A DNA stretch of 64,000 nucleotides. Source: Halostella limicola (GTDB taxonomy: Archaea > Halobacteriota > Halobacteria > Halobacteriales > Natronoarchaeaceae). Position 1 is the first letter of the stretch, and each line of letters opens with the position of its first letter. Made by a program: the position numbers and the translations under genes. The stretch lies in assembly GCF_003675875.1 (NCBI RefSeq), contig NZ_RCDI01000001.1:682001-746000 (forward strand). The letters are read 5' to 3'. Under the pieces are notes generated by a model. That model was not told the DNA's origin. It did not search any database and was given only the letters and a program-made list of their open reading frames with translations. Shown piece by piece: positions 1 to 64,000 of this stretch.

Positions 1-177
1 GCCGACCTCGAACGCAGCGCGGGAGTGATCGAGTGGACACCCCCGAACGGCGGCGATCCGGAGTATCACTACTGCTGTTTCTGCCGCTCCGGGTTCTCGG
101 AGGGGCTCCGGTCGGTCGCGGGCGAACGGGACGACGTTTCGCTGTTCACGCCGGCGGCGATCGTCGGTAACCGGTAA
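1..177 (+). CDS. C-terminal end of an unrecognised protein (5' truncated by window)
   Basis: Frame 1 is open from the first base to a TAA at 175-177, giving the last 58 residues of a protein that starts outside the window. The fragment contains the short motif YHYCCFCRSGF, with three cysteines in four to five positions that could bind metal or form a disulfide. I do not recognise the family. It is in haloarchaeal codon usage and on the same strand as the following MFS gene, from which it is separated by about 140 bases without a convincing gene. Confidence 0.5.
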   Translation, partial: ADLERSAGVIEWTPPNGGDPEYHYCCFCRSGFSEGLRSVAGERDDVSLFTPAAIVGNR

Positions 178-316
178 GTGCTGTCTGCGCACGCGGAGCA
201 GGCGCTGGTTCCGAGACGGGATCGCGTCGTCCGGTACACCCCGATCCTGTTCCCCCCAACAATCTTCACCGGCGAAACGGACGTTTCCGTATGGCGCAGA
301 CGATGCCGGTGACCCG

Positions 317-1597
317 ATGGGCGTAGCCGACCGTCTCGGTATCGACCGTCAGGTTCTCGCCCTCGCTATCGCCCGCATGACGGAGTCTATCGGGAACTCC
401 TTTCTCATCGTCGTGCTCCCGCTGTTCATCGGGAGCGAAGTGGTGCAGGGCGACACCTTCGGGCTCACGGAGGTCGCCATCACGGGGATCGTCCTCTCGC
501 TGTTCGGGTTCGTCAACAGCCCGCTCCAGCCGTTCACGGGGCGTCTCTCGGACCGGACCGGTCGCCGGAAGATCTTCGTTCTCGTCGGCCTCGTCCTGAT
601 CGGGGTCGCCAGCTTCGCCTACTCGTTCGCGACGGCGTACTGGCACCTCCTCGGCCTGCGGACGCTGCAGGGCGTCGCCGGCGCGCTGATCATCCCGACG
701 ACCGTCGCCCTGGTGAACGACCTCGCGTCCGACGCGAACCGCGGCGGCAACATGGGGACGTACAACACCTTCCGCCTGCTCGGGTTCGGCGCGGGACCGA
801 TCGCGGCCGGCGCGGTCGTGTCGGCCGGCCCGTACGCGTTCTCGCTCGGCGGGGTCGCGGTCGCGTTCAGCGGGTTCGACGCGGCATTTTACTTCGCGAC
901 GCTGACGGCGACTATCAGTTTCGTCCTCGTCGCGACCCTGATCCGCGACCCGGACGACGTGGCGGACGCGAAGGAGAACGCGCTGGACGCGGTCGCGATC
1001 GTCGACCGGTCCGGCCCGGGGGTCCTCGACCCCGTGTTCACCCTCGGTGTCGTCTCGTTTTTCATGGCCGTCGGGATCGCGCTGTTCGCCACGCTGGGCG
1101 ACATCATCAACGCGCGCCTCGACCAGGGGCCGACGATGTTCGGGTTCCAGTTCGCGGCGTTCATCCTCTCGCAGATACTGCTACAGACGCCGATCGGGCG
1201 AGCGACGGACGTCTACGGCCGGAAGAACTTCATCCTGATCGGGATGGTTCTGCTCGTGCCGACGACGTTCGTGCAGGGGATCATCTTCGACCCGTGGCTG
1301 ATGGTCGCCGCCAGGTTCGCCCAGGGGATCGCCGGGGCGCTGGTGTTCGCCCCCGCGCTCGCGCTGGCCGGCGACATCGCGCCCGCCGGGAAGTCCGGGT
1401 CGACCCTGTCGGTCCTGACGATGGCGTTCGGCTTCGGCGTGGCGTTCGGCCCGCTCGCGTCGGGCTTTCTCGTCGAACTCGGCTTCGTCGTCCCGTTCGC
1501 GTTCGGCGCGGCGCTGGCCGCGGTCGGCGTCGTGCTGGTCTGGACGCAGGTCGAGGAGACCGTCACGCCGGAGCGGTCGGTCGCGCCGACGGACTGA
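317..1597 (+). CDS. MFS transporter (DHA1-like drug/metabolite exporter)
   Basis: The 426-residue protein has the hydrophobic pattern of twelve membrane helices and is the normal length of the major facilitator superfamily. The loop between helices 2 and 3 carries the family motif GRLSDRTGRRK (residues 75-85), and a weaker copy, GRATDVYGRKNF, sits at the equivalent place in the second half. These are typical of proton-driven exporters of the DHA1 type. The substrate cannot be read from sequence. The ATG at 317 gives a short cytoplasmic tail before helix 1; an ATG at 291 is in another frame. It is probably transcribed alone. Confidence 0.85.
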   Translation: MGVADRLGIDRQVLALAIARMTESIGNSFLIVVLPLFIGSEVVQGDTFGLTEVAITGIVLSLFGFVNSPLQPFTGRLSDRTGRRKIFVLVGLVLIGVASFAYSFATAYWHLLGLRTLQGVAGALIIPTTVALVNDLASDANRGGNMGTYNTFRLLGFGAGPIAAGAVVSAGPYAFSLGGVAVAFSGFDAAFYFATLTATISFVLVATLIRDPDDVADAKENALDAVAIVDRSGPGVLDPVFTLGVVSFFMAVGIALFATLGDIINARLDQGPTMFGFQFAAFILSQILLQTPIGRATDVYGRKNFILIGMVLLVPTTFVQGIIFDPWLMVAARFAQGIAGALVFAPALALAGDIAPAGKSGSTLSVLTMAFGFGVAFGPLASGFLVELGFVVPFAFGAALAAVGVVLVWTQVEETVTPERSVAPTD

Positions 1598-1826
1598 GCG
1601 AACCGGCTGCCGCGGTCTGCGCTCGCGGACACCGCCCGCCTACCAGTTAGAGACCTGTCTCCCTTATCGGGTGTTACGGTCAGTGTATAGACCGCTCCGC
1701 GATCGGTAACGTCGACTGACCGTCCGGCGCACTAGATATGTTAGTGTATAACAAACAGTGACGACAGAGAAGTGCGTCCGTCGGCGCGGTCGTTGGCGGA
1801 CGCGGCCCGCCGGCGGAGTCTCACTC

Positions 1827-3122
1827 ATGGCAGAGAACCAGGACCCCGATCCCGACCTCGACGATACAGGTCGCTCGCTCGAGCGACCCGTTGCCGCGGC
1901 GGAGGCGACTCGGTCGCTTTCGGACTACGCGGACGTGCTGAGTTCCGAGCGGCGAGATCGGCTCCACGCGCTCGCCGACAACCTCGAGGACGCGCGAATC
2001 CTACACGTCAACTCGACGGCGTCCGGCGGCGGCGTCGCCGAACTGCTTCGCTCGCTCGTCCCGCTATCGAACGACCTCGGCATCGACACCGAATGGGCCG
2101 TCATGGACGCCGACGACGCGTTCTTCGAGGTGACGAAGGCCCTGCACAACGGCCTGCAGGGTCAGGACGCGGCGATCACCAAGGACATGCGGGCGACGTT
2201 TCGCGCGGTCACCGAGCGAAACGCGGGACTGGTGGCGGACGAGTACGACCTCGTCGTCCTCCACGACCCGCAGGCTCTGGGAATGGTCGACTCGCTCGCG
2301 CGCCAATTTCCCGACACGCGGTTCGTCTGGCGCTGTCACATCGACCTCACGGCGGCGTCGCCGGCGCACCTCTCGTTCGTCACCGACTACGTGGACCGAG
2401 TCGACCGTGCGGTGGTGAGCCAGATCGACTACGGTCGCGGGCTCGACGTTCCGACGACGGTTATCCACCCGTCGATCGATCCCCTGACCCCGAAGAATCG
2501 ACCACTCGACGACAGCGAAGCGGCGGCAGAGCGCGATCGCCTGTCCTCGATCCCCTTCGACGCCGAGGCGCCGGTAGTGACGCAGGTGTCCCGCTTCGAC
2601 CCCTGGAAGGACCAGCTCGGCGTCGTCGAGGCGTTCCGCGAGGTGAGGTCGTCGTTCCCGGACGCCCATCTGGTACTCGCTGGCGGGATGGCCGATGACG
2701 ACCCCGAGGGACCGGCGATATACGACCGTGTCGCCGAGGAGACGGCGGACGACCCCGACGTCCACCTCCTGACGAACGAGCCTGACGAGACGATCAATCT
2801 CCTGCAGCGCGAGTCCGACGTCGTAGTGCAGAAGTCGCTGCGGGAGGGGTTCGGCCTCGTCGTCTCCGAGGCGCTCTGGAAAGAGACGCCGGTCGTCGGC
2901 ACGGGCGTGGGCGGCATCCCGTTACAGATCAAGGACGGCGAGAACGGTTACCTCGTCGGTCCCCGCGACACGGCGGCCGTCGCCGACCGACTCGAACGCC
3001 TGCTCTCCGATACGGACCGTCGGCGGCGGTTCGGACGACGCGGCCGGAAGACCGTCCGCGAGGGGTTCCTCCTGCCGCGGCATCTCGCCGACTACCTCGC
3101 CCTCTACGAGGACGTCCTCTGA
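1827..3122 (+). CDS. treT: Trehalose synthase, glycosyltransferring type (GT4)
   Basis: The product (431 residues) matches the TreT family of GT-B glycosyltransferases, which make trehalose from an NDP-glucose and glucose. The N-terminal glycine-rich acceptor loop HVNSTASGGGVAELL and the C-terminal donor-site region KSLREGFGLVVSEALW with the family glutamates are both present. Trehalose and its sulfated form are osmolytes in Halobacteria, so a role in osmoadaptation is likely. I chose the ATG at 1827, which has GGAG eight bases upstream; an in-frame GTG at 1758 would add 23 arginine-rich residues that look non-native. A TATA-like GTGTATAAC lies at 1744-1752. The phasin-like gene converges from the other strand eleven bases away. 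Confidence 0.8.
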   Translation: MAENQDPDPDLDDTGRSLERPVAAAEATRSLSDYADVLSSERRDRLHALADNLEDARILHVNSTASGGGVAELLRSLVPLSNDLGIDTEWAVMDADDAFFEVTKALHNGLQGQDAAITKDMRATFRAVTERNAGLVADEYDLVVLHDPQALGMVDSLARQFPDTRFVWRCHIDLTAASPAHLSFVTDYVDRVDRAVVSQIDYGRGLDVPTTVIHPSIDPLTPKNRPLDDSEAAAERDRLSSIPFDAEAPVVTQVSRFDPWKDQLGVVEAFREVRSSFPDAHLVLAGGMADDDPEGPAIYDRVAEETADDPDVHLLTNEPDETINLLQRESDVVVQKSLREGFGLVVSEALWKETPVVGTGVGGIPLQIKDGENGYLVGPRDTAAVADRLERLLSDTDRRRRFGRRGRKTVREGFLLPRHLADYLALYEDVL

Positions 3123-3132
3123 GGGCGGCAGC

Positions 3133-3699
3133 TCAGTCCTCCGCGCCGGTCGGCTGCATCTGGTCCTGGAGCTCGTCGATGTGGTCCTGCAGCGCCTCGG
3201 CCTGGCGCTTTGCCTGCTCCTGTCCCGTCTCCTGTAGCTGCTCGACCTGCGTCTCCATCTGGTCGAGCGCGTCGACCGTCCGCTCCTCGACTTGCTGGTG
3301 TGCGTCGATCAGGACGTCGAGCTGGTCGTCCATCGCGTCGAGGTACTCCGCCGGGACTTCCTCGACGTCGTCGAGTCCCTCCTCGATGGACGAGAGCGCC
3401 TCCTCCTGTTGTTCTTCGAGCCGGTCGAACTGCTCGTCGATCGTCTCGCGCATCTGCTCGACGGCGTCGTCGGCCCCCGGGAGCGTCGCCTCGACGGCGT
3501 CGAGGTAGGTGTGCAGCGCCCGGCGGCTCGTCTCGATCCCCCGCGACTGGATCTCGCCGGTCGCCGCCGCGCCGGAGACGACCGCCTCGCTGAACTGCCG
3601 CTGGAACTCGACCATCTGCTCGAACGCCTCGCGGCTCTGTTCGATCGTCGTTCGCTGGAGCTCGAACGCGGTCGTGATCGGCGTGTAGTCGTCGGCCAT
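3133..3699 (-). CDS. Phasin-like coiled-coil protein (PHA granule-associated type)
   Basis: The 188-residue protein is almost entirely amphipathic helix, rich in Glu, Gln and Ala, with no membrane segment. The N-terminal region (TAFELQRTTIEQSREAFEQ, then MVEFQRQFSEAV) resembles haloarchaeal phasins that coat polyhydroxyalkanoate granules, and the C-terminal half is a long Gln/Glu-rich coiled coil. No PHA synthase gene is nearby, so the assignment rests on this resemblance alone; a general coiled-coil scaffold is the alternative. The start at 3699 fits the conserved beginning MADDYTP; a start at 3771 would add a basic, low-complexity tail. Confidence 0.5.
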   Translation of the reverse strand: MADDYTPITTAFELQRTTIEQSREAFEQMVEFQRQFSEAVVSGAAATGEIQSRGIETSRRALHTYLDAVEATLPGADDAVEQMRETIDEQFDRLEEQQEEALSSIEEGLDDVEEVPAEYLDAMDDQLDVLIDAHQQVEERTVDALDQMETQVEQLQETGQEQAKRQAEALQDHIDELQDQMQPTGAED

Positions 3700-3895
3700 G
3701 GTTGGTGTCTGAGTTCGCTCGGTCGCGCCGCTCGGTCGATGCCGCGCGTCCGCAACTTTCGGGGTCGTCACACGTTAACGTATCGTACGGTTTCGGACAC
3801 GTTCGGGACGGGTGTCGCACGGCCGCGCCGGATCGGTCGGCAACACCGTTCGGTTCACTCAGACATTAGGTGCGGGCCCGACTACGAACGAGTGA

Positions 3896-5179
3896 ATGTG
3901 GACACCCGTCGGGTCAGGGAGCGCGTCCCGCGAGACCGCCATCGTCGTCGCGCTCGTGAGCGGTTCGCACGTCGTCAACCACCTCTATCTGGTCCTGTTC
4001 CCACCGATCCTCGCGACGCTCGCCGCGGAGTTCGACGTGGGGCTGGCCGCCCTGGGGGTCGCGATGGGCGTGCAGGCCTTCGTCAACACGGCGCTGCAGC
4101 TGCCCTACGGCTACCTCTCGGACAACTACGACCGGACGCTGACGCTGGGGCTGTGTCTCGGTCTGGGAGCGGTCGGGGCGGGGGTCCTCGCCGTCGCGCC
4201 GACGTTCGAGTGGCTGCTCGCGGGACAGGCGGTCCTCGGGGCCGGGATCGCCGGTCATCACCCGGCGCACTTCCCGCTGCTGTCGGACGCAACCGACGAG
4301 GACTCCCGCGGCCGCGCGTACAGCGTCCACGGGTTCGCCGGCAATCTGGGGTTCGCCGCGCCGCCGGTCGTGATCGTCGGCATCACCGCCCTGCCCGGGG
4401 CGACCTGGCGTCACGCCTTCGGACTGATCGCCGCCGTCGGCGCGCTGTACGGCGTCGCGGCCGTCTCCGTCCTCGCGCGCAGCGTGAGCGACGACGTGAC
4501 GCGGCCGAACCCGGGGGAGGACGACGACCGTGACGCCGCTACCACCCGACTCGGACGGACAGTGGCCGAGGTCCGCGCGCTCGGCCGCGCCCCCTCGATC
4601 CTGGCGCTCGGCGTCGTCGCGATGATCGCCTCGACGGCGTTCTGGGGGGTCACCTCGTTCGTCGCGGTCCTCCTGGAGGACGGCTACGGCGTCGCGTCGG
4701 GGACGGCGAGCCTCACGCTGACGGCGATGTTCGTCGCCGGCGCGGCGCTGATCCTCGTCGGCGGGTCGCTCGCCGACCGGGTCCGTCCGGGGCCGGTGCT
4801 GGCGAGCGCCTACGTGCTTGCTGGGCTCGCCGCGCTGGCGCTGGCCGCGATGGTGCTCCCGCCGCTGGCCGCGGTCGGGATGGCGGTGCTCGCCGGCAGT
4901 CTCGGCAGTCTAGGGACGCCGGCCCGCGACAAGCTCGCGGACGTGCTGTCGACCCGGGCCGACATCGGGCGCAACTTCGCCGTCATCACGATCGGGATCA
5001 TGGTCGGCAACACTGTCGCGCCGCCGCTTTTCGGCGCGCTGATCGAGTCGGCCGGGTACCGGACGACGTTCGCGCTGATCGGAGGGGTCGCGCTGCTCGC
5101 CGCGGCCGCGACCGTCGGTATCGTCGCGCGCTTCCGCGGGGACTTCGCGCTCGGCGCGTCGGTCGAGGCCGGGGACTGA
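3896..5179 (+). CDS. MFS transporter, Fsr (fosmidomycin resistance)-like
   Basis: This 427-residue, twelve-helix protein has the layout of the major facilitator superfamily. The helix 2-3 loop is YGYLSDNYDR (71-80), and the stretch GHHPAHFPLLSDAT followed by RGRAYSVHGFAGNLG resembles the HP-rich motif and the GG/GN signature after helix 4 seen in Fsr-type exporters. The transported compound is unknown. The start at 3896 leaves a short polar tail before helix 1. The next gene starts 56 bases downstream on the same strand and may be cotranscribed. Confidence 0.75.
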   Translation: MWTPVGSGSASRETAIVVALVSGSHVVNHLYLVLFPPILATLAAEFDVGLAALGVAMGVQAFVNTALQLPYGYLSDNYDRTLTLGLCLGLGAVGAGVLAVAPTFEWLLAGQAVLGAGIAGHHPAHFPLLSDATDEDSRGRAYSVHGFAGNLGFAAPPVVIVGITALPGATWRHAFGLIAAVGALYGVAAVSVLARSVSDDVTRPNPGEDDDRDAATTRLGRTVAEVRALGRAPSILALGVVAMIASTAFWGVTSFVAVLLEDGYGVASGTASLTLTAMFVAGAALILVGGSLADRVRPGPVLASAYVLAGLAALALAAMVLPPLAAVGMAVLAGSLGSLGTPARDKLADVLSTRADIGRNFAVITIGIMVGNTVAPPLFGALIESAGYRTTFALIGGVALLAAAATVGIVARFRGDFALGASVEAGD

Positions 5180-5235
5180 AAGGGGACGGGCCGGTCGCGA
5201 AAGGACTACCAGACCGGCCGTGCAACCCTGCCGCG

Positions 5236-5751
5236 ATGCCCGACGCAGACTCGTCCGGACGCCGTCGCCGCGTCGCCGCGGTCGCCGCCCTCCTCGCCGC
5301 GCTCGCCGGCCTGCTCGTCTGGGGCGGCACCGTCGCGCCCGATCCCTCGGTGAACGACTTCCCCGACGAGGACGAGGTCGGTCCCGCCCCGGGGGAGTAC
5401 GTCGGCGAACGGGTGAAGCTCGGCGGCACCGTGGTCGGAACGGACCCCGTCGTCGTCCGCGTTCCCTACGGCGACGAGTCGATGGACGTCGCGCTCCAGT
5501 CCCTCGACCGAACGGTCGAGCGGGGCGACAGCGTCACTGCCTTCGGGACGCTCCGCGGCGAGCGCACGCTCGCCGTCGAGGGCGTCGTCGTCAGCGAGCC
5601 CTGGGAGATGCAGTATATGTACGTCGTCTCCTTCCTCGGGGGCCTGTGGGTGTTCGCCCGGATCGCTCGACAGTGGCGGTTCGACCGCGAGCAACTGGCG
5701 GTGGTCCCGCGCGGGGAGCGCCGCGGCCCGGACGGTGATCGCGATGCCTGA
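5236..5751 (+). CDS. Membrane-anchored OB-fold-like protein of unknown function
   Basis: The 171-residue protein has an N-terminal membrane helix (about residues 12-30), an extracellular-side beta-rich segment that reads like an OB fold (GEYVGERVKLGGTVVGTDP, then DSVTAFGTLRGERTLAVEG), and a second helix near residue 130. Such domains occur in haloarchaeal membrane proteins without known function. Its stop overlaps the ATG of the following DUF457 gene by eight bases (5744-5751), so the two were probably one translation unit before the insertion sequence entered the second gene. Confidence 0.6.
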   Translation: MPDADSSGRRRRVAAVAALLAALAGLLVWGGTVAPDPSVNDFPDEDEVGPAPGEYVGERVKLGGTVVGTDPVVVRVPYGDESMDVALQSLDRTVERGDSVTAFGTLRGERTLAVEGVVVSEPWEMQYMYVVSFLGGLWVFARIARQWRFDREQLAVVPRGERRGPDGDRDA

Positions 5752-5851
5752 CGTGCTCGCGCACGTCCTCGTCGGGTACTGCGTCGGCACGCTGGCGGCG
5801 GCGTACGACGACCGCCTCGGGCCGGCCCACGTCACGCTCGCGATGCTCGGC

Positions 5852-5990
5852 GCGCTCTCGCCGGACTTCTTGACATCCTCCCACCCCTGAAGGGGTGGGA
5901 TTCCTCCGGTAGGGATGTTGGCTATACTGTCCCCACGGAGGCAAGTTTCCCGTCGCCGGTACTCTGGTTTGTGCGCTCCTCGTTGGGACT
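5852..5990 (-). ncRNA. Predicted omega-RNA (reRNA) of TnpB copy 1
   Basis: In this family the guide RNA scaffold comes from the 3' end of tnpB plus the right end of the element, and the guide is the flanking host sequence. Here the scaffold would run from inside the tnpB 3' end through the hairpin at 5881-5898 to the terminal GGATGTC. The guide would be the reverse complement of about 5852-5871 (AGAAGTCCGGCG...), which is host DUF457 sequence. Position and ends are inferred from the architecture and from the shared right-end sequence in copy 2; the 5' boundary is a guess. Confidence 0.4.
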
Positions 5991-7235
5991 TGCCCTCTCG
6001 GGAGAGTGTGGTATCTCCGACCAGTTGTGGTCGTCCCACTTGAGGCGCACGGGCCGTGCCATCGACCCAACTGCGTGTTCGCCAGCCTGTCGTTCGAGGA
6101 ACGTCCGCGAAGCATCAAGGTCGGCGTGTCCTTCGTAGCCACATGGGCAGTAGAACACGTCGCCGTCCCGCTCTGTATCGTCGTGTTCGCCACACTCTGG
6201 ACACTCCGCCGTCGTGTATGCTTCTGACTCGACTTCAACCGTGATGCCGTACTCCTCGGCAGTCGTTACAAGCCGGTCGATGAACGATCGATACGCCCAG
6301 AACTGATGCGTTTTCTCGTTCACCTCTGGCGACCAGTGTGCCGACAGCACGTCGGTGAGATCACCCACGTACACCGTGGCAACATCCTCTCCATACAGTC
6401 GTTCCAGCAAGTCGCGGACGAGAGCGTCCTGCGCGTGGTTGCGTCTTCGTGTCCGCTTGCGGTACAGGCGTTGAATCCGGCGACTGCTGTACCGGCCCTT
6501 GCGGAGTTTGGACTGCAAGCGGGCCATTTCCTCGGTAGTTTCACGGAAGCGGGCGAACAGGTCGCGGCCCTCGTAGCGGTACTGCTGACCGGTCGTGGTG
6601 GTACAGGCAACGAGGTTGTTCACACCCACGTCCAGAGCAGCCGATTCGTCGGCTACTGGTGAATCCCGTCGAGAATCAGGCACGGTGACGGGTTGAATGG
6701 CCCTGAACGTATCGTCCACCTCGTCGTAGTACAGTTCCAACCGGCTCTGTTCGCCCTCCCACTTCGGGTCGCCAGCAACTTCGAGGCGCAGTCGGTCGTG
6801 GTATCCAAGGCCGTACTCGTCTTTGAGGTCTTGACCGACAGGGATTTCGAGTCGGCTTCGCTCGCCGGTTTCGAGCGTGTACTGGTCGTTGCGGATGTAC
6901 GTTCGCAACTCCCGCCCTTCGTCCTCGTTGCCCCAGTAGCCGGGTGGGGCGGTGTCCTCGCCGTCTTCTCGGGTAGCGAAGAACGACCGCCATGCCTCGC
7001 TGTTCTTGCGAATGACCTGTTGGGCGGTGGCGGAGCCGAGGACGCCAACGTACTGCTTGCGGTAGTCGACGGTATCCCACACTGACTCGCCATCGAAGAA
7101 GTTCTGGCGACGTTCGTAGGTGAGTTCGTTCCACAGGCTGGCGGAGGCGTCCGACAACTCGCGGAGCAGTTGCTCGTCCTGCTCTGAGAGCGGGCTCACC
7201 GCGAACGTGTTGGTTCGCCTCACGACAACAGACAT
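5922..7235 (-). CDS. tnpB: TnpB RNA-guided nuclease-like protein, copy 1
   Basis: The 437-residue protein has the TnpB layout: an N-terminal beta/helical region, a RuvC-like fold and a zinc ribbon. RuvC-I Asp is D202 in LDVGVNNL. The zinc ribbon is C345/C348 (CPEC) and C363/C365 (CPC), followed by [12 protein letters not shown] with D372/D374 as the RuvC-III acid. At the RuvC-II position, usually [IV]xxEDL, it reads VYVGDLTDV (G291), so the canonical Glu is missing; E304 or E307 in [10 protein letters not shown] may substitute. A basic stretch ([10 protein letters not shown]) suits RNA binding. The ATG at 7235 is preferred over a TTG at 7274. The stop lies 50 bases from the element end. Confidence 0.88.
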
Positions 7236-7273
7236 TTGTAACTCTACGTCTAAATGTCTTTTGGACACAGACA

Positions 7274-7417
7274 ATGCGACCGAACATCGACATCTCGCAC
7301 ACGCTGAACGGGCGCGTGAAAGACTACGCTGAACAGCAGGACGTGAGCCTCGAAGAAGCCTATCGGGAGATTATCAAAGCAGGGTTGGAAGCGGTAGAAC
7401 ATCCAGACGGGTCGTAG
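7274..7417 (+). CDS. Small ribbon-helix-helix-like protein divergent from tnpB copy 1
   Basis: This 47-codon frame (ATG 7274, TAG 7415-7417) lies inside the element and diverges from tnpB, with 38 bases between the start codons. The product begins [20 protein letters not shown] and continues with [20 protein letters not shown]. This is a short strand followed by two helices, the shape of CopG/Arc-type ribbon-helix-helix DNA-binding proteins. Copy 2 has a different but similarly shaped gene in the same place, which argues that it is a real gene. A role as repressor of the shared intergenic promoter region is an inference. Confidence 0.6.
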
Positions 7418-8010
7418 CGCGTGGATTGCCGAGCCATGCTGTGGCTTACACCCACCCCTGAAGGGGGGGGGGCTTCCGCTCGCTACGTGTCAAGGTCCGC
7501 ATCCTCCTCTCGAGCGACGTCGTCGCGGGACTGCTCGGGATCCCCTTCTCGTGGTTTCCGCTGCACGCTTTCGGCGGGTTGGCGGTCGTCGTCTGCCTCG
7601 GCGCGCTCGCGGTCGGTTCGGACCACCGCCGCGTCGCCCTCGCGCTGCTGGCGGCCGGCGCGGCGACCCACCTCGCGCTCGACCTGCTGCTTCTGAACGC
7701 CAGCGGCTACGCCTACCCCGTCCTCTGGCCGCTCACCCAGTACCACCCGCCCGCGGGCGGCCTGTACCTCAGCAGCGACCGCCTCCCGACGGTCGTCGCC
7801 GGCCTCGCCGCGGCCGCGCTGCGGGTCGCTGTCGGTGTCCGGGCGCGATAACCGGGCGGTCGAAGCGCTCCGAACGCGCGGGCCCTCGATCCCCGGACTA
7901 CCCCGCCGAAGTCGCCGTATAACGGGTATAAGACGCTCACTACGGGTCTTTCAGGAGCCGTTTACCCGAAACACGTCACCGAATTAACCAGTGATCCGGG
8001 GGCGATCAGT

Positions 8011-8108
8011 TCATTCTGTTCACATATTCGTACGAGGCTCCTACGCGGATGAACTATATTCCACTTATACTTGCTGTATCGTCGGAAATCTCTATGTGAA
8101 CAGAATGA
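8011..8108. repeat. Perfect 16-bp inverted repeats flanking the promoter of the 8105 gene
   Basis: TCATTCTGTTCACATA at 8011-8026 is exactly repeated in inverted orientation at 8093-8108, with 66 bases between. The right arm contains the start codon of the next gene (8105-8107). The spacer is A/T-rich and contains TATA-like elements (CTATATT 8054-8060 and CTTATAC 8064-8070) at the right distance for that gene. Inversion between the arms would keep the start codon intact and reverse the promoter. A large operator or an mRNA hairpin are the alternatives. Confidence 0.7.
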
Positions 8109-9322
8109 CAGAACAAGCGCACAGTACGCTACGCCGCGCGATCGTCGTCGCGGCCGTCGGCGCGCTCCTGACCGGGATGCTGCTGTCGACCGTCAGCGTC
8201 GTCGCGACGGGGTCGGCGGTCGAGCCCGGGGACTCGAACGGCGAGAACGCCGACGCGCGGGGGAACGAGAACGGGAACGAGAGCGATCGAGGCGACCGCG
8301 ACGCCGGAAACGCCGGCGAGCGCGGCAACGAGGGTGATCGGGGGAACCGAGACGCGAACGCTGAAGACGCACGTGATAACGGGACGAACCGGGCCGAGCG
8401 TCCGGCCGCCGCGGAGAGCGAGACGACGACCTCCGAACCGTTCGGGCAGTCCGTCCGGCGGTTCGTCGACGAGTCCGACAGCGACTGTCCGCCGGGATGG
8501 GACGTCGCCGCGTACGTGACCGAGGAGAACCCCGGCGGGAGCGACGGACCGTCGGCGGCGAACCGCTTCGAGCAACGAGCCGAACTGACGGTCTGCGGGA
8601 GGACCGGCGGAAACGAGACCACAGAGGACGGACAGAGCGACGACGGCGACGCCGGCAGTACGAACGAAACCGGTACTGAAGACGAATCGACCGGCGAGGC
8701 CGGCTCCGACGGGGAGAACGACGCCACGGGCGACGGGACTGACGACGAGAACGACACCGCAGACGGGACGACCGACGACGAAACTGTCGACGACAACGAG
8801 ACGAGCGAGACGAATACTACGGACGACGGGACGAACGAGACCGATTCTGCCGACGGGACGAACGAGACCGACGCCCGGGAGTCGACGGACGACGAGACGA
8901 CCGGCGACCAGACGGGGGACGACACCTCGGCCGGCGAGAGCGGCTCCGACGAGTCGGGTCAGGCGGTTGGAGGCGGCGCCGTCCAACAGCCCGTGGCGGA
9001 CGACGGTGACGAACCCGGCGGCGACGCTGCGAACGCGACGGGGGACGATCCAGACACGACGGAGAGCGGCGATGGCGACGGCGCGTCGGGGTCGAATGAC
9101 GACGACTCGGTGACGACCATGACGACCCGCGAGACGACGGCCACGGCGGCAGCGTCGGACGACGGGGAGAACGCGTCGCGCGCTGCCGGCGGCGACGGCG
9201 CAACCGGGGACGACGCGCTGCCGATGTCGGCGAACTCCGCCGTCGGGCACGCGCTCCTGCTGCTACTGGCGGTCGTCCTCCTGGGAACTCGCGTCGCGCG
9301 GAGGGTGAGAAGCCATGTCTGA
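8105..9322 (+). CDS. Secreted, acidic low-complexity surface protein with C-terminal membrane anchor
   Basis: The 405-residue protein starts with a signal sequence (basic TLRRAIVVAA, then a hydrophobic run to about residue 35) and ends with a membrane helix (HALLLLLAVVLLGTRVARRVR). Between them is one short folded-looking module (about residues 115-165, GQSVRRFVDESDSDCPPGWD to RAELTVCGRT, two cysteines), followed by roughly 200 residues of Asp/Glu/Gly/Thr/Asn repeats such as DGTNETDSADGTNETD. The many N-x-T/S sites suggest heavy glycosylation of an extended stalk. ATG 8105 fits the signal peptide; an upstream GTG at 7991 adds a non-signal-like tail. It overlaps the next gene by eight bases. 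Confidence 0.75.
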   Translation: MTEQAHSTLRRAIVVAAVGALLTGMLLSTVSVVATGSAVEPGDSNGENADARGNENGNESDRGDRDAGNAGERGNEGDRGNRDANAEDARDNGTNRAERPAAAESETTTSEPFGQSVRRFVDESDSDCPPGWDVAAYVTEENPGGSDGPSAANRFEQRAELTVCGRTGGNETTEDGQSDDGDAGSTNETGTEDESTGEAGSDGENDATGDGTDDENDTADGTTDDETVDDNETSETNTTDDGTNETDSADGTNETDARESTDDETTGDQTGDDTSAGESGSDESGQAVGGGAVQQPVADDGDEPGGDAANATGDDPDTTESGDGDGASGSNDDDSVTTMTTRETTATAAASDDGENASRAAGGDGATGDDALPMSANSAVGHALLLLLAVVLLGTRVARRVRSHV

Positions 9323-9935
9323 GCAGCTCTCGACGGGCGTCGACGCGCTCGACCGGACGCTGCGCGGCGGCGTGCCCGCGGGCTCCGTCGTCGCGGTCAC
9401 GGCAAAGCCGGCGAGCCGCGCGGACCGGTTGCTGTACGAACTGGCGTCGGCCCGCCGGACGCTGTACCTGACGGCGACCCGGTCGGCGGCCGCGGTCCGC
9501 GACGCGCTGGCGCGGGACGGCGTCGACGCGGACCGGTGTGCGGTCCACGATCTCGACGCCGAGCGGCCGCTCGACCACGCGTACCAGCTGGTACAGCAGA
9601 CGACAGAGCCCGCGACGGTCGTGATCGACCCGGCGAACGCCCTGGAGCGCGCCAATGAGGGACGACTCGCCGATTTCCTGAACGCGCTGCGGGGGCACCT
9701 GACCGAAACCGGCGGGGTCGCCGTCCTCCACTGTCTCGACGGGCGCAGCGTGCCGCCGCAGCGCGACGTGACCGAGTACGTGGCGGACGGCGTCCTCTCG
9801 GTCGCGACGGAGCGCCGCGACGGCGAACTCGAAACCCGCCTCGCGGTGCCGAAGTTCCGCGGGAAACCGCCCGCGACGGAGTCGATCGAACTGGCGTTCG
9901 ACCGCGGCGGACGGGTCGAAGGGCCCGTTTCGTGA
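9315..9935 (+). CDS. RecA/KaiC-superfamily (RAD55-like) protein with degenerate P-loop
   Basis: The 206-residue protein opens with STGVDALDRTLRGGVPAGSV, the start typical of KaiC/RAD55-like ATPases, but the next segment VTAKPASRADRLL lacks the GxxxxGK[ST] Walker A motif. The later strand ATVVIDPANALE occupies the Walker B position without the usual acidic pair. Haloarchaea have many such proteins, some linked to signalling or gene regulation; nucleotide hydrolysis is doubtful here. It overlaps the surface protein gene upstream (eight bases) and the zinc-ribbon gene downstream (four bases, GTGA), so all three are probably cotranscribed. Confidence 0.65.
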   Translation: MSEQLSTGVDALDRTLRGGVPAGSVVAVTAKPASRADRLLYELASARRTLYLTATRSAAAVRDALARDGVDADRCAVHDLDAERPLDHAYQLVQQTTEPATVVIDPANALERANEGRLADFLNALRGHLTETGGVAVLHCLDGRSVPPQRDVTEYVADGVLSVATERRDGELETRLAVPKFRGKPPATESIELAFDRGGRVEGPVS

Positions 9936-10111
9936 CTGCGGTGACGGCCGTGATCGACGCCGTTCTGGACCGGGTCGCGACCGCGCTCACGGCGATCCGC
10001 CAAGCCCCGGTCCACTGCGAGTGTCGGCGCTGCGGCACCACCGTGTCGCGGGACGACGCCACCTGTCCGCACTGCGGAACACGGGACATCGCTCGAGTCG
10101 AACTCCGGTGA
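9932..10111 (+). CDS. Small zinc-ribbon protein
   Basis: This 59-residue frame starts with GTG at 9932, overlapping the upstream stop as GTGA, and ends with TGA at 10109-10111. Its C-terminal half has C-x2-C (CRRC) and C-x2-C (CPHC), a complete four-cysteine zinc ribbon, after a short amphipathic helix. Such mini zinc-finger proteins are common in Halobacteria and are usually of unknown function. The overlap with the RecA-like gene supports translational coupling and suggests a shared job. Confidence 0.65.
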   Translation: MTAVTAVIDAVLDRVATALTAIRQAPVHCECRRCGTTVSRDDATCPHCGTRDIARVELR

Positions 10112-10168
10112 CGGGCCGTCTCTCCGTACCTCTGTAAGCCCCTCGCTGCGGCGCGAGGTACCAAAAGA

Positions 10169-10190
10169 GTAAGGGGCGACCCTTACTCAC
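10169..10190. promoter_or_regulatory. Dyad (9-bp inverted repeat, 4-base spacer) upstream of the DUF7344-like gene
   Basis: GAGTAAGGG (10169-10177) and CCCTTACTC (10182-10190) are perfect inverted repeats separated by GCGA. They lie 27-48 bases before the ATG at 10217 and next to a TATA-like CCTATAACT (10199-10207). A dyad here is a plausible operator, perhaps for the HTH protein it precedes; a terminator for the upstream operon is the alternative, but no T-run follows. Confidence 0.5.
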
Positions 10191-10216
10191 CCACACGGCC
10201 TATAACTACTGAGACA

Positions 10217-10585
10217 ATGGGGCACCAACAACCGGGCAGGCCGACGGACGGACGCAGGTCCGCGAGGGGGAACGGACGGCCGGAACGTCAGGGAACCGAC
10301 GCGGTCGTCGACTCGGTACGGATCGCGGACGACCGACGGCGGGACGTCCTGCGGTATCTCGCCGTCGCGTCGCCGGCCACAGTCGACGACGCCGCCGAGC
10401 AGATCGCCGCGTGGGACCGGAAGACTGAGCCGGAGGCCGTCGCGGCCGACCAGCGCGAGCGGGTGCGGGAGAACCTCCGCCGGAATCACCTCCCTCGGCT
10501 CCGCGCGTGCGGGCTCGTCGAGTACGACGAGAACGACGGGACGATCGCGCTCACGGACAGCGGCGAAACGGTCGTCGGGGAGTAG
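10217..10585 (+). CDS. Winged-helix DNA-binding protein, DUF7344-like
   Basis: The 122-residue protein has a basic, disordered start (about 28 residues) and then a compact winged-helix region: DSVRIADDRRRDVLRYLAVA, a central helix, RENLRRNHLPRLRACGLVEY and the wing DENDGTIALTDSGETV. This arrangement, in which a disordered leader precedes a 70-80 residue helix-turn-helix, matches the haloarchaeal family annotated DUF7344. It is probably a transcription regulator. The dyad immediately upstream may be its own binding site. Confidence 0.7.
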   Translation: MGHQQPGRPTDGRRSARGNGRPERQGTDAVVDSVRIADDRRRDVLRYLAVASPATVDDAAEQIAAWDRKTEPEAVAADQRERVRENLRRNHLPRLRACGLVEYDENDGTIALTDSGETVVGE

Positions 10586-10630
10586 CGGCGGCCGACAGGA
10601 TTAAACCCGTCAGCTCTCACGCTGTACCAG

Positions 10631-11035
10631 ATGACTGATACGACCGCCGGGGAGTCGGGGACGGTCCTCTTCGTCGACGACGACCACGCGACGCTGTCGC
10701 TGTACGAGGACTACTTCGAACGGGTTCCGAGCGTCTCCCCGATGACGGCGCCGTCGGTCGAGTCGGCGCAGGCGGCGCTTCGGAGCGAGAGAGTCGACTG
10801 TCTCGTCAGCGACGGACTGCGAACGGACGACGGCGAACTTTTCGTCGAATCGGCGAGCCGACGCCACGCGGACCTGCCGGTGATCCTCCGGTCGGGGGAT
10901 CCGCCGACGGACCGCGACCTGCCCGTCGATGCGGCGTTGCGGAAGGGCTCGTCCGGCGACTCGCTCGCGACGCTCGCGGAGACCATCTCCGAGAGCGTGG
11001 ACGCCGACCGGGCGTCCACAGAGCCGGGACCGTAG
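10631..11035 (+). CDS. Stand-alone receiver-domain (response regulator) protein
   Basis: The 134-residue protein is a single CheY-like receiver: TVLFVDDDHATLSLYEDYF supplies the acidic pair D16/D17, D61 in DCLVSDGLR is the expected phosphorylation site, and K105 in ALRKG is the conserved lysine. There is no output domain. The loop after D61 is less conserved than usual. Haloarchaeal single receivers usually act as partners of multi-domain histidine kinases; none is encoded nearby. The stop is about 70 bases before the second insertion element. Confidence 0.75.
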   Translation: MTDTTAGESGTVLFVDDDHATLSLYEDYFERVPSVSPMTAPSVESAQAALRSERVDCLVSDGLRTDDGELFVESASRRHADLPVILRSGDPPTDRDLPVDAALRKGSSGDSLATLAETISESVDADRASTEPGP

Positions 11036-11182
11036 CCGACCGCGGTTGCCCCGCCAGAAGAAACGTCGCTAACTCCGGACCGCGCGCTCAGGAGGTGGCA
11101 CTGGCCTGAATCAAGGAGAGAGTCTCGTCCTTCAGGGCAGGTATGAATCCGACACACTACGTCACAGACCTCGTTTCGATGC

Positions 11183-11320
11183 TTACTCCGGGGTATCCTC
11201 TCTGACTTTCTTCTCGCCCTCGAGGAGCAATCCCTTCCACGTCAACCCACGGTGTTTCTTCAGTTCCTTCAACCGTTCGTACTGTTCGTCGTCGTCAAAT
11301 TCGATGCGAACTTCGACCAT
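11183..11320 (-). CDS. Small ribbon-helix-helix-like protein divergent from tnpB copy 2
   Basis: This 45-residue protein (ATG at 11320, TAA at 11183-11185) begins MVEVRIEFDDDEQYERLKEL and ends with KKHRGLTWKGLLLEGEKKV. The short strand, a helix, then a turn and a second helix match ribbon-helix-helix proteins. It diverges from tnpB with 53 bases between the start codons, in a very A/T-rich stretch (ACATAAAATACATCTTTATGTG) that probably carries both promoters. The sequence is unrelated or only distantly related to the small gene of copy 1, but position and fold type agree. Confidence 0.65.
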   Translation of the reverse strand: MVEVRIEFDDDEQYERLKELKKHRGLTWKGLLLEGEKKVREDTPE

Positions 11321-11373
11321 GTAGTAACACATAAAATACATCTTTATGTGTGTTCCGATGCAACCAGTAGTCG

Positions 11374-12648
11374 ATGAAGCGAGCCAACATGTTCGAGGTG
11401 GTACCTCAGTCCGACGAGGACGAGGAGTTGCTTCGACGCCTGTTGGACGCTTCTGCCGCTCTCTGGAACGAGATCAACTACGAGCGCCGCGAGAACTACG
11501 CAGACCCAGACGGAGACGTATGGGAAATCAGCGAGTTTCGTGGTCGCTACGGCGGTGTTCTCGGCGCGTCCACAGTTCAGCAAATCGAACGGAAGAACCG
11601 CGAAGCGTGGAAGTCGTTCTTCAGTCTCAAAAAGAAGGGTGAGGCCAACGGGAAACCCGGGTTCTGGGGGAACGCAGACGATGGGCGCGAACTCCGCACG
11701 TATATCCGAAACACCTCGTACTCTGTCGAATGGGGCGAATACTCCCGCCTCGAAATCCTCGTTGGCCAAGACCTGAAAGACGAGTATGGGTTGGGATACC
11801 GCGAACGCCTCCGGCTCGAAGTTCGAGGCGATCCCAACTGGAAGGAGTACGAGAAACAGGGTCGGTTAGAGTTGTTCTACGACGAGCACGCACAATCGTT
11901 CAGGGCCTTTCAGCCAGTCACCGTTGATGATTCTCGGCTGGCACAACCACTGGCTTCGGAAGAAGCCGCTCTGGATATTGGTGCGAACAACCTCGTCGCC
12001 TGCACAACCACAACCGGCCAACAATACCTGTACGTAGGACGCAACCTGTTCGACAGGTTCCGCGAGACAACGCGAGAAATCGCCCGTCTCCAATCACTCT
12101 TGGAGGACGGTCGATACAGCAGTCACCGTATCCAACGGCTGTACGACCGCCGTACCAAGCGACGTGACCACGCCCAAGATGCACTCGCCCGTGACCTCAT
12201 CGAACGCCTCTACGATGAGGGCGTAGCAACGGTGTACGTCGGAGCGTTAACGGACGTACTCGACACCCACTGGTCGGTGGAGACGAACGCGAAGATGCAC
12301 AACTTCTGGGCGTTCCGAGCGTTCGTGAACCGACTGGCGTGTACCGCCGAGGAGTACGGCATCTCGGTCGAGGTTCGCTCGGAGGCGTGGACGAGCCAGG
12401 AGTGCCCGAACTGTGGTTCGACAGAAGACACGACGCGCCACCGCGACACGCTGACGTGTCTATGTGGCTTTGATGGACACGCCGATCTCGTGGCGTCAGA
12501 GACGTTCCTGAGACGGCAGACGACGGTAACACGGCCGATGGCACGGCCTGTATGCCTCAAGTGGGACAACCATAACTGGTCAGAGTCACCAGGCTCAGTT
12601 CCCAACGAGGAGCATACGAACCCGCAAGTTGCCTCCGTGGGTCGGTAA
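11374..12648 (+). CDS. tnpB: TnpB RNA-guided nuclease-like protein, copy 2
   Basis: At 424 residues this is a relative of copy 1, with shared blocks such as [12 protein letters not shown] and [14 protein letters not shown]. RuvC-I Asp is D201 (LDIGANNL), the zinc ribbon is C344/C347 and C362/C364, and D371 lies in [12 protein letters not shown]. The RuvC-II segment reads VYVGALTDV, lacking both the canonical Glu and the Asp that copy 1 still has one residue later; E303 in [10 protein letters not shown] is the shared acidic residue that could replace it. Start and stop are intact, so the protein is probably made. The differences from copy 1 over the whole length show that these are separate arrivals, not a local duplication. 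Confidence 0.88.
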
Positions 12649-12720
12649 GCGATACCCCCAGCGCGGGGATACCTCGTCGTTCACGGCGAGGTGGATGTCA
12701 CACGAAGGGGTGTTGGGGAC
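12590..12720 (+). ncRNA. Predicted omega-RNA (reRNA) of TnpB copy 2
   Basis: By the same logic as copy 1, the scaffold would span the 3' end of tnpB and the two right-end hairpins to GGATGTCA (12693-12700). The guide would begin at 12701 with CACGAAGGGGTG. The shared segment TTGCCTCCGTGGG in the last codons of both tnpB genes, and the shared end, indicate a conserved RNA element overlapping the coding sequence. The 5' end is uncertain. Confidence 0.4.
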
Positions 12721-12942
12721 AGCCCGGCGTCCGGAAGTGCCCGATCTGTCGCCTCCGGTACGGCTGGTGGCACCTGAGGCAAGTGGCGTAGGACGGCGGC
12801 GTTACAGCCGTCGGTCGGGGCCGACGGCGACGCCACCGCACGACTCCGCGACGATCGATACCCAACGCCCGTCTTCCTCGGTAAACGCAACCCGATTACG
12901 TTACCCACAGAGGATTTGTGAAGGGGTTCCGTTAACCGCTGT
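12701..12942. other. Gap between element copy 2 and tupA
   Basis: I see no gene in these 242 bases on either strand. The one clear structure is a strong hairpin, GCCGTCGG (12807-12814) with CCGACGGC (12821-12828) around a six-base loop. The final 60 bases before the tupA ATG are A/T-richer but contain no convincing TATA box. Confidence 0.5.
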
Positions 12943-13845
12943 ATGAACCGTCGGCGATACGTGCAGATCTTGGGCGTTGGTGGTGCACTTTCGTTAGCGG
13001 GGTGTGCCGACGACGCTTCGTCCCCCGCTGAGTCCGAAGTAGCCGGAGAAACGCTGACGCTCGCCACGGCGACGACGACGCACGATAGCGGGCTTCTCGA
13101 CGAACTAACGCCAGCCTTCCAACAGCAGTTCGGAGCAAACATCGACACAGTCGTCCGCGGAACCGGAGGGGCGCTGCAGACCGCGAGGAACGGGGACTGT
13201 GACGCCGTGCTCGTTCACGCTCGCCCGCTGGAAGACACCTTTCTCCGAGAGGGGTACGGCGTCAATCGTCGGTCCGTCATGATGAACGACTTTCAGGTGG
13301 TCGGCCCGCCTGACGATCCCGCCGGCGTCGACGGGAAAGGACCGGTCGCGGCGTTCGAGGCCATCGCGGACTCCGAGGCGACGTTCCTGTCGCGAGGGGA
13401 CCGCTCGGGAACGCACCTCCGCGAGCGGCAGATCTGGAACGAGGCGGGGATCGACCCACAGGGGGCGTGGTACACCGAGTCCGGCCAGGGAATGGGAAAC
13501 ACACTCGTCATGGCCAGCCAGACGGAGGCGTACACGTTGACCGACCGGGGGACGTTTCTCAACGTCGCCGGCGACGCACTGGCCGCCCACGTCGCCCCCG
13601 GCATCGACGACCCGCCGGCACTGCTTCGAAACGAGTACGCCGTCATCCCGGTGAACCCCGCCCGGCACGACGTGGCCTATCAGCTAGCCATGTCGTTCGT
13701 CGGCTACGTCACCGGTCCGGGCCAAACGCGCATCCGAGAATTTCGCGTCGCTGACCGGCGAGCGTTCCGGCCCGTTGCGTCGTCCACGGATCCGGCCTTC
13801 GAGCAGTACGTTCCGAGCGACTGGCGGAGTTCGGATACGTCCTGA
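12943..13845 (+). CDS. tupA: Tungstate ABC transporter substrate-binding lipoprotein (TupA-type)
   Basis: The 300-residue protein begins MNRRRYVQIL and has a lipobox LAGC with C21 as the predicted lipid-modified residue, so it is anchored outside the cell. The mature part follows TupA closely: TTTHDSGLLDEL, the anion-binding RGTGGAL, VMMNDFQVVGP, FLSRGDRSGTH, GQGMGNTL and AYTLTDRGT. It should bind tungstate (possibly molybdate) for enzymes with pterin cofactors. No permease or ATPase gene (tupB, tupC) follows; the next gene is on the other strand, so it either uses a transporter encoded elsewhere or is a leftover of a broken operon. Confidence 0.85.
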   Translation: MNRRRYVQILGVGGALSLAGCADDASSPAESEVAGETLTLATATTTHDSGLLDELTPAFQQQFGANIDTVVRGTGGALQTARNGDCDAVLVHARPLEDTFLREGYGVNRRSVMMNDFQVVGPPDDPAGVDGKGPVAAFEAIADSEATFLSRGDRSGTHLRERQIWNEAGIDPQGAWYTESGQGMGNTLVMASQTEAYTLTDRGTFLNVAGDALAAHVAPGIDDPPALLRNEYAVIPVNPARHDVAYQLAMSFVGYVTGPGQTRIREFRVADRRAFRPVASSTDPAFEQYVPSDWRSSDTS

Positions 13846-13946
13846 ACGGCCGCCGGCGATCGGTGCGGTGTCGGCTGCGTCTCTGCACGGACCAGCGTGC
13901 CCGAGTCCGGTTCGGGTTCGATATCGACCCGGCGCCTCGCCCGCCG

Positions 13947-14912
13947 CTATTCGTGGATGCCCATCGCTTCGATCTGCTCCTGATACCGGTTCCGGATGGT
14001 GACCTCCGTCACCTGCGCGACGTCGGCGACCTCGCGCTGGGTCTGCTTCTCGTTGCAGAGCAGCGACCCGGCGTAGATGGCCGCGGCCGCGAAGCCCGTC
14101 GGCGACTTCCCGGACAGTAGCCCCATCTCGGTCGTCGTGTCGATGATCTCGTTGGCCTTCGACTGGACCTCCTCGGAGAGGTCGAGTTCGGAGCAGAACC
14201 GCGGGATGTACTGCTTCGGGTCGACCGGCTCCATCTCCAGCCCGAGCTCCTGCGAGACGTAGCGGTAGGTGCGGCCGATCTCCTTGCGCTCGACGCGGGA
14301 CACCGCGGCGACCTCCTCCAGCGACCGCGGGATCCCCTCCATCCGACAGGCGGCGTACAGCGTCGCGGTGGCGACGCCCTCGATGGAGCGCCCGCGGATG
14401 AGGTCCTCGTCGAGCGCGCGGCGGTAGATGACCGACGCGACCTCGCGGACCGAGCGCGGAACGCCCAGCGCGGAGGCCATCCGGTCGGTCTCCGAGAGCG
14501 CGAACTGGAGGTTCCGCTCGCCGGCGTCCTTGGTGCGGATGCGCTCCTGCCACTTGCGCAGGCGGTTCATCTGGTTGCGCTTGTCCGAGGACAGCGAGCG
14601 CCCGTACGCGTCCTTGTTCTTCCAGTCGATGGTGGTCGTCAGCCCCTTGTCGTGCATCGTCTGGGTCGTCGGCGCGCCGACGCGGGACTTGCTCTGCCGT
14701 TCCTGGTGGTTGAACGCCCGCCACTCGGGGCCGCGGTCGATGTTCTGTTCCTCGACTATCAGCCCGCACTCCTCGCAACTACGTTCGTTTCCGTCCCCGC
14801 TCGTGATGAGCGACGCCGATTCGCACTCCGGACAGGTATGGACGTCCTCCCGTTCGTCCGCGTCCTGTTCCGTCTGGTCCTCTCGTTCACGCTGCCGAGT
14901 GGGGCGCACCAT
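13947..14912 (-). CDS. tfb: Transcription initiation factor IIB (TFB)
   Basis: The 321-residue protein has the full archaeal TFB layout. The N-terminal zinc ribbon uses C27/C30 (CPEC) and C46/C49 (CEEC). It is followed by the B-reader/linker ([29 protein letters not shown]) and two cyclin repeats (about residues 125-215 and 220-310), the second ending in an HTH segment ([19 protein letters not shown]). It recruits RNA polymerase to TATA/TBP-marked promoters. Halobacteria carry several TFBs that serve different promoter sets, so this is one paralogue of several; which one cannot be told here. The start at 14912 follows an A/T-rich region with TTTAAC placed for a leaderless transcript. Confidence 0.95.
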
Positions 14913-15005
14913 TATCGAGTATATAAAAATTCCCGAGACGGTTAAACTCTCGGAGCGCGGCAGTCGCCGAACCCGTCGAAAATATATATGACATTATATA
15001 AAAAC
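14913..15005. promoter_or_regulatory. A/T-rich divergent promoter region between tfb and the 15111 gene
   Basis: TFB transcription (minus strand) can start from TTTAAC near 14941, about 28 bases before the ATG. On the plus strand AAAATATATATGACATTATATAAAAACC (about 14978-15005) contains two overlapping TATA-like boxes. The nearest plus-strand start codon is at 15111, which would leave a leader of roughly 80 bases, long for Halobacteria. Confidence 0.4.
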
Positions 15006-15110
15006 CAGCTCACTAGTAGGCCCGATCGCCACCGACGAGAGGCACTCTGATCCAGCCTGTCGGCCCCGGCGCAACCGTCAGGTGCGTGCGCCGCGTCCGG
15101 GCGAGTACCG

Positions 15111-15317
15111 ATGGACCGAGCACGCGCACTGCTGGGCGGCGCGGTCGTCGCGGTGCTGCTCTTCGGCGGCATCGTCGCGGTCCGCGTCGTCACCCGGCTG
15201 TTCTGGGCGGCGACGCGGTTCGTCGAGACGGTCGGCCTGCTGCTGTTCGCCGTCGTGGTCGGCTATCTCGCCTACCGGGTGTTTCTCGGGGACTCGGACG
15301 ACCCCCGGCGACGGTGA
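15111..15317 (+). CDS. Small membrane protein, two predicted helices
   Basis: The 68-residue product has a hydrophobic helix at about residues 8-27 (GGAVVAVLLFGGIVAVRVV), a short linker, and a second at about 40-58 (VGLLLFAVVVGYLAYRVFL), then a charged tail ending DDPRRR. I recognise no family. Codon usage and the clean start support a real gene; the plus-strand TATA elements upstream would give it a leader of about 80 bases. Confidence 0.55.
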   Translation: MDRARALLGGAVVAVLLFGGIVAVRVVTRLFWAATRFVETVGLLLFAVVVGYLAYRVFLGDSDDPRRR

Positions 15318-15607
15318 GACGCCGCTCCCGAGACGGCGGCGTCGAACGCGCTCGCGGGTCCCGTCCGCGGCGAGGAAGGAATCTCCGAACGGCGACCGGC
15401 GCGCGAGAAGGGGCCCCTTCCCCCGGAGCCACCCCGTTTCCCGACCGCGCGTCGCCTCGGGTGCCGCGGCACCCACGCACCTCCACAACGAAGTGAGTGA
15501 TAAAAATAATTAGCTAGCTGAAACTATACCAGTACGTCCGATCGCGGCCCCGGATCGCGATAGCGCTGTATCCGGTGCGGAGCGACGTGTCGGGAGGGTA
15601 CGAAGCA
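15318..15607. other. Intergenic stretch with an A/T-rich promoter-like site and a hairpin
   Basis: No gene is supported in these 290 bases. GTGATAAAAATAATTAGC (about 15495-15512) is a promoter-like A/T island on the plus strand with no gene behind it. CCGGAT..ATCCGG (15549-15574) is an imperfect hairpin just beyond the stop of the minus-strand gene at 15608, and could mark the 3' end of its transcript. Confidence 0.4.
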
Positions 15608-16273
15608 TCACTCGCTCTCGTCGAACGGCTCCGCGTCGACGTAGCCCTGTTCTGCCGCCCACTGGCCCAAGATCCCGACAGTTCGAGCGCCGCCCGCGAC
15701 AACGCCCAGCAGGGCGGCCACGAACAGGACGAGGACGCCGAGGAACTCCACGAGCCCCATGCCGAAGCCGAGCGCGAGGAGCTGCGCCTCGAACAGGCCG
15801 GGCGACGGGAGGAGGAGGACGACCAGCGCGAGCGCGAGAAGCGTCACGACGTCGTCCGCGCGGCCCTCGCTCCAGTCGTACAGCCGCTCCCAGAACGTCT
15901 CTGGCGGGTCGAACCCCGTCACCCGCTCCGCGGCGATCTCGCGGGCGACATCCGGCGGTATGTCGTGTGGATCGAGGGCGTCGAGGTCGACCGACTGGTC
16001 GAGCGCTGCGGGGTCGACGTGTCCCCCGCCGTCGTCGGATACCCACCAGATCCGCCCCTGCCCCGTCGAGAGCGAGGCGACCCGGCCCTCGGTCGCGAGG
16101 TCGTCGAGGCGGCGCTTGACGGTCTGGCGCTTTATCGGCAACTCCGCGGCCACCTGCGACGTCGGGACCGCCGGCGCGTCGAGCGTCCGCGCGACGCGCT
16201 CGACCGCCTCGACGAGCTGCTCGTCGGTCGCCTTCTGGGCGGGCGGGTCCCCGGCCGTGGTGTCGCTCGACAT
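15608..16273 (-). CDS. Membrane-tethered helix-turn-helix protein
   Basis: The 221-residue protein has an N-terminal winged-helix region (about residues 15-80: TSQVAAELPIKRQTVKRRLD is the recognition unit, GRIWWVSD the wing). A linker holds DIPPDVAREIAAER, and two C-terminal membrane helices follow (about 145-165 and 170-200). This is a one-component regulator held at the membrane. It is divergent from the ABC exporter operon at 16494, with a perfect palindrome between them, so control of that operon is a reasonable guess. ATG 16273 is preferred to the GTG at 16330, which would add a basic tail. Confidence 0.65.
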   Translation of the reverse strand: MSSDTTAGDPPAQKATDEQLVEAVERVARTLDAPAVPTSQVAAELPIKRQTVKRRLDDLATEGRVASLSTGQGRIWWVSDDGGGHVDPAALDQSVDLDALDPHDIPPDVAREIAAERVTGFDPPETFWERLYDWSEGRADDVVTLLALALVVLLLPSPGLFEAQLLALGFGMGLVEFLGVLVLFVAALLGVVAGGARTVGILGQWAAEQGYVDAEPFDESE

Positions 16274-16362
16274 CCCAAGCGCCGAGTCGTTGGACCGCGA
16301 ACACAAAAAATCCGTGTGATAAGATACCAAGCGTCGGCAGTGATCGCCGGACGTCGCCGAAT

Positions 16363-16376
16363 TACGGCCGGCCGTA
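16363..16376. promoter_or_regulatory. 14-bp palindrome in the divergent intergenic region
   Basis: TACGGCCGGCCGTA is a perfect palindrome lying between the membrane-bound HTH gene (start 16273, minus) and the ABC operon (start 16494, plus), with a further half-site TTACGGC just downstream (16377-16383). A TATA-like CCTTTTATTC follows at about 16399-16408. An operator for the HTH protein is plausible but unproven. Confidence 0.45.
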
Positions 16377-16493
16377 TTACGGCTGAAACTGCTTTCTCCT
16401 TTTATTCTCCGCCGACCCCCGATCGGGAAACGAGTCGGTCACGCCGTTTCGACCGCCGCGGGCGGCGGCGAGACGCGGCGACCGGGTGATACG

Positions 16494-17528
16494 ATGTCCG
16501 AAACGAACTCGAACGATATCGCGATCCGAACGGAGAACCTGACGAAACGGTACGGGGACGTGACGGCGCTCGACGACGTGAGCCTGTCAGTCCGCGCAGG
16601 CGAGGTGTTCGGCTTCCTCGGCCCGAACGGCGCGGGCAAGACGACGACGATCGACCTCCTGCTCGACTTCATCCGACCGACCTCGGGGAGCGCGACGGTG
16701 CTCGGCTACGACGCCAACGCGGAGGCCGACGCGGTGCGCGACCGGATCGGCATCCTCCCCGACGGCTTCGACCTCTGGGGGCGGTCGACGGGGTATCGCC
16801 ACCTGGAGTTCGCGATCGAGTCGAAAGGGGGCGAGGAGACGCCCGACGAACTGCTCGACCGAGTCGGGCTGGACCCGGCCGACGCCGAGCGGAAGGTCGG
16901 CGAGTACTCCAAGGGGATGGCCCAGCGCCTCGCAATGGGGATGGCGCTCGCCGGCGACCCCGACCTGCTGATCCTCGACGAACCCTCGACCGGCCTCGAC
17001 CCCCACGGTATCCGGGAGATGCAGGCGCTCGTCCGCGAGGAGGCCGCCGGCGGGACGACCGTGTTTTTCTCCTCCCACATCCTCGGCCAAGTGTCGGCGG
17101 TCTGCGACCGCGTCGGGATCCTCAACGAGGGACGGCTCGTGGCGATAGACACCATCGAGGGCCTCCGGGAGAGCGCGGGGGTCGGCACGCGGCTCGTCGT
17201 CGACGTCGACGGCGCGCCCCCGGTCGACATAGAGGGTATCGAGGGCGTCGTGGAGACCGACCGCACCGACGGTCGACTCCGCGCCGTACTCGCGGACGAC
17301 GCGGCGAAGGCGCAAGTGATCCACCGGCTCGTCGAGGCCGGCGCGACGGTCCGGGACTTCCGCAGCGAGGAGGCGACGCTGGAGGACCTCTTCGCTGCGT
17401 ACACCGGGACGGGACCGGAAACGCCCGTGACCGCGACCGCCGAGGGGAACGGACGGGTAGGGGCGTCCCCGACTGATAGCGGGACCGACGCCGACCGGGT
17501 CGCCACCGGCGGGGGTGATCGCCGATGA
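16494..17528 (+). CDS. ABC-2 type exporter ATP-binding protein
   Basis: This 344-residue ATPase has Walker A GPNGAGKTT (43-51), the signature YSKGMAQRLAMGMAL, Walker B LLILDEPSTGLDP and the H-loop FFSSHILGQ. It belongs to the group that powers ABC-2 permeases, such as those acting in drug export or copper-enzyme maturation (NosF-like). The C-terminal 110 residues form a regulatory extension ending in a Thr/Gly-rich tail. It overlaps the permease gene by four bases (ATGA), so the two make one exporter. Confidence 0.85.
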   Translation: MSETNSNDIAIRTENLTKRYGDVTALDDVSLSVRAGEVFGFLGPNGAGKTTTIDLLLDFIRPTSGSATVLGYDANAEADAVRDRIGILPDGFDLWGRSTGYRHLEFAIESKGGEETPDELLDRVGLDPADAERKVGEYSKGMAQRLAMGMALAGDPDLLILDEPSTGLDPHGIREMQALVREEAAGGTTVFFSSHILGQVSAVCDRVGILNEGRLVAIDTIEGLRESAGVGTRLVVDVDGAPPVDIEGIEGVVETDRTDGRLRAVLADDAAKAQVIHRLVEAGATVRDFRSEEATLEDLFAAYTGTGPETPVTATAEGNGRVGASPTDSGTDADRVATGGGDRR

Positions 17529-18421
17529 GCTGGCGGCTCGTCGCGCGCAAGGACTTCGAGGACGTCATCCGGTCGTGGCTGCTCTGGTCGATCATCGGCG
17601 TCTTCCTGCTGCTGATGGGGATCATCGGCCTCGCCGCCAGCGCGGAGGACCTCTCCACCGCCGACGGTACCGCGATGTACATGCTGTTCAACTCGTTGGG
17701 CGCCCAGCTCCTGTTACCGGTGACGGCGCTCGTGGTCGGTTACATGGCCATCACGGCCGAGCGGCAGTCGGGGAGCCTCCGGATCCTCTTCGGCCTCTCA
17801 CACGACCGGCGCGATGTCGTGTTCGGGAAGGTCCTGAGCCGGGCGACTGCGATGCTCGCCGCGACGCTGGTCGTCTGTGGCGCGCTGCTCGCGCTGTTGC
17901 TCTGGACGGTCGGGTCGGTCTCCGTGCCGACGTATCTGGCCTTCCTCGGTCTGACGGTCCTCCTCACGCTCGCCTTCACTGGCATCGCCCTCGGCATCTC
18001 GTCGTCGACCGGTAGCCGGGCGACGGCGATGGGGGCCGCGATCGGGAGCTACGTGTTCTTCGCGCTGCTGTACCACCCGATCGTCGCCGGCGTCCACTAC
18101 GTGGTCGAGGGCGGCCTCGCCGGCTACGCCGCGCCGAAGTGGTACTTCCTGCTGCAGCGGCTCGACCCCATGACCGCCTACCGCGAGGCGCTGTCGCTGG
18201 TCACGGGGCGGTACCTCTCGCCGATGATCGGCTGGCCGCGGATGATCGAGGACGTCCCGGCGGGCGCGACGGCGGAGAACGGTCTCCTGCTCACCGAGCG
18301 CGTCGGCGGTGAGCTCCCCGTCTACCTCACCGAGTGGTTCAGCGTGGTCGTGCTGCTGGCCTGGTTCGCCGTCCCCGTCGCGGTCGGCTACTGGCGCTTC
18401 GAGCGGGCTGACCTGAACTGA
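17525..18421 (+). CDS. ABC-2 type exporter permease (NosY-like)
   Basis: The 298-residue protein has six predicted membrane helices and starts with RLVARKDFEDVIRSWLLW, the cytoplasmic N-terminal motif of NosY-like ABC-2 permeases. The loop GYMAITAERQSGSLRILFGL is the conserved E-R-x-x-G-S contact with the ATPase. It pairs with the ATPase encoded just upstream. A clear paralogue without its own ATPase is encoded at 26984-27832. The substrate is unknown. Confidence 0.8.
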   Translation: MSWRLVARKDFEDVIRSWLLWSIIGVFLLLMGIIGLAASAEDLSTADGTAMYMLFNSLGAQLLLPVTALVVGYMAITAERQSGSLRILFGLSHDRRDVVFGKVLSRATAMLAATLVVCGALLALLLWTVGSVSVPTYLAFLGLTVLLTLAFTGIALGISSSTGSRATAMGAAIGSYVFFALLYHPIVAGVHYVVEGGLAGYAAPKWYFLLQRLDPMTAYREALSLVTGRYLSPMIGWPRMIEDVPAGATAENGLLLTERVGGELPVYLTEWFSVVVLLAWFAVPVAVGYWRFERADLN

Positions 18422-18576
18422 TCGCTCCGGGCCGTTACGACCCGACTCTCGCACTCGATTCCGTCGCCGACCGTCGCGACCGCACCGTCGAAACGCACAA
18501 ATAGTCGCGTTCGCTCCCCGGCCGGCGAGCCAGCGATCGACGTAAAGTGGTCTGAGTACGACGATCTACGTTGACC

Positions 18577-19326
18577 ATGGTAGACAATAACACACAACGC
18601 CGGTCGGTCCTGAAAGCGATCGGCGCGGGAACGGCGCTATCGGCCGTCGGCGGGGTCGCCGCGGCCGGGGGAGACGACGACGAGCACGGTGACGACGGTC
18701 ACCATGACGACGATCACGACGACGGGTCGCGAAGCGACTGCGCGCAGTCGGAGTGCATCCACCCGGTGCTCGGTTACTCCGGACTGGACCCGGACGCAGA
18801 CCTCGCGAAGTCGCTCCGGGCGGACCACGAGGTGGACCTGGTCACGGAGCTCCGCGAGGACCGCTTCCTGCCGGAGTTCTTCTTCGAGCCGACCGGGCTC
18901 GCCGTCGAGCCCGGCGACGTCGTCCGGTTCAACCTCGCGACGCCGGACCACACCGTGACCGCGTACCACCCGCGGCTCGGCCGCCAGCGCCGCGTCCCGG
19001 AGGACGTCCCGCCGCTGTCGTCGCCCGTGCTCGGCGCGGAGGCGTTCTGGCTGTACCGGTTCGACGAGCCCGGCGTCTACGACCTGCTGTGTGCCCCGCA
19101 CGAGATCTTCGGGATGGTCACGCGCGTCGTCGTCGGCGACCCGACGCCGGACTTCGGCGAGGCAGGCGAGGGAGCCCGACCGCCGGAGCTGACCGCCGCG
19201 CTCGTGTACGACGATCCGCACCTCGACCCGAAGTACATCGACCGGCACGGCGAGGTCTCGTGGCAGGAGCTCAGAGACGATAGCAAGGAGATACTGGTCG
19301 AGTTCCCGGAGGGCGGAGAGGAGTAG
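18577..19326 (+). CDS. Tat-exported cupredoxin (plastocyanin/halocyanin-like) with His-rich leader
   Basis: The 249-residue protein starts with a twin-arginine signal (QRRSVLKAIGAGTALSAVGG). The mature N-terminus is extremely His/Asp-rich (residues about 30-52), a likely metal-scavenging tail. The cupredoxin domain has the copper ligands in order: His in PDHTVTAYHP, then Cys, His and Met in CAPHEIFGM. It should carry electrons or copper outside the membrane. It is larger than a classic halocyanin because of a long loop before the first ligand and an acidic C-terminal region. ATG 18577 gives the proper Tat signal; a TTG at 18571 is two codons earlier. Confidence 0.8.
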   Translation: MVDNNTQRRSVLKAIGAGTALSAVGGVAAAGGDDDEHGDDGHHDDDHDDGSRSDCAQSECIHPVLGYSGLDPDADLAKSLRADHEVDLVTELREDRFLPEFFFEPTGLAVEPGDVVRFNLATPDHTVTAYHPRLGRQRRVPEDVPPLSSPVLGAEAFWLYRFDEPGVYDLLCAPHEIFGMVTRVVVGDPTPDFGEAGEGARPPELTAALVYDDPHLDPKYIDRHGEVSWQELRDDSKEILVEFPEGGEE

Positions 19327-19397
19327 ATCGACATCGAGAGCCCGAAGCGTCCGGCAGGAGCGGAACCACCGCGGCCCGACGCGGTTTTCCGGCGACC

Positions 19398-19853
19398 TCA
19401 GCCCGACAGCGTCTCCTTCTCCTCGCGGATCCGGCGACGCATCTCCTCGTTCCCGTCGACCTGGGCCAGCTGTTCGGCGGCCTCCAGCGTTCGCACGCCG
19501 CTGTCGAGAAACGAGAGGACGTCGCCCTCGTAGGCGTACAGCATGTAGTCGTCGCCCATCACGTCGACGATGGCTCCGGGGCCGAGCCCCTGCGCGCGCA
19601 GTTCGAGCAGGTACCGGATGAACTTCTCCTCGGGGTGGCCGCAGTAGGGGTTGTTGTCGCAGTCGCAGTCGAGGAAGTCCTCGGCGAAGTCGAGCACCTT
19701 GTCCCGCGTCGACTCGTTCAGCTTCTCCAGCCCGTCGCCAGTGAACAGCACGTCCAGCGTCGCCCCCTTGAACGCGCCCTTGGGGATGTTCGTGTCGAGC
19801 TGGGAGCTGAGCTGCCGGTGGTTCTTGACGTAGATCTTGTCCGTGATGGCCAC
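19398..19853 (-). CDS. Conserved haloarchaeal protein, DUF5814-like, possible zinc site
   Basis: The 151-residue soluble protein begins MAITDKIYVKNHRQLSSQLD and contains DFLDCDCDNNPYCGHPEEKF, where three Cys and a His in C-x-C-x5-C-x-H order could bind zinc. I believe this belongs to a Halobacteria-specific family that I recall as DUF5814, associated with helicase-like proteins, but cannot confirm it here. It stands alone between two Tat-secreted protein genes on the other strand. Confidence 0.55.
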   Translation of the reverse strand: MAITDKIYVKNHRQLSSQLDTNIPKGAFKGATLDVLFTGDGLEKLNESTRDKVLDFAEDFLDCDCDNNPYCGHPEEKFIRYLLELRAQGLGPGAIVDVMGDDYMLYAYEGDVLSFLDSGVRTLEAAEQLAQVDGNEEMRRRIREEKETLSG

Positions 19854-20051
19854 AGTTGGGCGTCCGTAGGGGCGACGGCGGCAAAAGCGTCCCGGACGGC
19901 CGTCGATCCGTCCGCGCGGATACTGACGGCGATCTGACGGGGCCGGCGTCGCTTCCGTTCCGGAACGGGCTTCTCCGGATATTTCGGACGGACAGGTACG
20001 CTACCGTACGAAAACGGTTATCACCCCGGCCGAGGTGTGTCAAAGGGTGTC

Positions 20052-20921
20052 ATGACAAGGGATCGATCAGGTGTCTCCCGCCGCGCCGTGTTGCGGGCGT
20101 CGTCGGGCGCGGTCGGGTTCTCCGCGCTCGCCCCGCAGGTCGGCCCCGGGGCAGACGGACGGAACGCGACCGACCGGAACGTACCCGGCCGAGACGACCG
20201 CTGTCCTGACGCGACGAAGGCGCCGTCGATGCGCCACTGCGAGGCCGCCGAGACGGAGGGCTGCGCGGACGACCACCCGGAAACCGCGGCGATCAGGGAG
20301 GACGTGGACGACGCGCTGACGAACGACTACCCGGACGTGGGAACGCTGATCGACGAGGGATTCGTCCCCTACTTCGACCTGGCGCGCGACGGCGACGAGG
20401 GGGGCTACTCCCACTGGCTGAACCCGGAGTTCATCGGCGACGACTCGGTGCTCGACCCGGAGCGCCCCGAGTCCGTCCTCGTCGACAACAAGTGGTGGCG
20501 ACCGATCGGCGTCATGTTCGTCGGGACCGAGGGCGGCGACCCGCTCGACAGCCCACCGGCCGTGTACGAGACGGAGGATGGGCGGGCGTGCGCGCCGTGG
20601 CACTACCACGCAGGGCGGCCGGGGCGGTTCGCGTGGTGGTACTACGAGCAGTTCCACGAGGCGAAGTTCGGCGAGTGGTCCCTGCAACTGCCCTGCCGGA
20701 CGCCCTGCATGCTGCACGTCTGGACGTATCCGAATCCGGAGGGCGTCTACGCGCACGGCCCGCCGCCGCGGGGGAATCGCGGCGGCCCGCCGGCCGAGGA
20801 CCCGGGGTTCGACACGCCGGCGACGCCCGGCGAGGACGACCTCTCGTGGGCGGCGCTCCCCGACGACTTCGTCAGTCAGGTTCGGCCCGCCGAGTGGATC
20901 GTCGACTTGCTGGAGGGCTGA
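20052..20921 (+). CDS. Tat-exported protein of unknown function with conserved cysteines
   Basis: The 289-residue protein has a twin-arginine signal (SRRAVLRASSGAVGFSAL). The mature protein has no membrane segment and contains the motifs GYSHWLNPEFIGD, VLVDNKWWRPIGVMF, CAPWHYHAGRPGRFAWW and LPCRTPCMLHVW. The His/Trp/Tyr-rich motifs and paired cysteines suggest metal or haem binding, but I recognise no family. It lies near the Tat-exported cupredoxin at 18577. ATG 20052 begins directly before the signal; a GTG at 20037 adds five residues. Confidence 0.6.
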   Translation: MTRDRSGVSRRAVLRASSGAVGFSALAPQVGPGADGRNATDRNVPGRDDRCPDATKAPSMRHCEAAETEGCADDHPETAAIREDVDDALTNDYPDVGTLIDEGFVPYFDLARDGDEGGYSHWLNPEFIGDDSVLDPERPESVLVDNKWWRPIGVMFVGTEGGDPLDSPPAVYETEDGRACAPWHYHAGRPGRFAWWYYEQFHEAKFGEWSLQLPCRTPCMLHVWTYPNPEGVYAHGPPPRGNRGGPPAEDPGFDTPATPGEDDLSWAALPDDFVSQVRPAEWIVDLLEG

Positions 20922-20981
20922 GCGGTCGCCGGCGGCGACCGCAGGACCCATCTCCGTGCGCGGAGAGGTACGACCGACCGG

Positions 20982-22187
20982 ATGTCTCTCGAACGCGTCT
21001 GTTACGACTGCGGCAGGCGAACCGCCGAGCCCGTCGCCCGCTGTGACTGCGGCGAACCGCTGTGGCTCGCTACCGACCCCGGCTCCTTCGACTGGGACGA
21101 CGTCGCCGACGCGCCGGGGCTGTGGCGCTACGAGTCGCTCCTGCCGGTCGTCCCCGACCCCCTCGACGGCCTCGCGACCGCGGCGGGCGACACGCCGCTT
21201 TTCGGCGCGCCGGAACTCGACGCGTTCGCCGGCGTCCGCACCCACGTCAAAGTCGAGGGCCAGCAGCCGACGGGGAGCTTCAAGGACCGCGGGAGCGCGC
21301 TCGGCCTCGCCGCCGTCCGCGAGGGCGCCGTCGGCGACGTCGACGCCGTCGGCACCGTCTCACACGGCAACATGGCCATGAGCACCGCCGCGTTCGCGGC
21401 CGCGGCTGGCGTCCCCTGCACCGTGCTCGTCCCCGCGGACATCCCCGAGGAGCGACTGGGGATCATCGCGCAGTACGACCCGACGCTCCTTCGCGTCGAG
21501 GGCGACTACGGCCGCCTCTACCGGCGCTCGCTCGAACTCGGCCCCGAGCGCGGCGTCGCCTTCCTCAACTCCGACGCCCCGCTGCGCGTCGAGGGCCAGA
21601 AGACGACCGCCGTCGAGATCTGCGAGGCGTTCGCGCCCGACGTTCCCGACGCCGTCGTGCTGCCGGTCAGCAGCGGCGGCCACGCCAGCGGCGCGTGGAA
21701 GGCGCTGCGCGAACTCCGGGCGGCCGGGACCATCGACGACATCCCCCCGCTGTACCTCGTCCAGGCGGCGGCCTGCGCGCCGATCGCCGAGGCGTTCGCG
21801 GCCGGGGACGACGCGGTGACGCCCGTCGAGGGCGGCGACACGATCGCCTACTCCATCGCCAACGCCGACCCGCCGAGCGGCACCCGGGCGCTCCGCGCGG
21901 CCCGCGACACCGGCGGTGGCGCGCTCGCCGTGGACGACGACGCGATCCGCGCGGCCCAGCGCGCGCTGGCGACCGAGGCGGGCCTGAGCGCGGAGTCCGC
22001 GTCCGCGGTCGCGCTGGCCGGCGCGAGACGCCTCGCCGAGGGTGGCGAACTCTCGTCGGGCGACGACGTGGTCGTCGTCGTGACGGGAACGGGACTGAAG
22101 TTGTCCGGCGGCGCGGCGTCCGTCCCGACAGTCTCCATCGACGAACTGGACGCCGAACTGGCCGGGGCGGGCGAGCGCGCCCCGTAG
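20982..22187 (+). CDS. thrC: Threonine synthase
   Basis: The 401-residue PLP enzyme converts O-phosphohomoserine to threonine. An N-terminal four-cysteine motif (C7, C10, C21, C23) resembles the zinc-ribbon start of archaeal-type threonine synthases. PTGSFKDRG carries the PLP lysine K101, followed by TVSHGNMAMS (phosphate-binding Asn) and the glycine-rich VLPVSSGGHASG. Length and motif order are normal for the family, though related fold-type II PLP enzymes (for example threonine dehydratase-like paralogues) are a minor alternative. It appears to be transcribed alone. Confidence 0.85.
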   Translation: MSLERVCYDCGRRTAEPVARCDCGEPLWLATDPGSFDWDDVADAPGLWRYESLLPVVPDPLDGLATAAGDTPLFGAPELDAFAGVRTHVKVEGQQPTGSFKDRGSALGLAAVREGAVGDVDAVGTVSHGNMAMSTAAFAAAAGVPCTVLVPADIPEERLGIIAQYDPTLLRVEGDYGRLYRRSLELGPERGVAFLNSDAPLRVEGQKTTAVEICEAFAPDVPDAVVLPVSSGGHASGAWKALRELRAAGTIDDIPPLYLVQAAACAPIAEAFAAGDDAVTPVEGGDTIAYSIANADPPSGTRALRAARDTGGGALAVDDDAIRAAQRALATEAGLSAESASAVALAGARRLAEGGELSSGDDVVVVVTGTGLKLSGGAASVPTVSIDELDAELAGAGERAP

Positions 22188-22238
22188 GCGGGGTATCGCA
22201 GTCCCCCGAGGAGTCTGCCGACCGGTTCCGGCGACCTC

Positions 22239-23450
22239 TCAGCTCCCACCGCCCACGTACTCGTCCATCTTCCGCGCCATCGACAGCGCGAACGCCTCGT
22301 CGTTGACGTCGGTCTCCATCTCGACGAGCTCGACGTCGTCGTTCAGATGCTCCCTGAGCGCGTCGAACAGCGCCGCGTCGGCCTCGGGGTCGTGGAAGTC
22401 CTCGCCCTCGACGCTGATCTGGGAGACGCCCCGCAGCGGCAGGTAGACGGCGACGGGTCCCGACGCCGCGTTCAGCTTCTCGGCGATGATCTCGCCGATC
22501 GCCGCCGTCTCCTCGGGCGTCGTCCGCATCAGCGTCACCTGCGGGTTGTGCTCGTGGAACTGCCGGCCATCGAACTCCTCGGGGACGGTGTCCGGCGGGC
22601 CGAAGTTCACCATGTCGAGCGCGCCCACCGAGATGACGTGGGGGATCCCCGCCTCCCCAGGCGCGTCGAGGCGGTCCGGTCCGGCGTTGAGGACGCCGCC
22701 GACGTGCTCGTCGGCCCACTCGGTCGTCGTCACGTCGAGGACGCCGTCGACGATCCCCTGCCGGACCAGATCCTCCATCGCCCGACCGCCGGAGCCGGTC
22801 GCGTGGAAGACGATCGTCTCGTACCCCTGGTCTTCGAGGTACTCCCGCGCAGTCTGGACGCAGGGCGTCGTGACCCCGAACATCGTGACGGCGATGGTCG
22901 GCCGGTCCTCGACCTCGACGTCGGCCTCGTTCGCGACCATCCCGACCGTCGCCAGCGCCGCGTTCGCAATGATGCGCCGGGAGAGCTGGTTCAGCCCCTC
23001 GATGTCGGCGACGGAGTACATCATCGTCACGTCCGTCGACCCGACGTACGGCTCCACGTCGCCCGACGCCATGGTCGACGCCATCACCTTCGGCACGCCG
23101 ACCGGGAGCGCCCGCATCGCGGCCGTCGCGATCGACGTGTTCCCGGAGCCGCCGAGGCCGAGGACGCCGTCGAGGTCTCCCTCGTCGTGGAGCTGGCTGA
23201 CGATCTCGGCCGCGCCGCGACCCATGACGTCCATCGCCGCGCCGCGGTCGGCGCGCTCGCGCAGGTCGTCCAGATCTCCGCCGCCCGCCTCCGCGACCGT
23301 CTCGGCGCTCGTGTCCGGTTCGAACCCGGGGTCGCCCATGACGCCCGTATCGACAACGTGTACGTCGATCCCCTGTGCTTCGATCACGTCGCGGGCGAAG
23401 CCGATCTCCTCCGCCTTCGTGTCGAGCGTGCCGACGATGACGACCGCCAT
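22239..23450 (-). CDS. Tm-1-like ATP-binding domain protein (UPF0261)
   Basis: The 403-residue protein begins MAVVIVGTLDTKAEEIGFAR, the hallmark start of the UPF0261/Tm-1-like N-terminal family. Further family motifs are VLGLGGSGNTSIATAAMR, PKVMASTMASGDV and FHATGSGGRAMEDLV. In tomato Tm-1 and fungal homologues this domain is fused to a PEP-hydrolase-like TIM barrel; here that barrel is the upstream gene, and the two overlap by one base (TGATG). The reaction in archaea is unknown. The start at 23450 is fixed by the family motif; upstream in-frame starts run into the neighbouring gene. Confidence 0.85.
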   Translation of the reverse strand: MAVVIVGTLDTKAEEIGFARDVIEAQGIDVHVVDTGVMGDPGFEPDTSAETVAEAGGGDLDDLRERADRGAAMDVMGRGAAEIVSQLHDEGDLDGVLGLGGSGNTSIATAAMRALPVGVPKVMASTMASGDVEPYVGSTDVTMMYSVADIEGLNQLSRRIIANAALATVGMVANEADVEVEDRPTIAVTMFGVTTPCVQTAREYLEDQGYETIVFHATGSGGRAMEDLVRQGIVDGVLDVTTTEWADEHVGGVLNAGPDRLDAPGEAGIPHVISVGALDMVNFGPPDTVPEEFDGRQFHEHNPQVTLMRTTPEETAAIGEIIAEKLNAASGPVAVYLPLRGVSQISVEGEDFHDPEADAALFDALREHLNDDVELVEMETDVNDEAFALSMARKMDEYVGGGS

Positions 23451-24283
23451 CAGAACTCGATCCCCTTGAACTCGCGCGTCTGGTTCTCGATGGCCTCCTC
23501 CGTCGGCAGGCGCTCGATGCTCGACGCGCCGAAGAAGCCGACCACGCCCTCGGTCTCGTTCAGCACGTACTCGGCGTCGTCGGGCCAGGCGATCGGGCCG
23601 CCGTGGCAGATCACCATCACGTCCTCGTTCACGTCCTTGGCGGCGTCGTGGTGTGCCTGGACGCACTCGGCCGCCTCGTCGAGGTCAAGTGCCGTCTCCG
23701 CGCCGATGTCGCCGGAGGTCGTCAGCCCCATGTGCGAGACGATCAGGTCGGCCCCGGCCGCGGCCATCTCGCGGGCCTGATCCTCGGAGAAGACGTACGG
23801 GCAGGTGAGCATCCCCTGATCGGCGGCCTCGCTGATCATCTCGACCTCCTTGTCGTAGCCCATCCCCGTCTCCTCTAGGTTCCGCCGGAACTGGCTGCCC
23901 TCGTCGATCAGCCCCACGGTCGGGAAGTTCTGCACGCCCGAGAACCCCCGCCGCTTGAGATCCTCGACGAAGACGTCCATCTCCCGGAACGGGTCGGTCC
24001 CGTTGACGCCGGCCAGCACGGGCGTCTCCTCGACGACGGGGAGCACCTGCCGGCCCATGTCGAGGACGATCTCGTTCGCGTCGCCGTACGGCATGAGGCC
24101 GGCGAGCGACCCGCGGCCGTTCATCCGGTACCGCCCCGAGTTGTAGATGATCAGGAGGTCGACGCCGCCGCGCTCCGCGAACTTCGCCGACATCCCCGTC
24201 CCCGCGCCGGCCCCGATGATCGGTTCCCCCTTGTCCGCCGTCTCCCTGAGTCGCGAACGCGACTCCTCGCGCGTGTAGTGCAT
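23450..24283 (-). CDS. Phosphoenolpyruvate hydrolase-like TIM-barrel protein
   Basis: The 277-residue protein matches the PEP_hydrolase/Tm-1 C-terminal family: GEPIIGAGAGTGMSAKFAE, LLIIYNSGRYRMNGRGS, LMPYGDAN, VLAGVNGTDP, FSGVQNFPTVGLIDG-like VGLID, and VICHGGPI. It is the first gene of a two-gene operon with the Tm-1-like gene, whose ATG shares a base with this stop. The constant pairing and eukaryotic fusion indicate one complex or sequential reactions, but no substrate is established. Confidence 0.85.
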   Translation of the reverse strand: MHYTREESRSRLRETADKGEPIIGAGAGTGMSAKFAERGGVDLLIIYNSGRYRMNGRGSLAGLMPYGDANEIVLDMGRQVLPVVEETPVLAGVNGTDPFREMDVFVEDLKRRGFSGVQNFPTVGLIDEGSQFRRNLEETGMGYDKEVEMISEAADQGMLTCPYVFSEDQAREMAAAGADLIVSHMGLTTSGDIGAETALDLDEAAECVQAHHDAAKDVNEDVMVICHGGPIAWPDDAEYVLNETEGVVGFFGASSIERLPTEEAIENQTREFKGIEF

Positions 24284-24342
24284 GTGGCACTAGTTAGCAA
24301 TGATAGTCCGTCTAATCAATATTCGCCAAGACGTTCGTCGGC

Positions 24343-25059
24343 TCAGGCCGCGCCGAACAGCCACACGAGCAGCGCCGCGGCGCCGGCCACCGCCGACGCG
24401 GCGGTCCCGCCGACGTTCCGGCCCTCCTGCAGGCCGACCCGCCAGATCACCGCGCCCCACAGCGTCGTCGCGACGCCCGTGACGGTTCCGGCCACCTCCA
24501 GCGCGCCGAGGGAGTCGATGACCTCCCGCCGGAGCGCCGCCGGTTCCGCCGACGACGACACCGTCACCGGGTCGAACGTGAGCGCGAGCACGACCAGCCC
24601 CACGGCGAACCCCGCGACGCCCGGTGCGAGCCCCCAGGCCGCCACGGCCCAGGAGTTCCTCGCCGACCCCTCGCCGCCGGCCAGCCACGACCCGGCGTGC
24701 AGGAGGCCGCCGACGAACAGCCAGACGATGGGGAGGCCGAGCACCAGACCGCTCGCCGACTTGCCCACCGCCTTCCAGAGGAACTCGTCGATGTCCCGTT
24801 TGACCTCTTTTGGCTCGTCGCAACTGCTCGCCAGCTGCTCGCTCCCGGCCGATCCCTCGCAGAACGCGTCCGGCGGTCGCTCGGGGTTGTCGACCGTGAC
24901 GGCGCCGTCGATGCGCTCGGTGAATATCAACCCCATCCCGTACACGCCGGCGACCATCGCGGCCGTCACCAGCGCCACGACGGCCAGCCCGCGGGCGAGG
25001 CTGACGCCGCGTTCGTCGAAGTACCTGCCCGGGCGGAGGAGGGGCGTTCGCGGGGACAT
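24343..25059 (-). CDS. Yip1-family-like membrane protein
   Basis: The 238-residue protein has five predicted membrane helices after the basic start PRTPLLRPGRYFDERG. A polar extracellular-side loop with a cysteine pair (AFCEGSAG..ASSCDEP, about residues 68-82) follows helix 1. The helical pattern with WAVAAWGLAPGVAGFAVGLV resembles the Yip1 domain common in haloarchaea. Function is unknown. It lies 59 bases upstream of the Tm-1/PEP-hydrolase operon's distal side and may not be cotranscribed with it. The ATG at 25059 avoids a long non-native extension. Confidence 0.6.
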   Translation of the reverse strand: MSPRTPLLRPGRYFDERGVSLARGLAVVALVTAAMVAGVYGMGLIFTERIDGAVTVDNPERPPDAFCEGSAGSEQLASSCDEPKEVKRDIDEFLWKAVGKSASGLVLGLPIVWLFVGGLLHAGSWLAGGEGSARNSWAVAAWGLAPGVAGFAVGLVVLALTFDPVTVSSSAEPAALRREVIDSLGALEVAGTVTGVATTLWGAVIWRVGLQEGRNVGGTAASAVAGAAALLVWLFGAA

Positions 25060-25201
25060 CGATCTAAATTCTAATTCGTACGATAAGAAAACTGTCGGAT
25101 TTATCTCCGCGAGGTTCCGCCGCGGCTGAGCCTCCGCCCGCGGCGACGGGCGCTGCGCCGGCGACCGACGCGTACTTATCGGCCCTTGCGAAGTAATTCG
25201 T

Positions 25202-25903
25202 ATGTCCCTCGTAGCGGAATACAAGGTGGGCTGTCGGCACCTCCCGCTCGTCGACGTCGCGGCGGCCGTCCCGGACGCGGCCCTGCGCGTCGACGTGGGA
25301 CAGCCGAACCAGGGCGGGCCGCCGCCGTTCGCCGTTCGCGCCGCCGCCGAGTTCGAGGCGGTGGAGCGGGCCTTCGACGAGAGCGCCTTCGTCAGCGAGT
25401 ACTCAGTTGTCGGCCGGACCGGGGACATCCGCCGGTACGCGGTCACCCCCGCGTTCACCATGACCGAGCAGTTCGGCGACGCCGTCGACGACCTGGCCCG
25501 ACTGAAGACTCTCGCAGCCAACGAGTCCGTCGTCGACTACATCCGCGTCGTCGCCGACGGCTGGGTCCAGAAGCGCCGGTTCGCGGACCGGGACGCCTTC
25601 GACGAGTACTGCGCGTTCTGGCGCGAGAACGCCTCGTTCTCACTCCACCGCCTCGCCACGGACGACGCCGACGCGACGCCCGCCGCGACGACCGGTCCCG
25701 ACCTCACCGACCGCCAGCGCGAGGCGCTGCGCACCGCCCACGAAATGGGCTACTTCGAGGTGCCCCGCGGGGCGTCGCTGTCGGAGGTCGCGGAGGAACT
25801 CGGCATCTCGCCGCCGTCGCTCTCGGAGCGCCTCCGCCGCGGGTCCGCGGCGCTGGTCGAGGACGCGATTCCGGTGGGTCACTTAAAGGCCCTCACGCGT
25901 TAG
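25202..25903 (+). CDS. HTH_10 (Bat-like) transcription regulator, paralogue A
   Basis: The 233-residue protein has a sensory N-terminal half without cofactor motifs and the C-terminal HTH_10 domain characteristic of Halobacteria: LTDRQREALRTAHEMGYFEV, then ASLSEVAEELGISPPSLSER. A TATA box (TACTTATCGG at 25170-25179) sits 27 bases before the ATG, consistent with a leaderless mRNA. A related regulator is encoded at 28142. Targets are unknown; the adjacent alpha/beta hydrolase gene, 43 bases downstream, is one candidate. Confidence 0.8.
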   Translation: MSLVAEYKVGCRHLPLVDVAAAVPDAALRVDVGQPNQGGPPPFAVRAAAEFEAVERAFDESAFVSEYSVVGRTGDIRRYAVTPAFTMTEQFGDAVDDLARLKTLAANESVVDYIRVVADGWVQKRRFADRDAFDEYCAFWRENASFSLHRLATDDADATPAATTGPDLTDRQREALRTAHEMGYFEVPRGASLSEVAEELGISPPSLSERLRRGSAALVEDAIPVGHLKALTR

Positions 25904-25946
25904 AGAACGAGCTATCCGACCCGGCACCTCAGATACGGTTCCACCA

Positions 25947-26762
25947 ATGCAGACGGTAGCGTCCGCCGACGGCACGCGCATCGCGTACGAACGACGTGGC
26001 GACGGCCCGCCGCTGGTCCTCCTCCACGGCGGGTCGTCGAGCAGCTACTGGGACCCCGTCGTCCCCCGGTTCGCCGACGACTACACGGTCGTCGTCCCCG
26101 ACAGACGGGGCCGCGGGAACAGCGACCACCCCGACGATCCCGCCGCCTACGGCCTCGACCGCGAGGTCGACGATGTCCACGCGGTCGTCGAGGCGGTCGA
26201 CGGCGACCCGGTCCTGTTCGGGCACTCCTTCGGCGGCCTGCAGGCGATCGAGGCCGCCCGCGACGCCCCCGTCGAGGCGGTCGTCGCCTACGAACCGGCG
26301 GTCATCGTCGGCGAGTACCGCGAGCGGGCGGACCTCGCGGACCGGATGCGGGCGCGACTCGACGAGGGCGAGCGCCGCGAGGCGATGAAGCTCCACCTCG
26401 GCGAGGTGATCCACGGCGGCGAGATGGACGACCTCGACGCGTGGCTGGCGGAGTGGCCGGCCTGGCCCGACTGCGTCGAGCGCGTGGAGAAGGCCCTGTA
26501 CATGAACCGCGCCGTCGAGGAGTACCGCCTCCCCGACGAACTGGACGTCGACGCGCCGGCGCTCCTGCTGACCGGTTCCGAGGGTCCCTCCCACCTCCGG
26601 GACAGCGTCCGCGCCGTCCGCGAGGCGCTCCCCGACAGCCGCCTCGTCGAATTCGACGGCGTCAGCCACATCGGTCCCGTCGAGGCGCCCGACCGCGTCG
26701 TCCCGGAGGTCCAGTCCTTCCTCCGCGAGGCGGCGGCCGAGCCGAGACCGCCGTCTGAGTGA
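25947..26762 (+). CDS. Alpha/beta hydrolase
   Basis: The 271-residue protein has the complete alpha/beta hydrolase pattern: oxyanion segment LLHGGSSSSYWD, PDRRGRGNSDHP, nucleophile S94 in GHSFGG, an acid likely in LLLTGSEGPS, and the catalytic His in DGVSHIGPVEAP. There is no signal peptide, so it acts in the cytoplasm. An esterase, lactonase or haloperoxidase-like role is possible; the substrate cannot be told. It may be cotranscribed with the HTH_10 gene upstream. Confidence 0.8.
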   Translation: MQTVASADGTRIAYERRGDGPPLVLLHGGSSSSYWDPVVPRFADDYTVVVPDRRGRGNSDHPDDPAAYGLDREVDDVHAVVEAVDGDPVLFGHSFGGLQAIEAARDAPVEAVVAYEPAVIVGEYRERADLADRMRARLDEGERREAMKLHLGEVIHGGEMDDLDAWLAEWPAWPDCVERVEKALYMNRAVEEYRLPDELDVDAPALLLTGSEGPSHLRDSVRAVREALPDSRLVEFDGVSHIGPVEAPDRVVPEVQSFLREAAAEPRPPSE

Positions 26763-26821
26763 GGCGGGGATCGCCGGTGCGGTACGTCCCGTCGTGGCAC
26801 TGCCCGCCCGGAGTCGTAACG

Positions 26822-26830
26822 TATTTTAAT
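26822..26830 (+). promoter_or_regulatory. TATA box of tRNA-His
   Basis: TATTTTAAT lies 25-33 bases upstream of the first tRNA base, preceded by AACG in the BRE position. This is the normal archaeal promoter spacing for a tRNA gene. Confidence 0.6.
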
Positions 26831-26854
26831 TCCTCATCCGTTACGTGGACATGT

Positions 26855-26928
26855 GTCCGGGTTGGGGTAGTGGACTATCCTTCAGCCTTGTGGAGGCTGA
26901 GACGCGGGTTCAATTCTCGCACCTGGAC
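26855..26928 (+). tRNA. tRNA-His (anticodon GTG)
   Basis: The 74 bases fold into a cloverleaf. The extra G at 26855 pairs with discriminator C at 26928, the identity element of tRNA-His. A seven-pair acceptor stem runs TCCGGGT with ACCTGGA (one G-U pair). The D-arm starts GGGT, the anticodon stem CAGCC/GGCTG encloses TTGTGGA with anticodon GTG, and the T-arm is GCGGG-TTCAATT-CTCGC. CCA is not encoded and there is no intron. Two bases separate the D-stem from the anticodon stem and the variable loop has four bases, a small deviation from the usual numbering. Confidence 0.93.
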
Positions 26929-26983
26929 CTCGTTCCTTCGAAGAATTACGCCGTAGCTCCCGGTGTGCGTTTTCTCCGGCCGC

Positions 26984-27832
26984 TCACCCGATGTCGGCCC
27001 GTTCGAACCGCCGAAGCCCGAACAGGATCGGCGCGACGAGCCAGGCGAGCAGGACGACGACGGCGACCTCCGGGCGGGCGTACCAGGCGACTCCGTCGGC
27101 CGCCGGGAGGTCCATGAACCCGGCGGGGAAGGCGAGCTGAACGGCGACGAGGTACGCCTGCGTCGGGTTGGTGAGCACGCCGAGGAACCGGGTCGCGTCC
27201 TCGCCCACGCCGAGTCCGAGCAGTTCATTGAGGGCGTACCGCAGGGCGGCGAGCGCGGACATGCCGTCGACCAGCGTCATCACGTTCGTCGAGAAGTAGA
27301 AGCCGAGCGCGGCGGCCATCGCCTGCGCCCGCGACGCCGTCGACGCGGAGATGCCGATCGCCACGGCGACGTAGGCGAGCGCGTACACCGTCGTCAGGGC
27401 GGCGATGCCCGCGAACGTGCCGGTCCTGAGCGACCCGAACCAGACCGCCGAGAGCGCGGCCGCCACGGCGAACGCGAGCGCCAGCGACGCGGCGACGACG
27501 GCGGCCCGCGAGACGTACTTGCCGACGACCACGTCGCGCCGGGTGATCGGGGTCGACAGCAGGAACTTGATGCTCCCGGACTCGCGCTCGCCGGCGACGG
27601 CGAGGTAGGCGGAGACGAGCGCGACGGCGGGCACGAACACCGCACCGACGAACGCGACGTTCCAGAGCGCGCGGAGGACCGCCGGGGGGCCGTCGGGGCC
27701 GCCGGCGTCGGCAAGCCGAACCTGCACGAAAAACAGCGCGGTCAGCAGGACGTACACCCCGACGACGAACCAGACGATCTTCGCCCGCCGGACGTCGAGG
27801 AAGTCCTTGCGGGCGACGGCGGCGGCGCTCAC
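26984..27832 (-). CDS. ABC-2 type permease (NosY-like), no adjacent ATPase
   Basis: The 282-residue protein has six predicted membrane helices. The N-terminal cytoplasmic VARKDFLDVRRAKIVWF and the loop AYLAVAGERESGSIKFLLS are the same motifs as in the permease at 17525, and the C-terminus ends in FGLRRFERADIG in both style and position. No ATPase gene lies beside it, so it either borrows the ATPase of another operon (the 16494 gene is a candidate) or is an orphan. Its substrate is unknown. Confidence 0.75.
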   Translation of the reverse strand: MSAAAVARKDFLDVRRAKIVWFVVGVYVLLTALFFVQVRLADAGGPDGPPAVLRALWNVAFVGAVFVPAVALVSAYLAVAGERESGSIKFLLSTPITRRDVVVGKYVSRAAVVAASLALAFAVAAALSAVWFGSLRTGTFAGIAALTTVYALAYVAVAIGISASTASRAQAMAAALGFYFSTNVMTLVDGMSALAALRYALNELLGLGVGEDATRFLGVLTNPTQAYLVAVQLAFPAGFMDLPAADGVAWYARPEVAVVVLLAWLVAPILFGLRRFERADIG

Positions 27833-28141
27833 GCTCTCCCCTCCCTGACCGGATGCCCGTCAGAGGCTCTTCGGCCGCCTGGTCGCCGAGACGGTGCGGC
27901 GGCGAAACGCTTCACTGGGTCGCGCTTTCGGGTGGCGGTCATCGAGCGAGGATACGCCCTCCCGCCGCAAAGCCGGTTCTCCGGCGATGCTGGGTGGGTT
28001 TATCCGTGGCCGCTGGTCGTCGCTCCCGCGTTCGCTCTCTCGGCCTTCGCGGCGACGGTTCGGACCGGAAAGACTGGGAAGTATCGTTCAGCCTCCCGGG
28101 AACAACGTTTTATCGGGCACCGAACGAATACTACGGAGATC

Positions 28142-28780
28142 ATGCGGGAAGCCCTCGTCAGCCTCGACGAATCGGAACTCGCCGCCGTCGGCCTCGAGGA
28201 GCTGGTGTCGATCTGTCGCTCGGCCGGGATAGAGGACTTCGAGGAGTTCGCGTGTTACGGCGACGGCGCGATCGTACAGGTGGAAGTGGCCGCGCGACTC
28301 GACGAGAAGCGCTTCGCGTCGCTCGACTACGTCGACCGGTGGGAGCGACTCGCGGAGTCCGACGGCTCGCACCTGTACCTGATCGCCTTCACTGCGCCGG
28401 GGATCGGGGACGCGGCCGCCGACCACGCGGATGACCTCGTCGGCTGCTGCGAGCCGACGCTGACCGACAACGGGGCCACGATGTCCTTCGTCGGACCGCA
28501 GGCGGCGATCAGCGGCATCGTCGACGAGTACGAGCGGGCCGGCCTCTCGCCGGACCTGCGGAAGATAGCGGCGTACGACGGCCGCCGGGACTCGCTGGAC
28601 GCGCTGACCGACCGGCAGCGCGAGGTGGTTCGGACCGCCTACGAGATGGGGTACTATGAGGTCCCCCGCGAGGTGTCGACCGCGGAGATCGCGGGCGAAC
28701 TGGATCTGGACGGGTCGACGGTGGCCGAGCACCTGCAGCGGGCCGAGCGGAACCTGCTGTCGAACTACCTCGGGCAGTGA
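28142..28780 (+). CDS. HTH_10 (Bat-like) transcription regulator, paralogue B
   Basis: The 212-residue protein has a C-terminal HTH_10 domain (LTDRQREVVRTAYEMGYYEV, then VSTAEIAGELDLDGSTVAEH) closely resembling the regulator at 25202. The N-terminal 150 residues are a different sensory module with a Cys pair in VGCCEPTL. A TATA box (GTTTTATCG at 28107-28115) lies about 30 bases before the ATG. Longer in-frame extensions upstream run through unrelated sequence and are rejected. Confidence 0.8.
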   Translation: MREALVSLDESELAAVGLEELVSICRSAGIEDFEEFACYGDGAIVQVEVAARLDEKRFASLDYVDRWERLAESDGSHLYLIAFTAPGIGDAAADHADDLVGCCEPTLTDNGATMSFVGPQAAISGIVDEYERAGLSPDLRKIAAYDGRRDSLDALTDRQREVVRTAYEMGYYEVPREVSTAEIAGELDLDGSTVAEHLQRAERNLLSNYLGQ

Positions 28781-28847
28781 CGGACAGCGACGGGAGGAGA
28801 CCCCGTCCGCCGTCGGACTGCGGCGCTCCGGTCCGGCGTCCCCGAAG

Positions 28848-29450
28848 TCAGCCGTCCGAGAGCCGCTGGGCGAGCGCTTTCGCGAGGGCGAACGCCTTGG
28901 CGGCGCGGAGCGGCGTCGTCGCCGCGTCCGGCGTCGCGGCGGCCCACTCCTCGTACGCCGCCTCGTCGGGGAACGCGTTGACGTAGGGACAGAACGCCCG
29001 GTAGCCGTACTCGAACGCGTCGGCCCGGTCCGCCGGCGGCGACGGGTCGGCCTCGATGCCGAACGAGACGACGGCGCTCTCGGGGTCCGCCGAGACGCCC
29101 TCCCGCGAGACCGTCATCGCGACGACGGCGTCGGAGGCGGGGCTCTCGGAGCGCACGTCGACCGTCGTCGCGTCGCCCTCGAGGACGAACGGGAGCAACA
29201 GGGCGTCGAGGACGCAGGCGAAGTGGTAGGTCTCGTCGCCGACGCGAGCCTCGTGGCGGGACGTCTCGGCGAGACAGAGGTGGTCGACGCCGAGCGCGCC
29301 GTTCACCTCCGCGAGGCTGTCGGCCGTCGCGTCGGCGAACTCGCCGAACGTCTCGGGAGCCTCGTCGAAGCCGAACGCGACGCGGAACCGTTCGGCGACC
29401 TCTGGGTCGATCTCGCGGTCGTCGATCGCGGTCGTAGGGGTGTTCGTCAC
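28848..29450 (-). CDS. merB: Organomercurial (alkylmercury) lyase-like protein, MerB family
   Basis: The 200-residue protein has the MerB catalytic set in order: C79 and D82 in FACVLDALLLPF (C-x2-D, as in MerB C96/D99) and C154 in AFCPYVNAF (as C159). The surrounding segments, including VDVRSESPASDAV and the end PDEAAYEEW, also follow the alkylmercury lyase domain, and the length is close to the usual 210. MerB cleaves the carbon-mercury bond so that mercuric reductase can act; no merA is in the window. A non-mercury relative of the family remains possible. A regulator diverges from it at 29634. Confidence 0.65.
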   Translation of the reverse strand: MTNTPTTAIDDREIDPEVAERFRVAFGFDEAPETFGEFADATADSLAEVNGALGVDHLCLAETSRHEARVGDETYHFACVLDALLLPFVLEGDATTVDVRSESPASDAVVAMTVSREGVSADPESAVVSFGIEADPSPPADRADAFEYGYRAFCPYVNAFPDEAAYEEWAAATPDAATTPLRAAKAFALAKALAQRLSDG

Positions 29451-29633
29451 GGGAAGTCACCTCGACCCGAACGACGCAGCGGAACGCCGTCCGCGTGACT
29501 CCGGAACTGCTGGGCGGGTTTTTCCCGGGCGGTAGGCGCGGGTCCCGAACGCCGGACATGATTTCGACCGTTCCACGACTGAAACCGGCCGAACAGTACT
29601 TGTGCCGGGCGAGCGCACGTAGCCCCAGAGTCA

Positions 29634-30437
29634 ATGGGAGGAGAGGACGATCCGGTCGAGATCCTCAAAACGGTCGTCGACCGCCGCGAACTGCTGCGGC
29701 GGTTCGCCGACGGGCCGAAGGACAAGCGGACGCTCGAATCGGAGGTGTCGGTCTCGCGGTCGACGGTCAACCGCGCCGTCCGGGAGCTGGAGCTCCTCGA
29801 ACTGATCGAGTACGGGGCCGACGGGTACCGCCTGACGCCGGTCGGCGAGTTCGTGACGGGCGCCGCCGAGGACGCGCTCGAACAGGTGGCGGCGGCCGCC
29901 CGGTTCACCGAGTTCCTGCAGTGGGTCCCGCGCTCGGAGTTCGACCTGGGCCTCCAGCACCTCCGCGACGCCGATTTGCACACCGCCGACGCGGGCGATC
30001 CGTGGTCGATGATCAACGAGCACGTCGCGCGACTCAAGGAGGCCTCGTCGGTCCGGGCGTCGCTCCCGGTGACGGGACTACACGCCTTCGAGGTCGTTCA
30101 CGACCGGGTCGTTCACGGCGACGCGCGGATGGAACTGCTCGTGGAACCCGACGTGGCGGAAACTCACCGCACGGACGCCGCGTACGCGGACTTGTTCGAG
30201 AAACTGTCCCGGACGGACCGATACGAGATGTACGTCTACCCCGACTCCTTCCCGTTCGGGGTCGCCGTCATCGACGAGACGGTCCAGTTGCTCGCCGTCG
30301 ACGGCGACGACCCGAAAGCGATCGTCGAGACGGACGACGCCGCGGTCCGCGAGTGGGCCCATGGGCAACTCGACGCCTACGAGCGGCGGGCGACGGAGTT
30401 CGAGGCCGGCGAGGGCGCCGCGCCGTCTGAGGCCTGA
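29634..30437 (+). CDS. Winged-helix regulator with C-terminal FilR1/DUF1724-like domain
   Basis: The 267-residue protein starts with an HTH (LESEVSVSRSTVNRAVRELE, then wing YGADGYRLTPVGEF), typical of the two-domain haloarchaeal regulators with a ligand-binding C-terminal half. Motifs FEVVHDRVVHGDARMELLVEP and MYVYPDSFPFGVAVID suit that half. It diverges from the MerB-like gene and runs toward the Cys-rich gene at 30441 on the other strand, so it may control one of them. The ATG at 29634 places the HTH close to the N-terminus. Confidence 0.75.
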   Translation: MGGEDDPVEILKTVVDRRELLRRFADGPKDKRTLESEVSVSRSTVNRAVRELELLELIEYGADGYRLTPVGEFVTGAAEDALEQVAAAARFTEFLQWVPRSEFDLGLQHLRDADLHTADAGDPWSMINEHVARLKEASSVRASLPVTGLHAFEVVHDRVVHGDARMELLVEPDVAETHRTDAAYADLFEKLSRTDRYEMYVYPDSFPFGVAVIDETVQLLAVDGDDPKAIVETDDAAVREWAHGQLDAYERRATEFEAGEGAAPSEA

Positions 30438-30440
30438 CCG

Positions 30441-30791
30441 TCAGGCCGCCATCTCGCGGCAGGTCTCGGCGCAGTCCCGGAGGACCTCCGCGCAGACCTG
30501 ACAGTGCTCGGCGTCATGCTGTTCGCACTCGTCGGCGCAGGCCTCACAGGCGTCGGCGCAGGTCTCCGCGAGGTCGGAACTGTAGTCGGAGTTCCGGGCC
30601 ATGAAGCGCGCGTGGAGCGTCGTCAGGTCGGCGACGTCGCGACACAGGCGGAGACACTCCGCCATCTCCTCGCCCTCGCCCGCGCACTCGTCGGCACACC
30701 ATTCGCAGGCCTGGGCCGCCTCCAGGCAGTTGTCGATACACTGCTGCATCTCGTCGTTCTGACTGACGTGGTCGATCTGAGTGAGCGCCAT
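30441..30791 (-). CDS. Cys-rich four-helix-bundle protein, copper-storage (Csp/DUF326)-like
   Basis: The 116-residue soluble protein has fifteen cysteines spaced along helices: C18/C22, C29/C32/C36, C46/C50, C78/C82/C85/C89, C97/C100 and C107/C111. This regular C-x3-C and C-x2-C pattern lines the inside of a four-helix bundle in Csp-type copper-storage proteins and DUF326 relatives. It lacks a signal peptide, so it would hold Cu(I) in the cytoplasm. It converges on the regulator gene at 29634 with a three-base gap. Confidence 0.8.
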   Translation of the reverse strand: MALTQIDHVSQNDEMQQCIDNCLEAAQACEWCADECAGEGEEMAECLRLCRDVADLTTLHARFMARNSDYSSDLAETCADACEACADECEQHDAEHCQVCAEVLRDCAETCREMAA

Positions 30792-31055
30792 TGCGGGCGA
30801 TCGGAGGGGATGGACGGGTTTTGTTATTCGCCGGCCAGCGCCGGACGATAACTAGTGAGGCGGGCAAGGCGGCGGTACAACCCGACCGTAACGCGGTCGG
30901 CGGATGTTTGTCTCGCCTTATCGCGGGGGCCGGGCCGCGAAACCGGTGGCCGAAGCGAACAGTGCTGCGGGCCGCGACGCGCGCCTGTCCGTCGCTCTGG
31001 TCCCGAGAACGCGGCGAAACCGGAGGTTAAGGCGGTTCCCGTCGTACGGTACCGC

Positions 31056-31361
31056 GTGACCGAAACCCTGATCCGCGCGCTCGGCGTCTCGTTCGCGATC
31101 GTCGCGGGGACGGGTGCGGGGATACTCGCCGTGCTCTCCTGGGAGATCTTCCGCGAGTCGCCGTTCGGGACGGTGATCGCCTTGGTGTCGTTGATCATGT
31201 CCGCGACGACGATATACCACGTCGTCCTGCTCGCGGCCGGGTCCGAGACGCTCCTCCTGCAAGTGCTTCGCAGCGTCGTCAACACGGTCATCGCCGCCTT
31301 CGTCCTGCTGGCCGTTCGCAGCCACCGCCGACTACAGCGGGACCGCCTGCGGGGCGAGTGA
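31056..31361 (+). CDS. Small three-helix membrane protein
   Basis: The 101-residue protein starts with GTG at 31056 (MTETLIRALGV) and has three predicted membrane helices, then a basic end RSHRRLQRDRLRGE. I recognise no family. Its stop (31359-31361) lies beside the start of the next gene (GTG 31358 or ATG 31364), so the two are translationally coupled. An upstream start at 30855 would add an arginine-rich, non-native stretch. Confidence 0.6.
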   Translation: MTETLIRALGVSFAIVAGTGAGILAVLSWEIFRESPFGTVIALVSLIMSATTIYHVVLLAAGSETLLLQVLRSVVNTVIAAFVLLAVRSHRRLQRDRLRGE

Positions 31362-31363
31362 CG

Positions 31364-31933
31364 ATGGCCGAACTGACCCCGTTCCAGTCGTACAACCTCC
31401 TCGTCGGCCTCGTCGTCGGGGCTGGGCTCGTCTACTTCCTCTACCTCGAGTCCTCGGCGGCGGGGTACCGGCCGTTCCTGCTCGTCACCGTCGCCGGCCT
31501 CGTCGTGTTCGTCGTCGGCGGCCCGGTCGTCGAGGTGGCGGCCCCCGCCCTCGTCCACTGGGTCCACGGGCTCGGAGCGCTGCTGGTCGTCTTTGGGCTC
31601 TACAACCCCGTCAGCAACGACCTTAGGACGGAGGAGTGGGCCCGACTGCTGCTGGACGAACCGGCGCGGATCCGGCGGCCGGCCGACTGGATGACGCCGA
31701 TGGACGACGCGATCCTGGAGCTGTTTCACTCCTCCGAGCTCGTCCTCACGCCCGCGATCATCGCGTTCAACATCGACCGCAGCCGGGAAGCGGTGAACCG
31801 CCGGCTAACCGCGCTGGAGGAACACGGGCTCGTGGAGCGGATGGAGCGAGGGAAGTACCGGATGACGGAACTCGGCGAGCGGTACCTCCGCGGCGAGTTG
31901 CACGTCGCCCTGCTGACCCAGGAAAGGGGGTAG
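31364..31933 (+). CDS. Membrane-anchored winged-helix protein
   Basis: The 189-residue protein has three N-terminal membrane helices (to about residue 85) and a cytoplasmic winged-helix domain: MTPMDDAILELFHSSELVLT, AIIAFNIDRSREAVNRRLTA and KYRMTELGERYLRGEL. It is a membrane-tethered regulator. The partner small membrane protein directly upstream probably forms the sensing part with it. A GTG at 31358 would overlap the upstream stop and add two residues; either start is possible. Confidence 0.7.
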   Translation: MAELTPFQSYNLLVGLVVGAGLVYFLYLESSAAGYRPFLLVTVAGLVVFVVGGPVVEVAAPALVHWVHGLGALLVVFGLYNPVSNDLRTEEWARLLLDEPARIRRPADWMTPMDDAILELFHSSELVLTPAIIAFNIDRSREAVNRRLTALEEHGLVERMERGKYRMTELGERYLRGELHVALLTQERG

Positions 31934-32047
31934 CGCGGCCCGAAGCGCCCCCTCGGGTCGGAAGCACCGCGGCGAAGACCCGATCCGCGCCGAGCGCCGT
32001 CCAGACCACCCTCGGTATTTACCGTTCGGAGACGTACACTGTCGATC

Positions 32048-33439
32048 ATGAGTGATGATGACCAGCCACACGATTCGGACGCGCACGCTCACGACCACGG
32101 CGTCGAGGGGCCGGGATACGCGACCCCGCAGGCGGCCATCGAGGAGTCCGAGCGGGAGACGACGGCCTACGTGATGGGGCTGTACGTCGGAACGGACGTC
32201 GACGCGCCGGACTTCCTCGCGGTCGTCGACCTCGACCCGGACTCCGACACGTACGCGGAGGTCGTCGACCGTCTGGAGATGCCGAACCGCGGCGACGAAC
32301 TCCACCACTTCGGGTGGAACGCCTGCTCGTCGTCCTGTCACATGGACGGGCTGGAGCGCCGGCACCTGGTGATCCCCGGCCAGTGCTCGTCGCGGATCCA
32401 CGTCGTCGACACCGAGGACCGCCGCGACCCCGAGTTCGAGACTGTGATCGAGCCCGACGAGGTGTTCGAGCACGACCTCTCGGCCCCGCACACGGTCCAC
32501 TGCATCCCGGACGGCGAGATCCTCATCAGCATGCTCGGCGACGCCGACGGCGACCTGCCGGGCGGGTTCCTCGAACTGAACGACGACTTCGAGGTCGAGG
32601 GGCGGTGGGAGCCGCCGGGCGAGATCGAGATGAACTACGACTTCTGGTACCAGCCGCGCCAGAACGTGATGTTGTCGACGGAGTGGGCCGCGCCGAAGAC
32701 CTACTACCCCGGGTTCGACCTGGAGGACGTCGAGGACGGCAAGTACGGCCAGCGCCTCCACTTCTGGGACTGGGAGGACGGCGAGGTCGAGCAGACGATC
32801 GACCTCGGCGAGGAGGGCCTGATCCCGCTGGAAGCGCGCTTCCTGCACACGCCCGAGAGTACGCACGGGTACGTCGGCGCGGCGCTGTCGTCGAACGTCA
32901 TCCACTTCCACGAGGCGGACGGGCAGTACCACGCCGATCCGGTCATCGAGTTCGACGACCGCGAGCACGAGGACTGGGACATGCCCGTCCCCGCGCTGCC
33001 GACAGACATCCTGATCTCGATGGACGACCGGTACCTGTTCGGGTCGAACTGGCTCCACGGCCAGGTGTGGATGTACGACGTCTCAGACCCGTCGAACCCC
33101 CGAAAGGCCGACTCGGTCTCGATCGGCGGCTACTTCGGCGATATCCGGGAAGTGCAGGGACGCGACATCGTCGCCGGGCCGCAGATGCTCCAGCTATCGC
33201 TCGACGGCGAGCGCCTCTACTGGACGACGTCGCTGTTCTCCTCGTGGGACAACCAGTTCTTCCCCGAGGAGAAAGAGCGCGGGTCGGTGATGCTGAAAGC
33301 CGACGTGAACCCCCGCCGCGGGACGATGACGCTCGATGAGGACTTCCTCGTGGACTTCGGCGACATGCCCGCGGGGCCGGCCCGCGCCCACGAGATCCGG
33401 TGGCCCGACGGCGACTGCACGAGCGACGTCTGGCAGTGA
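32048..33439 (+). CDS. Selenium-binding protein 56 / methanethiol oxidase family
   Basis: The 463-residue protein belongs to the SBP56 family: DELHHFGWNACSSSCH, RHLVIPGQCSSRIHVVD, PHTVHCIPDGEILISMLGD, MNYDFWYQPRQNVMLSTEW, and the C-terminal FGDMPAGPARAHEIRWPDGD. Bacterial (MtoX) and human members oxidise methanethiol to formaldehyde, sulfide and peroxide, using copper. The protein has a His/Asp-rich N-terminal leader and no signal peptide. Its stop overlaps the ferredoxin gene start by four bases (GTGA), implying a shared redox function. A TATA-like ATTTAC stands about 30 bases before the ATG. Confidence 0.85.
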   Translation: MSDDDQPHDSDAHAHDHGVEGPGYATPQAAIEESERETTAYVMGLYVGTDVDAPDFLAVVDLDPDSDTYAEVVDRLEMPNRGDELHHFGWNACSSSCHMDGLERRHLVIPGQCSSRIHVVDTEDRRDPEFETVIEPDEVFEHDLSAPHTVHCIPDGEILISMLGDADGDLPGGFLELNDDFEVEGRWEPPGEIEMNYDFWYQPRQNVMLSTEWAAPKTYYPGFDLEDVEDGKYGQRLHFWDWEDGEVEQTIDLGEEGLIPLEARFLHTPESTHGYVGAALSSNVIHFHEADGQYHADPVIEFDDREHEDWDMPVPALPTDILISMDDRYLFGSNWLHGQVWMYDVSDPSNPRKADSVSIGGYFGDIREVQGRDIVAGPQMLQLSLDGERLYWTTSLFSSWDNQFFPEEKERGSVMLKADVNPRRGTMTLDEDFLVDFGDMPAGPARAHEIRWPDGDCTSDVWQ

Positions 33440-33768
33440 CGACCGACGGGGACGGACACGAGGTCGTCCTGGAGTGGCGCGACGGGCGGCGGGAGACGGT
33501 GCGAGTGGACGAAGGCACCCTCATCCTCGACGCCTGCGAGGCCGCCGGCGTCGCCCTCCCCTTCGGCTGCCGGACCGGCGCGTGCGCCACCTGCACCGCG
33601 CTGCTCCGCGAGGGGTCGGTCGACCACTGCAGGCCACCGCGGGGGTTGAAGGAGCGCCACCGGGCGGACGGCTACGTGCTGACCTGCGTCGCGACGCCGA
33701 CCGAGGACTGCCGGCTGGAGGTGGGCGCCGACGTGCAGGAGGACCTCGTGTCGAACCCGTGGAAGTGA
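33436..33768 (+). CDS. Plant-type [2Fe-2S] ferredoxin
   Basis: The 110-residue protein has the C-x4-C-x2-C plus distant C cluster motif: C45 and C50/C53 in PFGCRTGACATC and C84 in YVLTCVA. It lacks the extra insertion of the classic halophilic ferredoxin. The GTG start at 33436 overlaps the stop of the SBP56/methanethiol-oxidase-like gene, so the two are translated together and the ferredoxin is probably its electron partner. Upstream in-frame starts would overlap that gene further. Confidence 0.85.
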   Translation: MTTDGDGHEVVLEWRDGRRETVRVDEGTLILDACEAAGVALPFGCRTGACATCTALLREGSVDHCRPPRGLKERHRADGYVLTCVATPTEDCRLEVGADVQEDLVSNPWK

Positions 33769-33781
33769 GCGACGGGGACGG

Positions 33782-35416
33782 CTACGCCGGAGCGTCAGCC
33801 GCCGTCTCCCCCGGACGCCCGGTCCGGTTCGCCGAGGCGTTCGGTTCCGCAGGGCCGTCGCCGTCCGCCGGGTCCGCCTCCTCGACGACGTACCGCTGGC
33901 CAGCCATCGGTTCGAGGAGGGCGTCGACCGGCGCGTCGTCGTCGCGGAGCACGGGCACGTCGCCGGTGTCGGGCGGGGCCGCGTAGTCGTCGACCGCGTC
34001 GCTCAGGTTGATACCGATATCTCGCTCGCGGTTACGCTCGCGGAGCTCCGACTGCGAGACGCGCTCGCCGTTTTTCGTGGCGACGAGTTCGACGTTCTGG
34101 ATGACCCCGGAGCCCGCGGTCGGGAAGCTGTACACCTGCGGGTACGCTTCCGCCATCGTCCGGTACTCGGCGCGGTAGAACTGCGAGGCCGGCCCCGTCG
34201 GCGCGGAGATCAGGTTCGCGAAGAGGACGCCGTCGTCGGCGAGGCGCTCGCGCGTCAGGCGCATGAACTCGACGGTGGTCAGCTGGAACGGCACCTTGTC
34301 CCGCTTGTACGCGTCGAGGACGATCAGGTCGTACGTCCGGTTCGTCTCCCGCAGGAACTGCCGGCCGCCGACGTTGTGGACGTTCAGCTGCTCTCCCTCC
34401 ACCACGCCGAAGTAGCGCTCGGCCGCGTCGATCACCGCGGGGTCTATCTCCGCGACGTCGACGGTCACGTCGTACTCCTCGACGAAGCGCTTCGGGCCGG
34501 TGAACCCCCCGCCGCCGATGAACAGCACCCGGTCGATCTCGTCGGGGTCGTCGGTCAGGAGAAAGGGGAGATGGAAGTACCGGGTGTACTCGAAGACGTG
34601 CCGGGTCGGGTCGTCCTTGTCCATCGCGCTGTGGGGCGTGCCGTCGAGGTACAGCGTGCGGGTGTCGCCCCGGTCGACGACCCGGAGCTCCTGATACGGC
34701 GTCTGCGTCTCGTAGACGATCTCGCCTCTCACGGAGTAGCCGAGCGAGGGTGCGAGGATGGCGCCCGCGAGCAGGAGCGTCACGGCGACGACGGCGAACG
34801 CCGGCTTCCGGGCGGGCGACGACAGCGCGATCCGCGCGGCGGTGAGGACTAAGACGAGGCCGAAGACGAGCGAGATCTGGTCGACGCTCAGCGACGGGAT
34901 GAGGACGAACGTCGTGCCGAACGCCCCGACGATGCTCCCGACGGTCCCGAGGGCGTACACGCGGCCCGACGCCTCGCCGATGCCCTCCCGGTCCGACAGC
35001 TCCGCCGCGTAGGGGCTGATGAAGCCAAGCAGGTACGTCGGCGGCCCGAACAGGACGGTGATCGCCGGCAGCGACGCGAACCGCGGGGGCAGCGGGAACG
35101 TCGACAGCTGGGCAAGGAGGATCTCCCCGGCGAGGATCAGCCCGGCAACGTACGCCGCCGTCGCGAGCAACAGCCACGTCAGTTGCCGCCCGGTCGCCCG
35201 TTCCGCGGCGCGCCGACCGCCCCGGTAGTAGCCGAGGCTCAGGGCGGCGAGGAACACGCCGATGACGCTCCCCCAGGTGTAGATGCTGCTCCCGAACTGG
35301 GGCGCGACCATCCGCCCGGCGAGGATCTCCAGTCCCATGCTCGCGACGCCCGAGACGAACACCGCCAGTTCGGGATCGCTCACCCGCCGTTTACCGAACG
35401 CGTCGAACGTCCCCAT
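33782..35416 (-). CDS. Fused membrane domain plus spermidine synthase-like domain
   Basis: The 544-residue protein has an N-terminal half with about seven membrane helices (for example GLEILAGRMVAPQFGSSIYT) and a C-terminal spermidine synthase-like Rossmann domain. In the latter, VLFIGGGGFTGPKRF is the nucleotide-type glycine loop, VDVAEIDPAVIDAAERYFG binds the adenosyl group and LIVLDAYK is the catalytic-side motif. Proteins with this fusion are widespread, and polyamine synthesis is unproven for them. The C-terminal 60 residues are acidic and disordered. Confidence 0.8.
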   Translation of the reverse strand: MGTFDAFGKRRVSDPELAVFVSGVASMGLEILAGRMVAPQFGSSIYTWGSVIGVFLAALSLGYYRGGRRAAERATGRQLTWLLLATAAYVAGLILAGEILLAQLSTFPLPPRFASLPAITVLFGPPTYLLGFISPYAAELSDREGIGEASGRVYALGTVGSIVGAFGTTFVLIPSLSVDQISLVFGLVLVLTAARIALSSPARKPAFAVVAVTLLLAGAILAPSLGYSVRGEIVYETQTPYQELRVVDRGDTRTLYLDGTPHSAMDKDDPTRHVFEYTRYFHLPFLLTDDPDEIDRVLFIGGGGFTGPKRFVEEYDVTVDVAEIDPAVIDAAERYFGVVEGEQLNVHNVGGRQFLRETNRTYDLIVLDAYKRDKVPFQLTTVEFMRLTRERLADDGVLFANLISAPTGPASQFYRAEYRTMAEAYPQVYSFPTAGSGVIQNVELVATKNGERVSQSELRERNRERDIGINLSDAVDDYAAPPDTGDVPVLRDDDAPVDALLEPMAGQRYVVEEADPADGDGPAEPNASANRTGRPGETAADAPA

Positions 35417-35498
35417 CGGGGTCCCGTACGGACGGATCGCAGAAAAAGATCGCCTAGGATCTCGATCGGGCGGTTACGCGCCGCCCCGAGCGAGCCGC

Positions 35499-36992
35499 CT
35501 AGTCCTGCGCCTCGGGGTCCTCGGCAGCGTCGACGGCGTCCGCCGAGTCGCCCCCCGCGGCGTCGACGCCTGCCCCGCTTTCGGTGAGGTCGGCGTCGCG
35601 CCACGCCCCGCGCCGGTACCACCCGAACGCGATGAGCGCGCCGGCGATGTTCGACACCGCGAACGCCAGCCAGATGCCCTCGGGCCCGAACGGTCGGGAG
35701 GCGAACCAGGCGACCGACAGCCGGATGCCCCCGAGCATGAGGATCGAGACGAGCGCCGCGGTGAGCGTCCGCCCGGCCCCGCGGAACGCCCCCTTGTACG
35801 CGTGGAACACCCCGGTGAAGCCGAACGTCGGCGCGACGTATCGCAGGAAGAGGCGCCCGGTCTCGACCACGGCGGGGTCGTCCGAGAACACCGAGACGAC
35901 CGGGGCCGCGCCGAGCCAGACGAGGACGCCGACGGCCGCGAGCACGAGGAACATCGAGCGGGCGGCGAAGTGCGAGGCGGTCGCGGCGCGGTCCTCCTCC
36001 CCCGCGCCGATGTTCTGGCCGGCCATCGTCTCGACGCCGCGGCCGACGGCGATGGCGGGTAGGAAGATGACCGAGAAGATCCGCACCCCGACGCCGTAGG
36101 CGGCGACGACCGCGGTCGGGAACGCGCCGACGATGAGCAGCATCAGGTTGACGGCGACGGCGTTGCCGGTGCCCTCGACCGACGCCGGCACCCCGACCCG
36201 CAGCAGCTTCCGCAGGTAGCCCGGATCGGGCGCCATCTGCGACAGGTGGATCTCGACGCCGCGGTTCCCGCGGAACATGATCGTCAGGCCGACGGCGGTC
36301 GCCAGCGCCCGCGAGAAGATCGTCGCGTACGCGGCCCCCTCGATCCCCATGCGCGGGAACGGCCCGACGCCGAAGATGAGCAGCGGGTCGAGCGCGAGGT
36401 TGACGACGACGGTGACGAACATCACGAGCATCGGGGTGATGGTGTCGCCGTAGCCCCGCATCAGCGACATGAACACGAAGAAGGCGAACATGAACACCAT
36501 CCCGAGCGAGACGATCTCCAGATAGGCGGTCGCGCCGGGCAGGACGTCGGCGGAGGCGCCAAGCAGTCGGAGGATGTCCTCGACCGCGACGTAGCCGAAC
36601 GCCCCGAGGACCACGGACGCGATGATCGCGAACGTCACCGTCTGCGACGCCGCGAACTCGGCCTGCGCCTCCTCGCCGGCGCCCGTGTTCTGGGCGACGA
36701 GGATGCTTCCGGCGATCGAGATGCCGAGGCCGAGCGAGATGAGGAAGAAGACGACGGGGAAGGCGAAGCTGATCGCCGCCAGCGCGTCGGTGCTGTACCG
36801 GCCCAGCCAGATCGTGTCGACGAGGTTGTACGCCGTCTGGAGCAGGTTCGTGACGACGATTGGCAGCGAGAGGTAAAACAGTGGCTTCGCGATGTCGCCA
36901 GAGGTGAGATCGAACTCGTCGCGGCTCTTGAACACGGTCCCGGCGCGGCGGCGGAGGGCGGCGACCAGGCGGCGAAGCGGGGACCCGGCCAT
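35499..36992 (-). CDS. MATE-family efflux transporter
   Basis: The 497-residue protein has twelve predicted membrane helices and the MATE repeat motifs: SLPIVVTNLLQTAYNLVDT at helix 1, GAGEEAQA and its second-half counterpart GQNIGAGEEDRAA after helices 2 and 8, and LMRGYGDTITPM. It should export drugs or metabolites using a sodium or proton gradient. The C-terminal tail is Ala/Asp-rich. It is 82 bases from the spermidine-synthase-like gene on the same strand and could be cotranscribed. Confidence 0.88.
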   Translation of the reverse strand: MAGSPLRRLVAALRRRAGTVFKSRDEFDLTSGDIAKPLFYLSLPIVVTNLLQTAYNLVDTIWLGRYSTDALAAISFAFPVVFFLISLGLGISIAGSILVAQNTGAGEEAQAEFAASQTVTFAIIASVVLGAFGYVAVEDILRLLGASADVLPGATAYLEIVSLGMVFMFAFFVFMSLMRGYGDTITPMLVMFVTVVVNLALDPLLIFGVGPFPRMGIEGAAYATIFSRALATAVGLTIMFRGNRGVEIHLSQMAPDPGYLRKLLRVGVPASVEGTGNAVAVNLMLLIVGAFPTAVVAAYGVGVRIFSVIFLPAIAVGRGVETMAGQNIGAGEEDRAATASHFAARSMFLVLAAVGVLVWLGAAPVVSVFSDDPAVVETGRLFLRYVAPTFGFTGVFHAYKGAFRGAGRTLTAALVSILMLGGIRLSVAWFASRPFGPEGIWLAFAVSNIAGALIAFGWYRRGAWRDADLTESGAGVDAAGGDSADAVDAAEDPEAQD

Positions 36993-37101
36993 CAGCGATC
37001 ACCCCTCGGTTCGGCGTCGCCGGTCGGACCGATACCCGTCGCTGGCATTTCGAACCGAAACTACGAACCTTCCCCGTCAAAAGGTCGGCGAACCGCCCGC
37101 C

Positions 37102-37797
37102 TCACCACTCCGTCCCGATGCGCGCCCGCGCGGACTCGTAGCCCTCGTTCGTCTTCCACCGCTCGCCGGTTTCGACGTGCTCCACGACGTACCGCGCCCC
37201 GCAGCTCCCGCACCGCCGAGCGCCGGGTTCCGTCACCGTCTTCGACGCCCGGTGGCGGTCGGCGGTCCAGTCGCAGTCGGGGTCCGTACACCGCAGCACC
37301 AGCCGCGGGTCGGCGAACGATCGGCAGTGCCGGGACGCGTCGACCGCGGCCGCTTTCTCCCGGAACCGCTCGCCGTGGGCCGACTCCCCGAAGCGCTGGA
37401 ACTCCCAGGCGTGGACCAGTTCGTGCCGGATCACGTCGGTGAACTCCGGCCAGCCGTACGCCTCGTAGGCCGCCCAGGTGAGCCGGACGGTGACCGACCC
37501 GCTCTCGGCGTCGAAGCGGCAGACGCCGGCGCGGCGCTTCGCGCGCTCCGAGATCTCCCACGAGACGCGGTCAAGGTCGACGTCGAGGGGGACGGTCTCG
37601 GCGTACGCCGCGGCGCGCTCGAGGAGTTCGTCGCGGGTCGACGGGGTCGCCGCGCTGCTCGGGGTTCCAGCGGGGTCGTCTCCCGCGGTCACGGCGTCGG
37701 CCGCGGTCGTCGCGGCGTCGTCGCTACCGGTCGTCGCGGTCCCTTCGTCCGCCGTCGGTCCCGCGCCGTCGCCCCTCGCCGGGGGTTCCTCCGCCAT
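37102..37797 (-). CDS. SprT-like zinc metalloprotease
   Basis: The 231-residue protein has the SprT/Spartan pattern: H125-E126-x2-H129 in VIRHELVHAWEF and the third ligand H141 in SAHGERF, followed by a zinc ribbon with C170/C175 and C196/C199. The first 55 residues are a disordered Ala/Thr-rich leader. Related proteins cut DNA-protein crosslinks; a DNA-repair role here is an inference from the family. It stands alone, 110 bases before the MATE gene on the same strand. Confidence 0.8.
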   Translation of the reverse strand: MAEEPPARGDGAGPTADEGTATTGSDDAATTAADAVTAGDDPAGTPSSAATPSTRDELLERAAAYAETVPLDVDLDRVSWEISERAKRRAGVCRFDAESGSVTVRLTWAAYEAYGWPEFTDVIRHELVHAWEFQRFGESAHGERFREKAAAVDASRHCRSFADPRLVLRCTDPDCDWTADRHRASKTVTEPGARRCGSCGARYVVEHVETGERWKTNEGYESARARIGTEW

Positions 37798-37922
37798 TCG
37801 TCCGTGCGGGTGATGCCGGATTCCCCTTACCTCTGCCGGTCGCGGCGAGCGACGGAGGTCGCCGCGTGGCGCGCTGCCGCTTCGATTCGCTTTTTTCGCT
37901 CGGCCGCGCTACGTGGGACACA

Positions 37923-39152
37923 GTGACTCCAGGGAGCGTAACGGCAACGGTCCGCCGACTCGGCCGGTTCGACGCGCTGGCGCTGACCGCGCTCATCTGG
38001 TTTCTCGCGAAGTTCCTGCGGTACGCGTTCCCGCCGCTGTTCGATCCGTTGGCGGCGACCTACGGCGCGTCCTACGCCATCCTCGGCACGGCTTACTCCG
38101 GGCTGATGCTCGTGTACGCGGCGGTGCAGTTCCCGTCCGGGCTGCTCGCCGACCGCGTGGGATCGGTGACGGTGATCACCGCCGGCGCGCTGGTGGCGGC
38201 CGCGGGGGCGCTCGTGCTCGTCGTCGACGCTCCCTTCGCCGTGCTCGTCGGGGCGATGCTGCTCGTAGGGGCGGGGACCGGCGTCCACAAGACGGTCGCG
38301 GTCCGGCTCCTCGCCCGCGCGTACGCCGACCGGACGGGGCGGGCCCTCGGCGTGATGGACACGTTCGGGGCGTTCGGCGGCGTCGTCGCGCCCGCGGCGG
38401 TCGCCCTCTTTCTCGGCGCCCCGGGGGTGTTCGGCGCGGGGTGGCGGACGCTGTTTCTCGCGGGGGGCGTCGCCGGCGTCGCGCTGGCCGCCGGGTTCGC
38501 CGTCCGCGTCCCGCGGCGGCTCTCCGGCGGCACCGACGCGTCCGCGAGCGGGGAGCGCGGCGGCCTGCGACAGTACGTCGCGCTGTTCCGGGAGTGGCGG
38601 TTCACGGCGTTCGTGGTCGCGACCGTCCTGTTCTCGTTCGCGTACAACGGGCTGGTCGCATTCCTCCCGACGTACCTCGCGCAGGCGGCCGGGCTGTCGG
38701 CCACGACGGCGAGCCTCATCTACAGCGCCCTCTTCGCCGCCAGCCTCGTCCAGCTCGCGACCGGCGAGGCGAGCGACCGGCTGGGCGAAGTCCCCGTCGT
38801 GGGGGCCACGCTCGGCCTGTCGACGGCGGCGCTGATCGCGCTGATCCTGCTGACGCCGACCGGTGACCCACTCTTGCTCGGCGCCGCCGCGGTCGCGACC
38901 GGCCTCGGGAGCCACGGCTTCCGCCCGGTCCGGGGGGCGTACCTCATGTCGCTCGTCCCGGACGCCATCGCCGGCGGGAGCCTCGGCGTCGTCCGCACGC
39001 TCCTGATGGGCGCAGGAGCGGTGTCGCCCGCCGTCGTGGGGATCCTCTCCGAGACCGTCGGCTTCATCCCCGCGTTCTGGCTGCTCGCGGGGTCGCTCGC
39101 CGGCGCCACGGCGCTCGCGGCGGCGCTGTGGGCCGACGAGCGTCGCCGGTAA
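37923..39152 (+). CDS. MFS transporter
   Basis: The product (about 409 residues) has twelve predicted membrane helices. The helix 2-3 loop GLLADRVGS is a shortened form of the MFS motif, and GAGTGVHKTVAVRLLARAY and GLGSHGFRPVRGAYL are conserved loops. Helix 1 (ALTALIWFLAKFLRYAFP) is reached within 20 residues of the GTG at 37923. Another GTG at 37866 would add 19 residues, but a T-rich promoter-like CGCTTTTTTCGC (37889-37900) between the two favours the shorter form. The substrate is unknown; the BMP importer starts 65 bases downstream with its own promoter. Confidence 0.75.
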   Translation: MTPGSVTATVRRLGRFDALALTALIWFLAKFLRYAFPPLFDPLAATYGASYAILGTAYSGLMLVYAAVQFPSGLLADRVGSVTVITAGALVAAAGALVLVVDAPFAVLVGAMLLVGAGTGVHKTVAVRLLARAYADRTGRALGVMDTFGAFGGVVAPAAVALFLGAPGVFGAGWRTLFLAGGVAGVALAAGFAVRVPRRLSGGTDASASGERGGLRQYVALFREWRFTAFVVATVLFSFAYNGLVAFLPTYLAQAAGLSATTASLIYSALFAASLVQLATGEASDRLGEVPVVGATLGLSTAALIALILLTPTGDPLLLGAAAVATGLGSHGFRPVRGAYLMSLVPDAIAGGSLGVVRTLLMGAGAVSPAVVGILSETVGFIPAFWLLAGSLAGATALAAALWADERRR

Positions 39153-39182
39153 GGGACGCCGGCGGGGCCGATCCGCAGATAG

Positions 39183-39190
39183 CTTTTTAC
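39183..39190 (+). promoter_or_regulatory. TATA box of the BMP-importer operon
   Basis: CTTTTTAC lies 28-35 bases before the ATG at 39218, in an A/T-rich island (ACTGTAGAGTAAGTAACTAT) that contrasts with the surrounding GC-rich sequence. The spacing fits a leaderless transcript for the whole importer operon. Confidence 0.55.
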
Positions 39191-39217
39191 TGTAGAGTAA
39201 GTAACTATTGATTGAGT

Positions 39218-40351
39218 ATGTCTCCCAATAGTAATTCGGACTGCGACACCTCCGAGGCGAGCGACGGGTCCCCCGCGACGATCGACCGGCGGACGGTACT
39301 CGCGTCCGGCGCGGCCATTGTCGGCGGCACGGCGCTCGCCGGGTGTACCGGTGGTGACGGCGACGACGACGGTTCCGGCGACGGCGCGACGAACGTCGCC
39401 ATCGTGTCGAGCCCCGCCGGCTTCGACGACAACGCGTTCAACGACCTCGCGCTCGAAGGGCTGCAGTCCGCAGCCGAGGAGTACGACCTCGAGATCAATC
39501 AGGTCGAGGAGACCGAGCAGGCGCAGTACCAGTCGACCCAGTCCGAGCTAGCCCAGAGCGGCGACTACGACCTCATCGTGCTGGTGTCGTACAACCACAC
39601 CGAGGCGCTGACCCAGAACGCCGCTGACTACCCCGACCAGAACTGGATGCTCATCAACGACCACGTCGACGAGCCGAACGTCGCCGGCTACACCTGGGCG
39701 AACCACGAGATGTCGTACCTCGCGGGCGTCCTCGCCGGCACGATGACGACGGAGGAGCTCTCACACGAGGGGAGCGAGACCGACCCGGGGAGCGCCCAGA
39801 TCGGGTTCGTCGGCGGCGTCGACGAGTCGCTCATCAACGCGTTCGAGCGGTCGTACGTCGCCGGCGCGGAGTGGGTGAACGGCGACGTTGACGTCAACGT
39901 CGGCTACATCGGCGACTACACCGACACGGACACGGCTGCCGACATCGCCAGCTCGCAGTACGACGACGGCGCGGACATCGTCTACCACGCCGCGGCCGCC
40001 GCCGGGCGGGGCGTATTCGAGGCCGCGCAGGACCAGAACCGGTTCGCCATCGGCGTCGACGCCGACCAGTCGCAGACGCTCCCGGACTTCCAAGACGTCA
40101 TCCTCGGCTCCGCGGTCAAGTACATCAACGAGGGGACCCGCGAGGTGGCGACGGCGGTCGCCGAGGGCGAGTTCGACAGCGTCGCCGGCGCGAACACGCT
40201 CGGACTGGAGGATGAGGCGGTCGACTGCGTCATCGGCCAGGCGTTCGAGGGGCAGCTCCCGGACGCCGTGAACCAGAACCTGGAGGACGCGAAGCAGGGC
40301 ATCGCGAACGGCGACATCGAGGTCCCCTGTACCGCCGCCGGCTGTGACTGA
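39218..40351 (+). CDS. BMP-family substrate-binding lipoprotein
   Basis: The 377-residue protein has a twin-arginine start (TIDRRTVLASGAA) and a lipobox ALAGC with C43, so it is exported by Tat and lipid-anchored. The mature protein follows the basic membrane protein family (PF02608 type): SSPAGFDDNAFNDLALEGL, DYDLIVLVSYNH, IGFVGGVDESLINAFERSY and FAIGVDADQSQTLP. Family members such as BmpA and PnrA bind nucleosides. It is the first gene of a four-gene importer operon. ATG 39218 is chosen over a TTG two codons upstream because it fits the promoter. Confidence 0.9.
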   Translation: MSPNSNSDCDTSEASDGSPATIDRRTVLASGAAIVGGTALAGCTGGDGDDDGSGDGATNVAIVSSPAGFDDNAFNDLALEGLQSAAEEYDLEINQVEETEQAQYQSTQSELAQSGDYDLIVLVSYNHTEALTQNAADYPDQNWMLINDHVDEPNVAGYTWANHEMSYLAGVLAGTMTTEELSHEGSETDPGSAQIGFVGGVDESLINAFERSYVAGAEWVNGDVDVNVGYIGDYTDTDTAADIASSQYDDGADIVYHAAAAAGRGVFEAAQDQNRFAIGVDADQSQTLPDFQDVILGSAVKYINEGTREVATAVAEGEFDSVAGANTLGLEDEAVDCVIGQAFEGQLPDAVNQNLEDAKQGIANGDIEVPCTAAGCD

Positions 40352-40395
40352 CGACTCTCTCCGTCTCTCCGCACTCATGCCACCACTACTACACC

Positions 40396-41991
40396 ATGGA
40401 CGCGAGTGACGCACCGCCCGCCGTTCGACTGGAGGGGATCACCAAGCGGTTCGGCGACGTCGTGGCGAACGACGGGGTCGACTTCGCGCTGGAGAAAGGG
40501 TCCGTCCACGCCCTGCTCGGCGAGAACGGCTCCGGCAAGACGACGCTGATGAGCGTCCTCTACGGCCTGTACGACCAGGACGCGGGGACGATCTACGTCG
40601 ACGGCGAACCGCGGACGTTCGACTCCCCCCGGGACGCGATGGACGCGGGGATCGGGATGATCCATCAGCACTTCCAGCTCGTGGAGCCGATGACCGTCCT
40701 CCAGAACGTCATCCTCGGCCACGAGCCGACCGAGAACGGGCTGGTCGACGAGGCGGCCGCGCGGGAGGACGTCGCGGCGATCAGCTCGCGCTACGACTTC
40801 GACGTCGGCCGATACCTCGACGCGCGCGTCCACGACCTCGACCTCGGGGTCCGACAGCGCGTCGAGATCGTCAAGAGCCTCTACCGCGGGGCGGAGGTCC
40901 TCGTCCTCGACGAACCGACCGCGGTCCTCACGCCGCAGGAGGTAGAGGGGCTGTTCGACGTGATGGAGGAGCTGACGGCGGCCGGCCGCTCGCTCGTCTT
41001 CATCACCCACAAGCTCGACGAGGCGCTGACGGCGGCCGACCGCGTCACCGTGCTCCGGGACGGGGAAGTCGTCGGCACGGTGGACGCCGCGGACACCACC
41101 GAGCGGGAACTGGCGCGGATGATGGTCGGGCGGGAGGTGCTGTTCGACCGCCAACCGCGCGAGACGGCGCCGGGGGACCCCGTGCTCGACGCGGAGGGCC
41201 TCCGCGTCCGGGGCGACCGCGGCGTCGAGCGGGTCCGCGGCGTCGACTGCACCGTCCGCGAGGGCGAGATCCTCGGGATCGCGGGCGTCCAGGGGAACGG
41301 CCAGACCGAGCTCGTCGAGGCGATAACCGGGCTCCGACCCGTCGCTGAGGGCACCGTCCGGCTCCGCGGCGAGGACGTCACCGGCGCGAGCCGACGCCGG
41401 CGCATCGAGGAGGGGATCGCCTACGTCCCCGAGGACCGTCAGGCGGAGGGGCTGGTGCAGGACTACGACCTCGTGCGGAACGCGCTGCTCGGCAACCAGA
41501 CCGTCGAGCCGTACGTGAACCGGCACTTCGTCGACTGGGCGGCCGTCCGCGATCACGCCGAGGACATCGTCCGGGAGTACGACGTGCAGCCCCCGAACCC
41601 CCGCGCGAGGGCCGGATCGCTCTCCGGCGGGAACCAGCAGAAGTTTGTCGTCGGCCGGGAGATAGAGCATGACCCGGACGTGATGATCGCGTCGCACCCG
41701 ACCCGCGGGGTCGACATCGGGTCGATCGAGTTCATCCACGATCGACTGCTGGCGCTCCGCGACGAGGGGCTTGCGATCCTGTTCGTCTCGTCGAAGCTGG
41801 AGGAGATACGGAAGCTCAGCGACAGGGTCGCGGTCATGTACGAGGGCGAGTTCGTCGACACGGTGGACCCCGAGCGGGTGACCGACGAGGAACTCGGCCT
41901 GCTGATGGCGGGCCGCGGGCGCGACGGCGACGAACCGGAGGACGAGGTGGCCGAGCGCGCGACGGACGGGAACAGGGGTGCGTCGCCTTGA
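40396..41991 (+). CDS. ABC importer ATP-binding protein, double ATPase (nucleoside/sugar type)
   Basis: The 531-residue protein contains two ABC domains. The first has Walker A GENGSGKTT, signature LGVRQRVEIVKSL and Walker B VLVLDEPTAVLTP. The second has a degenerate Walker A (GVQGNGQTE), signature LSGGNQQKFVVGREI and the altered Walker B DVMIASHPTRGVD. This asymmetry is typical of the RbsA/NupA type that energises BMP-dependent nucleoside uptake. The stop overlaps the next gene by four bases (TTGA). Confidence 0.92.
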   Translation: MDASDAPPAVRLEGITKRFGDVVANDGVDFALEKGSVHALLGENGSGKTTLMSVLYGLYDQDAGTIYVDGEPRTFDSPRDAMDAGIGMIHQHFQLVEPMTVLQNVILGHEPTENGLVDEAAAREDVAAISSRYDFDVGRYLDARVHDLDLGVRQRVEIVKSLYRGAEVLVLDEPTAVLTPQEVEGLFDVMEELTAAGRSLVFITHKLDEALTAADRVTVLRDGEVVGTVDAADTTERELARMMVGREVLFDRQPRETAPGDPVLDAEGLRVRGDRGVERVRGVDCTVREGEILGIAGVQGNGQTELVEAITGLRPVAEGTVRLRGEDVTGASRRRRIEEGIAYVPEDRQAEGLVQDYDLVRNALLGNQTVEPYVNRHFVDWAAVRDHAEDIVREYDVQPPNPRARAGSLSGGNQQKFVVGREIEHDPDVMIASHPTRGVDIGSIEFIHDRLLALRDEGLAILFVSSKLEEIRKLSDRVAVMYEGEFVDTVDPERVTDEELGLLMAGRGRDGDEPEDEVAERATDGNRGASP

Positions 41992-43121
41992 GCGACGCCG
42001 ACCCCGGCCGGGCCCGCGCCGCCGTCGACCGCGCGGCGGACCGGATGCTTGACGCGTCGGTGCTCCAGCGGGTCGTCGTCGCGACGGCGTCGACGGCGCT
42101 CGCGCTGCTCGTCGGGCTCGCCGTCGTGGCGGCGGCGGGGTACGACCCGCTGTTGTTCCTCGGCAACGTGTTCGAGGGAGCGTTCGGCGACGAGAACGCC
42201 CTCGCGCGGACGTTGAAGTTCGCCACGCTGTTCATCCTCACGGGGGTCGCCGTGGCGGTCGCGTTCCGCGCCGGCGTGTTCAACATCGGCGTGCAGGGGC
42301 AGTTCGTCGTCGGCGGAGTCGTCTGCGTCGTCGCGATCCTCCGGCTCGCCCCGGCGCTGCCGACGGGGACCGCCGGCGGGGTCGCCCTGCTGGTCCTCGG
42401 GACGGTCGCGGCTGCCCTCGCCGGCGGCGCGTACGCGGCGCTCCCCGGCGTACTGAAGGCCTACGCCGGCGCGAACGAGATCATCACCACCATCATGCTG
42501 AACTTCATCGCCGTCGGCGTCGTCGGCTACCTCGTCGAGGGCCCGCTGCGCGGCGAGGGGAACCGAGCCCCCAACACGGAGCGGATCCCGGAGTACGTCG
42601 AGCTCCCGGCGATCGCGTTCGACTCGCCCGACTTCTCGGTCGTCGGCCTCGCCGTCGCGCTCGCGGTCGTCGCGGTCGTCTCCGTCGTCATGACCCGTAC
42701 GCACGTCGGCTACGACATGGTGACGAGCGGCCACCAGGAGCGCGCCGCGACGTACTCGGGCGTCGACGCCGCGCGGACGATCGTCGCGACGATGACCTTC
42801 TCAGGGATGATCGCAGGGATCGCGGGGGCCGTCTTCGCCGTCATGGTCCAGGGGTACTACAGCGACCCGAGCGGCGTCGGGACGTACGGGTTCGACGCCA
42901 TCGCCGTGAGCCTGCTCGCGGCGAACAACCCGCTCGGGGTCGTCCCCGCGGGGCTGCTGTTCGGCGCGCTCGACTCTGCCGGGACGCACATCGGGATCAA
43001 CAGCGACGTCCCGGTCCAGCTCATCGACGGGATTGTCGGCCTCGTCGTCCTGTTCGTCGCGGCGCCGGAGCTGTTCCGAATGGTCGCGCCGCGGGCCGGC
43101 TTCGGGGGTGACGACCGGTGA
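41988..43121 (+). CDS. ABC importer permease 1 (BMP/nucleoside type)
   Basis: The 377-residue membrane protein has about ten helices and the conserved segments FRAGVFNIGVQGQFVVGG and GANEIITTIMLNFIAVG, the latter typical of NupP/YufP-type permeases. It starts with TTG overlapping the upstream stop (TTGA), which looks like translational coupling; the next candidate, ATG at 42048, would remove 20 residues that precede helix 1. It forms a heterodimer with the permease encoded next, overlapping by four bases (GTGA). Confidence 0.88.
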   Translation: MSDADPGRARAAVDRAADRMLDASVLQRVVVATASTALALLVGLAVVAAAGYDPLLFLGNVFEGAFGDENALARTLKFATLFILTGVAVAVAFRAGVFNIGVQGQFVVGGVVCVVAILRLAPALPTGTAGGVALLVLGTVAAALAGGAYAALPGVLKAYAGANEIITTIMLNFIAVGVVGYLVEGPLRGEGNRAPNTERIPEYVELPAIAFDSPDFSVVGLAVALAVVAVVSVVMTRTHVGYDMVTSGHQERAATYSGVDAARTIVATMTFSGMIAGIAGAVFAVMVQGYYSDPSGVGTYGFDAIAVSLLAANNPLGVVPAGLLFGALDSAGTHIGINSDVPVQLIDGIVGLVVLFVAAPELFRMVAPRAGFGGDDR

Positions 43122-44167
43122 GCGTCGCCGACTACGCGGCCGAGAACCGCGTTCGCGTCGGGAGCGCCGCCGCCCTGGTCGTCCTCGTCGCGGCGGCCGC
43201 GGTCGCGCTGGACCTACCAGTCGCAGTCATCGTCACGGTCGGTTTCGTCGAGCGGGCACTCCAGGCGGCGACGCCCATCGCGCTCGCCGCTATCGGCGGG
43301 CTGTACGCCGAGAAGAGCGGGGTGTTCAACATCGGCCTGGAGGGCTTCATGATCTTCGGGGCTGCCAACGCGGCGGCCGTGACGTGGCTCCTCGGCGGCG
43401 GGTCACCCAGCCAGGCGGACCTCTGGCTCGCCATCCTCGCAGCGGTACTCATCAGCGTCGCGTACACGGTCGTCTTCGCCGTGCTGACGATCCGGTACGA
43501 GGCGGACCAGATCGTCGCCGGGCTGGCCGTCTGGTTCATCGGCCTCGGCTTCGGCCCGTTCACGGCGGTCATCCTCTGGGGGAGCAGGAACAGCCCGAGT
43601 ATCGCGAGCGTGAACGACCTGACCGTCCCGGTCCTCTCGGAGGTCCCGGTGGTCGGTCGGATACTCTTCGACGCGTCGCCGCTGGTGCTGCTCACGGCCG
43701 TTCTGGCGGTCGCCGCCTGGGTGGTGCTCTACCGCACCAGGTACGGCTACTGGATACAGGCGGCCGGCGAGAACCCCGAGGCGCTCGACACCGCCGGCGT
43801 GAACGTCGCTCGCGTCCGGTACGCGGCGGTGATCTTCTCGGGCGCGATGGCGGGGCTCGGCGGCGCGGTGCTGCTCGCGCACGCCGGGTCGTTCACCGGC
43901 ACCGGCGACACGATGGTCAACGGCCGAGGGTGGATCGGCATCGTCGCCTACCTGTTCGGCAACTACAACCCGCTCGGCGCGGCCGCCGCGGCGCTCCTGT
44001 TCGGCGGGCTGGACATGCTGCAGATCCAGTTCCAGACCGCCGGCATCGACCTGCCGAACCGGCTCGTCAACCTGTTCCCCTACGTTGCCGTCGTCGTCGT
44101 GCTCACGTTCTGGGGCTCGACGAGGATGCCCGCCGCGGTCGGGGAACCGTACGAGAGCGAGGAGTAG
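43118..44167 (+). CDS. ABC importer permease 2 (BMP/nucleoside type)
   Basis: The 349-residue membrane protein is the partner permease: KSGVFNIGLEGFMIFGAA is the NIGxEG motif shared by branched-chain/sugar/nucleoside-type permeases, and GAVLLAHAGSFTGTGDTM follows the family. The GTG start at 43118 overlaps the stop of permease 1. With the binding protein and double ATPase it completes an importer. The operon ends here. Confidence 0.88.
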   Translation: MSVADYAAENRVRVGSAAALVVLVAAAAVALDLPVAVIVTVGFVERALQAATPIALAAIGGLYAEKSGVFNIGLEGFMIFGAANAAAVTWLLGGGSPSQADLWLAILAAVLISVAYTVVFAVLTIRYEADQIVAGLAVWFIGLGFGPFTAVILWGSRNSPSIASVNDLTVPVLSEVPVVGRILFDASPLVLLTAVLAVAAWVVLYRTRYGYWIQAAGENPEALDTAGVNVARVRYAAVIFSGAMAGLGGAVLLAHAGSFTGTGDTMVNGRGWIGIVAYLFGNYNPLGAAAAALLFGGLDMLQIQFQTAGIDLPNRLVNLFPYVAVVVVLTFWGSTRMPAAVGEPYESEE

Positions 44168-44211
44168 CCGCGGTCGGCCACGCGGCCGCCCGGGCGCTAT
44201 CGTGTCAGTTT

Positions 44212-44224
44212 GAATACTGTATTC
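44212..44224. promoter_or_regulatory. 13-bp palindrome upstream of the nitroreductase gene
   Basis: GAATAC-T-GTATTC is a perfect inverted repeat with a one-base centre. It is followed by TATA-like ACTATAAAC (44231-44239) and GGAATAAATATACG (44290-44303), the latter correctly spaced for the nitroreductase ATG at 44325. It could be an operator for that gene or an element for an upstream promoter. Confidence 0.4.
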
Positions 44225-44324
44225 TCGAACACTATAAACGGATGACGTGACGTGGACATCGGTGTAACGTGGTTGCATTCATTTCACATAGGGAATAAAT
44301 ATACGCGGCGGCTAGAGGGCGACG

Positions 44325-44939
44325 ATGCAAGAAGTCACGAGGCGACGCGAGATCCGCGACGAGGTAACTGGCTACCGCGACCCCGACCACGACGTCGACC
44401 CGCTGTTCGTCAACCGCTGGTCGCCGCGGGCGATGACCGGGGAGCCGCTCGACGAGGCGGAGTACCTCCCGCTGTTCGAGGCCGCCCGGTGGGCCCCGTC
44501 GGCGTTCAACAACCAGCACTGGCGCTTCGTCTACGCCGCCCGTGACGACGAGGAGTGGGACGACTTCCTCGGTCTGCTGAACGACGCGAACCGGGCGTGG
44601 GCCGCTGACGCCGCCGTGCTCGCCGTCATCACGTCGAAGACCACGTTCGACCACAACGGCGAACCGGCCCCCGTGCACTCGTTCGACACCGGCGCGGCCT
44701 GGGAGAACCTGGCGCTCGAAGGCGCCCGCCGCGGCCTCGCCGTCCACGCCATGGCCGGGTTCGACTACGAGCGCGCGGCCGCGGTGCTGGGCGTGCCCGA
44801 GGAGTTCGCGGTCGAGGCCATGGTCGCCGTCGGCGAGCGCGCGCCGCCGGAGACGCTCCCCGAGGAACTCCGGGAGCGCGAGGAGCCGAGCGGGCGCAAG
44901 CCGCTCGACGAGATCGTTCATCGGGGACGTTTCGAGTAG
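44325..44939 (+). CDS. Nitroreductase-family flavoprotein
   Basis: The 204-residue protein starts with the FMN-phosphate loop FVNRWSPRAMTGEPL and continues with FEAARWAPSAFNNQHWRFV, the conserved SxxNxQPW-like flavin motif (here SAFNNQHW). The helical centre DTGAAWENLALEGARRGLAV and the C-terminal AMVAVGERAPPETLP also fit. Family members use NAD(P)H to reduce nitro groups, quinones or flavins. An A/T-rich promoter ends 22 bases upstream of the ATG. Confidence 0.85.
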   Translation: MQEVTRRREIRDEVTGYRDPDHDVDPLFVNRWSPRAMTGEPLDEAEYLPLFEAARWAPSAFNNQHWRFVYAARDDEEWDDFLGLLNDANRAWAADAAVLAVITSKTTFDHNGEPAPVHSFDTGAAWENLALEGARRGLAVHAMAGFDYERAAAVLGVPEEFAVEAMVAVGERAPPETLPEELREREEPSGRKPLDEIVHRGRFE

Positions 44940-44981
44940 ACGCCGGGTCCGCGCGGGCATCGGGAGTGGGTATAACTCCGT

Positions 44982-44998
44982 GTGCCACGAAATGGCAC
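44982..44998. promoter_or_regulatory. Inverted repeat between TATA box and start of the 45001 gene
   Basis: GTGCCA (44982-44987) and TGGCAC (44993-44998) are inverted repeats with a five-base spacer, placed between the TATA box GGTATAAC (44968-44975) and the ATG at 45001. This covers the likely transcription start, where a repressor would block initiation. Confidence 0.35.
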
Positions 44999-45000
44999 GC

Positions 45001-45195
45001 ATGCCCGTTCCCGGCTACGACCCCGAAGACGTCGACGACGCGCTCGAAGCGAACCTCGGTGAGGGAGAGCTAGCGGAGCTCCTGACCGACGAGGAACTGC
45101 GGTCCTACCGGCGCGAGGAGGTGACTCTCGTCGACCTGCTCGACGAGTCGGAGATAGAGCGGGCGTTGGACGACGAGGAGTCGGCCGGCGGCTGA
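45001..45195 (+). CDS. Small acidic protein of unknown function
   Basis: The 64-residue protein is very acidic and probably helical: EDVDDALEANLGEGELAELL then DEELRSYRREEVTLVDLLDE. I recognise no domain. The ATG at 45001 lies about 30 bases after a TATA box, consistent with a leaderless transcript; starts at 44980 and 44992 are possible but less well placed. It is probably transcribed alone. Confidence 0.55.
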   Translation: MPVPGYDPEDVDDALEANLGEGELAELLTDEELRSYRREEVTLVDLLDESEIERALDDEESAGG

Positions 45196-45310
45196 CTGGC
45201 GGCGAGCGGCCACTGACCCGCGCGACCTCCGCGAACGTCGACCGACTGGCCCGGCGGGCGTGACGCGCCGAGCCCAAGGCACTTTCTACCGGCGCGCCGA
45301 CTGATCGGCC

Positions 45311-46372
45311 ATGCGCGCTGTCGTCCTCGAAGAGCACGGCGAACCGCTGTCGGTGCGGGACGTCCCCGATCCGACCGTCGACCCGGACGGCGCCGTCGTC
45401 GAGACGGAGGCCTGCGGGATCTGTCGGAGCGACTGGCACGCCTGGCAGGGTCACGGCGACTGGGTCGACGACCGCGTCCCGACCGGGCAGATACTGGGCC
45501 ACGAGCCGGTGGGCACCGTCGTCGAGGTCGGGGCGGACGTGGAGACGGTCGACGTCGGGGACCGGGTCGTCGTCCCCTTCAACCTCGCCGACGGGACGTG
45601 TCCGGCCTGTCGCCGCGGCCGGACGAACTACTGCGAGGGGGCCACCGCGCTCGGGTTCGGCCCGGACGCGCCGGGCGCGTTCGCCGAGCGCTTCCCGGTC
45701 CCGCGGGCGGACGTCAACGCCGTCCCGCTTCCCGACGGCGTGTCCTCCGTCGCCGCGGCCAGCCTCGGCTGTCGGTTCGTCACCGCGTTCGAGGCGTTAG
45801 ACGCCGTCGCGGACGTCGGCGGCGGGGACCGCACGGTCGTCGTCGGCTGCGGGGGCGTCGGCCTCTCCGCGGTGCAGGTGGCGTCGGCCCTCGGCGCGAC
45901 CGTCGTCGCGGTCGACGTCCGCGACGAACCCCTCGCGATGGCGGCGGAGGTGGGCGCCGCGGAGACGGTGAACGCGGCCGACGCGGCGGACGTGCCGGCG
46001 CGGGTCCGGGACCTCGTCGGCGGCGCCGACGTGTCGATGGACGCGCTCGGCAGCACGGAGACGTGCCGGGCGGCGGTCGGCTCGCTGGCGAGCGGCGGCA
46101 CCCACGTCCAGGTCGGCCTCACGGGGGACGACGACCGCGGCGAGATTCCGCTCCCGATGGACGAGGTGGTCCAGAAGGGGATCGCGGTCCGCGGCTCCCG
46201 CGGGATGCCGCCCGCCCGCTACGACGACCTCTTCCGGCTGATCGCGAGCGGTCGGGTCGACCCCGAGGCGCTGGTGTCGGCCACCGTCGCGCTCTCCGAC
46301 GTCCCCGACCGGCTGGCGGCGATGAGCGAGTTCGACGCGGTCGGCGTCGAGGTTGCGACCGAGTTCGCGTGA
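45311..46372 (+). CDS. Zinc-dependent alcohol dehydrogenase (MDR superfamily)
   Basis: The 353-residue protein has the catalytic zinc ligands C35 (CGICRSDWH) and H64-E65 (GHEPVGTVVEVG), and the NAD(P) loop VVGCGGVGLSAVQ. The structural zinc lobe retains only three cysteines (C97, C100, C108 in CPACRRGRTNYC); the usual first one is replaced, so that site may be altered or empty. The coenzyme-binding segment VVAVDVRDEP ends its second strand in an acidic residue, favouring NAD. The substrate is unknown. Confidence 0.85.
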   Translation: MRAVVLEEHGEPLSVRDVPDPTVDPDGAVVETEACGICRSDWHAWQGHGDWVDDRVPTGQILGHEPVGTVVEVGADVETVDVGDRVVVPFNLADGTCPACRRGRTNYCEGATALGFGPDAPGAFAERFPVPRADVNAVPLPDGVSSVAAASLGCRFVTAFEALDAVADVGGGDRTVVVGCGGVGLSAVQVASALGATVVAVDVRDEPLAMAAEVGAAETVNAADAADVPARVRDLVGGADVSMDALGSTETCRAAVGSLASGGTHVQVGLTGDDDRGEIPLPMDEVVQKGIAVRGSRGMPPARYDDLFRLIASGRVDPEALVSATVALSDVPDRLAAMSEFDAVGVEVATEFA

Positions 46373-46422
46373 GCGAGCGTCCGGCGACGGCTTATTACCC
46401 GTTCGGCCCTAGTGGGAGACGA

Positions 46423-47382
46423 ATGCCATCCGGTTCGAGCGACGGCCGGGACGCGATACTGACTCCGGCGGAGCGCACGCGACTCGCCGATATCCGCGCC
46501 GCGACCGATCTGGCCGACCTGACGCGCCGGTTCGACGCCGACTCGGAGCACGACGCCTACTTCGCGGCGAAGCGGGACTGGTACGACCTCCGGGAGAAGG
46601 AACTGGCCAGCGTCCCCCGGCGCGACGGCCTCCCCGGCGACTGCGTGACCGTCGACGGACACGCCATCTGCGTCCACGGGATCACGCACGCTGACACGCC
46701 GGCCGAGGAGCGGTACCTCCGCGAGCACGTCTCGCGCCTGCTCGACGGGGGCGCAACGGTGTACTGCGAGCAGGGCGTCCGGCGGATGTACTTCGACGAC
46801 GTCCCCGGCGTGTACGCGATGGACGACTACCGGTGGGCGATGAACCGCTGCCGCGACGCCGACGTCGACGCCCCCGCGGAGGGCTTCGCCGTCTCGGAGT
46901 TCGAGGGCCTGCTGGAGGACGTCGACTCGCTCGCCGAGGAGTTCCGGGAGGCGGCCTTCACGCTCATCGAGTCCGGGAGCGACGTCTACGGCGAACGGTT
47001 CGGCGCGGCGCTCGGCGACGTCGCCTCCGGCTTTCTCACCACTCACGAGGACCTCGCGACCGGGGAGGACTTCGAGTCGTTCCGCAAGACGCGGCGGGCG
47101 GCGGAGAACCCCGAACGTCTCGTCGACCTCCAGCGCTACTACGCGAAGCGCTTCCTGCCGCAACCGCTGGAGCGGGAGTGGCTGCGGCGCCACGACCGCC
47201 AGCTCGAGCTCGTGACCCACGCGCGAAACGAGCGCATGGCGGACTACGCGGTGTACCACGCCGAGGGCACCCGGCCCGTCCACCTGATCGTCGGGGCCGC
47301 CCACCAGCCCGGGGTCGTGTACTACCTCGAACGCCACCGCGCCGGCGAGCGGGACCTCGACGGCTTCGAACTGAGCGAGTGA
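46423..47382 (+). CDS. TraB/TIKI-like protein of uncertain function
   Basis: The 319-residue soluble protein has two segments that resemble the conserved G-x2-H motifs of the TraB/PrgY/TIKI group: VHGITHADTPAEERYL in the first third, followed by a Glu-containing strand (VYCEQGVRR), and LIVGAAHQPGVVYYLERHR near the end. The middle is long, helical and charged. Related proteins include metal-dependent proteases and erythromycin-esterase-like enzymes. A TATA-like CTTATTACC lies about 30 bases before the ATG at 46423. The DUF457 gene converges on it with a one-base gap. Confidence 0.45.
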   Translation: MPSGSSDGRDAILTPAERTRLADIRAATDLADLTRRFDADSEHDAYFAAKRDWYDLREKELASVPRRDGLPGDCVTVDGHAICVHGITHADTPAEERYLREHVSRLLDGGATVYCEQGVRRMYFDDVPGVYAMDDYRWAMNRCRDADVDAPAEGFAVSEFEGLLEDVDSLAEEFREAAFTLIESGSDVYGERFGAALGDVASGFLTTHEDLATGEDFESFRKTRRAAENPERLVDLQRYYAKRFLPQPLEREWLRRHDRQLELVTHARNERMADYAVYHAEGTRPVHLIVGAAHQPGVVYYLERHRAGERDLDGFELSE

Positions 47383-47383
47383 G

Positions 47384-47944
47384 TCACCGGTCCGCCTCGC
47401 CCGCTCGCCCGACACCGACCCGGTCGAGCACGAGGCCCGGCCCCGGCGCGCCGTCGCGGAGCCAGACGACCAGCGCCGCCGCCGTGAGGCCGACCTGTGC
47501 GAGGAAGAACGGCGTGGGCTCGATGCCGGCGAAGTGCGCGACGAAGCTCTGGGTGGTGTCGTACTCCACCGGCGGCAGGACCGGCCACGCGAGGAAGGCG
47601 AGATCCGACGGAACGCCGTACAGAAGCGCCGGCAGGGCGTCCGCCGCGAGGTGCGAGGCGTAGCCAAGGCCGAACGCGCCGCCGAGCGTCGGCGCGCCGG
47701 CGCGTCGGGCGAGCCACAGGACGAGCGCGACGACGAGCGCCGCGACGAAGACGGAGTGCGCGAGCGAGCGCCCGTTCGGGAGGACGCCGACGCTCCAGGC
47801 CAGCGGCTTGTCGATCAGGTCGGGGAACTGGGTGCCGAGGGCGATCAGTATCGTCTCCGCGCCGTCGGGCGGGCGCGCTCGCCGCCGACGCGACGTCGCG
47901 GCGAACAGTAGGTACCCGACGGCGAGGTGTCCCCAGGGCCACAT
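47384..47944 (-). CDS. DUF457 membrane-bound metal-dependent hydrolase, paralogue 1
   Basis: The 186-residue protein has about four membrane helices and the family's His/Asp motifs: MWPWGHLAVGYLLF, GTQFPDLIDKPLAW, GRSLAHSVF and GYASHLAADALP. These form a metal site in an integral membrane hydrolase fold (YdjM/YbcI-like). It is closely similar to the protein at 51882, including the start MWP-GHLAVGYL, and more distantly to the gene split by element copy 1. The substrate is unknown. Confidence 0.8.
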   Translation of the reverse strand: MWPWGHLAVGYLLFAATSRRRRARPPDGAETILIALGTQFPDLIDKPLAWSVGVLPNGRSLAHSVFVAALVVALVLWLARRAGAPTLGGAFGLGYASHLAADALPALLYGVPSDLAFLAWPVLPPVEYDTTQSFVAHFAGIEPTPFFLAQVGLTAAALVVWLRDGAPGPGLVLDRVGVGRAGEADR

Positions 47945-48058
47945 GGGGCGGGCTTCGGCAGGGGGACGGAAACCGGCTTCGGCATCGACCGGAGACGGGA
48001 TTCGCGGTGCTCCCGGCGAGGGCGAAAAAGCGAGATCGGATCGGTCCCGGACGCCGCG

Positions 48059-48478
48059 CTATGTGTACCGGTACGGCCGCTCCTCCTCGTCCCCGTCCTC
48101 GTCGTCCAGTTCCTCCAGGTGGATCACGTCCTCGTCGTCGCTCTGCTCGTCGAGGCGCTGGCGGAGCTCCGTCACGTATCGCTTGTGCTCCTCCAGTTGC
48201 TCCCGGAGGTGTTCGGCCTCCAGTTCGAGGCGCTCGTGCTCGCGGACGAAGCTCTTCGGCACCTCGACCTTCGGCGGGAACGACGACGTGTCCTCGTCGC
48301 CCTCGTCGAGTTCGTGCTCGGGTACGACCCGCACCTGACCGTCGTGCGCGACGAGCGTGTCCACGTAGTCCCGGAAGACGGCAGACAGCGAGAGGTCTCG
48401 CTCCTCCGCGATGTCCCGAAGCGTCTCGAACGCGTCCTCGTTGACGCGAAACGAGATGGTCTTGTTCTTGTTCCCCAT
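48059..48478 (-). CDS. Ribbon-helix-helix-type protein with coiled-coil tail
   Basis: The 139-residue protein begins with a basic strand and two helices, MGNKNKTISFRVNEDAFETL then DLSLSAVFRDYVDTLVA, matching the CopG/Arc ribbon-helix-helix DNA-binding fold. The C-terminal part is an acidic coiled coil (about residues 80-115) and an acidic tail. It probably binds DNA as a dimer. The ATG at 48478 starts with the conserved strand; a GTG three codons upstream is possible. Confidence 0.65.
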   Translation of the reverse strand: MGNKNKTISFRVNEDAFETLRDIAEERDLSLSAVFRDYVDTLVAHDGQVRVVPEHELDEGDEDTSSFPPKVEVPKSFVREHERLELEAEHLREQLEEHKRYVTELRQRLDEQSDDEDVIHLEELDDEDGDEEERPYRYT

Positions 48479-48585
48479 CTTGCCCACGAATCGTCCCTAC
48501 AGCCACTTAACCATTTGTCAGACGGAGGCAAGGAGAGTGCCCGTCGAGGGTGCGCGGGGAGGAGAGACGCCACAACGCCGGCGAT

Positions 48586-48858
48586 TCACTCCACGACGCC
48601 GGTCACGAGCACCGTGCGGTCGGCGGTCACGAGGACCTCGACGCCCGCCAGAGTGAACGACACTTCCAGTTCGGCGTCGGAGGCGGGCCCGCCGAGTAAC
48701 CGGTCGAGGGCGTCGACGTCGACGACGTCGAACAGGCGGTCCTCGATCTCGTCCGCGTCGACGCCGCGGCGTTCGGCGACCGCGGAGACGATGCGGTAGC
48801 ACAGTTCGTCGCTGTCGGTCCGGGGGAGCTGCGTCGCGTTCGTTTCGGTGACGGCCAT
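48586..48858 (-). CDS. HalOD1 output-domain protein
   Basis: The 90-residue protein matches the stand-alone HalOD1 domain of Halobacteria: DSDELCYRIVSAVAERRGVD, then a short strand pair (LEVSFTLAGVEVLVTADRTV). These domains are believed to be signal-output modules in haloarchaeal signalling; their mechanism is unknown. The gene diverges from the cytochrome P450 gene, with an inverted-repeat site between them. Confidence 0.75.
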   Translation of the reverse strand: MAVTETNATQLPRTDSDELCYRIVSAVAERRGVDADEIEDRLFDVVDVDALDRLLGGPASDAELEVSFTLAGVEVLVTADRTVLVTGVVE

Positions 48859-48895
48859 ACTCCTCTGGAGTCGACGGGACCCCCTCTTGCTTGCG

Positions 48896-48940
48896 CGAAT
48901 ACAGCCTGTATGTAACCGAACCGATCACTAGCTGTATTCG
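48896..48940. promoter_or_regulatory. Inverted-repeat site between HalOD1 and P450 genes
   Basis: CGAATACAGC (48896-48905) and GCTGTATTCG (48931-48940) are perfect inverted repeats 25 bases apart. The left arm overlaps a second, compact dyad, TACAG-C-CTGTA (48900-48910). The site is 38-82 bases before the HalOD1 start and 91-135 bases before the P450 start, a good position for a shared regulator. Confidence 0.5.
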
Positions 48941-49030
48941 GGCGATCGGCTGACCGTTCCGGCGCCGCCCCCGCCGTCGGCGGCGACACCACGAACAGGT
49001 TCTTCACCGGTTCGCGGCGTAGCGTCGGCC

Positions 49031-50353
49031 GTGTCGACGACCCCACCCCCGGCCGCGGACGGCCTCCCCGTTCTGGGACAGACCGTCGAGCTGATCCGCG
49101 ACCAGCTCGGCCTGCACGACGCGGTCGCCGAGGAGTACGGCGACGTCGTGCGGATACGGACGCTCGGGGTCGGAGAGTACTGCCTGCTCTCCCACCCGGA
49201 CCACGTCGAACGCGCCCTGATAGAGGAGCCGGAGGCGTTCGCGAAGACCGACGACTTCGGGGTCGCGTTCGGGGAGAGCGTCGGCTCGACGGAGGGGGAG
49301 CAGTGGCGTCGCCAGCGCGACGCCCTCGAGGAGTTCTTCTACCCGGGGCGGATCCGGTCGTACGTCGACGACGTGGTTCGGATCACGCGGCGACGAGTGG
49401 ACCGCTGGGCCGACGGCGACCGGATATCGGTGCGCCGGGAGATGGACCGAGTCGCGCTCGCGAACTTCTTCGGGGCGGTGTTCGGCCGGGAGCTCGACCC
49501 CGAGGGCGACGAGACCCTCCGCCGGGCGGCGGGCGACCTCAACCTCTGGTTCGAGCCGACCTCCTTCGCGCTCCCGAACTGGGTGCCCACGCCGGCGCAC
49601 CGCCGGTTCCACGAGGCCGTCGAGACCCTGCGGGCGGAGGGCGAGGCGCTGCTGGCCGAGCGCAAGCGGGGCGACCTCGGCGACGACCTCCTGTCGACGC
49701 TGGTCGAACTGCGCGGGGGCGGCGGGGCCGACCTCAGCGACCGGGAGATCGTCGACCAGGTCACCGGGCTGACGTTCGCCGGCTACGAGACGACGGCGCT
49801 GCTCCTCTCGTACGCGCTGTACCTGCTCGGCACTCACGACGAGGTGCGCGAACGGTTCCACGCCGAACTGGACGGCGTCCTCGGCGGCGACGCGCCGACG
49901 CTGTCGGACGTGGGGAAGCTCACGACCACGGAGCGGATCGTCCACGAGACGCTGCGCCGGTACCCGCCGGTGTTCATGCTCCCCCGGGTCACGACGCGCC
50001 CCGTGGACCTCGGCGGCTACCGGCTCCCGGAGGGAATGCGGACGCACGTCTCGATCTGGCGGCTGCACCGCGACGAGCGGTTCTGGGACGCCCCGGACGA
50101 CTGGCGGCCGGCGCGGTGGCGCGACGCCTCGCCCGCCGACAAGGGGTGTTCGTTCGTCCCGTTCGGCGCTGGCCCGCGCGCCTGCCTCGCACAGCGGTTC
50201 GCGCTCCTTGAGGCGGTCATCGCGCTCGCCACGGTCGGCCAGCGGTACCGCGTCGAGCCGCTGCGGGACCTGGCGCTCGACCCCGCGATGACCCTCCAGC
50301 CCGCACACGACATGCCCGCGCGCCTCCGCCGGCGGGCTAGGGATGGGGAGTGA
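49031..50353 (+). CDS. Cytochrome P450
   Basis: The 440-residue soluble protein has all P450 signatures: the I-helix oxygen motif LTFAGYETTALLL, the K-helix HETLRRYPP (ExxR), the PERF-region equivalent WRPARW and the haem loop FVPFGAGPRACLAQRF with haem cysteine C385. It begins with a GTG at 49031 and has no membrane anchor. It most resembles CYP102/CYP4-like class architecture seen in bacteria and haloarchaea, oxidising hydrophobic substrates with electrons from a ferredoxin. No dedicated redox partner is adjacent; the ferredoxin at 33436 is far away. The substrate is unknown. Confidence 0.92.
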   Translation: MSTTPPPAADGLPVLGQTVELIRDQLGLHDAVAEEYGDVVRIRTLGVGEYCLLSHPDHVERALIEEPEAFAKTDDFGVAFGESVGSTEGEQWRRQRDALEEFFYPGRIRSYVDDVVRITRRRVDRWADGDRISVRREMDRVALANFFGAVFGRELDPEGDETLRRAAGDLNLWFEPTSFALPNWVPTPAHRRFHEAVETLRAEGEALLAERKRGDLGDDLLSTLVELRGGGGADLSDREIVDQVTGLTFAGYETTALLLSYALYLLGTHDEVRERFHAELDGVLGGDAPTLSDVGKLTTTERIVHETLRRYPPVFMLPRVTTRPVDLGGYRLPEGMRTHVSIWRLHRDERFWDAPDDWRPARWRDASPADKGCSFVPFGAGPRACLAQRFALLEAVIALATVGQRYRVEPLRDLALDPAMTLQPAHDMPARLRRRARDGE

Positions 50354-50540
50354 CTATCGTTGCGAACTCGCTTCCGAACACGCGGCTCGCCCCGACGCCG
50401 CTTCGGCGTTCCGGAATACCGCATAAATCGACAGGACGAGCCCTCGACACCCTGGTTACACCCACAAGCGTATTCACCCGTGGTAGTTTACCAGTAGACA
50501 GACTCTCGATCACTGCCGGCTGCGTGAATCTAGGATTATA

Positions 50541-51764
50541 ATGGTAAACGAACGGAAGGAAGGCGTTGGAGAAGACGGAGCGGCAGTCCTGGTCGGCGGC
50601 GGTCCCGGCAGAGACTACCCGTGCGTTCGATCGCTCAAAGAGCGGGGGATAACGACGATCTTCGCCTGCACGGACGCCAAGTCGCCGGTCTGCGCGTCGC
50701 GGTACTGCGACGAAACGCAACTCATCCCGTCTCCGAGGGAGGATCTGCACGCGTTCAAGGACGCTCTCCTCGAAATCGCCGCCCGGCGTGAGGTGAAGAC
50801 GATCGTTCCGACCCGAGAAGACTGTGTGCACGTGCTCTCGAAGTATCTGGACGCTTTCGAAGGACGCGTCTCGCTCGTCGTCCCCCCGTTTCAGACGCTC
50901 CGAACCGCCAACGATCGGTTGCGACTGGCGGAGGCTGCAGAGGAGGCGGGGGTCCCAGTCCCAGAGACGCGACTGCTCACCGAGGTAGACGACTGGTCCC
51001 GTCGTTCGATAATCAAGTCGCGATACAACCTCCTCACCGAGGAGAACGCCGAGGGCGTCCCCCGGGGACAGGTGGAGACGGTCAAAGCGGTCACGCACCT
51101 CGACCCGGGAGAGAGACCGGACGTGGAGGGAATCTGCGAGGAGATGCGTCACGTTCCGATCGTTCAGGAGTTCGTCCCGACCGACGACGAGTTCGTGTTC
51201 GCCGCGCTGTACGACCGCGGCGAACCGCTAGCGACCTTCCAGCACCGACAGGTCAGGGGTGACTCGTACGTCGGAGGCGGAGGCGTCTATCGGAAATCCG
51301 TGTTCGACCGAGATCTCCAGACGACGGCCGAGCGACTTCTCGACCACCTCGACTGGCACGGCCTCGCTTGCATCGAGTACATGCGAGACGCGAACACGGG
51401 CGAGTTCGTGCTCACGGAGATCAACCCTCGAACGTGGCAGTCGCTCTCGGCCGCGGTCCACGCGGGCGCCGACTTTCCGCTCTACTACTGGCTCGCTGCG
51501 GCGGGACGAGCGGCAGCGATCGATCCGGCGTACGAACTCGATGCGGGGACGCACTCGCTGTACGGCGAGCTGCAGCACTTTCTCAGCCTGTTCGGGGACG
51601 GCTCGCCGCACGTGGAACGTCCCCCGGTCGCCGCGACCGGCCTGGCGATACTCTCCTCGCTCTACGAGGACCCGTATTTCGACTACACGCGCCTCGACGA
51701 TCCCGGCCCCTTTTTCAGCGGCGCGAGTCTGGTGGCTCGGAACCTACTTCAGGAGTCCGACTAG
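50541..51764 (+). CDS. ATP-grasp carboxylate-amine ligase-like protein
   Basis: The 407-residue protein has ATP-grasp layout: an N-terminal nucleotide-like fold starting AAVLVGGGPGRDYPCVRSL, a central lid (IIKSRYNLL), VPIVQEFVPTDDEFVFAAL and the metal-binding end FVLTEINPRTWQSL. The HGLACIEYM strand precedes the last motif. It resembles ligases that join carboxylates and amines in cell-surface or secondary metabolism. It is the first gene of the region with more A/T-rich gaps. ATG 50541 follows CTAGGATTATA, a possible promoter or start-adjacent TATA. Confidence 0.75.
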   Translation: MVNERKEGVGEDGAAVLVGGGPGRDYPCVRSLKERGITTIFACTDAKSPVCASRYCDETQLIPSPREDLHAFKDALLEIAARREVKTIVPTREDCVHVLSKYLDAFEGRVSLVVPPFQTLRTANDRLRLAEAAEEAGVPVPETRLLTEVDDWSRRSIIKSRYNLLTEENAEGVPRGQVETVKAVTHLDPGERPDVEGICEEMRHVPIVQEFVPTDDEFVFAALYDRGEPLATFQHRQVRGDSYVGGGGVYRKSVFDRDLQTTAERLLDHLDWHGLACIEYMRDANTGEFVLTEINPRTWQSLSAAVHAGADFPLYYWLAAAGRAAAIDPAYELDAGTHSLYGELQHFLSLFGDGSPHVERPPVAATGLAILSSLYEDPYFDYTRLDDPGPFFSGASLVARNLLQESD

Positions 51765-51881
51765 ACCGCCGCACGGGGCAGCAAAGCTCGGAGCGACGGA
51801 GCGAAATCCGGCGGAGCGGACAGAGCAGACTGTGATCCCGTACGGGTGGGATCAGTTCCTTCGGTCGGGCCCCGCATCTCC

Positions 51882-52577
51882 TTATTCGCGGCCGTGATCC
51901 TTGCGACGGATGCGGGGGAGGCCGGGCGCGCCGTCCCGAACCCACGAAGCGGCTGCGATCATGACGAGGACCGGCTCGAGAACGGCCCAGGGCGACCCCA
52001 CCCCGCTCCAGAGAACGATCCCAGCGGTCGTCGCAACGGCCGCGACGACGAAGGCGGTGACCGACCGGACGGACGCCTCCGTACGGTACGACAGTGCGGC
52101 GACCGCAACAGCGAACGCGGCCACGTAAGCGAGGGCGACGACGCCGGTCCAACCGACGAGTTCCGCGTACGCGTGGAAACTCGGCCGGGTCGCGTACTCC
52201 TCCTGAGAGACGATCGGCCAGAACAGAAACAAGTTCGTCTCGGCGTCGCCGGCGGCGACGGCGGCGTAGAGGTCGGCCAGTAGATGGGATCCGTAACCGA
52301 TGGCGAATGCGTTTCCGAGTTCGGCCCTGTCGACGGCGCGGGCATATCGGCCGACGATTACCGTTACGGCGGCCGCGGTCACTACCGAATGGGCCAGCGT
52401 CCGTCCGGTCGGGAGGACGGCGAGCGTCCACGATAGCGGCTTGTCCACGAGATCGGGTAATTGGGTCCCAACAGCCAGAGCGACTGTTGCCGCTGGCTCG
52501 GGGGACCGTCCCTCCCGGTACTGCCGAGAGAGGGCATAGGCGAGGTATCCGACGGCGAGATGACCGGGCGGCCACAT
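51882..52577 (-). CDS. DUF457 membrane-bound metal-dependent hydrolase, paralogue 2
   Basis: The 231-residue protein has about six membrane helices and the family motifs MWPPGHLAVGYLAYAL, GTQLPDLVDKPLSW, GRTLAHSV and GYGSHLLADLY. It is the closest relative in the window of the 47384 protein, with an extra pair of C-terminal helices. ATG 52577 matches that paralogue's start; in-frame starts at 52604 and 52640 add unrelated residues. It sits on the opposite strand inside the polysaccharide region, and a role there is not established. Confidence 0.8.
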   Translation of the reverse strand: MWPPGHLAVGYLAYALSRQYREGRSPEPAATVALAVGTQLPDLVDKPLSWTLAVLPTGRTLAHSVVTAAAVTVIVGRYARAVDRAELGNAFAIGYGSHLLADLYAAVAAGDAETNLFLFWPIVSQEEYATRPSFHAYAELVGWTGVVALAYVAAFAVAVAALSYRTEASVRSVTAFVVAAVATTAGIVLWSGVGSPWAVLEPVLVMIAAASWVRDGAPGLPRIRRKDHGRE

Positions 52578-53277
52578 AGAGAGTGACAACGGCTCTGACG
52601 GCATAGCGCTGGGGACTCGTTCCGGTCGTACCGCGAACAAAGAAACGCGTTCTCGCGGCGCTGCCGCGCGGGCGAGCCCGTAGACCGACTGTGTTCCTGA
52701 AGCGATCTCCGCCTGAAACGGAACGACAGGTCCCCGAACCAGAGGGGGGATAGTTATAGGGCCGTTTCCCCGTGCGTAACCGTATTACTCGGACCGACAC
52801 CGATTAAGGCCCGTATTTTGAGGGTCGCGTACTTTGCGGGGATCCACTGTGCAAATTATCGCCGTGAGGATCTTCAATAATGAGGCGTGAATGGTCCACC
52901 GGCCTCGGATCATTCGCCATCTCCCGGGACGCGTCTGTAACTGAATCGAGGCACGGTCCGCGGCCCCGGTGCCCTCCTCAGGTTCTGCTGCAAGACGACC
53001 GGTAATTTGGCGCTCTGGCGGATAGATGTACTCCCGGTACTACTCCGCTACTACCGGCAAGTTCGCATCAAAGAAATTGCTATTAATCGAAATGTAGACA
53101 GGGTAACTATTCGTGAAGTACTGTTTCGATCTGGAACAGACGTGCTGTATATCCCTGTCTGAGACCTCCGTTCTGCCACAGCTGAGGAAATGAATGGATA
53201 CAATAATTGCCATTCCGTTAACCTAAATCGCGTACTAGTTTTTAATTCCAAATATTACAAGTTGAAAATAACTAACC
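52578..53277. other. 700-base A/T-richer gap before the polysaccharide cluster
   Basis: No intact gene is convincing. The last 130 bases are strongly A/T-rich and include CTAGTTTTTAATTCC (about 53233-53247) about 31-45 bases before the ATG at 53278, the likely promoter of the sugar dehydrogenase operon. One frame in the middle has an HTH-like segment (listed separately). The 66-codon minus-strand frame at 53051-53251 looks like its shadow. Confidence 0.5.
52941..53162 (+). pseudogene. Possible remnant of an HTH-containing gene
   Basis: The frame from 52941 to the stop at 53160-53162 is open for 73 codons without a normal start codon near its beginning. It contains LRYYRQVRIKEIAINRNVDR followed by VTIREVLFRSGTDVLY, which reads like a helix-turn-helix of the kind found in transposases, resolvases or phage regulators. 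It is followed by no further domain. It is probably a decayed gene end, but could be chance. Confidence 0.25.
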
Positions 53278-54645
53278 ATGCCAGATAGTTTGAACGTTCA
53301 TAGCTGCGTGGTCGGCCTAGGATACGTTGGGTTGACGCTGGCGATTCACCTCGATCGAGCGGGGTACGAGACGGCCGGATACGACATCGACGAAGAGAAA
53401 GTCGACGCCTTGGGACGGGGCAACGACTCGATGGGGGAGTTCGACGATTCCGCAATCGCCGAAAGCGACATTTCGTTCACGAACTCACCGGAGTCCCTCG
53501 AGGAGTGCGACTACGTCCACCTTTCCCTCCCGACGCCGCTCGACGAGTCGGATACGCCGGATCTGAGCGGTCTCGAAGCGGCGTGCGAGACTGTCGGTCG
53601 ACACATTTCGGACGGGACGGTCGTGGTGTTCGAGTCGACGCTGTACCCGGGTGCGACTCGAGAGGTGCTCCGACCGGCGGTCGAACGGGGAACGGCGGCG
53701 CAAGGAGGCGCGTCGTTCAGCGTGGGATACTCGCCGGAACGGATCGTTCCGGGAGGAGGAAAGAGCTTCTCGGAAGTAACCAAGGTCGTCAGCGCCGAGG
53801 ACGACGGTACGCTCGACGATCTAGCGGAACTGTACGACAGCATCGTCGACGCCGGGGTCCATCGCGCCGAGAGCATCGAGACGGCGGAGGCGTCGAAGTG
53901 CCTCGAAAACGCACAGCGCGACGTCAACATCGGCCTCGTCAACGAGTTCACGATGGGGTGTCGCCACCTCGATTTCGACCTCGATCCCCACGCGGTTCTC
54001 ACGGCCGCGCGGACGAAGTGGAACTTCCAGGACTACAGACCGGGTATCGTCGGCGGTCACTGTATCCCCGTCGACCCGCACTACCTGCGGTACGCGTTCG
54101 AGGAGTCCGGTTTCGACCCGCAGGCTCTCCGGACCGCCCGCGCGACCAATCAGCAGATGGTGAAACACGTCCGTTCGAGAACCGTCGACGCGCTGTGCAC
54201 CGCGAAAGCGCCGGGACGGATCGTGGGCGGGCCGGTCGAGAGCGTCGGCGATATCCGAACGGAGGGGTCGCTCCCCGAGAGCGTAGCGGGGTCCCGAGTT
54301 CTGCTGCTCGGATTCGGGTACAAGCCGAACGCCCGAGACGTGAGAAACTCGGGCGTTCCCGAACTGGCGCGCGAGTTCGAACAACTCGACCTCGAGGTCA
54401 GCGGATTCGACCCGTTCCACGACGCCACCAGCGTTCCGGAGTCGTACGACTTCGACGTCATGTGGAGGTTGGACTTCGACGGCGTGGACGCCGTCGTCCT
54501 CCTCGCCCCGCACGACGAGTTCCGTGAGCTCGACTTGGAATCCGTCGCCGACCGGATGAACGACGACCCCGTCTTCGTCGACGTCGGTAACGCGTTCGAC
54601 CCGGAGACGGCGACGGCGGACGGGTTCACGTACCGGAGGCTCTGA
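53278..54645 (+). CDS. UDP-glucose/UDP-ManNAc dehydrogenase family (nucleotide-sugar dehydrogenase)
   Basis: The 455-residue enzyme oxidises a nucleotide sugar to its uronic acid in two NAD-dependent steps. It has the NAD loop VVGLGYVGLTLA (11-22), FESTLYPGATRE, GYSPERIVPG, the catalytic lysine K217 in EASKCLENAQRDVN and the catalytic cysteine C262 in GGHCIPVDPHYL. The sequence YSPERIVPG suggests the WecC/TviB branch, which acts on UDP-ManNAc or UDP-GlcNAc/GalNAc rather than UDP-glucose. It is the first gene of a tight cluster (stop one base before the GT2 ATG) and probably supplies the uronic-acid building block. Confidence 0.9.
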   Translation: MPDSLNVHSCVVGLGYVGLTLAIHLDRAGYETAGYDIDEEKVDALGRGNDSMGEFDDSAIAESDISFTNSPESLEECDYVHLSLPTPLDESDTPDLSGLEAACETVGRHISDGTVVVFESTLYPGATREVLRPAVERGTAAQGGASFSVGYSPERIVPGGGKSFSEVTKVVSAEDDGTLDDLAELYDSIVDAGVHRAESIETAEASKCLENAQRDVNIGLVNEFTMGCRHLDFDLDPHAVLTAARTKWNFQDYRPGIVGGHCIPVDPHYLRYAFEESGFDPQALRTARATNQQMVKHVRSRTVDALCTAKAPGRIVGGPVESVGDIRTEGSLPESVAGSRVLLLGFGYKPNARDVRNSGVPELAREFEQLDLEVSGFDPFHDATSVPESYDFDVMWRLDFDGVDAVVLLAPHDEFRELDLESVADRMNDDPVFVDVGNAFDPETATADGFTYRRL

Positions 54646-54646
54646 G

Positions 54647-55726
54647 ATGTACCGTAACAGCACTATCGGGGTCGTCGTACCGGCGTACAACGAGGAGGCA
54701 TTCGTCGGCGGCGTCGTCCGCGACCTTCCGGAGTTCGTCGACGCCGTCTATCTGGTAGACGACGCGTCAACGGACGAAACGTGGGCGGCGATGGGGGAAG
54801 CGATGGAAGCGCGAGAAGTCGGAGGAACCGCGGTCCCGGCCGCGAGCGCAGCCACGGAGAGACGAGTGCGCTCGGTCGCCGACCGGATCTCGGACTCCGA
54901 GACGATCGGAAACGTGACGCGGCTCCGTCACAGCGAGAACCGAGGGGCGGGTGGAGCCGTGAAGACGGGATACCTCGCGGCCCTCGAGGACGGCGTCGAC
55001 GTGATCGCTACCATAGACGGCGACGGGCAGATGGACAGCGGCCGGCTGCCGAGGATTCTCGACCCCGTCGTTACCGGACAGGCCGAGTACGCGAAAGGTA
55101 ACCGCTTCGCCGGGCGCGACCTCGTCAGAGAGATGCCCGCGTTCCGCCTGTTCGGTAACGTCCTGCTGACCGGCTTGACTCGCGTTGCGAGCGGGTACTG
55201 GCAGCTATCAGACCCGCAGAACGGGTTCACAGCGGTCTCCCGCGACGCACTGAAGCAAGTAGACGTCGATGGGATCTGGGAGTACTACGGCTACATGAAC
55301 CAGCTTATGGCGCAGCTTAACGCGGCGAACGTACGGGTCGCGGACGTCCCGATGCCCGTAACGTACGGCGACGAAGAGAGCAGCATAGACTACCTTCAAT
55401 ACATCCGTCGCGTCTCGTTGTTGCTACTGGTCTCTTTCGTCCGGCGTTTGTCGAGGAAGTACAGCGAGCGAAATCCCTCTCTCGTTCCCGTCTGCTACGC
55501 TGTCGGCGCGACGGTCGGTTCTGTCACCGTTCTCGGGGGACTGCTGTCGGCGGCGACCGGTGACCGCAAACGCATTTCCCGGCGCACCACGGCGGGCGGT
55601 CTGGTTATCTCCCTCGCCGCGTTCGTCGTCGCGGCCGTTCTCGACAGGGCAGCGATCCCGATCGCGGTCGACGCGACGAAGACGCGGCCGGGGCTTGAGT
55701 CGGACGGAACGGGGTGGGAACGATGA
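54647..55726 (+). CDS. Family 2 glycosyltransferase (dolichol-phosphate sugar synthase type)
   Basis: The 359-residue protein has the GT2 start VVVPAYNEEAFVGGVVRD, the nucleotide-binding VYLVDDASTDETW, and the DxD region ATIDGDGQMD. The acceptor-side GNRFAGRDLVREMPAFR and NGFTAVSRDALKQV are like polyprenyl-phosphate sugar transferases, and two C-terminal membrane helices (about 275-300 and 310-330) anchor it. It overlaps the next gene by four bases. Its likely role is loading a sugar onto a lipid carrier. Confidence 0.85.
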   Translation: MYRNSTIGVVVPAYNEEAFVGGVVRDLPEFVDAVYLVDDASTDETWAAMGEAMEAREVGGTAVPAASAATERRVRSVADRISDSETIGNVTRLRHSENRGAGGAVKTGYLAALEDGVDVIATIDGDGQMDSGRLPRILDPVVTGQAEYAKGNRFAGRDLVREMPAFRLFGNVLLTGLTRVASGYWQLSDPQNGFTAVSRDALKQVDVDGIWEYYGYMNQLMAQLNAANVRVADVPMPVTYGDEESSIDYLQYIRRVSLLLLVSFVRRLSRKYSERNPSLVPVCYAVGATVGSVTVLGGLLSAATGDRKRISRRTTAGGLVISLAAFVVAAVLDRAAIPIAVDATKTRPGLESDGTGWER

Positions 55727-56793
55727 CGGACGGAGACCCCCCTACGATCTTCTTTACGATAACGCATCCACACGACGTGCATCTCTTTCGGAACGCGATC
55801 GGGGAGCTCTCCGACCGAGGATATCGCGTTCACGTGTTCGTTCACGAAAAGGAGATGACGTCGACGCTTCTGGAGAAATACGGGATTCCCCACAAGGTAC
55901 TCGCGGGCGACCACGCCTCAAAGGCCGAACTGTTCGCGAGCTGGTCCAAGTTCGGATACAACCTGTTCAGGGAAGCACGTCGGATACGACCCGACCTCAT
56001 GGTGGCCGAGGTCGGAGCGGCAACCGCACCGGTCTCCCGTCTCCTCGGTATCGACAGTCTGGTGTTCATGGACGCCGAACACGCCACGCTTCAGAACAGT
56101 CTCGTCTTCCCGTTCGCCACGCGGATCTGTACCTCGACGTGCTTCTGGAAGGACATCGGTCGCAAGCAGGTCCGGTACGACGGGTACCAGGAACTCGCGT
56201 ACCTCCATCCGGACAGGTTCAAACCGGACCCGTCGGTACTCGACGAGGCCGGCATCGGCGAGGACGAGCCGTTCGTCATCCTCCGCACTGTCGGGTGGAA
56301 CGCGGCGCACGACATCAACGCCGGCGGCTTCGACGGACTGAAGGCGGTGATCGAGGACCTGGAAGCCGAGGGCGTCACCGTCGTCGTCACGTCCGAAACG
56401 CCACTCCCCGCCGACCTGGAATCGTACCGTCTCTCCATCGATCCTCACCGAATCCACGATCTGATGTACTACGCGGACCTGTACGTCGGTGAGAGCGCGA
56501 CGATGGCCACCGAAAGCGCCATGCTGGGAACCCCGGCGGTGTACGTTTCGACGCTCGAAGTCGGGTACACGAACGAGATCGCCCGGGACTACGGCCTGAT
56601 ATTCAACTTCTCCGGCGAGGACAGACAGAAACGCGGGATAGCGAAGGCCAAAGCGATACTCGACGGAAGCTACGAGGCCGATTGGGGGGAACGCTGGCGG
56701 CGCCTGATCGCCGACAAGCGCGATACGACCGACGTCATCCTCGAACAGGTGCGAACGATGACCGAACGACCGCGGCAGAAAGTGCCTTCATGA
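55723..56793 (+). CDS. DUF354-family GT-B-like protein
   Basis: The 356-residue protein follows the DUF354 family: IFFTITHPHDVHLFRNAIGE at the start, ARRIRPDLMVAEVGAATAPV, LVFMDAEHA, then FVILRTVGWNAAHD and ADLYVGESATMATESAMLG at the donor-site end. These proteins have a two-domain GT-B/epimerase-like fold and occur in archaeal surface-glycan clusters; the exact reaction is unproven. ATG 55723 overlaps the GT2 stop, and this gene's stop overlaps the deacetylase ATG (ATGA). Confidence 0.8.
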   Translation: MTDGDPPTIFFTITHPHDVHLFRNAIGELSDRGYRVHVFVHEKEMTSTLLEKYGIPHKVLAGDHASKAELFASWSKFGYNLFREARRIRPDLMVAEVGAATAPVSRLLGIDSLVFMDAEHATLQNSLVFPFATRICTSTCFWKDIGRKQVRYDGYQELAYLHPDRFKPDPSVLDEAGIGEDEPFVILRTVGWNAAHDINAGGFDGLKAVIEDLEAEGVTVVVTSETPLPADLESYRLSIDPHRIHDLMYYADLYVGESATMATESAMLGTPAVYVSTLEVGYTNEIARDYGLIFNFSGEDRQKRGIAKAKAILDGSYEADWGERWRRLIADKRDTTDVILEQVRTMTERPRQKVPS

Positions 56794-57641
56794 CTCCTCG
56801 AACGTTCGATATGCGAGCGGATGGGCGAACTGCTTGCATAACTCTCGACCTGGAGAACAACTGGAACTTCGAGTCCGACGACCTACAGTACCTCGTGTTC
56901 GAGTACGTCGACGAGTACATCGAGATGGTTCGATCCCTCGATCTCCCGGTGACGATCTTCGTCGTCGGCGAGATCCTCGAGGATCGCCCGGACGTCGTGC
57001 GCCGTCTCGATGCCGGGCTCGACGCGGAGTTTCACCTCCACTCTCACCGTCACAACATGCACGGCGAGGTGGACATCGAAAGGGAGATCCGCGACGGCGT
57101 CCGCGCCTTCGAGTCCGTCCTCGGTCAGAAACCGCGCGGCTACCGTGCACCGCGGTTCATCATCGACGACGGCGATCTCGCCGCCCTCTCCGAAGCGGGC
57201 TTCGAGTTCGACAGCAGTGTCTGTCCGTCTTACAGGCCCGGCGTGTACAACAACCTCGGCGAACCGACCGACCCGTACTTCCCCGCCGCGTCACCTGAGC
57301 TCTTAGAACTGCCCATCTCTGTCCACCCCATGCTTCGGATACCGTTCGAACAGAGCTATTTACGGCTGCTTCACAGACCGTATCTGGGGTTGCTGAGACG
57401 CTCCAACCTCCCCGACCCGCTCGTCTTCAACTCCCACCTCCACGATTACTTCCACACTTCGGCTCACGATCAGCTCGAAGGGATCCGGCGGTTTCTCTTC
57501 GGACACAATCTCGACGGGTCGAGGCAGCTCTTCGAGCAGTTCGTGGGCCTGCTACGAGAGCGCGGCTACCGATTCCGGAAACTCGGCGAGGTTGCAGACC
57601 GCATCCGTCGCCGGGAGCGTACCGCAGGGAGTCCGTCGTGA
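56790..57641 (+). CDS. Polysaccharide deacetylase (NodB-like)
   Basis: The 283-residue protein has the NodB-fold motifs: TACITLDLENNW (an altered version of TFDD, with D in LDLEN), FHLHSHRHNMHG giving the H-x3-H metal site, GYRAPRFIIDDGDLAAL with the RxP motif, and FEFDSSV. A C-terminal LVFNSHLHDYFH supplies the last conserved His. It probably removes acetyl groups from amino sugars of the glycan made by this cluster. It has no signal peptide, so it would act on a cytoplasmic, lipid-linked intermediate. The ATG overlaps the stop of the DUF354 gene. Confidence 0.85.
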   Translation: MTPRTFDMRADGRTACITLDLENNWNFESDDLQYLVFEYVDEYIEMVRSLDLPVTIFVVGEILEDRPDVVRRLDAGLDAEFHLHSHRHNMHGEVDIEREIRDGVRAFESVLGQKPRGYRAPRFIIDDGDLAALSEAGFEFDSSVCPSYRPGVYNNLGEPTDPYFPAASPELLELPISVHPMLRIPFEQSYLRLLHRPYLGLLRRSNLPDPLVFNSHLHDYFHTSAHDQLEGIRRFLFGHNLDGSRQLFEQFVGLLRERGYRFRKLGEVADRIRRRERTAGSPS

Positions 57642-57744
57642 CCGTCCGCTCGGCTCGGGGGTTTCGCTGGGGGCGTGTAGTCTCACAGCGCTGTTGGAAC
57701 AAGGCTTTAATCCGTAGAGCGCCTGCTTTATCGGAGGGAGAGTA

Positions 57745-58575
57745 TTGGTAGAGAACGTCTCGCGTCGCGAACTCTTGGGGTACACCGCCGCTGCCGCCGG
57801 CGGGATCGGGACCGCGTCACTCTTAGGTTCATCGAACGCCGGCTCCGGTAAGCCGTCGGGCAACGAGTCCAATGAGACGGTGGGAGAGCGAACCTGCGCC
57901 GGGACGACCGGGGAGCCAGGCACCGGGAAAGTAGATACGCACGTGATCGGGGAAGGCAGCCACAGAGGCGAGAACAACTTCACGTATTTCCTGGACCGTT
58001 CGTCGCTCGGGCTCGACGCGGAGCAGCCAGATGAGGTGTACAGCCGCATCTACGTGAAGTTGGACGAGGACTGGGCACAACCTACGGTTAACGACACGTG
58101 TAAGGTCTACTGGGCCGGCTGTAATCTGAGCGCCGGCGCGGCCGGACAGGGGGGGACCCGTCCGTCGGGCGACGACGGGTGGAGCGTCCGGATCTACACT
58201 CGCGGGCCCGTTACCGACGGTAGAGTGTCGGTCGGCACCTACGTCTACCACCTCGACCAGCCCGACCGGTTCGGGAGCCTCTGGCGGTGGCCGGACCGGG
58301 CCGCTATCGGTACGTGGAACCAGATAGACACGTACGTCAAACTGAACTCCGTGACCGATGGGGCCGCTAACTACGACGGGGTCGTTCGAACGTGGTTGAA
58401 CGGAACTCTCCAGAACGCCCGTAGCGACCTCCGGTGGCGGACCACCGCAGAGCTCGGGTTCGACCGGCTCGGACCCGGGTCGTACTGGGGGGGCTCCAAG
58501 GAGTCGCCGCAGGACAACATCCTCTACTACGATCTGTTTCAGTACGCCGTCGGTAGCGACGGCCTCGGTGGATGA
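57745..58575 (+). CDS. Tat-exported polysaccharide lyase-fold protein (PL14/PL20-like jelly roll)
   Basis: The 276-residue protein starts with TTG (57745) and has a Tat signal (VSRRELLGYTAAAAGG). The mature part is a beta jelly roll like alginate/glucuronan lyases: EVYSRIYVKLDEDW, GTWNQIDTYVKLNSV, YDGVVRTWLNGTLQ and YWGGSKESPQDNILYYDLF. Its C-terminal third is similar in order to the protein at 61412. It would act outside the cell, trimming or binding an acidic polysaccharide, perhaps the one made by the upstream genes. TTTAATCC at 57707-57714 is a possible TATA box. Confidence 0.65.
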   Translation: MVENVSRRELLGYTAAAAGGIGTASLLGSSNAGSGKPSGNESNETVGERTCAGTTGEPGTGKVDTHVIGEGSHRGENNFTYFLDRSSLGLDAEQPDEVYSRIYVKLDEDWAQPTVNDTCKVYWAGCNLSAGAAGQGGTRPSGDDGWSVRIYTRGPVTDGRVSVGTYVYHLDQPDRFGSLWRWPDRAAIGTWNQIDTYVKLNSVTDGAANYDGVVRTWLNGTLQNARSDLRWRTTAELGFDRLGPGSYWGGSKESPQDNILYYDLFQYAVGSDGLGG

Positions 58576-58796
58576 CTGCGGCCTCCCGGCGTTCGGTGAC
58601 GGATCACGCGCTGATACAGCGGGTCCTCGTTTCAGACGCGGCGACCGATCGCCGGTGGCCCCGTCTCGCGAACCGCCGCTCGCCAGCCGCCGCGTGCTGC
58701 GGAGCGACCGATCCGGGTTCGACGAGTTGCGATACGGACAGCGGCCTTCGATACCGGGCACACTAGCTTGAACTTCCTGACCATGATCGTTCAACT

Positions 58797-58853
58797 ATGA
58801 AGAAACCACGGCAGCGCCAGAGCGCGACGTCGGCTCGTGGGGGGTTACGGTGA
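58797..58853 (+). CDS. Possible 18-residue leader peptide
   Basis: ATG at 58797 opens an 18-codon frame (MKKPRQRQSATSARGGLR) whose TGA overlaps the GTG of the next gene (GTGA at 58850-58853). The overlap is the same coupling used by real operons in this window, and the peptide is strongly basic. It may be a leader that couples translation to the next gene, or a chance frame. Confidence 0.3.
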   Translation: MKKPRQRQSATSARGGLR

Positions 58854-59728
58854 GCGACGTCGAACGGAACACCGAGAGCCACAACGACCGCGGCGACGCG
58901 CCCGAGGTATCCGGCGAAACGGCGCGAAGCGACCGACCCGTCGAAGGCTATCAGCGATCCGGCGACGGGCACGGCGAGGGTCCGTCCCACCGTCGCGCGA
59001 TAGTCGTACTCGCCGGGTTAGGAACTGCCGCGCTACTGGGGGCACTGACGCTACCTGACGCTCGGACGGTCCTGTTCGCGCTGGCGGGGGTGGGCCTCTT
59101 TGGTGCGGTCCTGCTCCGATATCTCACGCCGACCCGGTTCGTCCATCCGACGGCAGGTGAGTCACTCTATGCGGCCTTCGCGGCGACCGGTGAGGAACTC
59201 GTCGCGGAACTCGAACTTCGCGACGAGAGAGTGTACGTCCCGACCGCGGCGAACGACCGGGAGAACGCTTCCGTCCGCCTGTTCGTTCCGTCTCGGTCCG
59301 ACTACGTGATTCCCGACGACGGAGAGTTGGCCGCGCTCTTCGTCGACTCTGACGACGGGCGGGCCGAAGGAATTTCCGTACGGCCGTCGGGTGGACAACT
59401 CTATCGCGAATACAGGCGCTCTGTGAGCGGTGGTCTCGCCGAGCGCCCCGCCCCTCTGGCTGAACAGTTGACCGACGGGCTCGTCAATCAGTTCGAACTC
59501 GTCGACGACGCGTCGGCGGAAGTGGAGGATGGTCGCCTGAGGGTCTCGATGACGGACTGCGCGTACGGTCCGGCGGATCGGTTCGATCATCCCGTCTCTT
59601 CCTTCCTTGCGGTCGGATTGGCGACGGGGCTCGGCGTCCCAGTGACGGGCGACGTGGCGACCGTCGACGAGGAGGAGTACGTCGTCACCTGCACCTGGAA
59701 CGAGGAAAAACGGATTTCTGAGCGTTAG
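58850..59728 (+). CDS. Membrane-anchored haloarchaeal protein of unknown function (DUF7982-like)
   Basis: The 292-residue protein starts with GTG, has a polar leader of about 45 residues, two membrane helices (about 50-68 and 73-90), and then a soluble domain with SLYAAFAATGEELVAELELR and VRLFVPSRSDYVIPDDGELA. It ends in a strand pair near EEYVVTCTWNEEKR. I recall a Halobacteria-specific family (DUF7982) with this shape, found in surface-polymer regions, but cannot confirm it. It converges with the small membrane gene at 59725, overlapping by four bases. Confidence 0.6.
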   Translation: MSDVERNTESHNDRGDAPEVSGETARSDRPVEGYQRSGDGHGEGPSHRRAIVVLAGLGTAALLGALTLPDARTVLFALAGVGLFGAVLLRYLTPTRFVHPTAGESLYAAFAATGEELVAELELRDERVYVPTAANDRENASVRLFVPSRSDYVIPDDGELAALFVDSDDGRAEGISVRPSGGQLYREYRRSVSGGLAERPAPLAEQLTDGLVNQFELVDDASAEVEDGRLRVSMTDCAYGPADRFDHPVSSFLAVGLATGLGVPVTGDVATVDEEEYVVTCTWNEEKRISER

Positions 59729-60054
59729 ACGGCGCCTGCTGGGACCATCAACGCCAGTCGGAACGCGACGTAGAGCCCGAACACGACGAAGCCGAATTGG
59801 ACGAACCGCCGCAGTCCAGCCGTCCACCGGGGCCGTGCGTATCGGGGGGATGCCATCTCCACGAGGACGATCAAGCCGACGAACGCCGCAGTGAGAAACA
59901 GCGGGACCGACATCGCGTCAAACAGAACTAGAAGCGCGATGACGCTGACCATCCAGGCTAACTGGTAGCGTACGACCTGCAGTCGACGGAGTGTCGGCAC
60001 GTCTTCGAGTACGACCGCGACGGTGTAGAAGGTATTGGAACGTAAGAATACCAA
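59725..60054 (-). CDS. Small membrane protein of unknown function
   Basis: The 109-residue protein has three predicted membrane helices and basic loops (RRLQVVRYQLAW, ASPRYARPRW). The best start is TTG at 60054, so the true start is uncertain. Its stop overlaps the stop end of the 58850 gene on the other strand. I recognise no family; its neighbours are glycan-related membrane proteins. Confidence 0.5.
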   Translation of the reverse strand: MVFLRSNTFYTVAVVLEDVPTLRRLQVVRYQLAWMVSVIALLVLFDAMSVPLFLTAAFVGLIVLVEMASPRYARPRWTAGLRRFVQFGFVVFGLYVAFRLALMVPAGAV

Positions 60055-60158
60055 CGTTATATCCCCGGATTTTCAACGATCAGGGGTCAGCCCTTTTCCG
60101 GACGAGGCGTTCCTCCCCCGTTCGTTTTTGACGGCTCGGGTAGTATATCGTCCGGATC

Positions 60159-61172
60159 ATGGGCGATAGATCGCCATCGGGCTCGAACGCGGTCCGAGAT
60201 CCCCCCGCGGATCTCGGGATCGCTGTTTTCTTCGCCGCCGTCACCTGTGCGGTCGTCCTGATACCCCGGACCCGTTCGACTCTCCTCGCGCCCGCATTCG
60301 CCCTTCCGTTTTCGCTTTTCCTTCCCGGCTACGTGCTGACCGCCGCCCTGTTTCCGGAACGGTCCCGGACGGACCGTCCCGGTGAACAGACCTTCTCGAA
60401 ACGGGCGGCCGCCGGACGTCTGACCGGGATCGAACGCGTGACCGTTTCGGTCGCCCTGAGCGCGGTGGTCGTGCCGCTTCTCGGGACGGGGCTAATACTT
60501 GCCGGCGTCGGCCTCCGGTTGCTCCCTGTTACTGTTTCCGTCGCGGCAGTCATCCTCGTCGGAACGACGATCGCGGCTCATCGGCGAACCTCCCTTCCCC
60601 CCGAGGTCCGTTTCAGAGTCCCGTTCGCCGCGTTGTACGCCGCGATAGGCGACGGCCTCCGAGGCCCGAGCAGTCGCACGAGCGCGGCGGTGAACGCCGT
60701 CCTCGTGCTCTCTATCCTTCTGGCCGTTGGCACTGGCGTCTACGCGACGACGACGGCGAACGACCGAGAGTCGTACACGGAGTTCTACCTCCTCGCCGAG
60801 AACGAATCGGGCGAACTCGCGGCGGATAACTACCCGACGGAGTTCCGACGGGGCGAGAGCGAACCGCTGGCTGTCGCGATCGCCAACAACGAGCGCGAAG
60901 ACGCGGAGTACACGATCGTGGTACTGCTACAGCGAGTGGATATTCGGGCCGACTCCGTCAGCGTAACGAACCAGACGCGACTGAACACGTTCACTGTCAC
61001 GGTCAGGACGGATGAACGGAGCGTCGACCGTATCCCGGTGACGCCCACGATGAGCGGCGAACGACTTCGTCTGCAGTTCCTGCTTTACCGCGGCGATCCC
61101 CCGTCTCACGCGACCGCGGAGAACGCGTATCGGTCGACGCACCTCTGGGTGAACGTGACCGACGGTAACTGA
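60159..61172 (+). CDS. DUF1616-family membrane protein
   Basis: The 337-residue protein has an N-terminal four-helix membrane region (starting LGIAVFFAAVTCAVVLIPRT, then PFSLFLPGYVLTAALFP), a fifth helix (about 175-195), and an extracellular beta domain (TEFYLLAENESGELAADNYP, then SEPLAVAIANNEREDAEYTI). This is the archaeal DUF1616 arrangement, common beside surface-polysaccharide and S-layer glycosylation genes. Its function is unknown. The N-x-T sites in the outer domain suggest that it is glycosylated. Confidence 0.8.
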   Translation: MGDRSPSGSNAVRDPPADLGIAVFFAAVTCAVVLIPRTRSTLLAPAFALPFSLFLPGYVLTAALFPERSRTDRPGEQTFSKRAAAGRLTGIERVTVSVALSAVVVPLLGTGLILAGVGLRLLPVTVSVAAVILVGTTIAAHRRTSLPPEVRFRVPFAALYAAIGDGLRGPSSRTSAAVNAVLVLSILLAVGTGVYATTTANDRESYTEFYLLAENESGELAADNYPTEFRRGESEPLAVAIANNEREDAEYTIVVLLQRVDIRADSVSVTNQTRLNTFTVTVRTDERSVDRIPVTPTMSGERLRLQFLLYRGDPPSHATAENAYRSTHLWVNVTDGN

Positions 61173-61411
61173 CCATTACTCGCATCCCTCGTTCGGAAAC
61201 GGATAGCTATCTGATCCACGAGGGTTTATATTTCCCCACATTACTACCAAGTAGTTACCAGACACTACAAACTTCAGTCCAGAATAGATAATACTACTGT
61301 AATACTTTGGCGCAAAACCAAAATATTCTTAAATCACTGGTGGTGCGTTGAGAGTGGTTGTCGACGGGGGAGTAAGCGACCGTTTCTCCGTCGTCACGAA
61401 AGAAGCAAGCT

Positions 61412-62533
61412 ATGACCGAGAACCACTCCTACAACACCCCTGAAAAAGGTTCGACAGACTGGAACGTCCCCGTAAACGAGAACTTCGAGCGCCTCGACAG
61501 GGACGTCGAAGTGCGCGACGTCGAGAGCCAGCTAAACAACTACGCCCCGAAGAATGGCGCTAAGTTCTTCGCCACTGACACCGGCGCGGTTTACGTCGGC
61601 AACGGCACCGAGTGGACCGAAGTTCCGTTCCGACTGCCGAGAAAGACGTCTGATCCCTCCGACCCCGTCGTCGGGCAGGTCTGGTACCGCGCCGACGCGG
61701 ACGACGTCAAGGTACAGACGGCCGACGGCCCGAAAGCCCTCCAGTTCGCGTCCACGTCCTCCGACAGCGGCGGTGACAGCACTATCCGAACGTACGACAG
61801 CATCTCGTTCGACACCACCGCCTACACCGACACGTTCACGAACGTGGACGGCTGGAACGACGGAAACCGATCGATCACCTCCCAGACGCACCAGGGAACC
61901 GCTCTGGACCGGACCGCTCTGGAAATCGCTACCGACGAGGGGAACCACTGGGGGTCGATTCTCCGCTACGCGTTCGGCGACGCGGGCTATCCGGAACCGG
62001 AGGAACTCTACGCCCGCTACTACCTCTACTTCCCCAGCGACTTCGCAGCGATAGAAGGGGGCGGCAAACTCCCCGGTCCCGCGGGCGCGTACGGCGACGA
62101 CGCCCAAGCAGGCAACCCCTCCGACGGGACTAACGGGTGGAGCGCTCGCGGCGCGTTCCGGCCCGCCAACACCTCCGATAGCTCGACCTCCGTTCCGATC
62201 CTTCCCGAGTACTACGTCTACCACGCCGATATGAGCGGCAGCTACGGCGATCGGTGGGCCTGGGACACGACCTTCGAGCGCGGTCGATGGTACCAGATCG
62301 ACCAGCACATAAAGATGAACACGCCCGGACAGAACGACGGCGTCCTCGAGGCCTGGGTCGACGGTCAGCAGGTGTTCGACAAGCGCGACCTCAGTTTCCG
62401 GAACGAGGGTTACAACGACATCAAGATCGAGATGTACTGGTTCACCTACACGTACGGTGGGAGCTGGACCTCCCCGAAGGACAACGCCGCTTACTTCTCC
62501 GACTTCACGCTGGCTCAGGATCCGCTTCTGTAG
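61412..62533 (+). CDS. Polysaccharide lyase-fold protein with tail-fibre-like N-terminus
   Basis: The 373-residue protein has two parts. The first 100 residues (TPEKGSTDWNVPVNENFERL, then AKFFATDTGAVYVGNGTEWT) read like the trimeric N-terminal modules of phage tail fibres and some haloarchaeal lyases. The rest is a jelly roll with PEELYARYYLYFPSDF, RWYQIDQHIKMNTPGQNDG, VLEAWVDGQQVF and YGGSWTSPKDNAAYF, resembling PL14/PL20-type lyases. There is no signal peptide, unlike the related 57745 protein. TTTATATTT at about 61224-61232 is a strong promoter-like box far upstream, and a 180-base gap follows it. Confidence 0.65.
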   Translation: MTENHSYNTPEKGSTDWNVPVNENFERLDRDVEVRDVESQLNNYAPKNGAKFFATDTGAVYVGNGTEWTEVPFRLPRKTSDPSDPVVGQVWYRADADDVKVQTADGPKALQFASTSSDSGGDSTIRTYDSISFDTTAYTDTFTNVDGWNDGNRSITSQTHQGTALDRTALEIATDEGNHWGSILRYAFGDAGYPEPEELYARYYLYFPSDFAAIEGGGKLPGPAGAYGDDAQAGNPSDGTNGWSARGAFRPANTSDSSTSVPILPEYYVYHADMSGSYGDRWAWDTTFERGRWYQIDQHIKMNTPGQNDGVLEAWVDGQQVFDKRDLSFRNEGYNDIKIEMYWFTYTYGGSWTSPKDNAAYFSDFTLAQDPLL

Positions 62534-62730
62534 ATCCCTCCTTTTTTGCGACAGCGTCGGCAGGCCCGGGTATCGTCTCCGGTGGTAGTCGCGGACTAGG
62601 AAACTCCTCCGCCTGAAACGCTGCAACGCCGAAAAAACGGTCCAGCCGATTTATACGCCAGTCTCTCGTGGTACGCTCCAGACCCGTCGCAGGCGAAGCC
62701 GTACCGACCCGCTGCGACGCAGAGACGAAG

Positions 62731-64000
62731 ATGGAACTCATCCGCCTTCCAGACCTACGTGAACGGAATGCCGACTTCCGGACGGTAGCAAGGGCTCTCG
62801 CCGTTCTGCTCCCGCTGATAGGACTTGCAGGCGTTGCCGGTCCGTACGCCCTCGGATTCACGAGCCTCGCGATCCTCGCAAGCTACGTCGCTTTTCCGAG
62901 TATTCTCGCGCCCCTTCTCTACCTGTACGCTTCCGACGTCGAGACAGACACCTCGGCGGGGAACCAGTACACCAAGAGGCTACTGCTGACGGGATACTTC
63001 CTCCTCCAGACCGTCTCGATCGCGTTGTTGGTCTCCAACGACGTCCGTCCGTACAGTTACTACGCCGTCGTCGCTGGGATCGCGTTCGTTCTGCTCGCGC
63101 AGATCCTCCGTTTCTCGCCACAGCGGGACCGTTCGTGGCCTCTTCTGGTACAGATATCGCTCTTGCACCTCAACCTGGTCTGGGGCGTGACGCTGAAGTA
63201 CAACTATTTCATCGGCCGAACGGACATCTTCGGCCACGTCCAGTACGTTCGCCTGATCCTCGAGAATGGCACGTTCACGTCCGGCTTTTCGGGGTTCTAT
63301 CAGGCGTTCCCACTGTGGCACGTGTTGGGCGCGATGGAACATCTCCTGTTCGGCGGGCAATGGGCGCCGAGAACGACGCTGTTCGTGATAAGCGGCGTAC
63401 TGTACGTGTTCGTTCCTATCGGCGTGTTTCTGGTGGCGACGCGGCTCTTCGAATCCCACCGGGTCGCGCTGCTGGCGGGGCTCCTCACGTGTCTGGACGC
63501 GACGGTGATCCACAACGGCATGTACGCTATCCCGAGAAGCGTCGCTGCGTTTCTCTTCGTCCTCGTGCTCCTCAACTGGGTTCGGGACGACGGTCGGTCG
63601 GTCGCTCTCTTCGCCCTGTTCTCTCTCGCCATCGCGGCGTATCACACCGTCTCGTTGCCTTTCGTGTTCTTTATTCTCGCCGTCGAGTACTTCTTCAGGC
63701 GAGTCGTCGCTCCGTTTGCCGGCGACGGTGTCGCGACTCGGACGATCGGAACGTCGCACCTCCTCCTCGCGCTGATCGTGCTGGTGCAGGCAGCCTACTG
63801 GCTCTTCTTCGCCGACTACCTCCTCGAGCACGTGGTTTCGATCGCGTTCCAGGAGAGTTCGCCCGGTCAGATCAACTCGGGGGTCGTCGAGAACCCCTTC
63901 CGGGAGCTCGCCAACTACCTCCACTACAGCACGCTTCTGGTGTTCGTCTTCGTCGGAACCCTGACCGGGCTGTCGAGCGACCGCGTCTCCGGGCTCACGA
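62731..64000 (+). CDS. Large integral membrane protein, GT-C-like (3' end outside window)
   Basis: The frame is open from ATG 62731 through the last base, giving at least 423 residues. At least ten hydrophobic helices are visible. The loops GRTDIFGHVQYVRLILENGT after the fourth to fifth helix and NGMYAIPRSVAAFLFVLVLL match the pattern of archaeal GT-C-type membrane glycosyltransferases or polymerases (D followed by H in the first outer loop; R in the Pro-Arg motif). TTTATACGCC at 62650-62659 is a possible promoter about 75 bases upstream. It probably transfers or polymerises lipid-linked sugars at the outer face. Confidence 0.6.
   Translation, partial: MELIRLPDLRERNADFRTVARALAVLLPLIGLAGVAGPYALGFTSLAILASYVAFPSILAPLLYLYASDVETDTSAGNQYTKRLLLTGYFLLQTVSIALLVSNDVRPYSYYAVVAGIAFVLLAQILRFSPQRDRSWPLLVQISLLHLNLVWGVTLKYNYFIGRTDIFGHVQYVRLILENGTFTSGFSGFYQAFPLWHVLGAMEHLLFGGQWAPRTTLFVISGVLYVFVPIGVFLVATRLFESHRVALLAGLLTCLDATVIHNGMYAIPRSVAAFLFVLVLLNWVRDDGRSVALFALFSLAIAAYHTVSLPFVFFILAVEYFFRRVVAPFAGDGVATRTIGTSHLLLALIVLVQAAYWLFFADYLLEHVVSIAFQESSPGQINSGVVENPFRELANYLHYSTLLVFVFVGTLTGLSSDRVSGLT

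What the first reader, a model, noticed from the sequence alone, without database searches (positions are those of the whole stretch)
5744..7851. Scarless tnpB-element insertion into a DUF457 gene, with a guide that matches the repaired gene
Seen directly: host flanks TTCTT (ending 5871) and CAAGG (starting 7491) rejoin without duplication and restore one 162-codon frame. Read along tnpB, the left end abuts TTGA, similar to the TTGAT TAM described for TnpB of IS200/IS605 elements, and the predicted guide is host sequence AGAAGTCCGGCG. Together these recreate TTGA plus AGAAGTCC, exactly the sequence of the element-free gene. This is the arrangement expected if TnpB cuts the empty site to restore the element by repair (retention by guided homing).
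Basis: partly seen in the sequence, partly recalled or inferred. Interest (0 to 1): 0.75.

Follow-up and report, generated by a model that had tools for sequence, protein, structure and literature searches.

The report
Haloarchaeal TnpB transposon interrupting a gene
A small jumping element of a known family, carrying an RNA-guided DNA cutter with a rearranged active site and a tiny putative regulator, sits scarlessly inside a membrane-protein gene of a salt-loving archaeon. Its built-in guide points at the gene's uninterrupted form, as expected for any element of this family.

Summary
The element is window 5870-7488 (1,619 bp), an IS200/IS605-family tnpB-only (IS1341-type) element in a DUF457/YdjM gene (5744-7854 when split). 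Fifty of 50 relatives end in TCAA. The target motif is TGAC, TTGAC here, at 7489-7493. Element-free homologues support this: the same-genus gene and two paralogues in the same genome read GTC-AAR, and none of 36 homologues has Phe there.

'The guide matches the repaired gene' is automatic for any scarless insertion, so it is not evidence of homing.

The TnpB lacks the canonical RuvC-II glutamate (VGDL), but an invariant glutamate sits six residues before the zinc finger. This is the 'Ealt' rearrangement known from Fanzors and some TnpBs. TnpB is under purifying selection, so it is probably a working nuclease.

The element has no TnpA; one TnpA, linked to another tnpB, exists elsewhere in the genome.

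Retention by guided cleavage is plausible and already published for this family. It was not tested here.

The parts
5744..5869 (+). 5' part of the interrupted DUF457/YdjM-type gene (codons 1-42)
   Evidence: Joined frame matches uninterrupted same-genus gene over residues 1-162; Pfam YdjM
5850..5869 (-). Predicted 20-nt guide GAAGTCCGGCGAGAGCGCGC, read from host sequence beyond the right end
   Evidence: RE ends TCAA in 50/50 relatives; homologous empty genes carry 0-10 mismatches
5870..7488 (-). The IS element, 1,619 bp, left end at 7488 and right end at 5870 in tnpB orientation
   Evidence: Ends aligned over many relatives; full-length matches on plasmids stop at the same ends
5870..5904 (-). 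Right end: GAAT, 9-bp hairpin, then AGGATGTCAA; 3' part of the predicted omega-RNA scaffold
   Evidence: 98.5% of cells paired, 6 of 9 pairs with changes on both sides, 0/500 shuffles as high on covariation score
5922..7235 (-). tnpB, 437 aa from ATG at 7235; D202, G291 (canonical Glu lost), E338 (alternative Glu), zinc finger C345/C348/C363/C365, D372
   Evidence: Pfam OrfB_IS605 and Cas12f1-like_TNB; NF040570 guided_TnpB above cut-off; invariant columns; dN/dS about 0.16
7236..7273 (.). 38-bp divergent intergenic region holding a conserved CCAAAAGACATTTAGAC block; possible promoter/operator (inference)
   Evidence: Conserved among relatives
7274..7417 (+). 47-aa small gene divergent from tnpB, putative ribbon-helix-helix DNA-binding protein
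   Evidence: Reading frame kept at 47-51 codons in 27 of 27 relatives checked; median dN/dS 0.14 over 250 pairs; weak RHH similarity
7448..7474 (-). Left-end subterminal hairpin; here its C run is 10 long where relatives read CCCACCCC
7489..7493 (-). TAM / target motif TTGAC (host DNA)
   Evidence: TGAC conserved before the left end in varied flanks and present in empty sites
7489..7854 (+). 3' part of the interrupted gene (codons 43 to stop)

Best explanation
This is a tnpB-only (IS1341-type) element of the IS200/IS605 family that inserted, as a single-strand circle with TnpA supplied in trans, 3' of a TGAC on the - strand of a DUF457/YdjM-type gene. No target duplication formed, and the gene is interrupted. 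Transcription through tnpB and the right end should yield an omega-RNA whose last ~16-20 nt are host sequence GAAGTCCGGCGAGAGC. TnpB, using an alternative RuvC-II glutamate, most likely cuts the TTGAC-flanked empty site whenever the element is lost, and repair from an intact copy restores it. A divergent small, probably ribbon-helix-helix, protein probably represses or balances expression. Shown: the anatomy, boundaries, target motif, empty-site sequence, selection on both genes, and the Ealt signature. Inferred: trans mobilisation, RNA expression, cleavage, retention and the regulatory role.
For: Ends: TCAA in 50/50 and TGAC before the left end, GAAT next to the RE hairpin. GAAT and TCAA are the same tetranucleotides as GR and CR of IS608 (PMC5934647). 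RE hairpin covaries. Empty homologues support the junction at this site and at two other insertion sites of relatives, where empty genes read TGAC|guide. TnpB: guided_TnpB family; nearest folds are Cas12f, TnpB and Fanzor2; 75 proteins lacking the canonical Glu have the alternative Glu, 19 with the canonical Glu lack it, none has both, matching the Ecan/Ealt split in PMC10711439. Purifying selection on tnpB and the small gene. Same element on many haloarchaeal chromosomes and plasmids. One TnpA elsewhere in the genome, whose element has a like RE with TCAA.
Against: No RNA or cleavage data. No TnpA in the element. The left-end hairpin of this copy is altered by a 10-C run, so the copy itself may be immobile, or the run may be a sequencing error. 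A guide matching the empty site is automatic. No exact empty site remains in the genome to act on. The junction is inferred from homologues at 69% identity or less, not from a same-species empty allele.
Confidence: 0.75

Rival explanations
1. The TnpB has lost nuclease activity and acts as an RNA-guided DNA-binding repressor, as nuclease-dead TnpB-like proteins and Cas12m do.
For: The canonical RuvC-II glutamate is an invariant glycine in the clade. A non-canonical RuvC triad in Cas12m2 does not cut dsDNA (abstract of PMC10442227).
Against: D202, E338 and D372 are all invariant, and E338 lies exactly six residues before the zinc finger, the Ealt position shared by Fanzors, of which SpuFz1 cuts dsDNA (PMC10432273). 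Ecan and Ealt are mutually exclusive. The element keeps mobile-type ends.
Confidence: 0.12
2. The element is a passive relic: inserted once, neither mobile nor cutting, and kept by chance.
For: No TnpA in the element (one search finds one only elsewhere); altered left-end hairpin in this copy; the same-genus copy in G003 has a stop codon.
Against: tnpB and the small gene are both intact and show dN/dS of about 0.15 across relatives. Ends are intact and relatives occupy many unrelated sites.
Confidence: 0.12
3. The small divergent gene and TnpB form a host-benefit or toxin-antitoxin-like pair rather than a selfish element with a regulator.
For: Two unrelated small proteins occupy the same divergent slot beside two Ealt TnpB subfamilies; weak similarity to antitoxin-type RHH proteins.
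Against: No toxin gene; the pair moves together within one pair of IS ends across many sites.
Confidence: 0.06
4. The junction is an assembly artefact or chance frame match.
For: None beyond draft status of the genome (9 contigs).
Against: Ends coincide with family-wide ends and the joined frame matches homologues over its full length.
Confidence: 0.01

Closest known systems
ISDra2 TnpB (IS200/IS605), PMC8612924
   Same: TAM 5' of the left end, omega-RNA from tnpB 3' end plus RE, guide from the flank, insertion without duplication; retention model proposed there
   Different: TAM is NTGAC rather than TTGAT; no tnpA; canonical RuvC-II Glu replaced by Gly with Ealt; small divergent gene
IS608 ends (PMC5934647)
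   Same: RE hairpin preceded by GAAT and end TCAA, identical to IS608 GR and CR
   Different: Left cleavage motif TGAC instead of TTAC; no tnpA
Haloarchaeal IS1341-type elements with sotRNAs/omega-RNAs (PMC12558985, PMC8303175, PMC3119063)
   Same: tnpB-only elements common in haloarchaea, mostly without linked tnpA; RNAs from the 3' end are expressed in Halobacterium
   Different: Rfam sot0042 and sot2652 families did not match here; the passages of these papers read here did not mention a small divergent gene
Ealt TnpBs and Fanzors (PMC10711439)
   Same: Catalytic Glu moved to six residues before the zinc finger
   Different: DVG in RuvC-I rather than DPG, so it resembles the other Ealt clade (D-hydrophobic-G), not pro-Fanzors

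Membership tests
IS200/IS605 family | Subterminal hairpins at both ends, on the same strand | tested here: met
   LE and RE hairpins, RE with strong covariation
IS200/IS605 family | Insertion 3' of a short fixed motif with no target duplication | tested here: met
   TGAC; empty sites at three loci
IS200/IS605 family | Encodes a Y1 transposase TnpA | tested here: not met
   Only one Y1_Tnp in the genome, about 179 kb away on the same contig. Filed as the tnpB-only IS1341 group of the family, whose members lack it (PMC3119063)
OMEGA TnpB nuclease | RuvC D-E-D triad and zinc finger | tested here: met
   D202, E338 (alternative position), D372, C345/C348/C363/C365 invariant
OMEGA TnpB nuclease | RNA from tnpB 3' end through RE into the flank | tested here: inconclusive
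   Predicted fold z = -2.38; expression not testable
OMEGA TnpB nuclease | TAM-dependent RNA-guided cleavage | not testable with these tools
   needs biochemistry
Fanzor / pro-Fanzor | DPG in RuvC-I together with Ealt | tested here: not met
   DVG here
Nuclease-dead TnpB-like repressor | Loss of catalytic triad | tested here: not met
   Canonical Glu lost but alternative Glu invariant; activity itself untested
Ribbon-helix-helix regulator (small gene) | Strand-helix-helix and family HMM match | tested here: inconclusive
   Two helices at 11-22 and 26-40, no strand in the monomer model; ArtA E 0.036, FitA-like RHH E 0.061; Foldseek not significant
DUF457/YdjM gene | PF04307 match above cut-off | tested here: met
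   33.9 versus 29 bits for the joined protein

The most novel reading that the evidence does not exclude
Haloarchaea host a large subfamily of Ealt TnpB elements in which the RNA-guided nuclease is regularly paired with a divergently encoded small ribbon-helix-helix repressor. At least two different small-protein families fill this role, making a self-regulated, tnpA-free guided element.
Probability: 0.4. Interest if true: 0.5.

Novelty: new member of a known kind. Interest (0 to 1): 0.35.

Why it matters
The insertion itself is a clean textbook case with a defined TAM, guide and empty-site sequence, so guided retention could be tested directly in an archaeon. The clade is a natural archaeal set of rearranged-active-site TnpBs, outside the cyanobacterial lineage linked to Fanzors. 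If the small co-encoded proteins regulate TnpB, that would be a transcriptional control layer that I did not find described in the papers searched.

Tried and rejected
Reading TnpB as dead from the E-to-G change alone: rejected after the Ealt check. Rfam: only a sub-threshold HgcC hit ending 7 nt inside the guide (E 0.032), and no match in ten related loci. A Foldseek search for the small protein gave no significant match. A first orientation error (minus-strand loci read in the wrong sense) was corrected.

Full report
Setting. The window lies in a haloarchaeal genome (G000, contig C2, 682001-746000). The genome carries 11 matches to the TnpB zinc-finger family and a single Y1 transposase.

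Observation. On the - strand, 5922-7235 encodes a 437-aa TnpB. The gene split around it encodes a 162-aa protein that aligns end to end with an uninterrupted gene of a same-genus genome (L021, 69%) and with many haloarchaeal homologues; the joined protein hits PF04307 YdjM. So the scarless interruption is real.

Boundaries. I aligned the ends of relatives, most of them fetched from named genomes and a few from unnamed ones. All 50 right ends that could be placed over their full length finish in TCAA, preceded by a covarying 9-bp hairpin (98.5% of cells paired; 6 of 9 pairs changed on both sides; 0 of 500 shuffles as high on the covariation score), itself preceded by GAAT, whose last T forms the outermost pair. 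Left ends start just after TGAC (T 28, G 25, A 25, C 23 of 31 distinct flanks) while the base before the T is not fixed. This places the element at 5870-7488 and the target motif TTGAC at 7489-7493. The frame is unaffected, but one base differs: the rebuilt gene reads GGACTTC|GTCAAGG (DFVK).

Empty sites. L021 and the two own-genome paralogues L026 and L027 have GTC AAR at this point. Among 36 homologues Val is commonest (18) and Phe never occurs. For two other insertion sites of relatives (L069, L082), element-free genomes read TGAC|guide with no extra or missing base in nearly all cases, so TGAC is host DNA and insertion is scarless at those sites too. At a third site (L062), empty genomes support the same placement, two of them with one base fewer next to the junction; at the L061 site the one homologue found has a gap at the junction and is uninformative. 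The own genome has no exact copy of TAM plus guide; the nearest TTGAC-flanked site is in paralogue L027, with three mismatches at guide positions 1, 3 and 7.

What the guide match means. In an insertion without duplication, the flank beyond the right end is by definition the sequence that follows the TAM in the empty site.

The nuclease. The canonical RuvC-II motif VEDL reads VGDL, and the glycine is invariant in the aligned clade (G291). An invariant glutamate (E338) lies six residues before the first zinc-finger cysteine (C345). This is the Ealt position defined in PMC10711439. Across my set, 75 proteins have Gly or Ser at the canonical place and Glu at the alternative place, 19 have the reverse, and none has both; the one exception is an out-of-frame fragment. 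RuvC-I is DVG, so this is not the DPG pro-Fanzor type. TnpB evolves under purifying selection (dN 0.05, dS 0.32-0.34 against two relatives). I judge it probably active; that is inference.

The missed gene. Between the left-end hairpin and tnpB, divergent from tnpB, lies a 47-aa gene (7274-7417, +). Its frame stays open over 47-51 codons in all 27 relatives checked, with median dN/dS 0.14. Similarity to ribbon-helix-helix proteins is weak, so the name is provisional. The second TnpB of the window (11374-12648, +), also Ealt, has a different 45-aa gene in the same slot (11183-11320, -), conserved at 84% identity or more beside seven further TnpBs. A co-encoded regulator is the most economical reading, untested.

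Mobility. No TnpA is in the element. The genome's one TnpA sits beside another tnpB (about 508.9-510.5 kb on C2) whose right end has the same layout and TCAA, so mobilisation in trans is possible. tnpB genes without a linked tnpA are the majority in several haloarchaea (PMC3119063). Full-length copies lie on haloarchaeal plasmids. This copy's left hairpin carries a 10-C run where relatives read CCCACCCC.

Verdict. A new, well-delimited member of a known kind, with corrected boundaries, a TGAC motif, an Ealt nuclease and a conserved small partner gene. Guided retention is the leading explanation of what TnpB does, by analogy with ISDra2 (PMC8612924), but it has not been shown here.

Noticed in passing
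window 11374-12648 (+) and 11183-11320 (-): A second Ealt TnpB gene with a different divergent 45-aa small gene, conserved in L092, L094, L095, L097-L099 and L033. Its right end was not delimited.
   Followed up: partly
L063, L065, L067, L068, L070, L080, L110, L115: Eight relatives from several genera and plasmids share the same flanks on both sides, next to a gene resembling the YedK/SRAP family (from memory). This may be long-term retention, repeated homing or transfer with flanks.
   Followed up: partly
L066, L090, L113, L086, L116: TnpB is 76-89% identical to the window's but the small protein only 53-60%, suggesting left-end exchange between elements.
   Followed up: no
window 7448-7474: Run of ten C in the left-end hairpin where relatives read CCCACCCC; it weakens the perfect stem, or is a sequencing error.
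   Followed up: no
window 5863-5997 (-): Sub-threshold full-length match to Rfam HgcC (E 0.032), at the position of the predicted omega-RNA.
   Followed up: no
L083, L084, L103; L078, L081: Further pairs or trios of relatives in different species share insertion flanks.
   Followed up: no
window 7236-7273: Conserved block CCAAAAGACATTTAGAC between the two divergent genes, a candidate operator or promoter.
   Followed up: no
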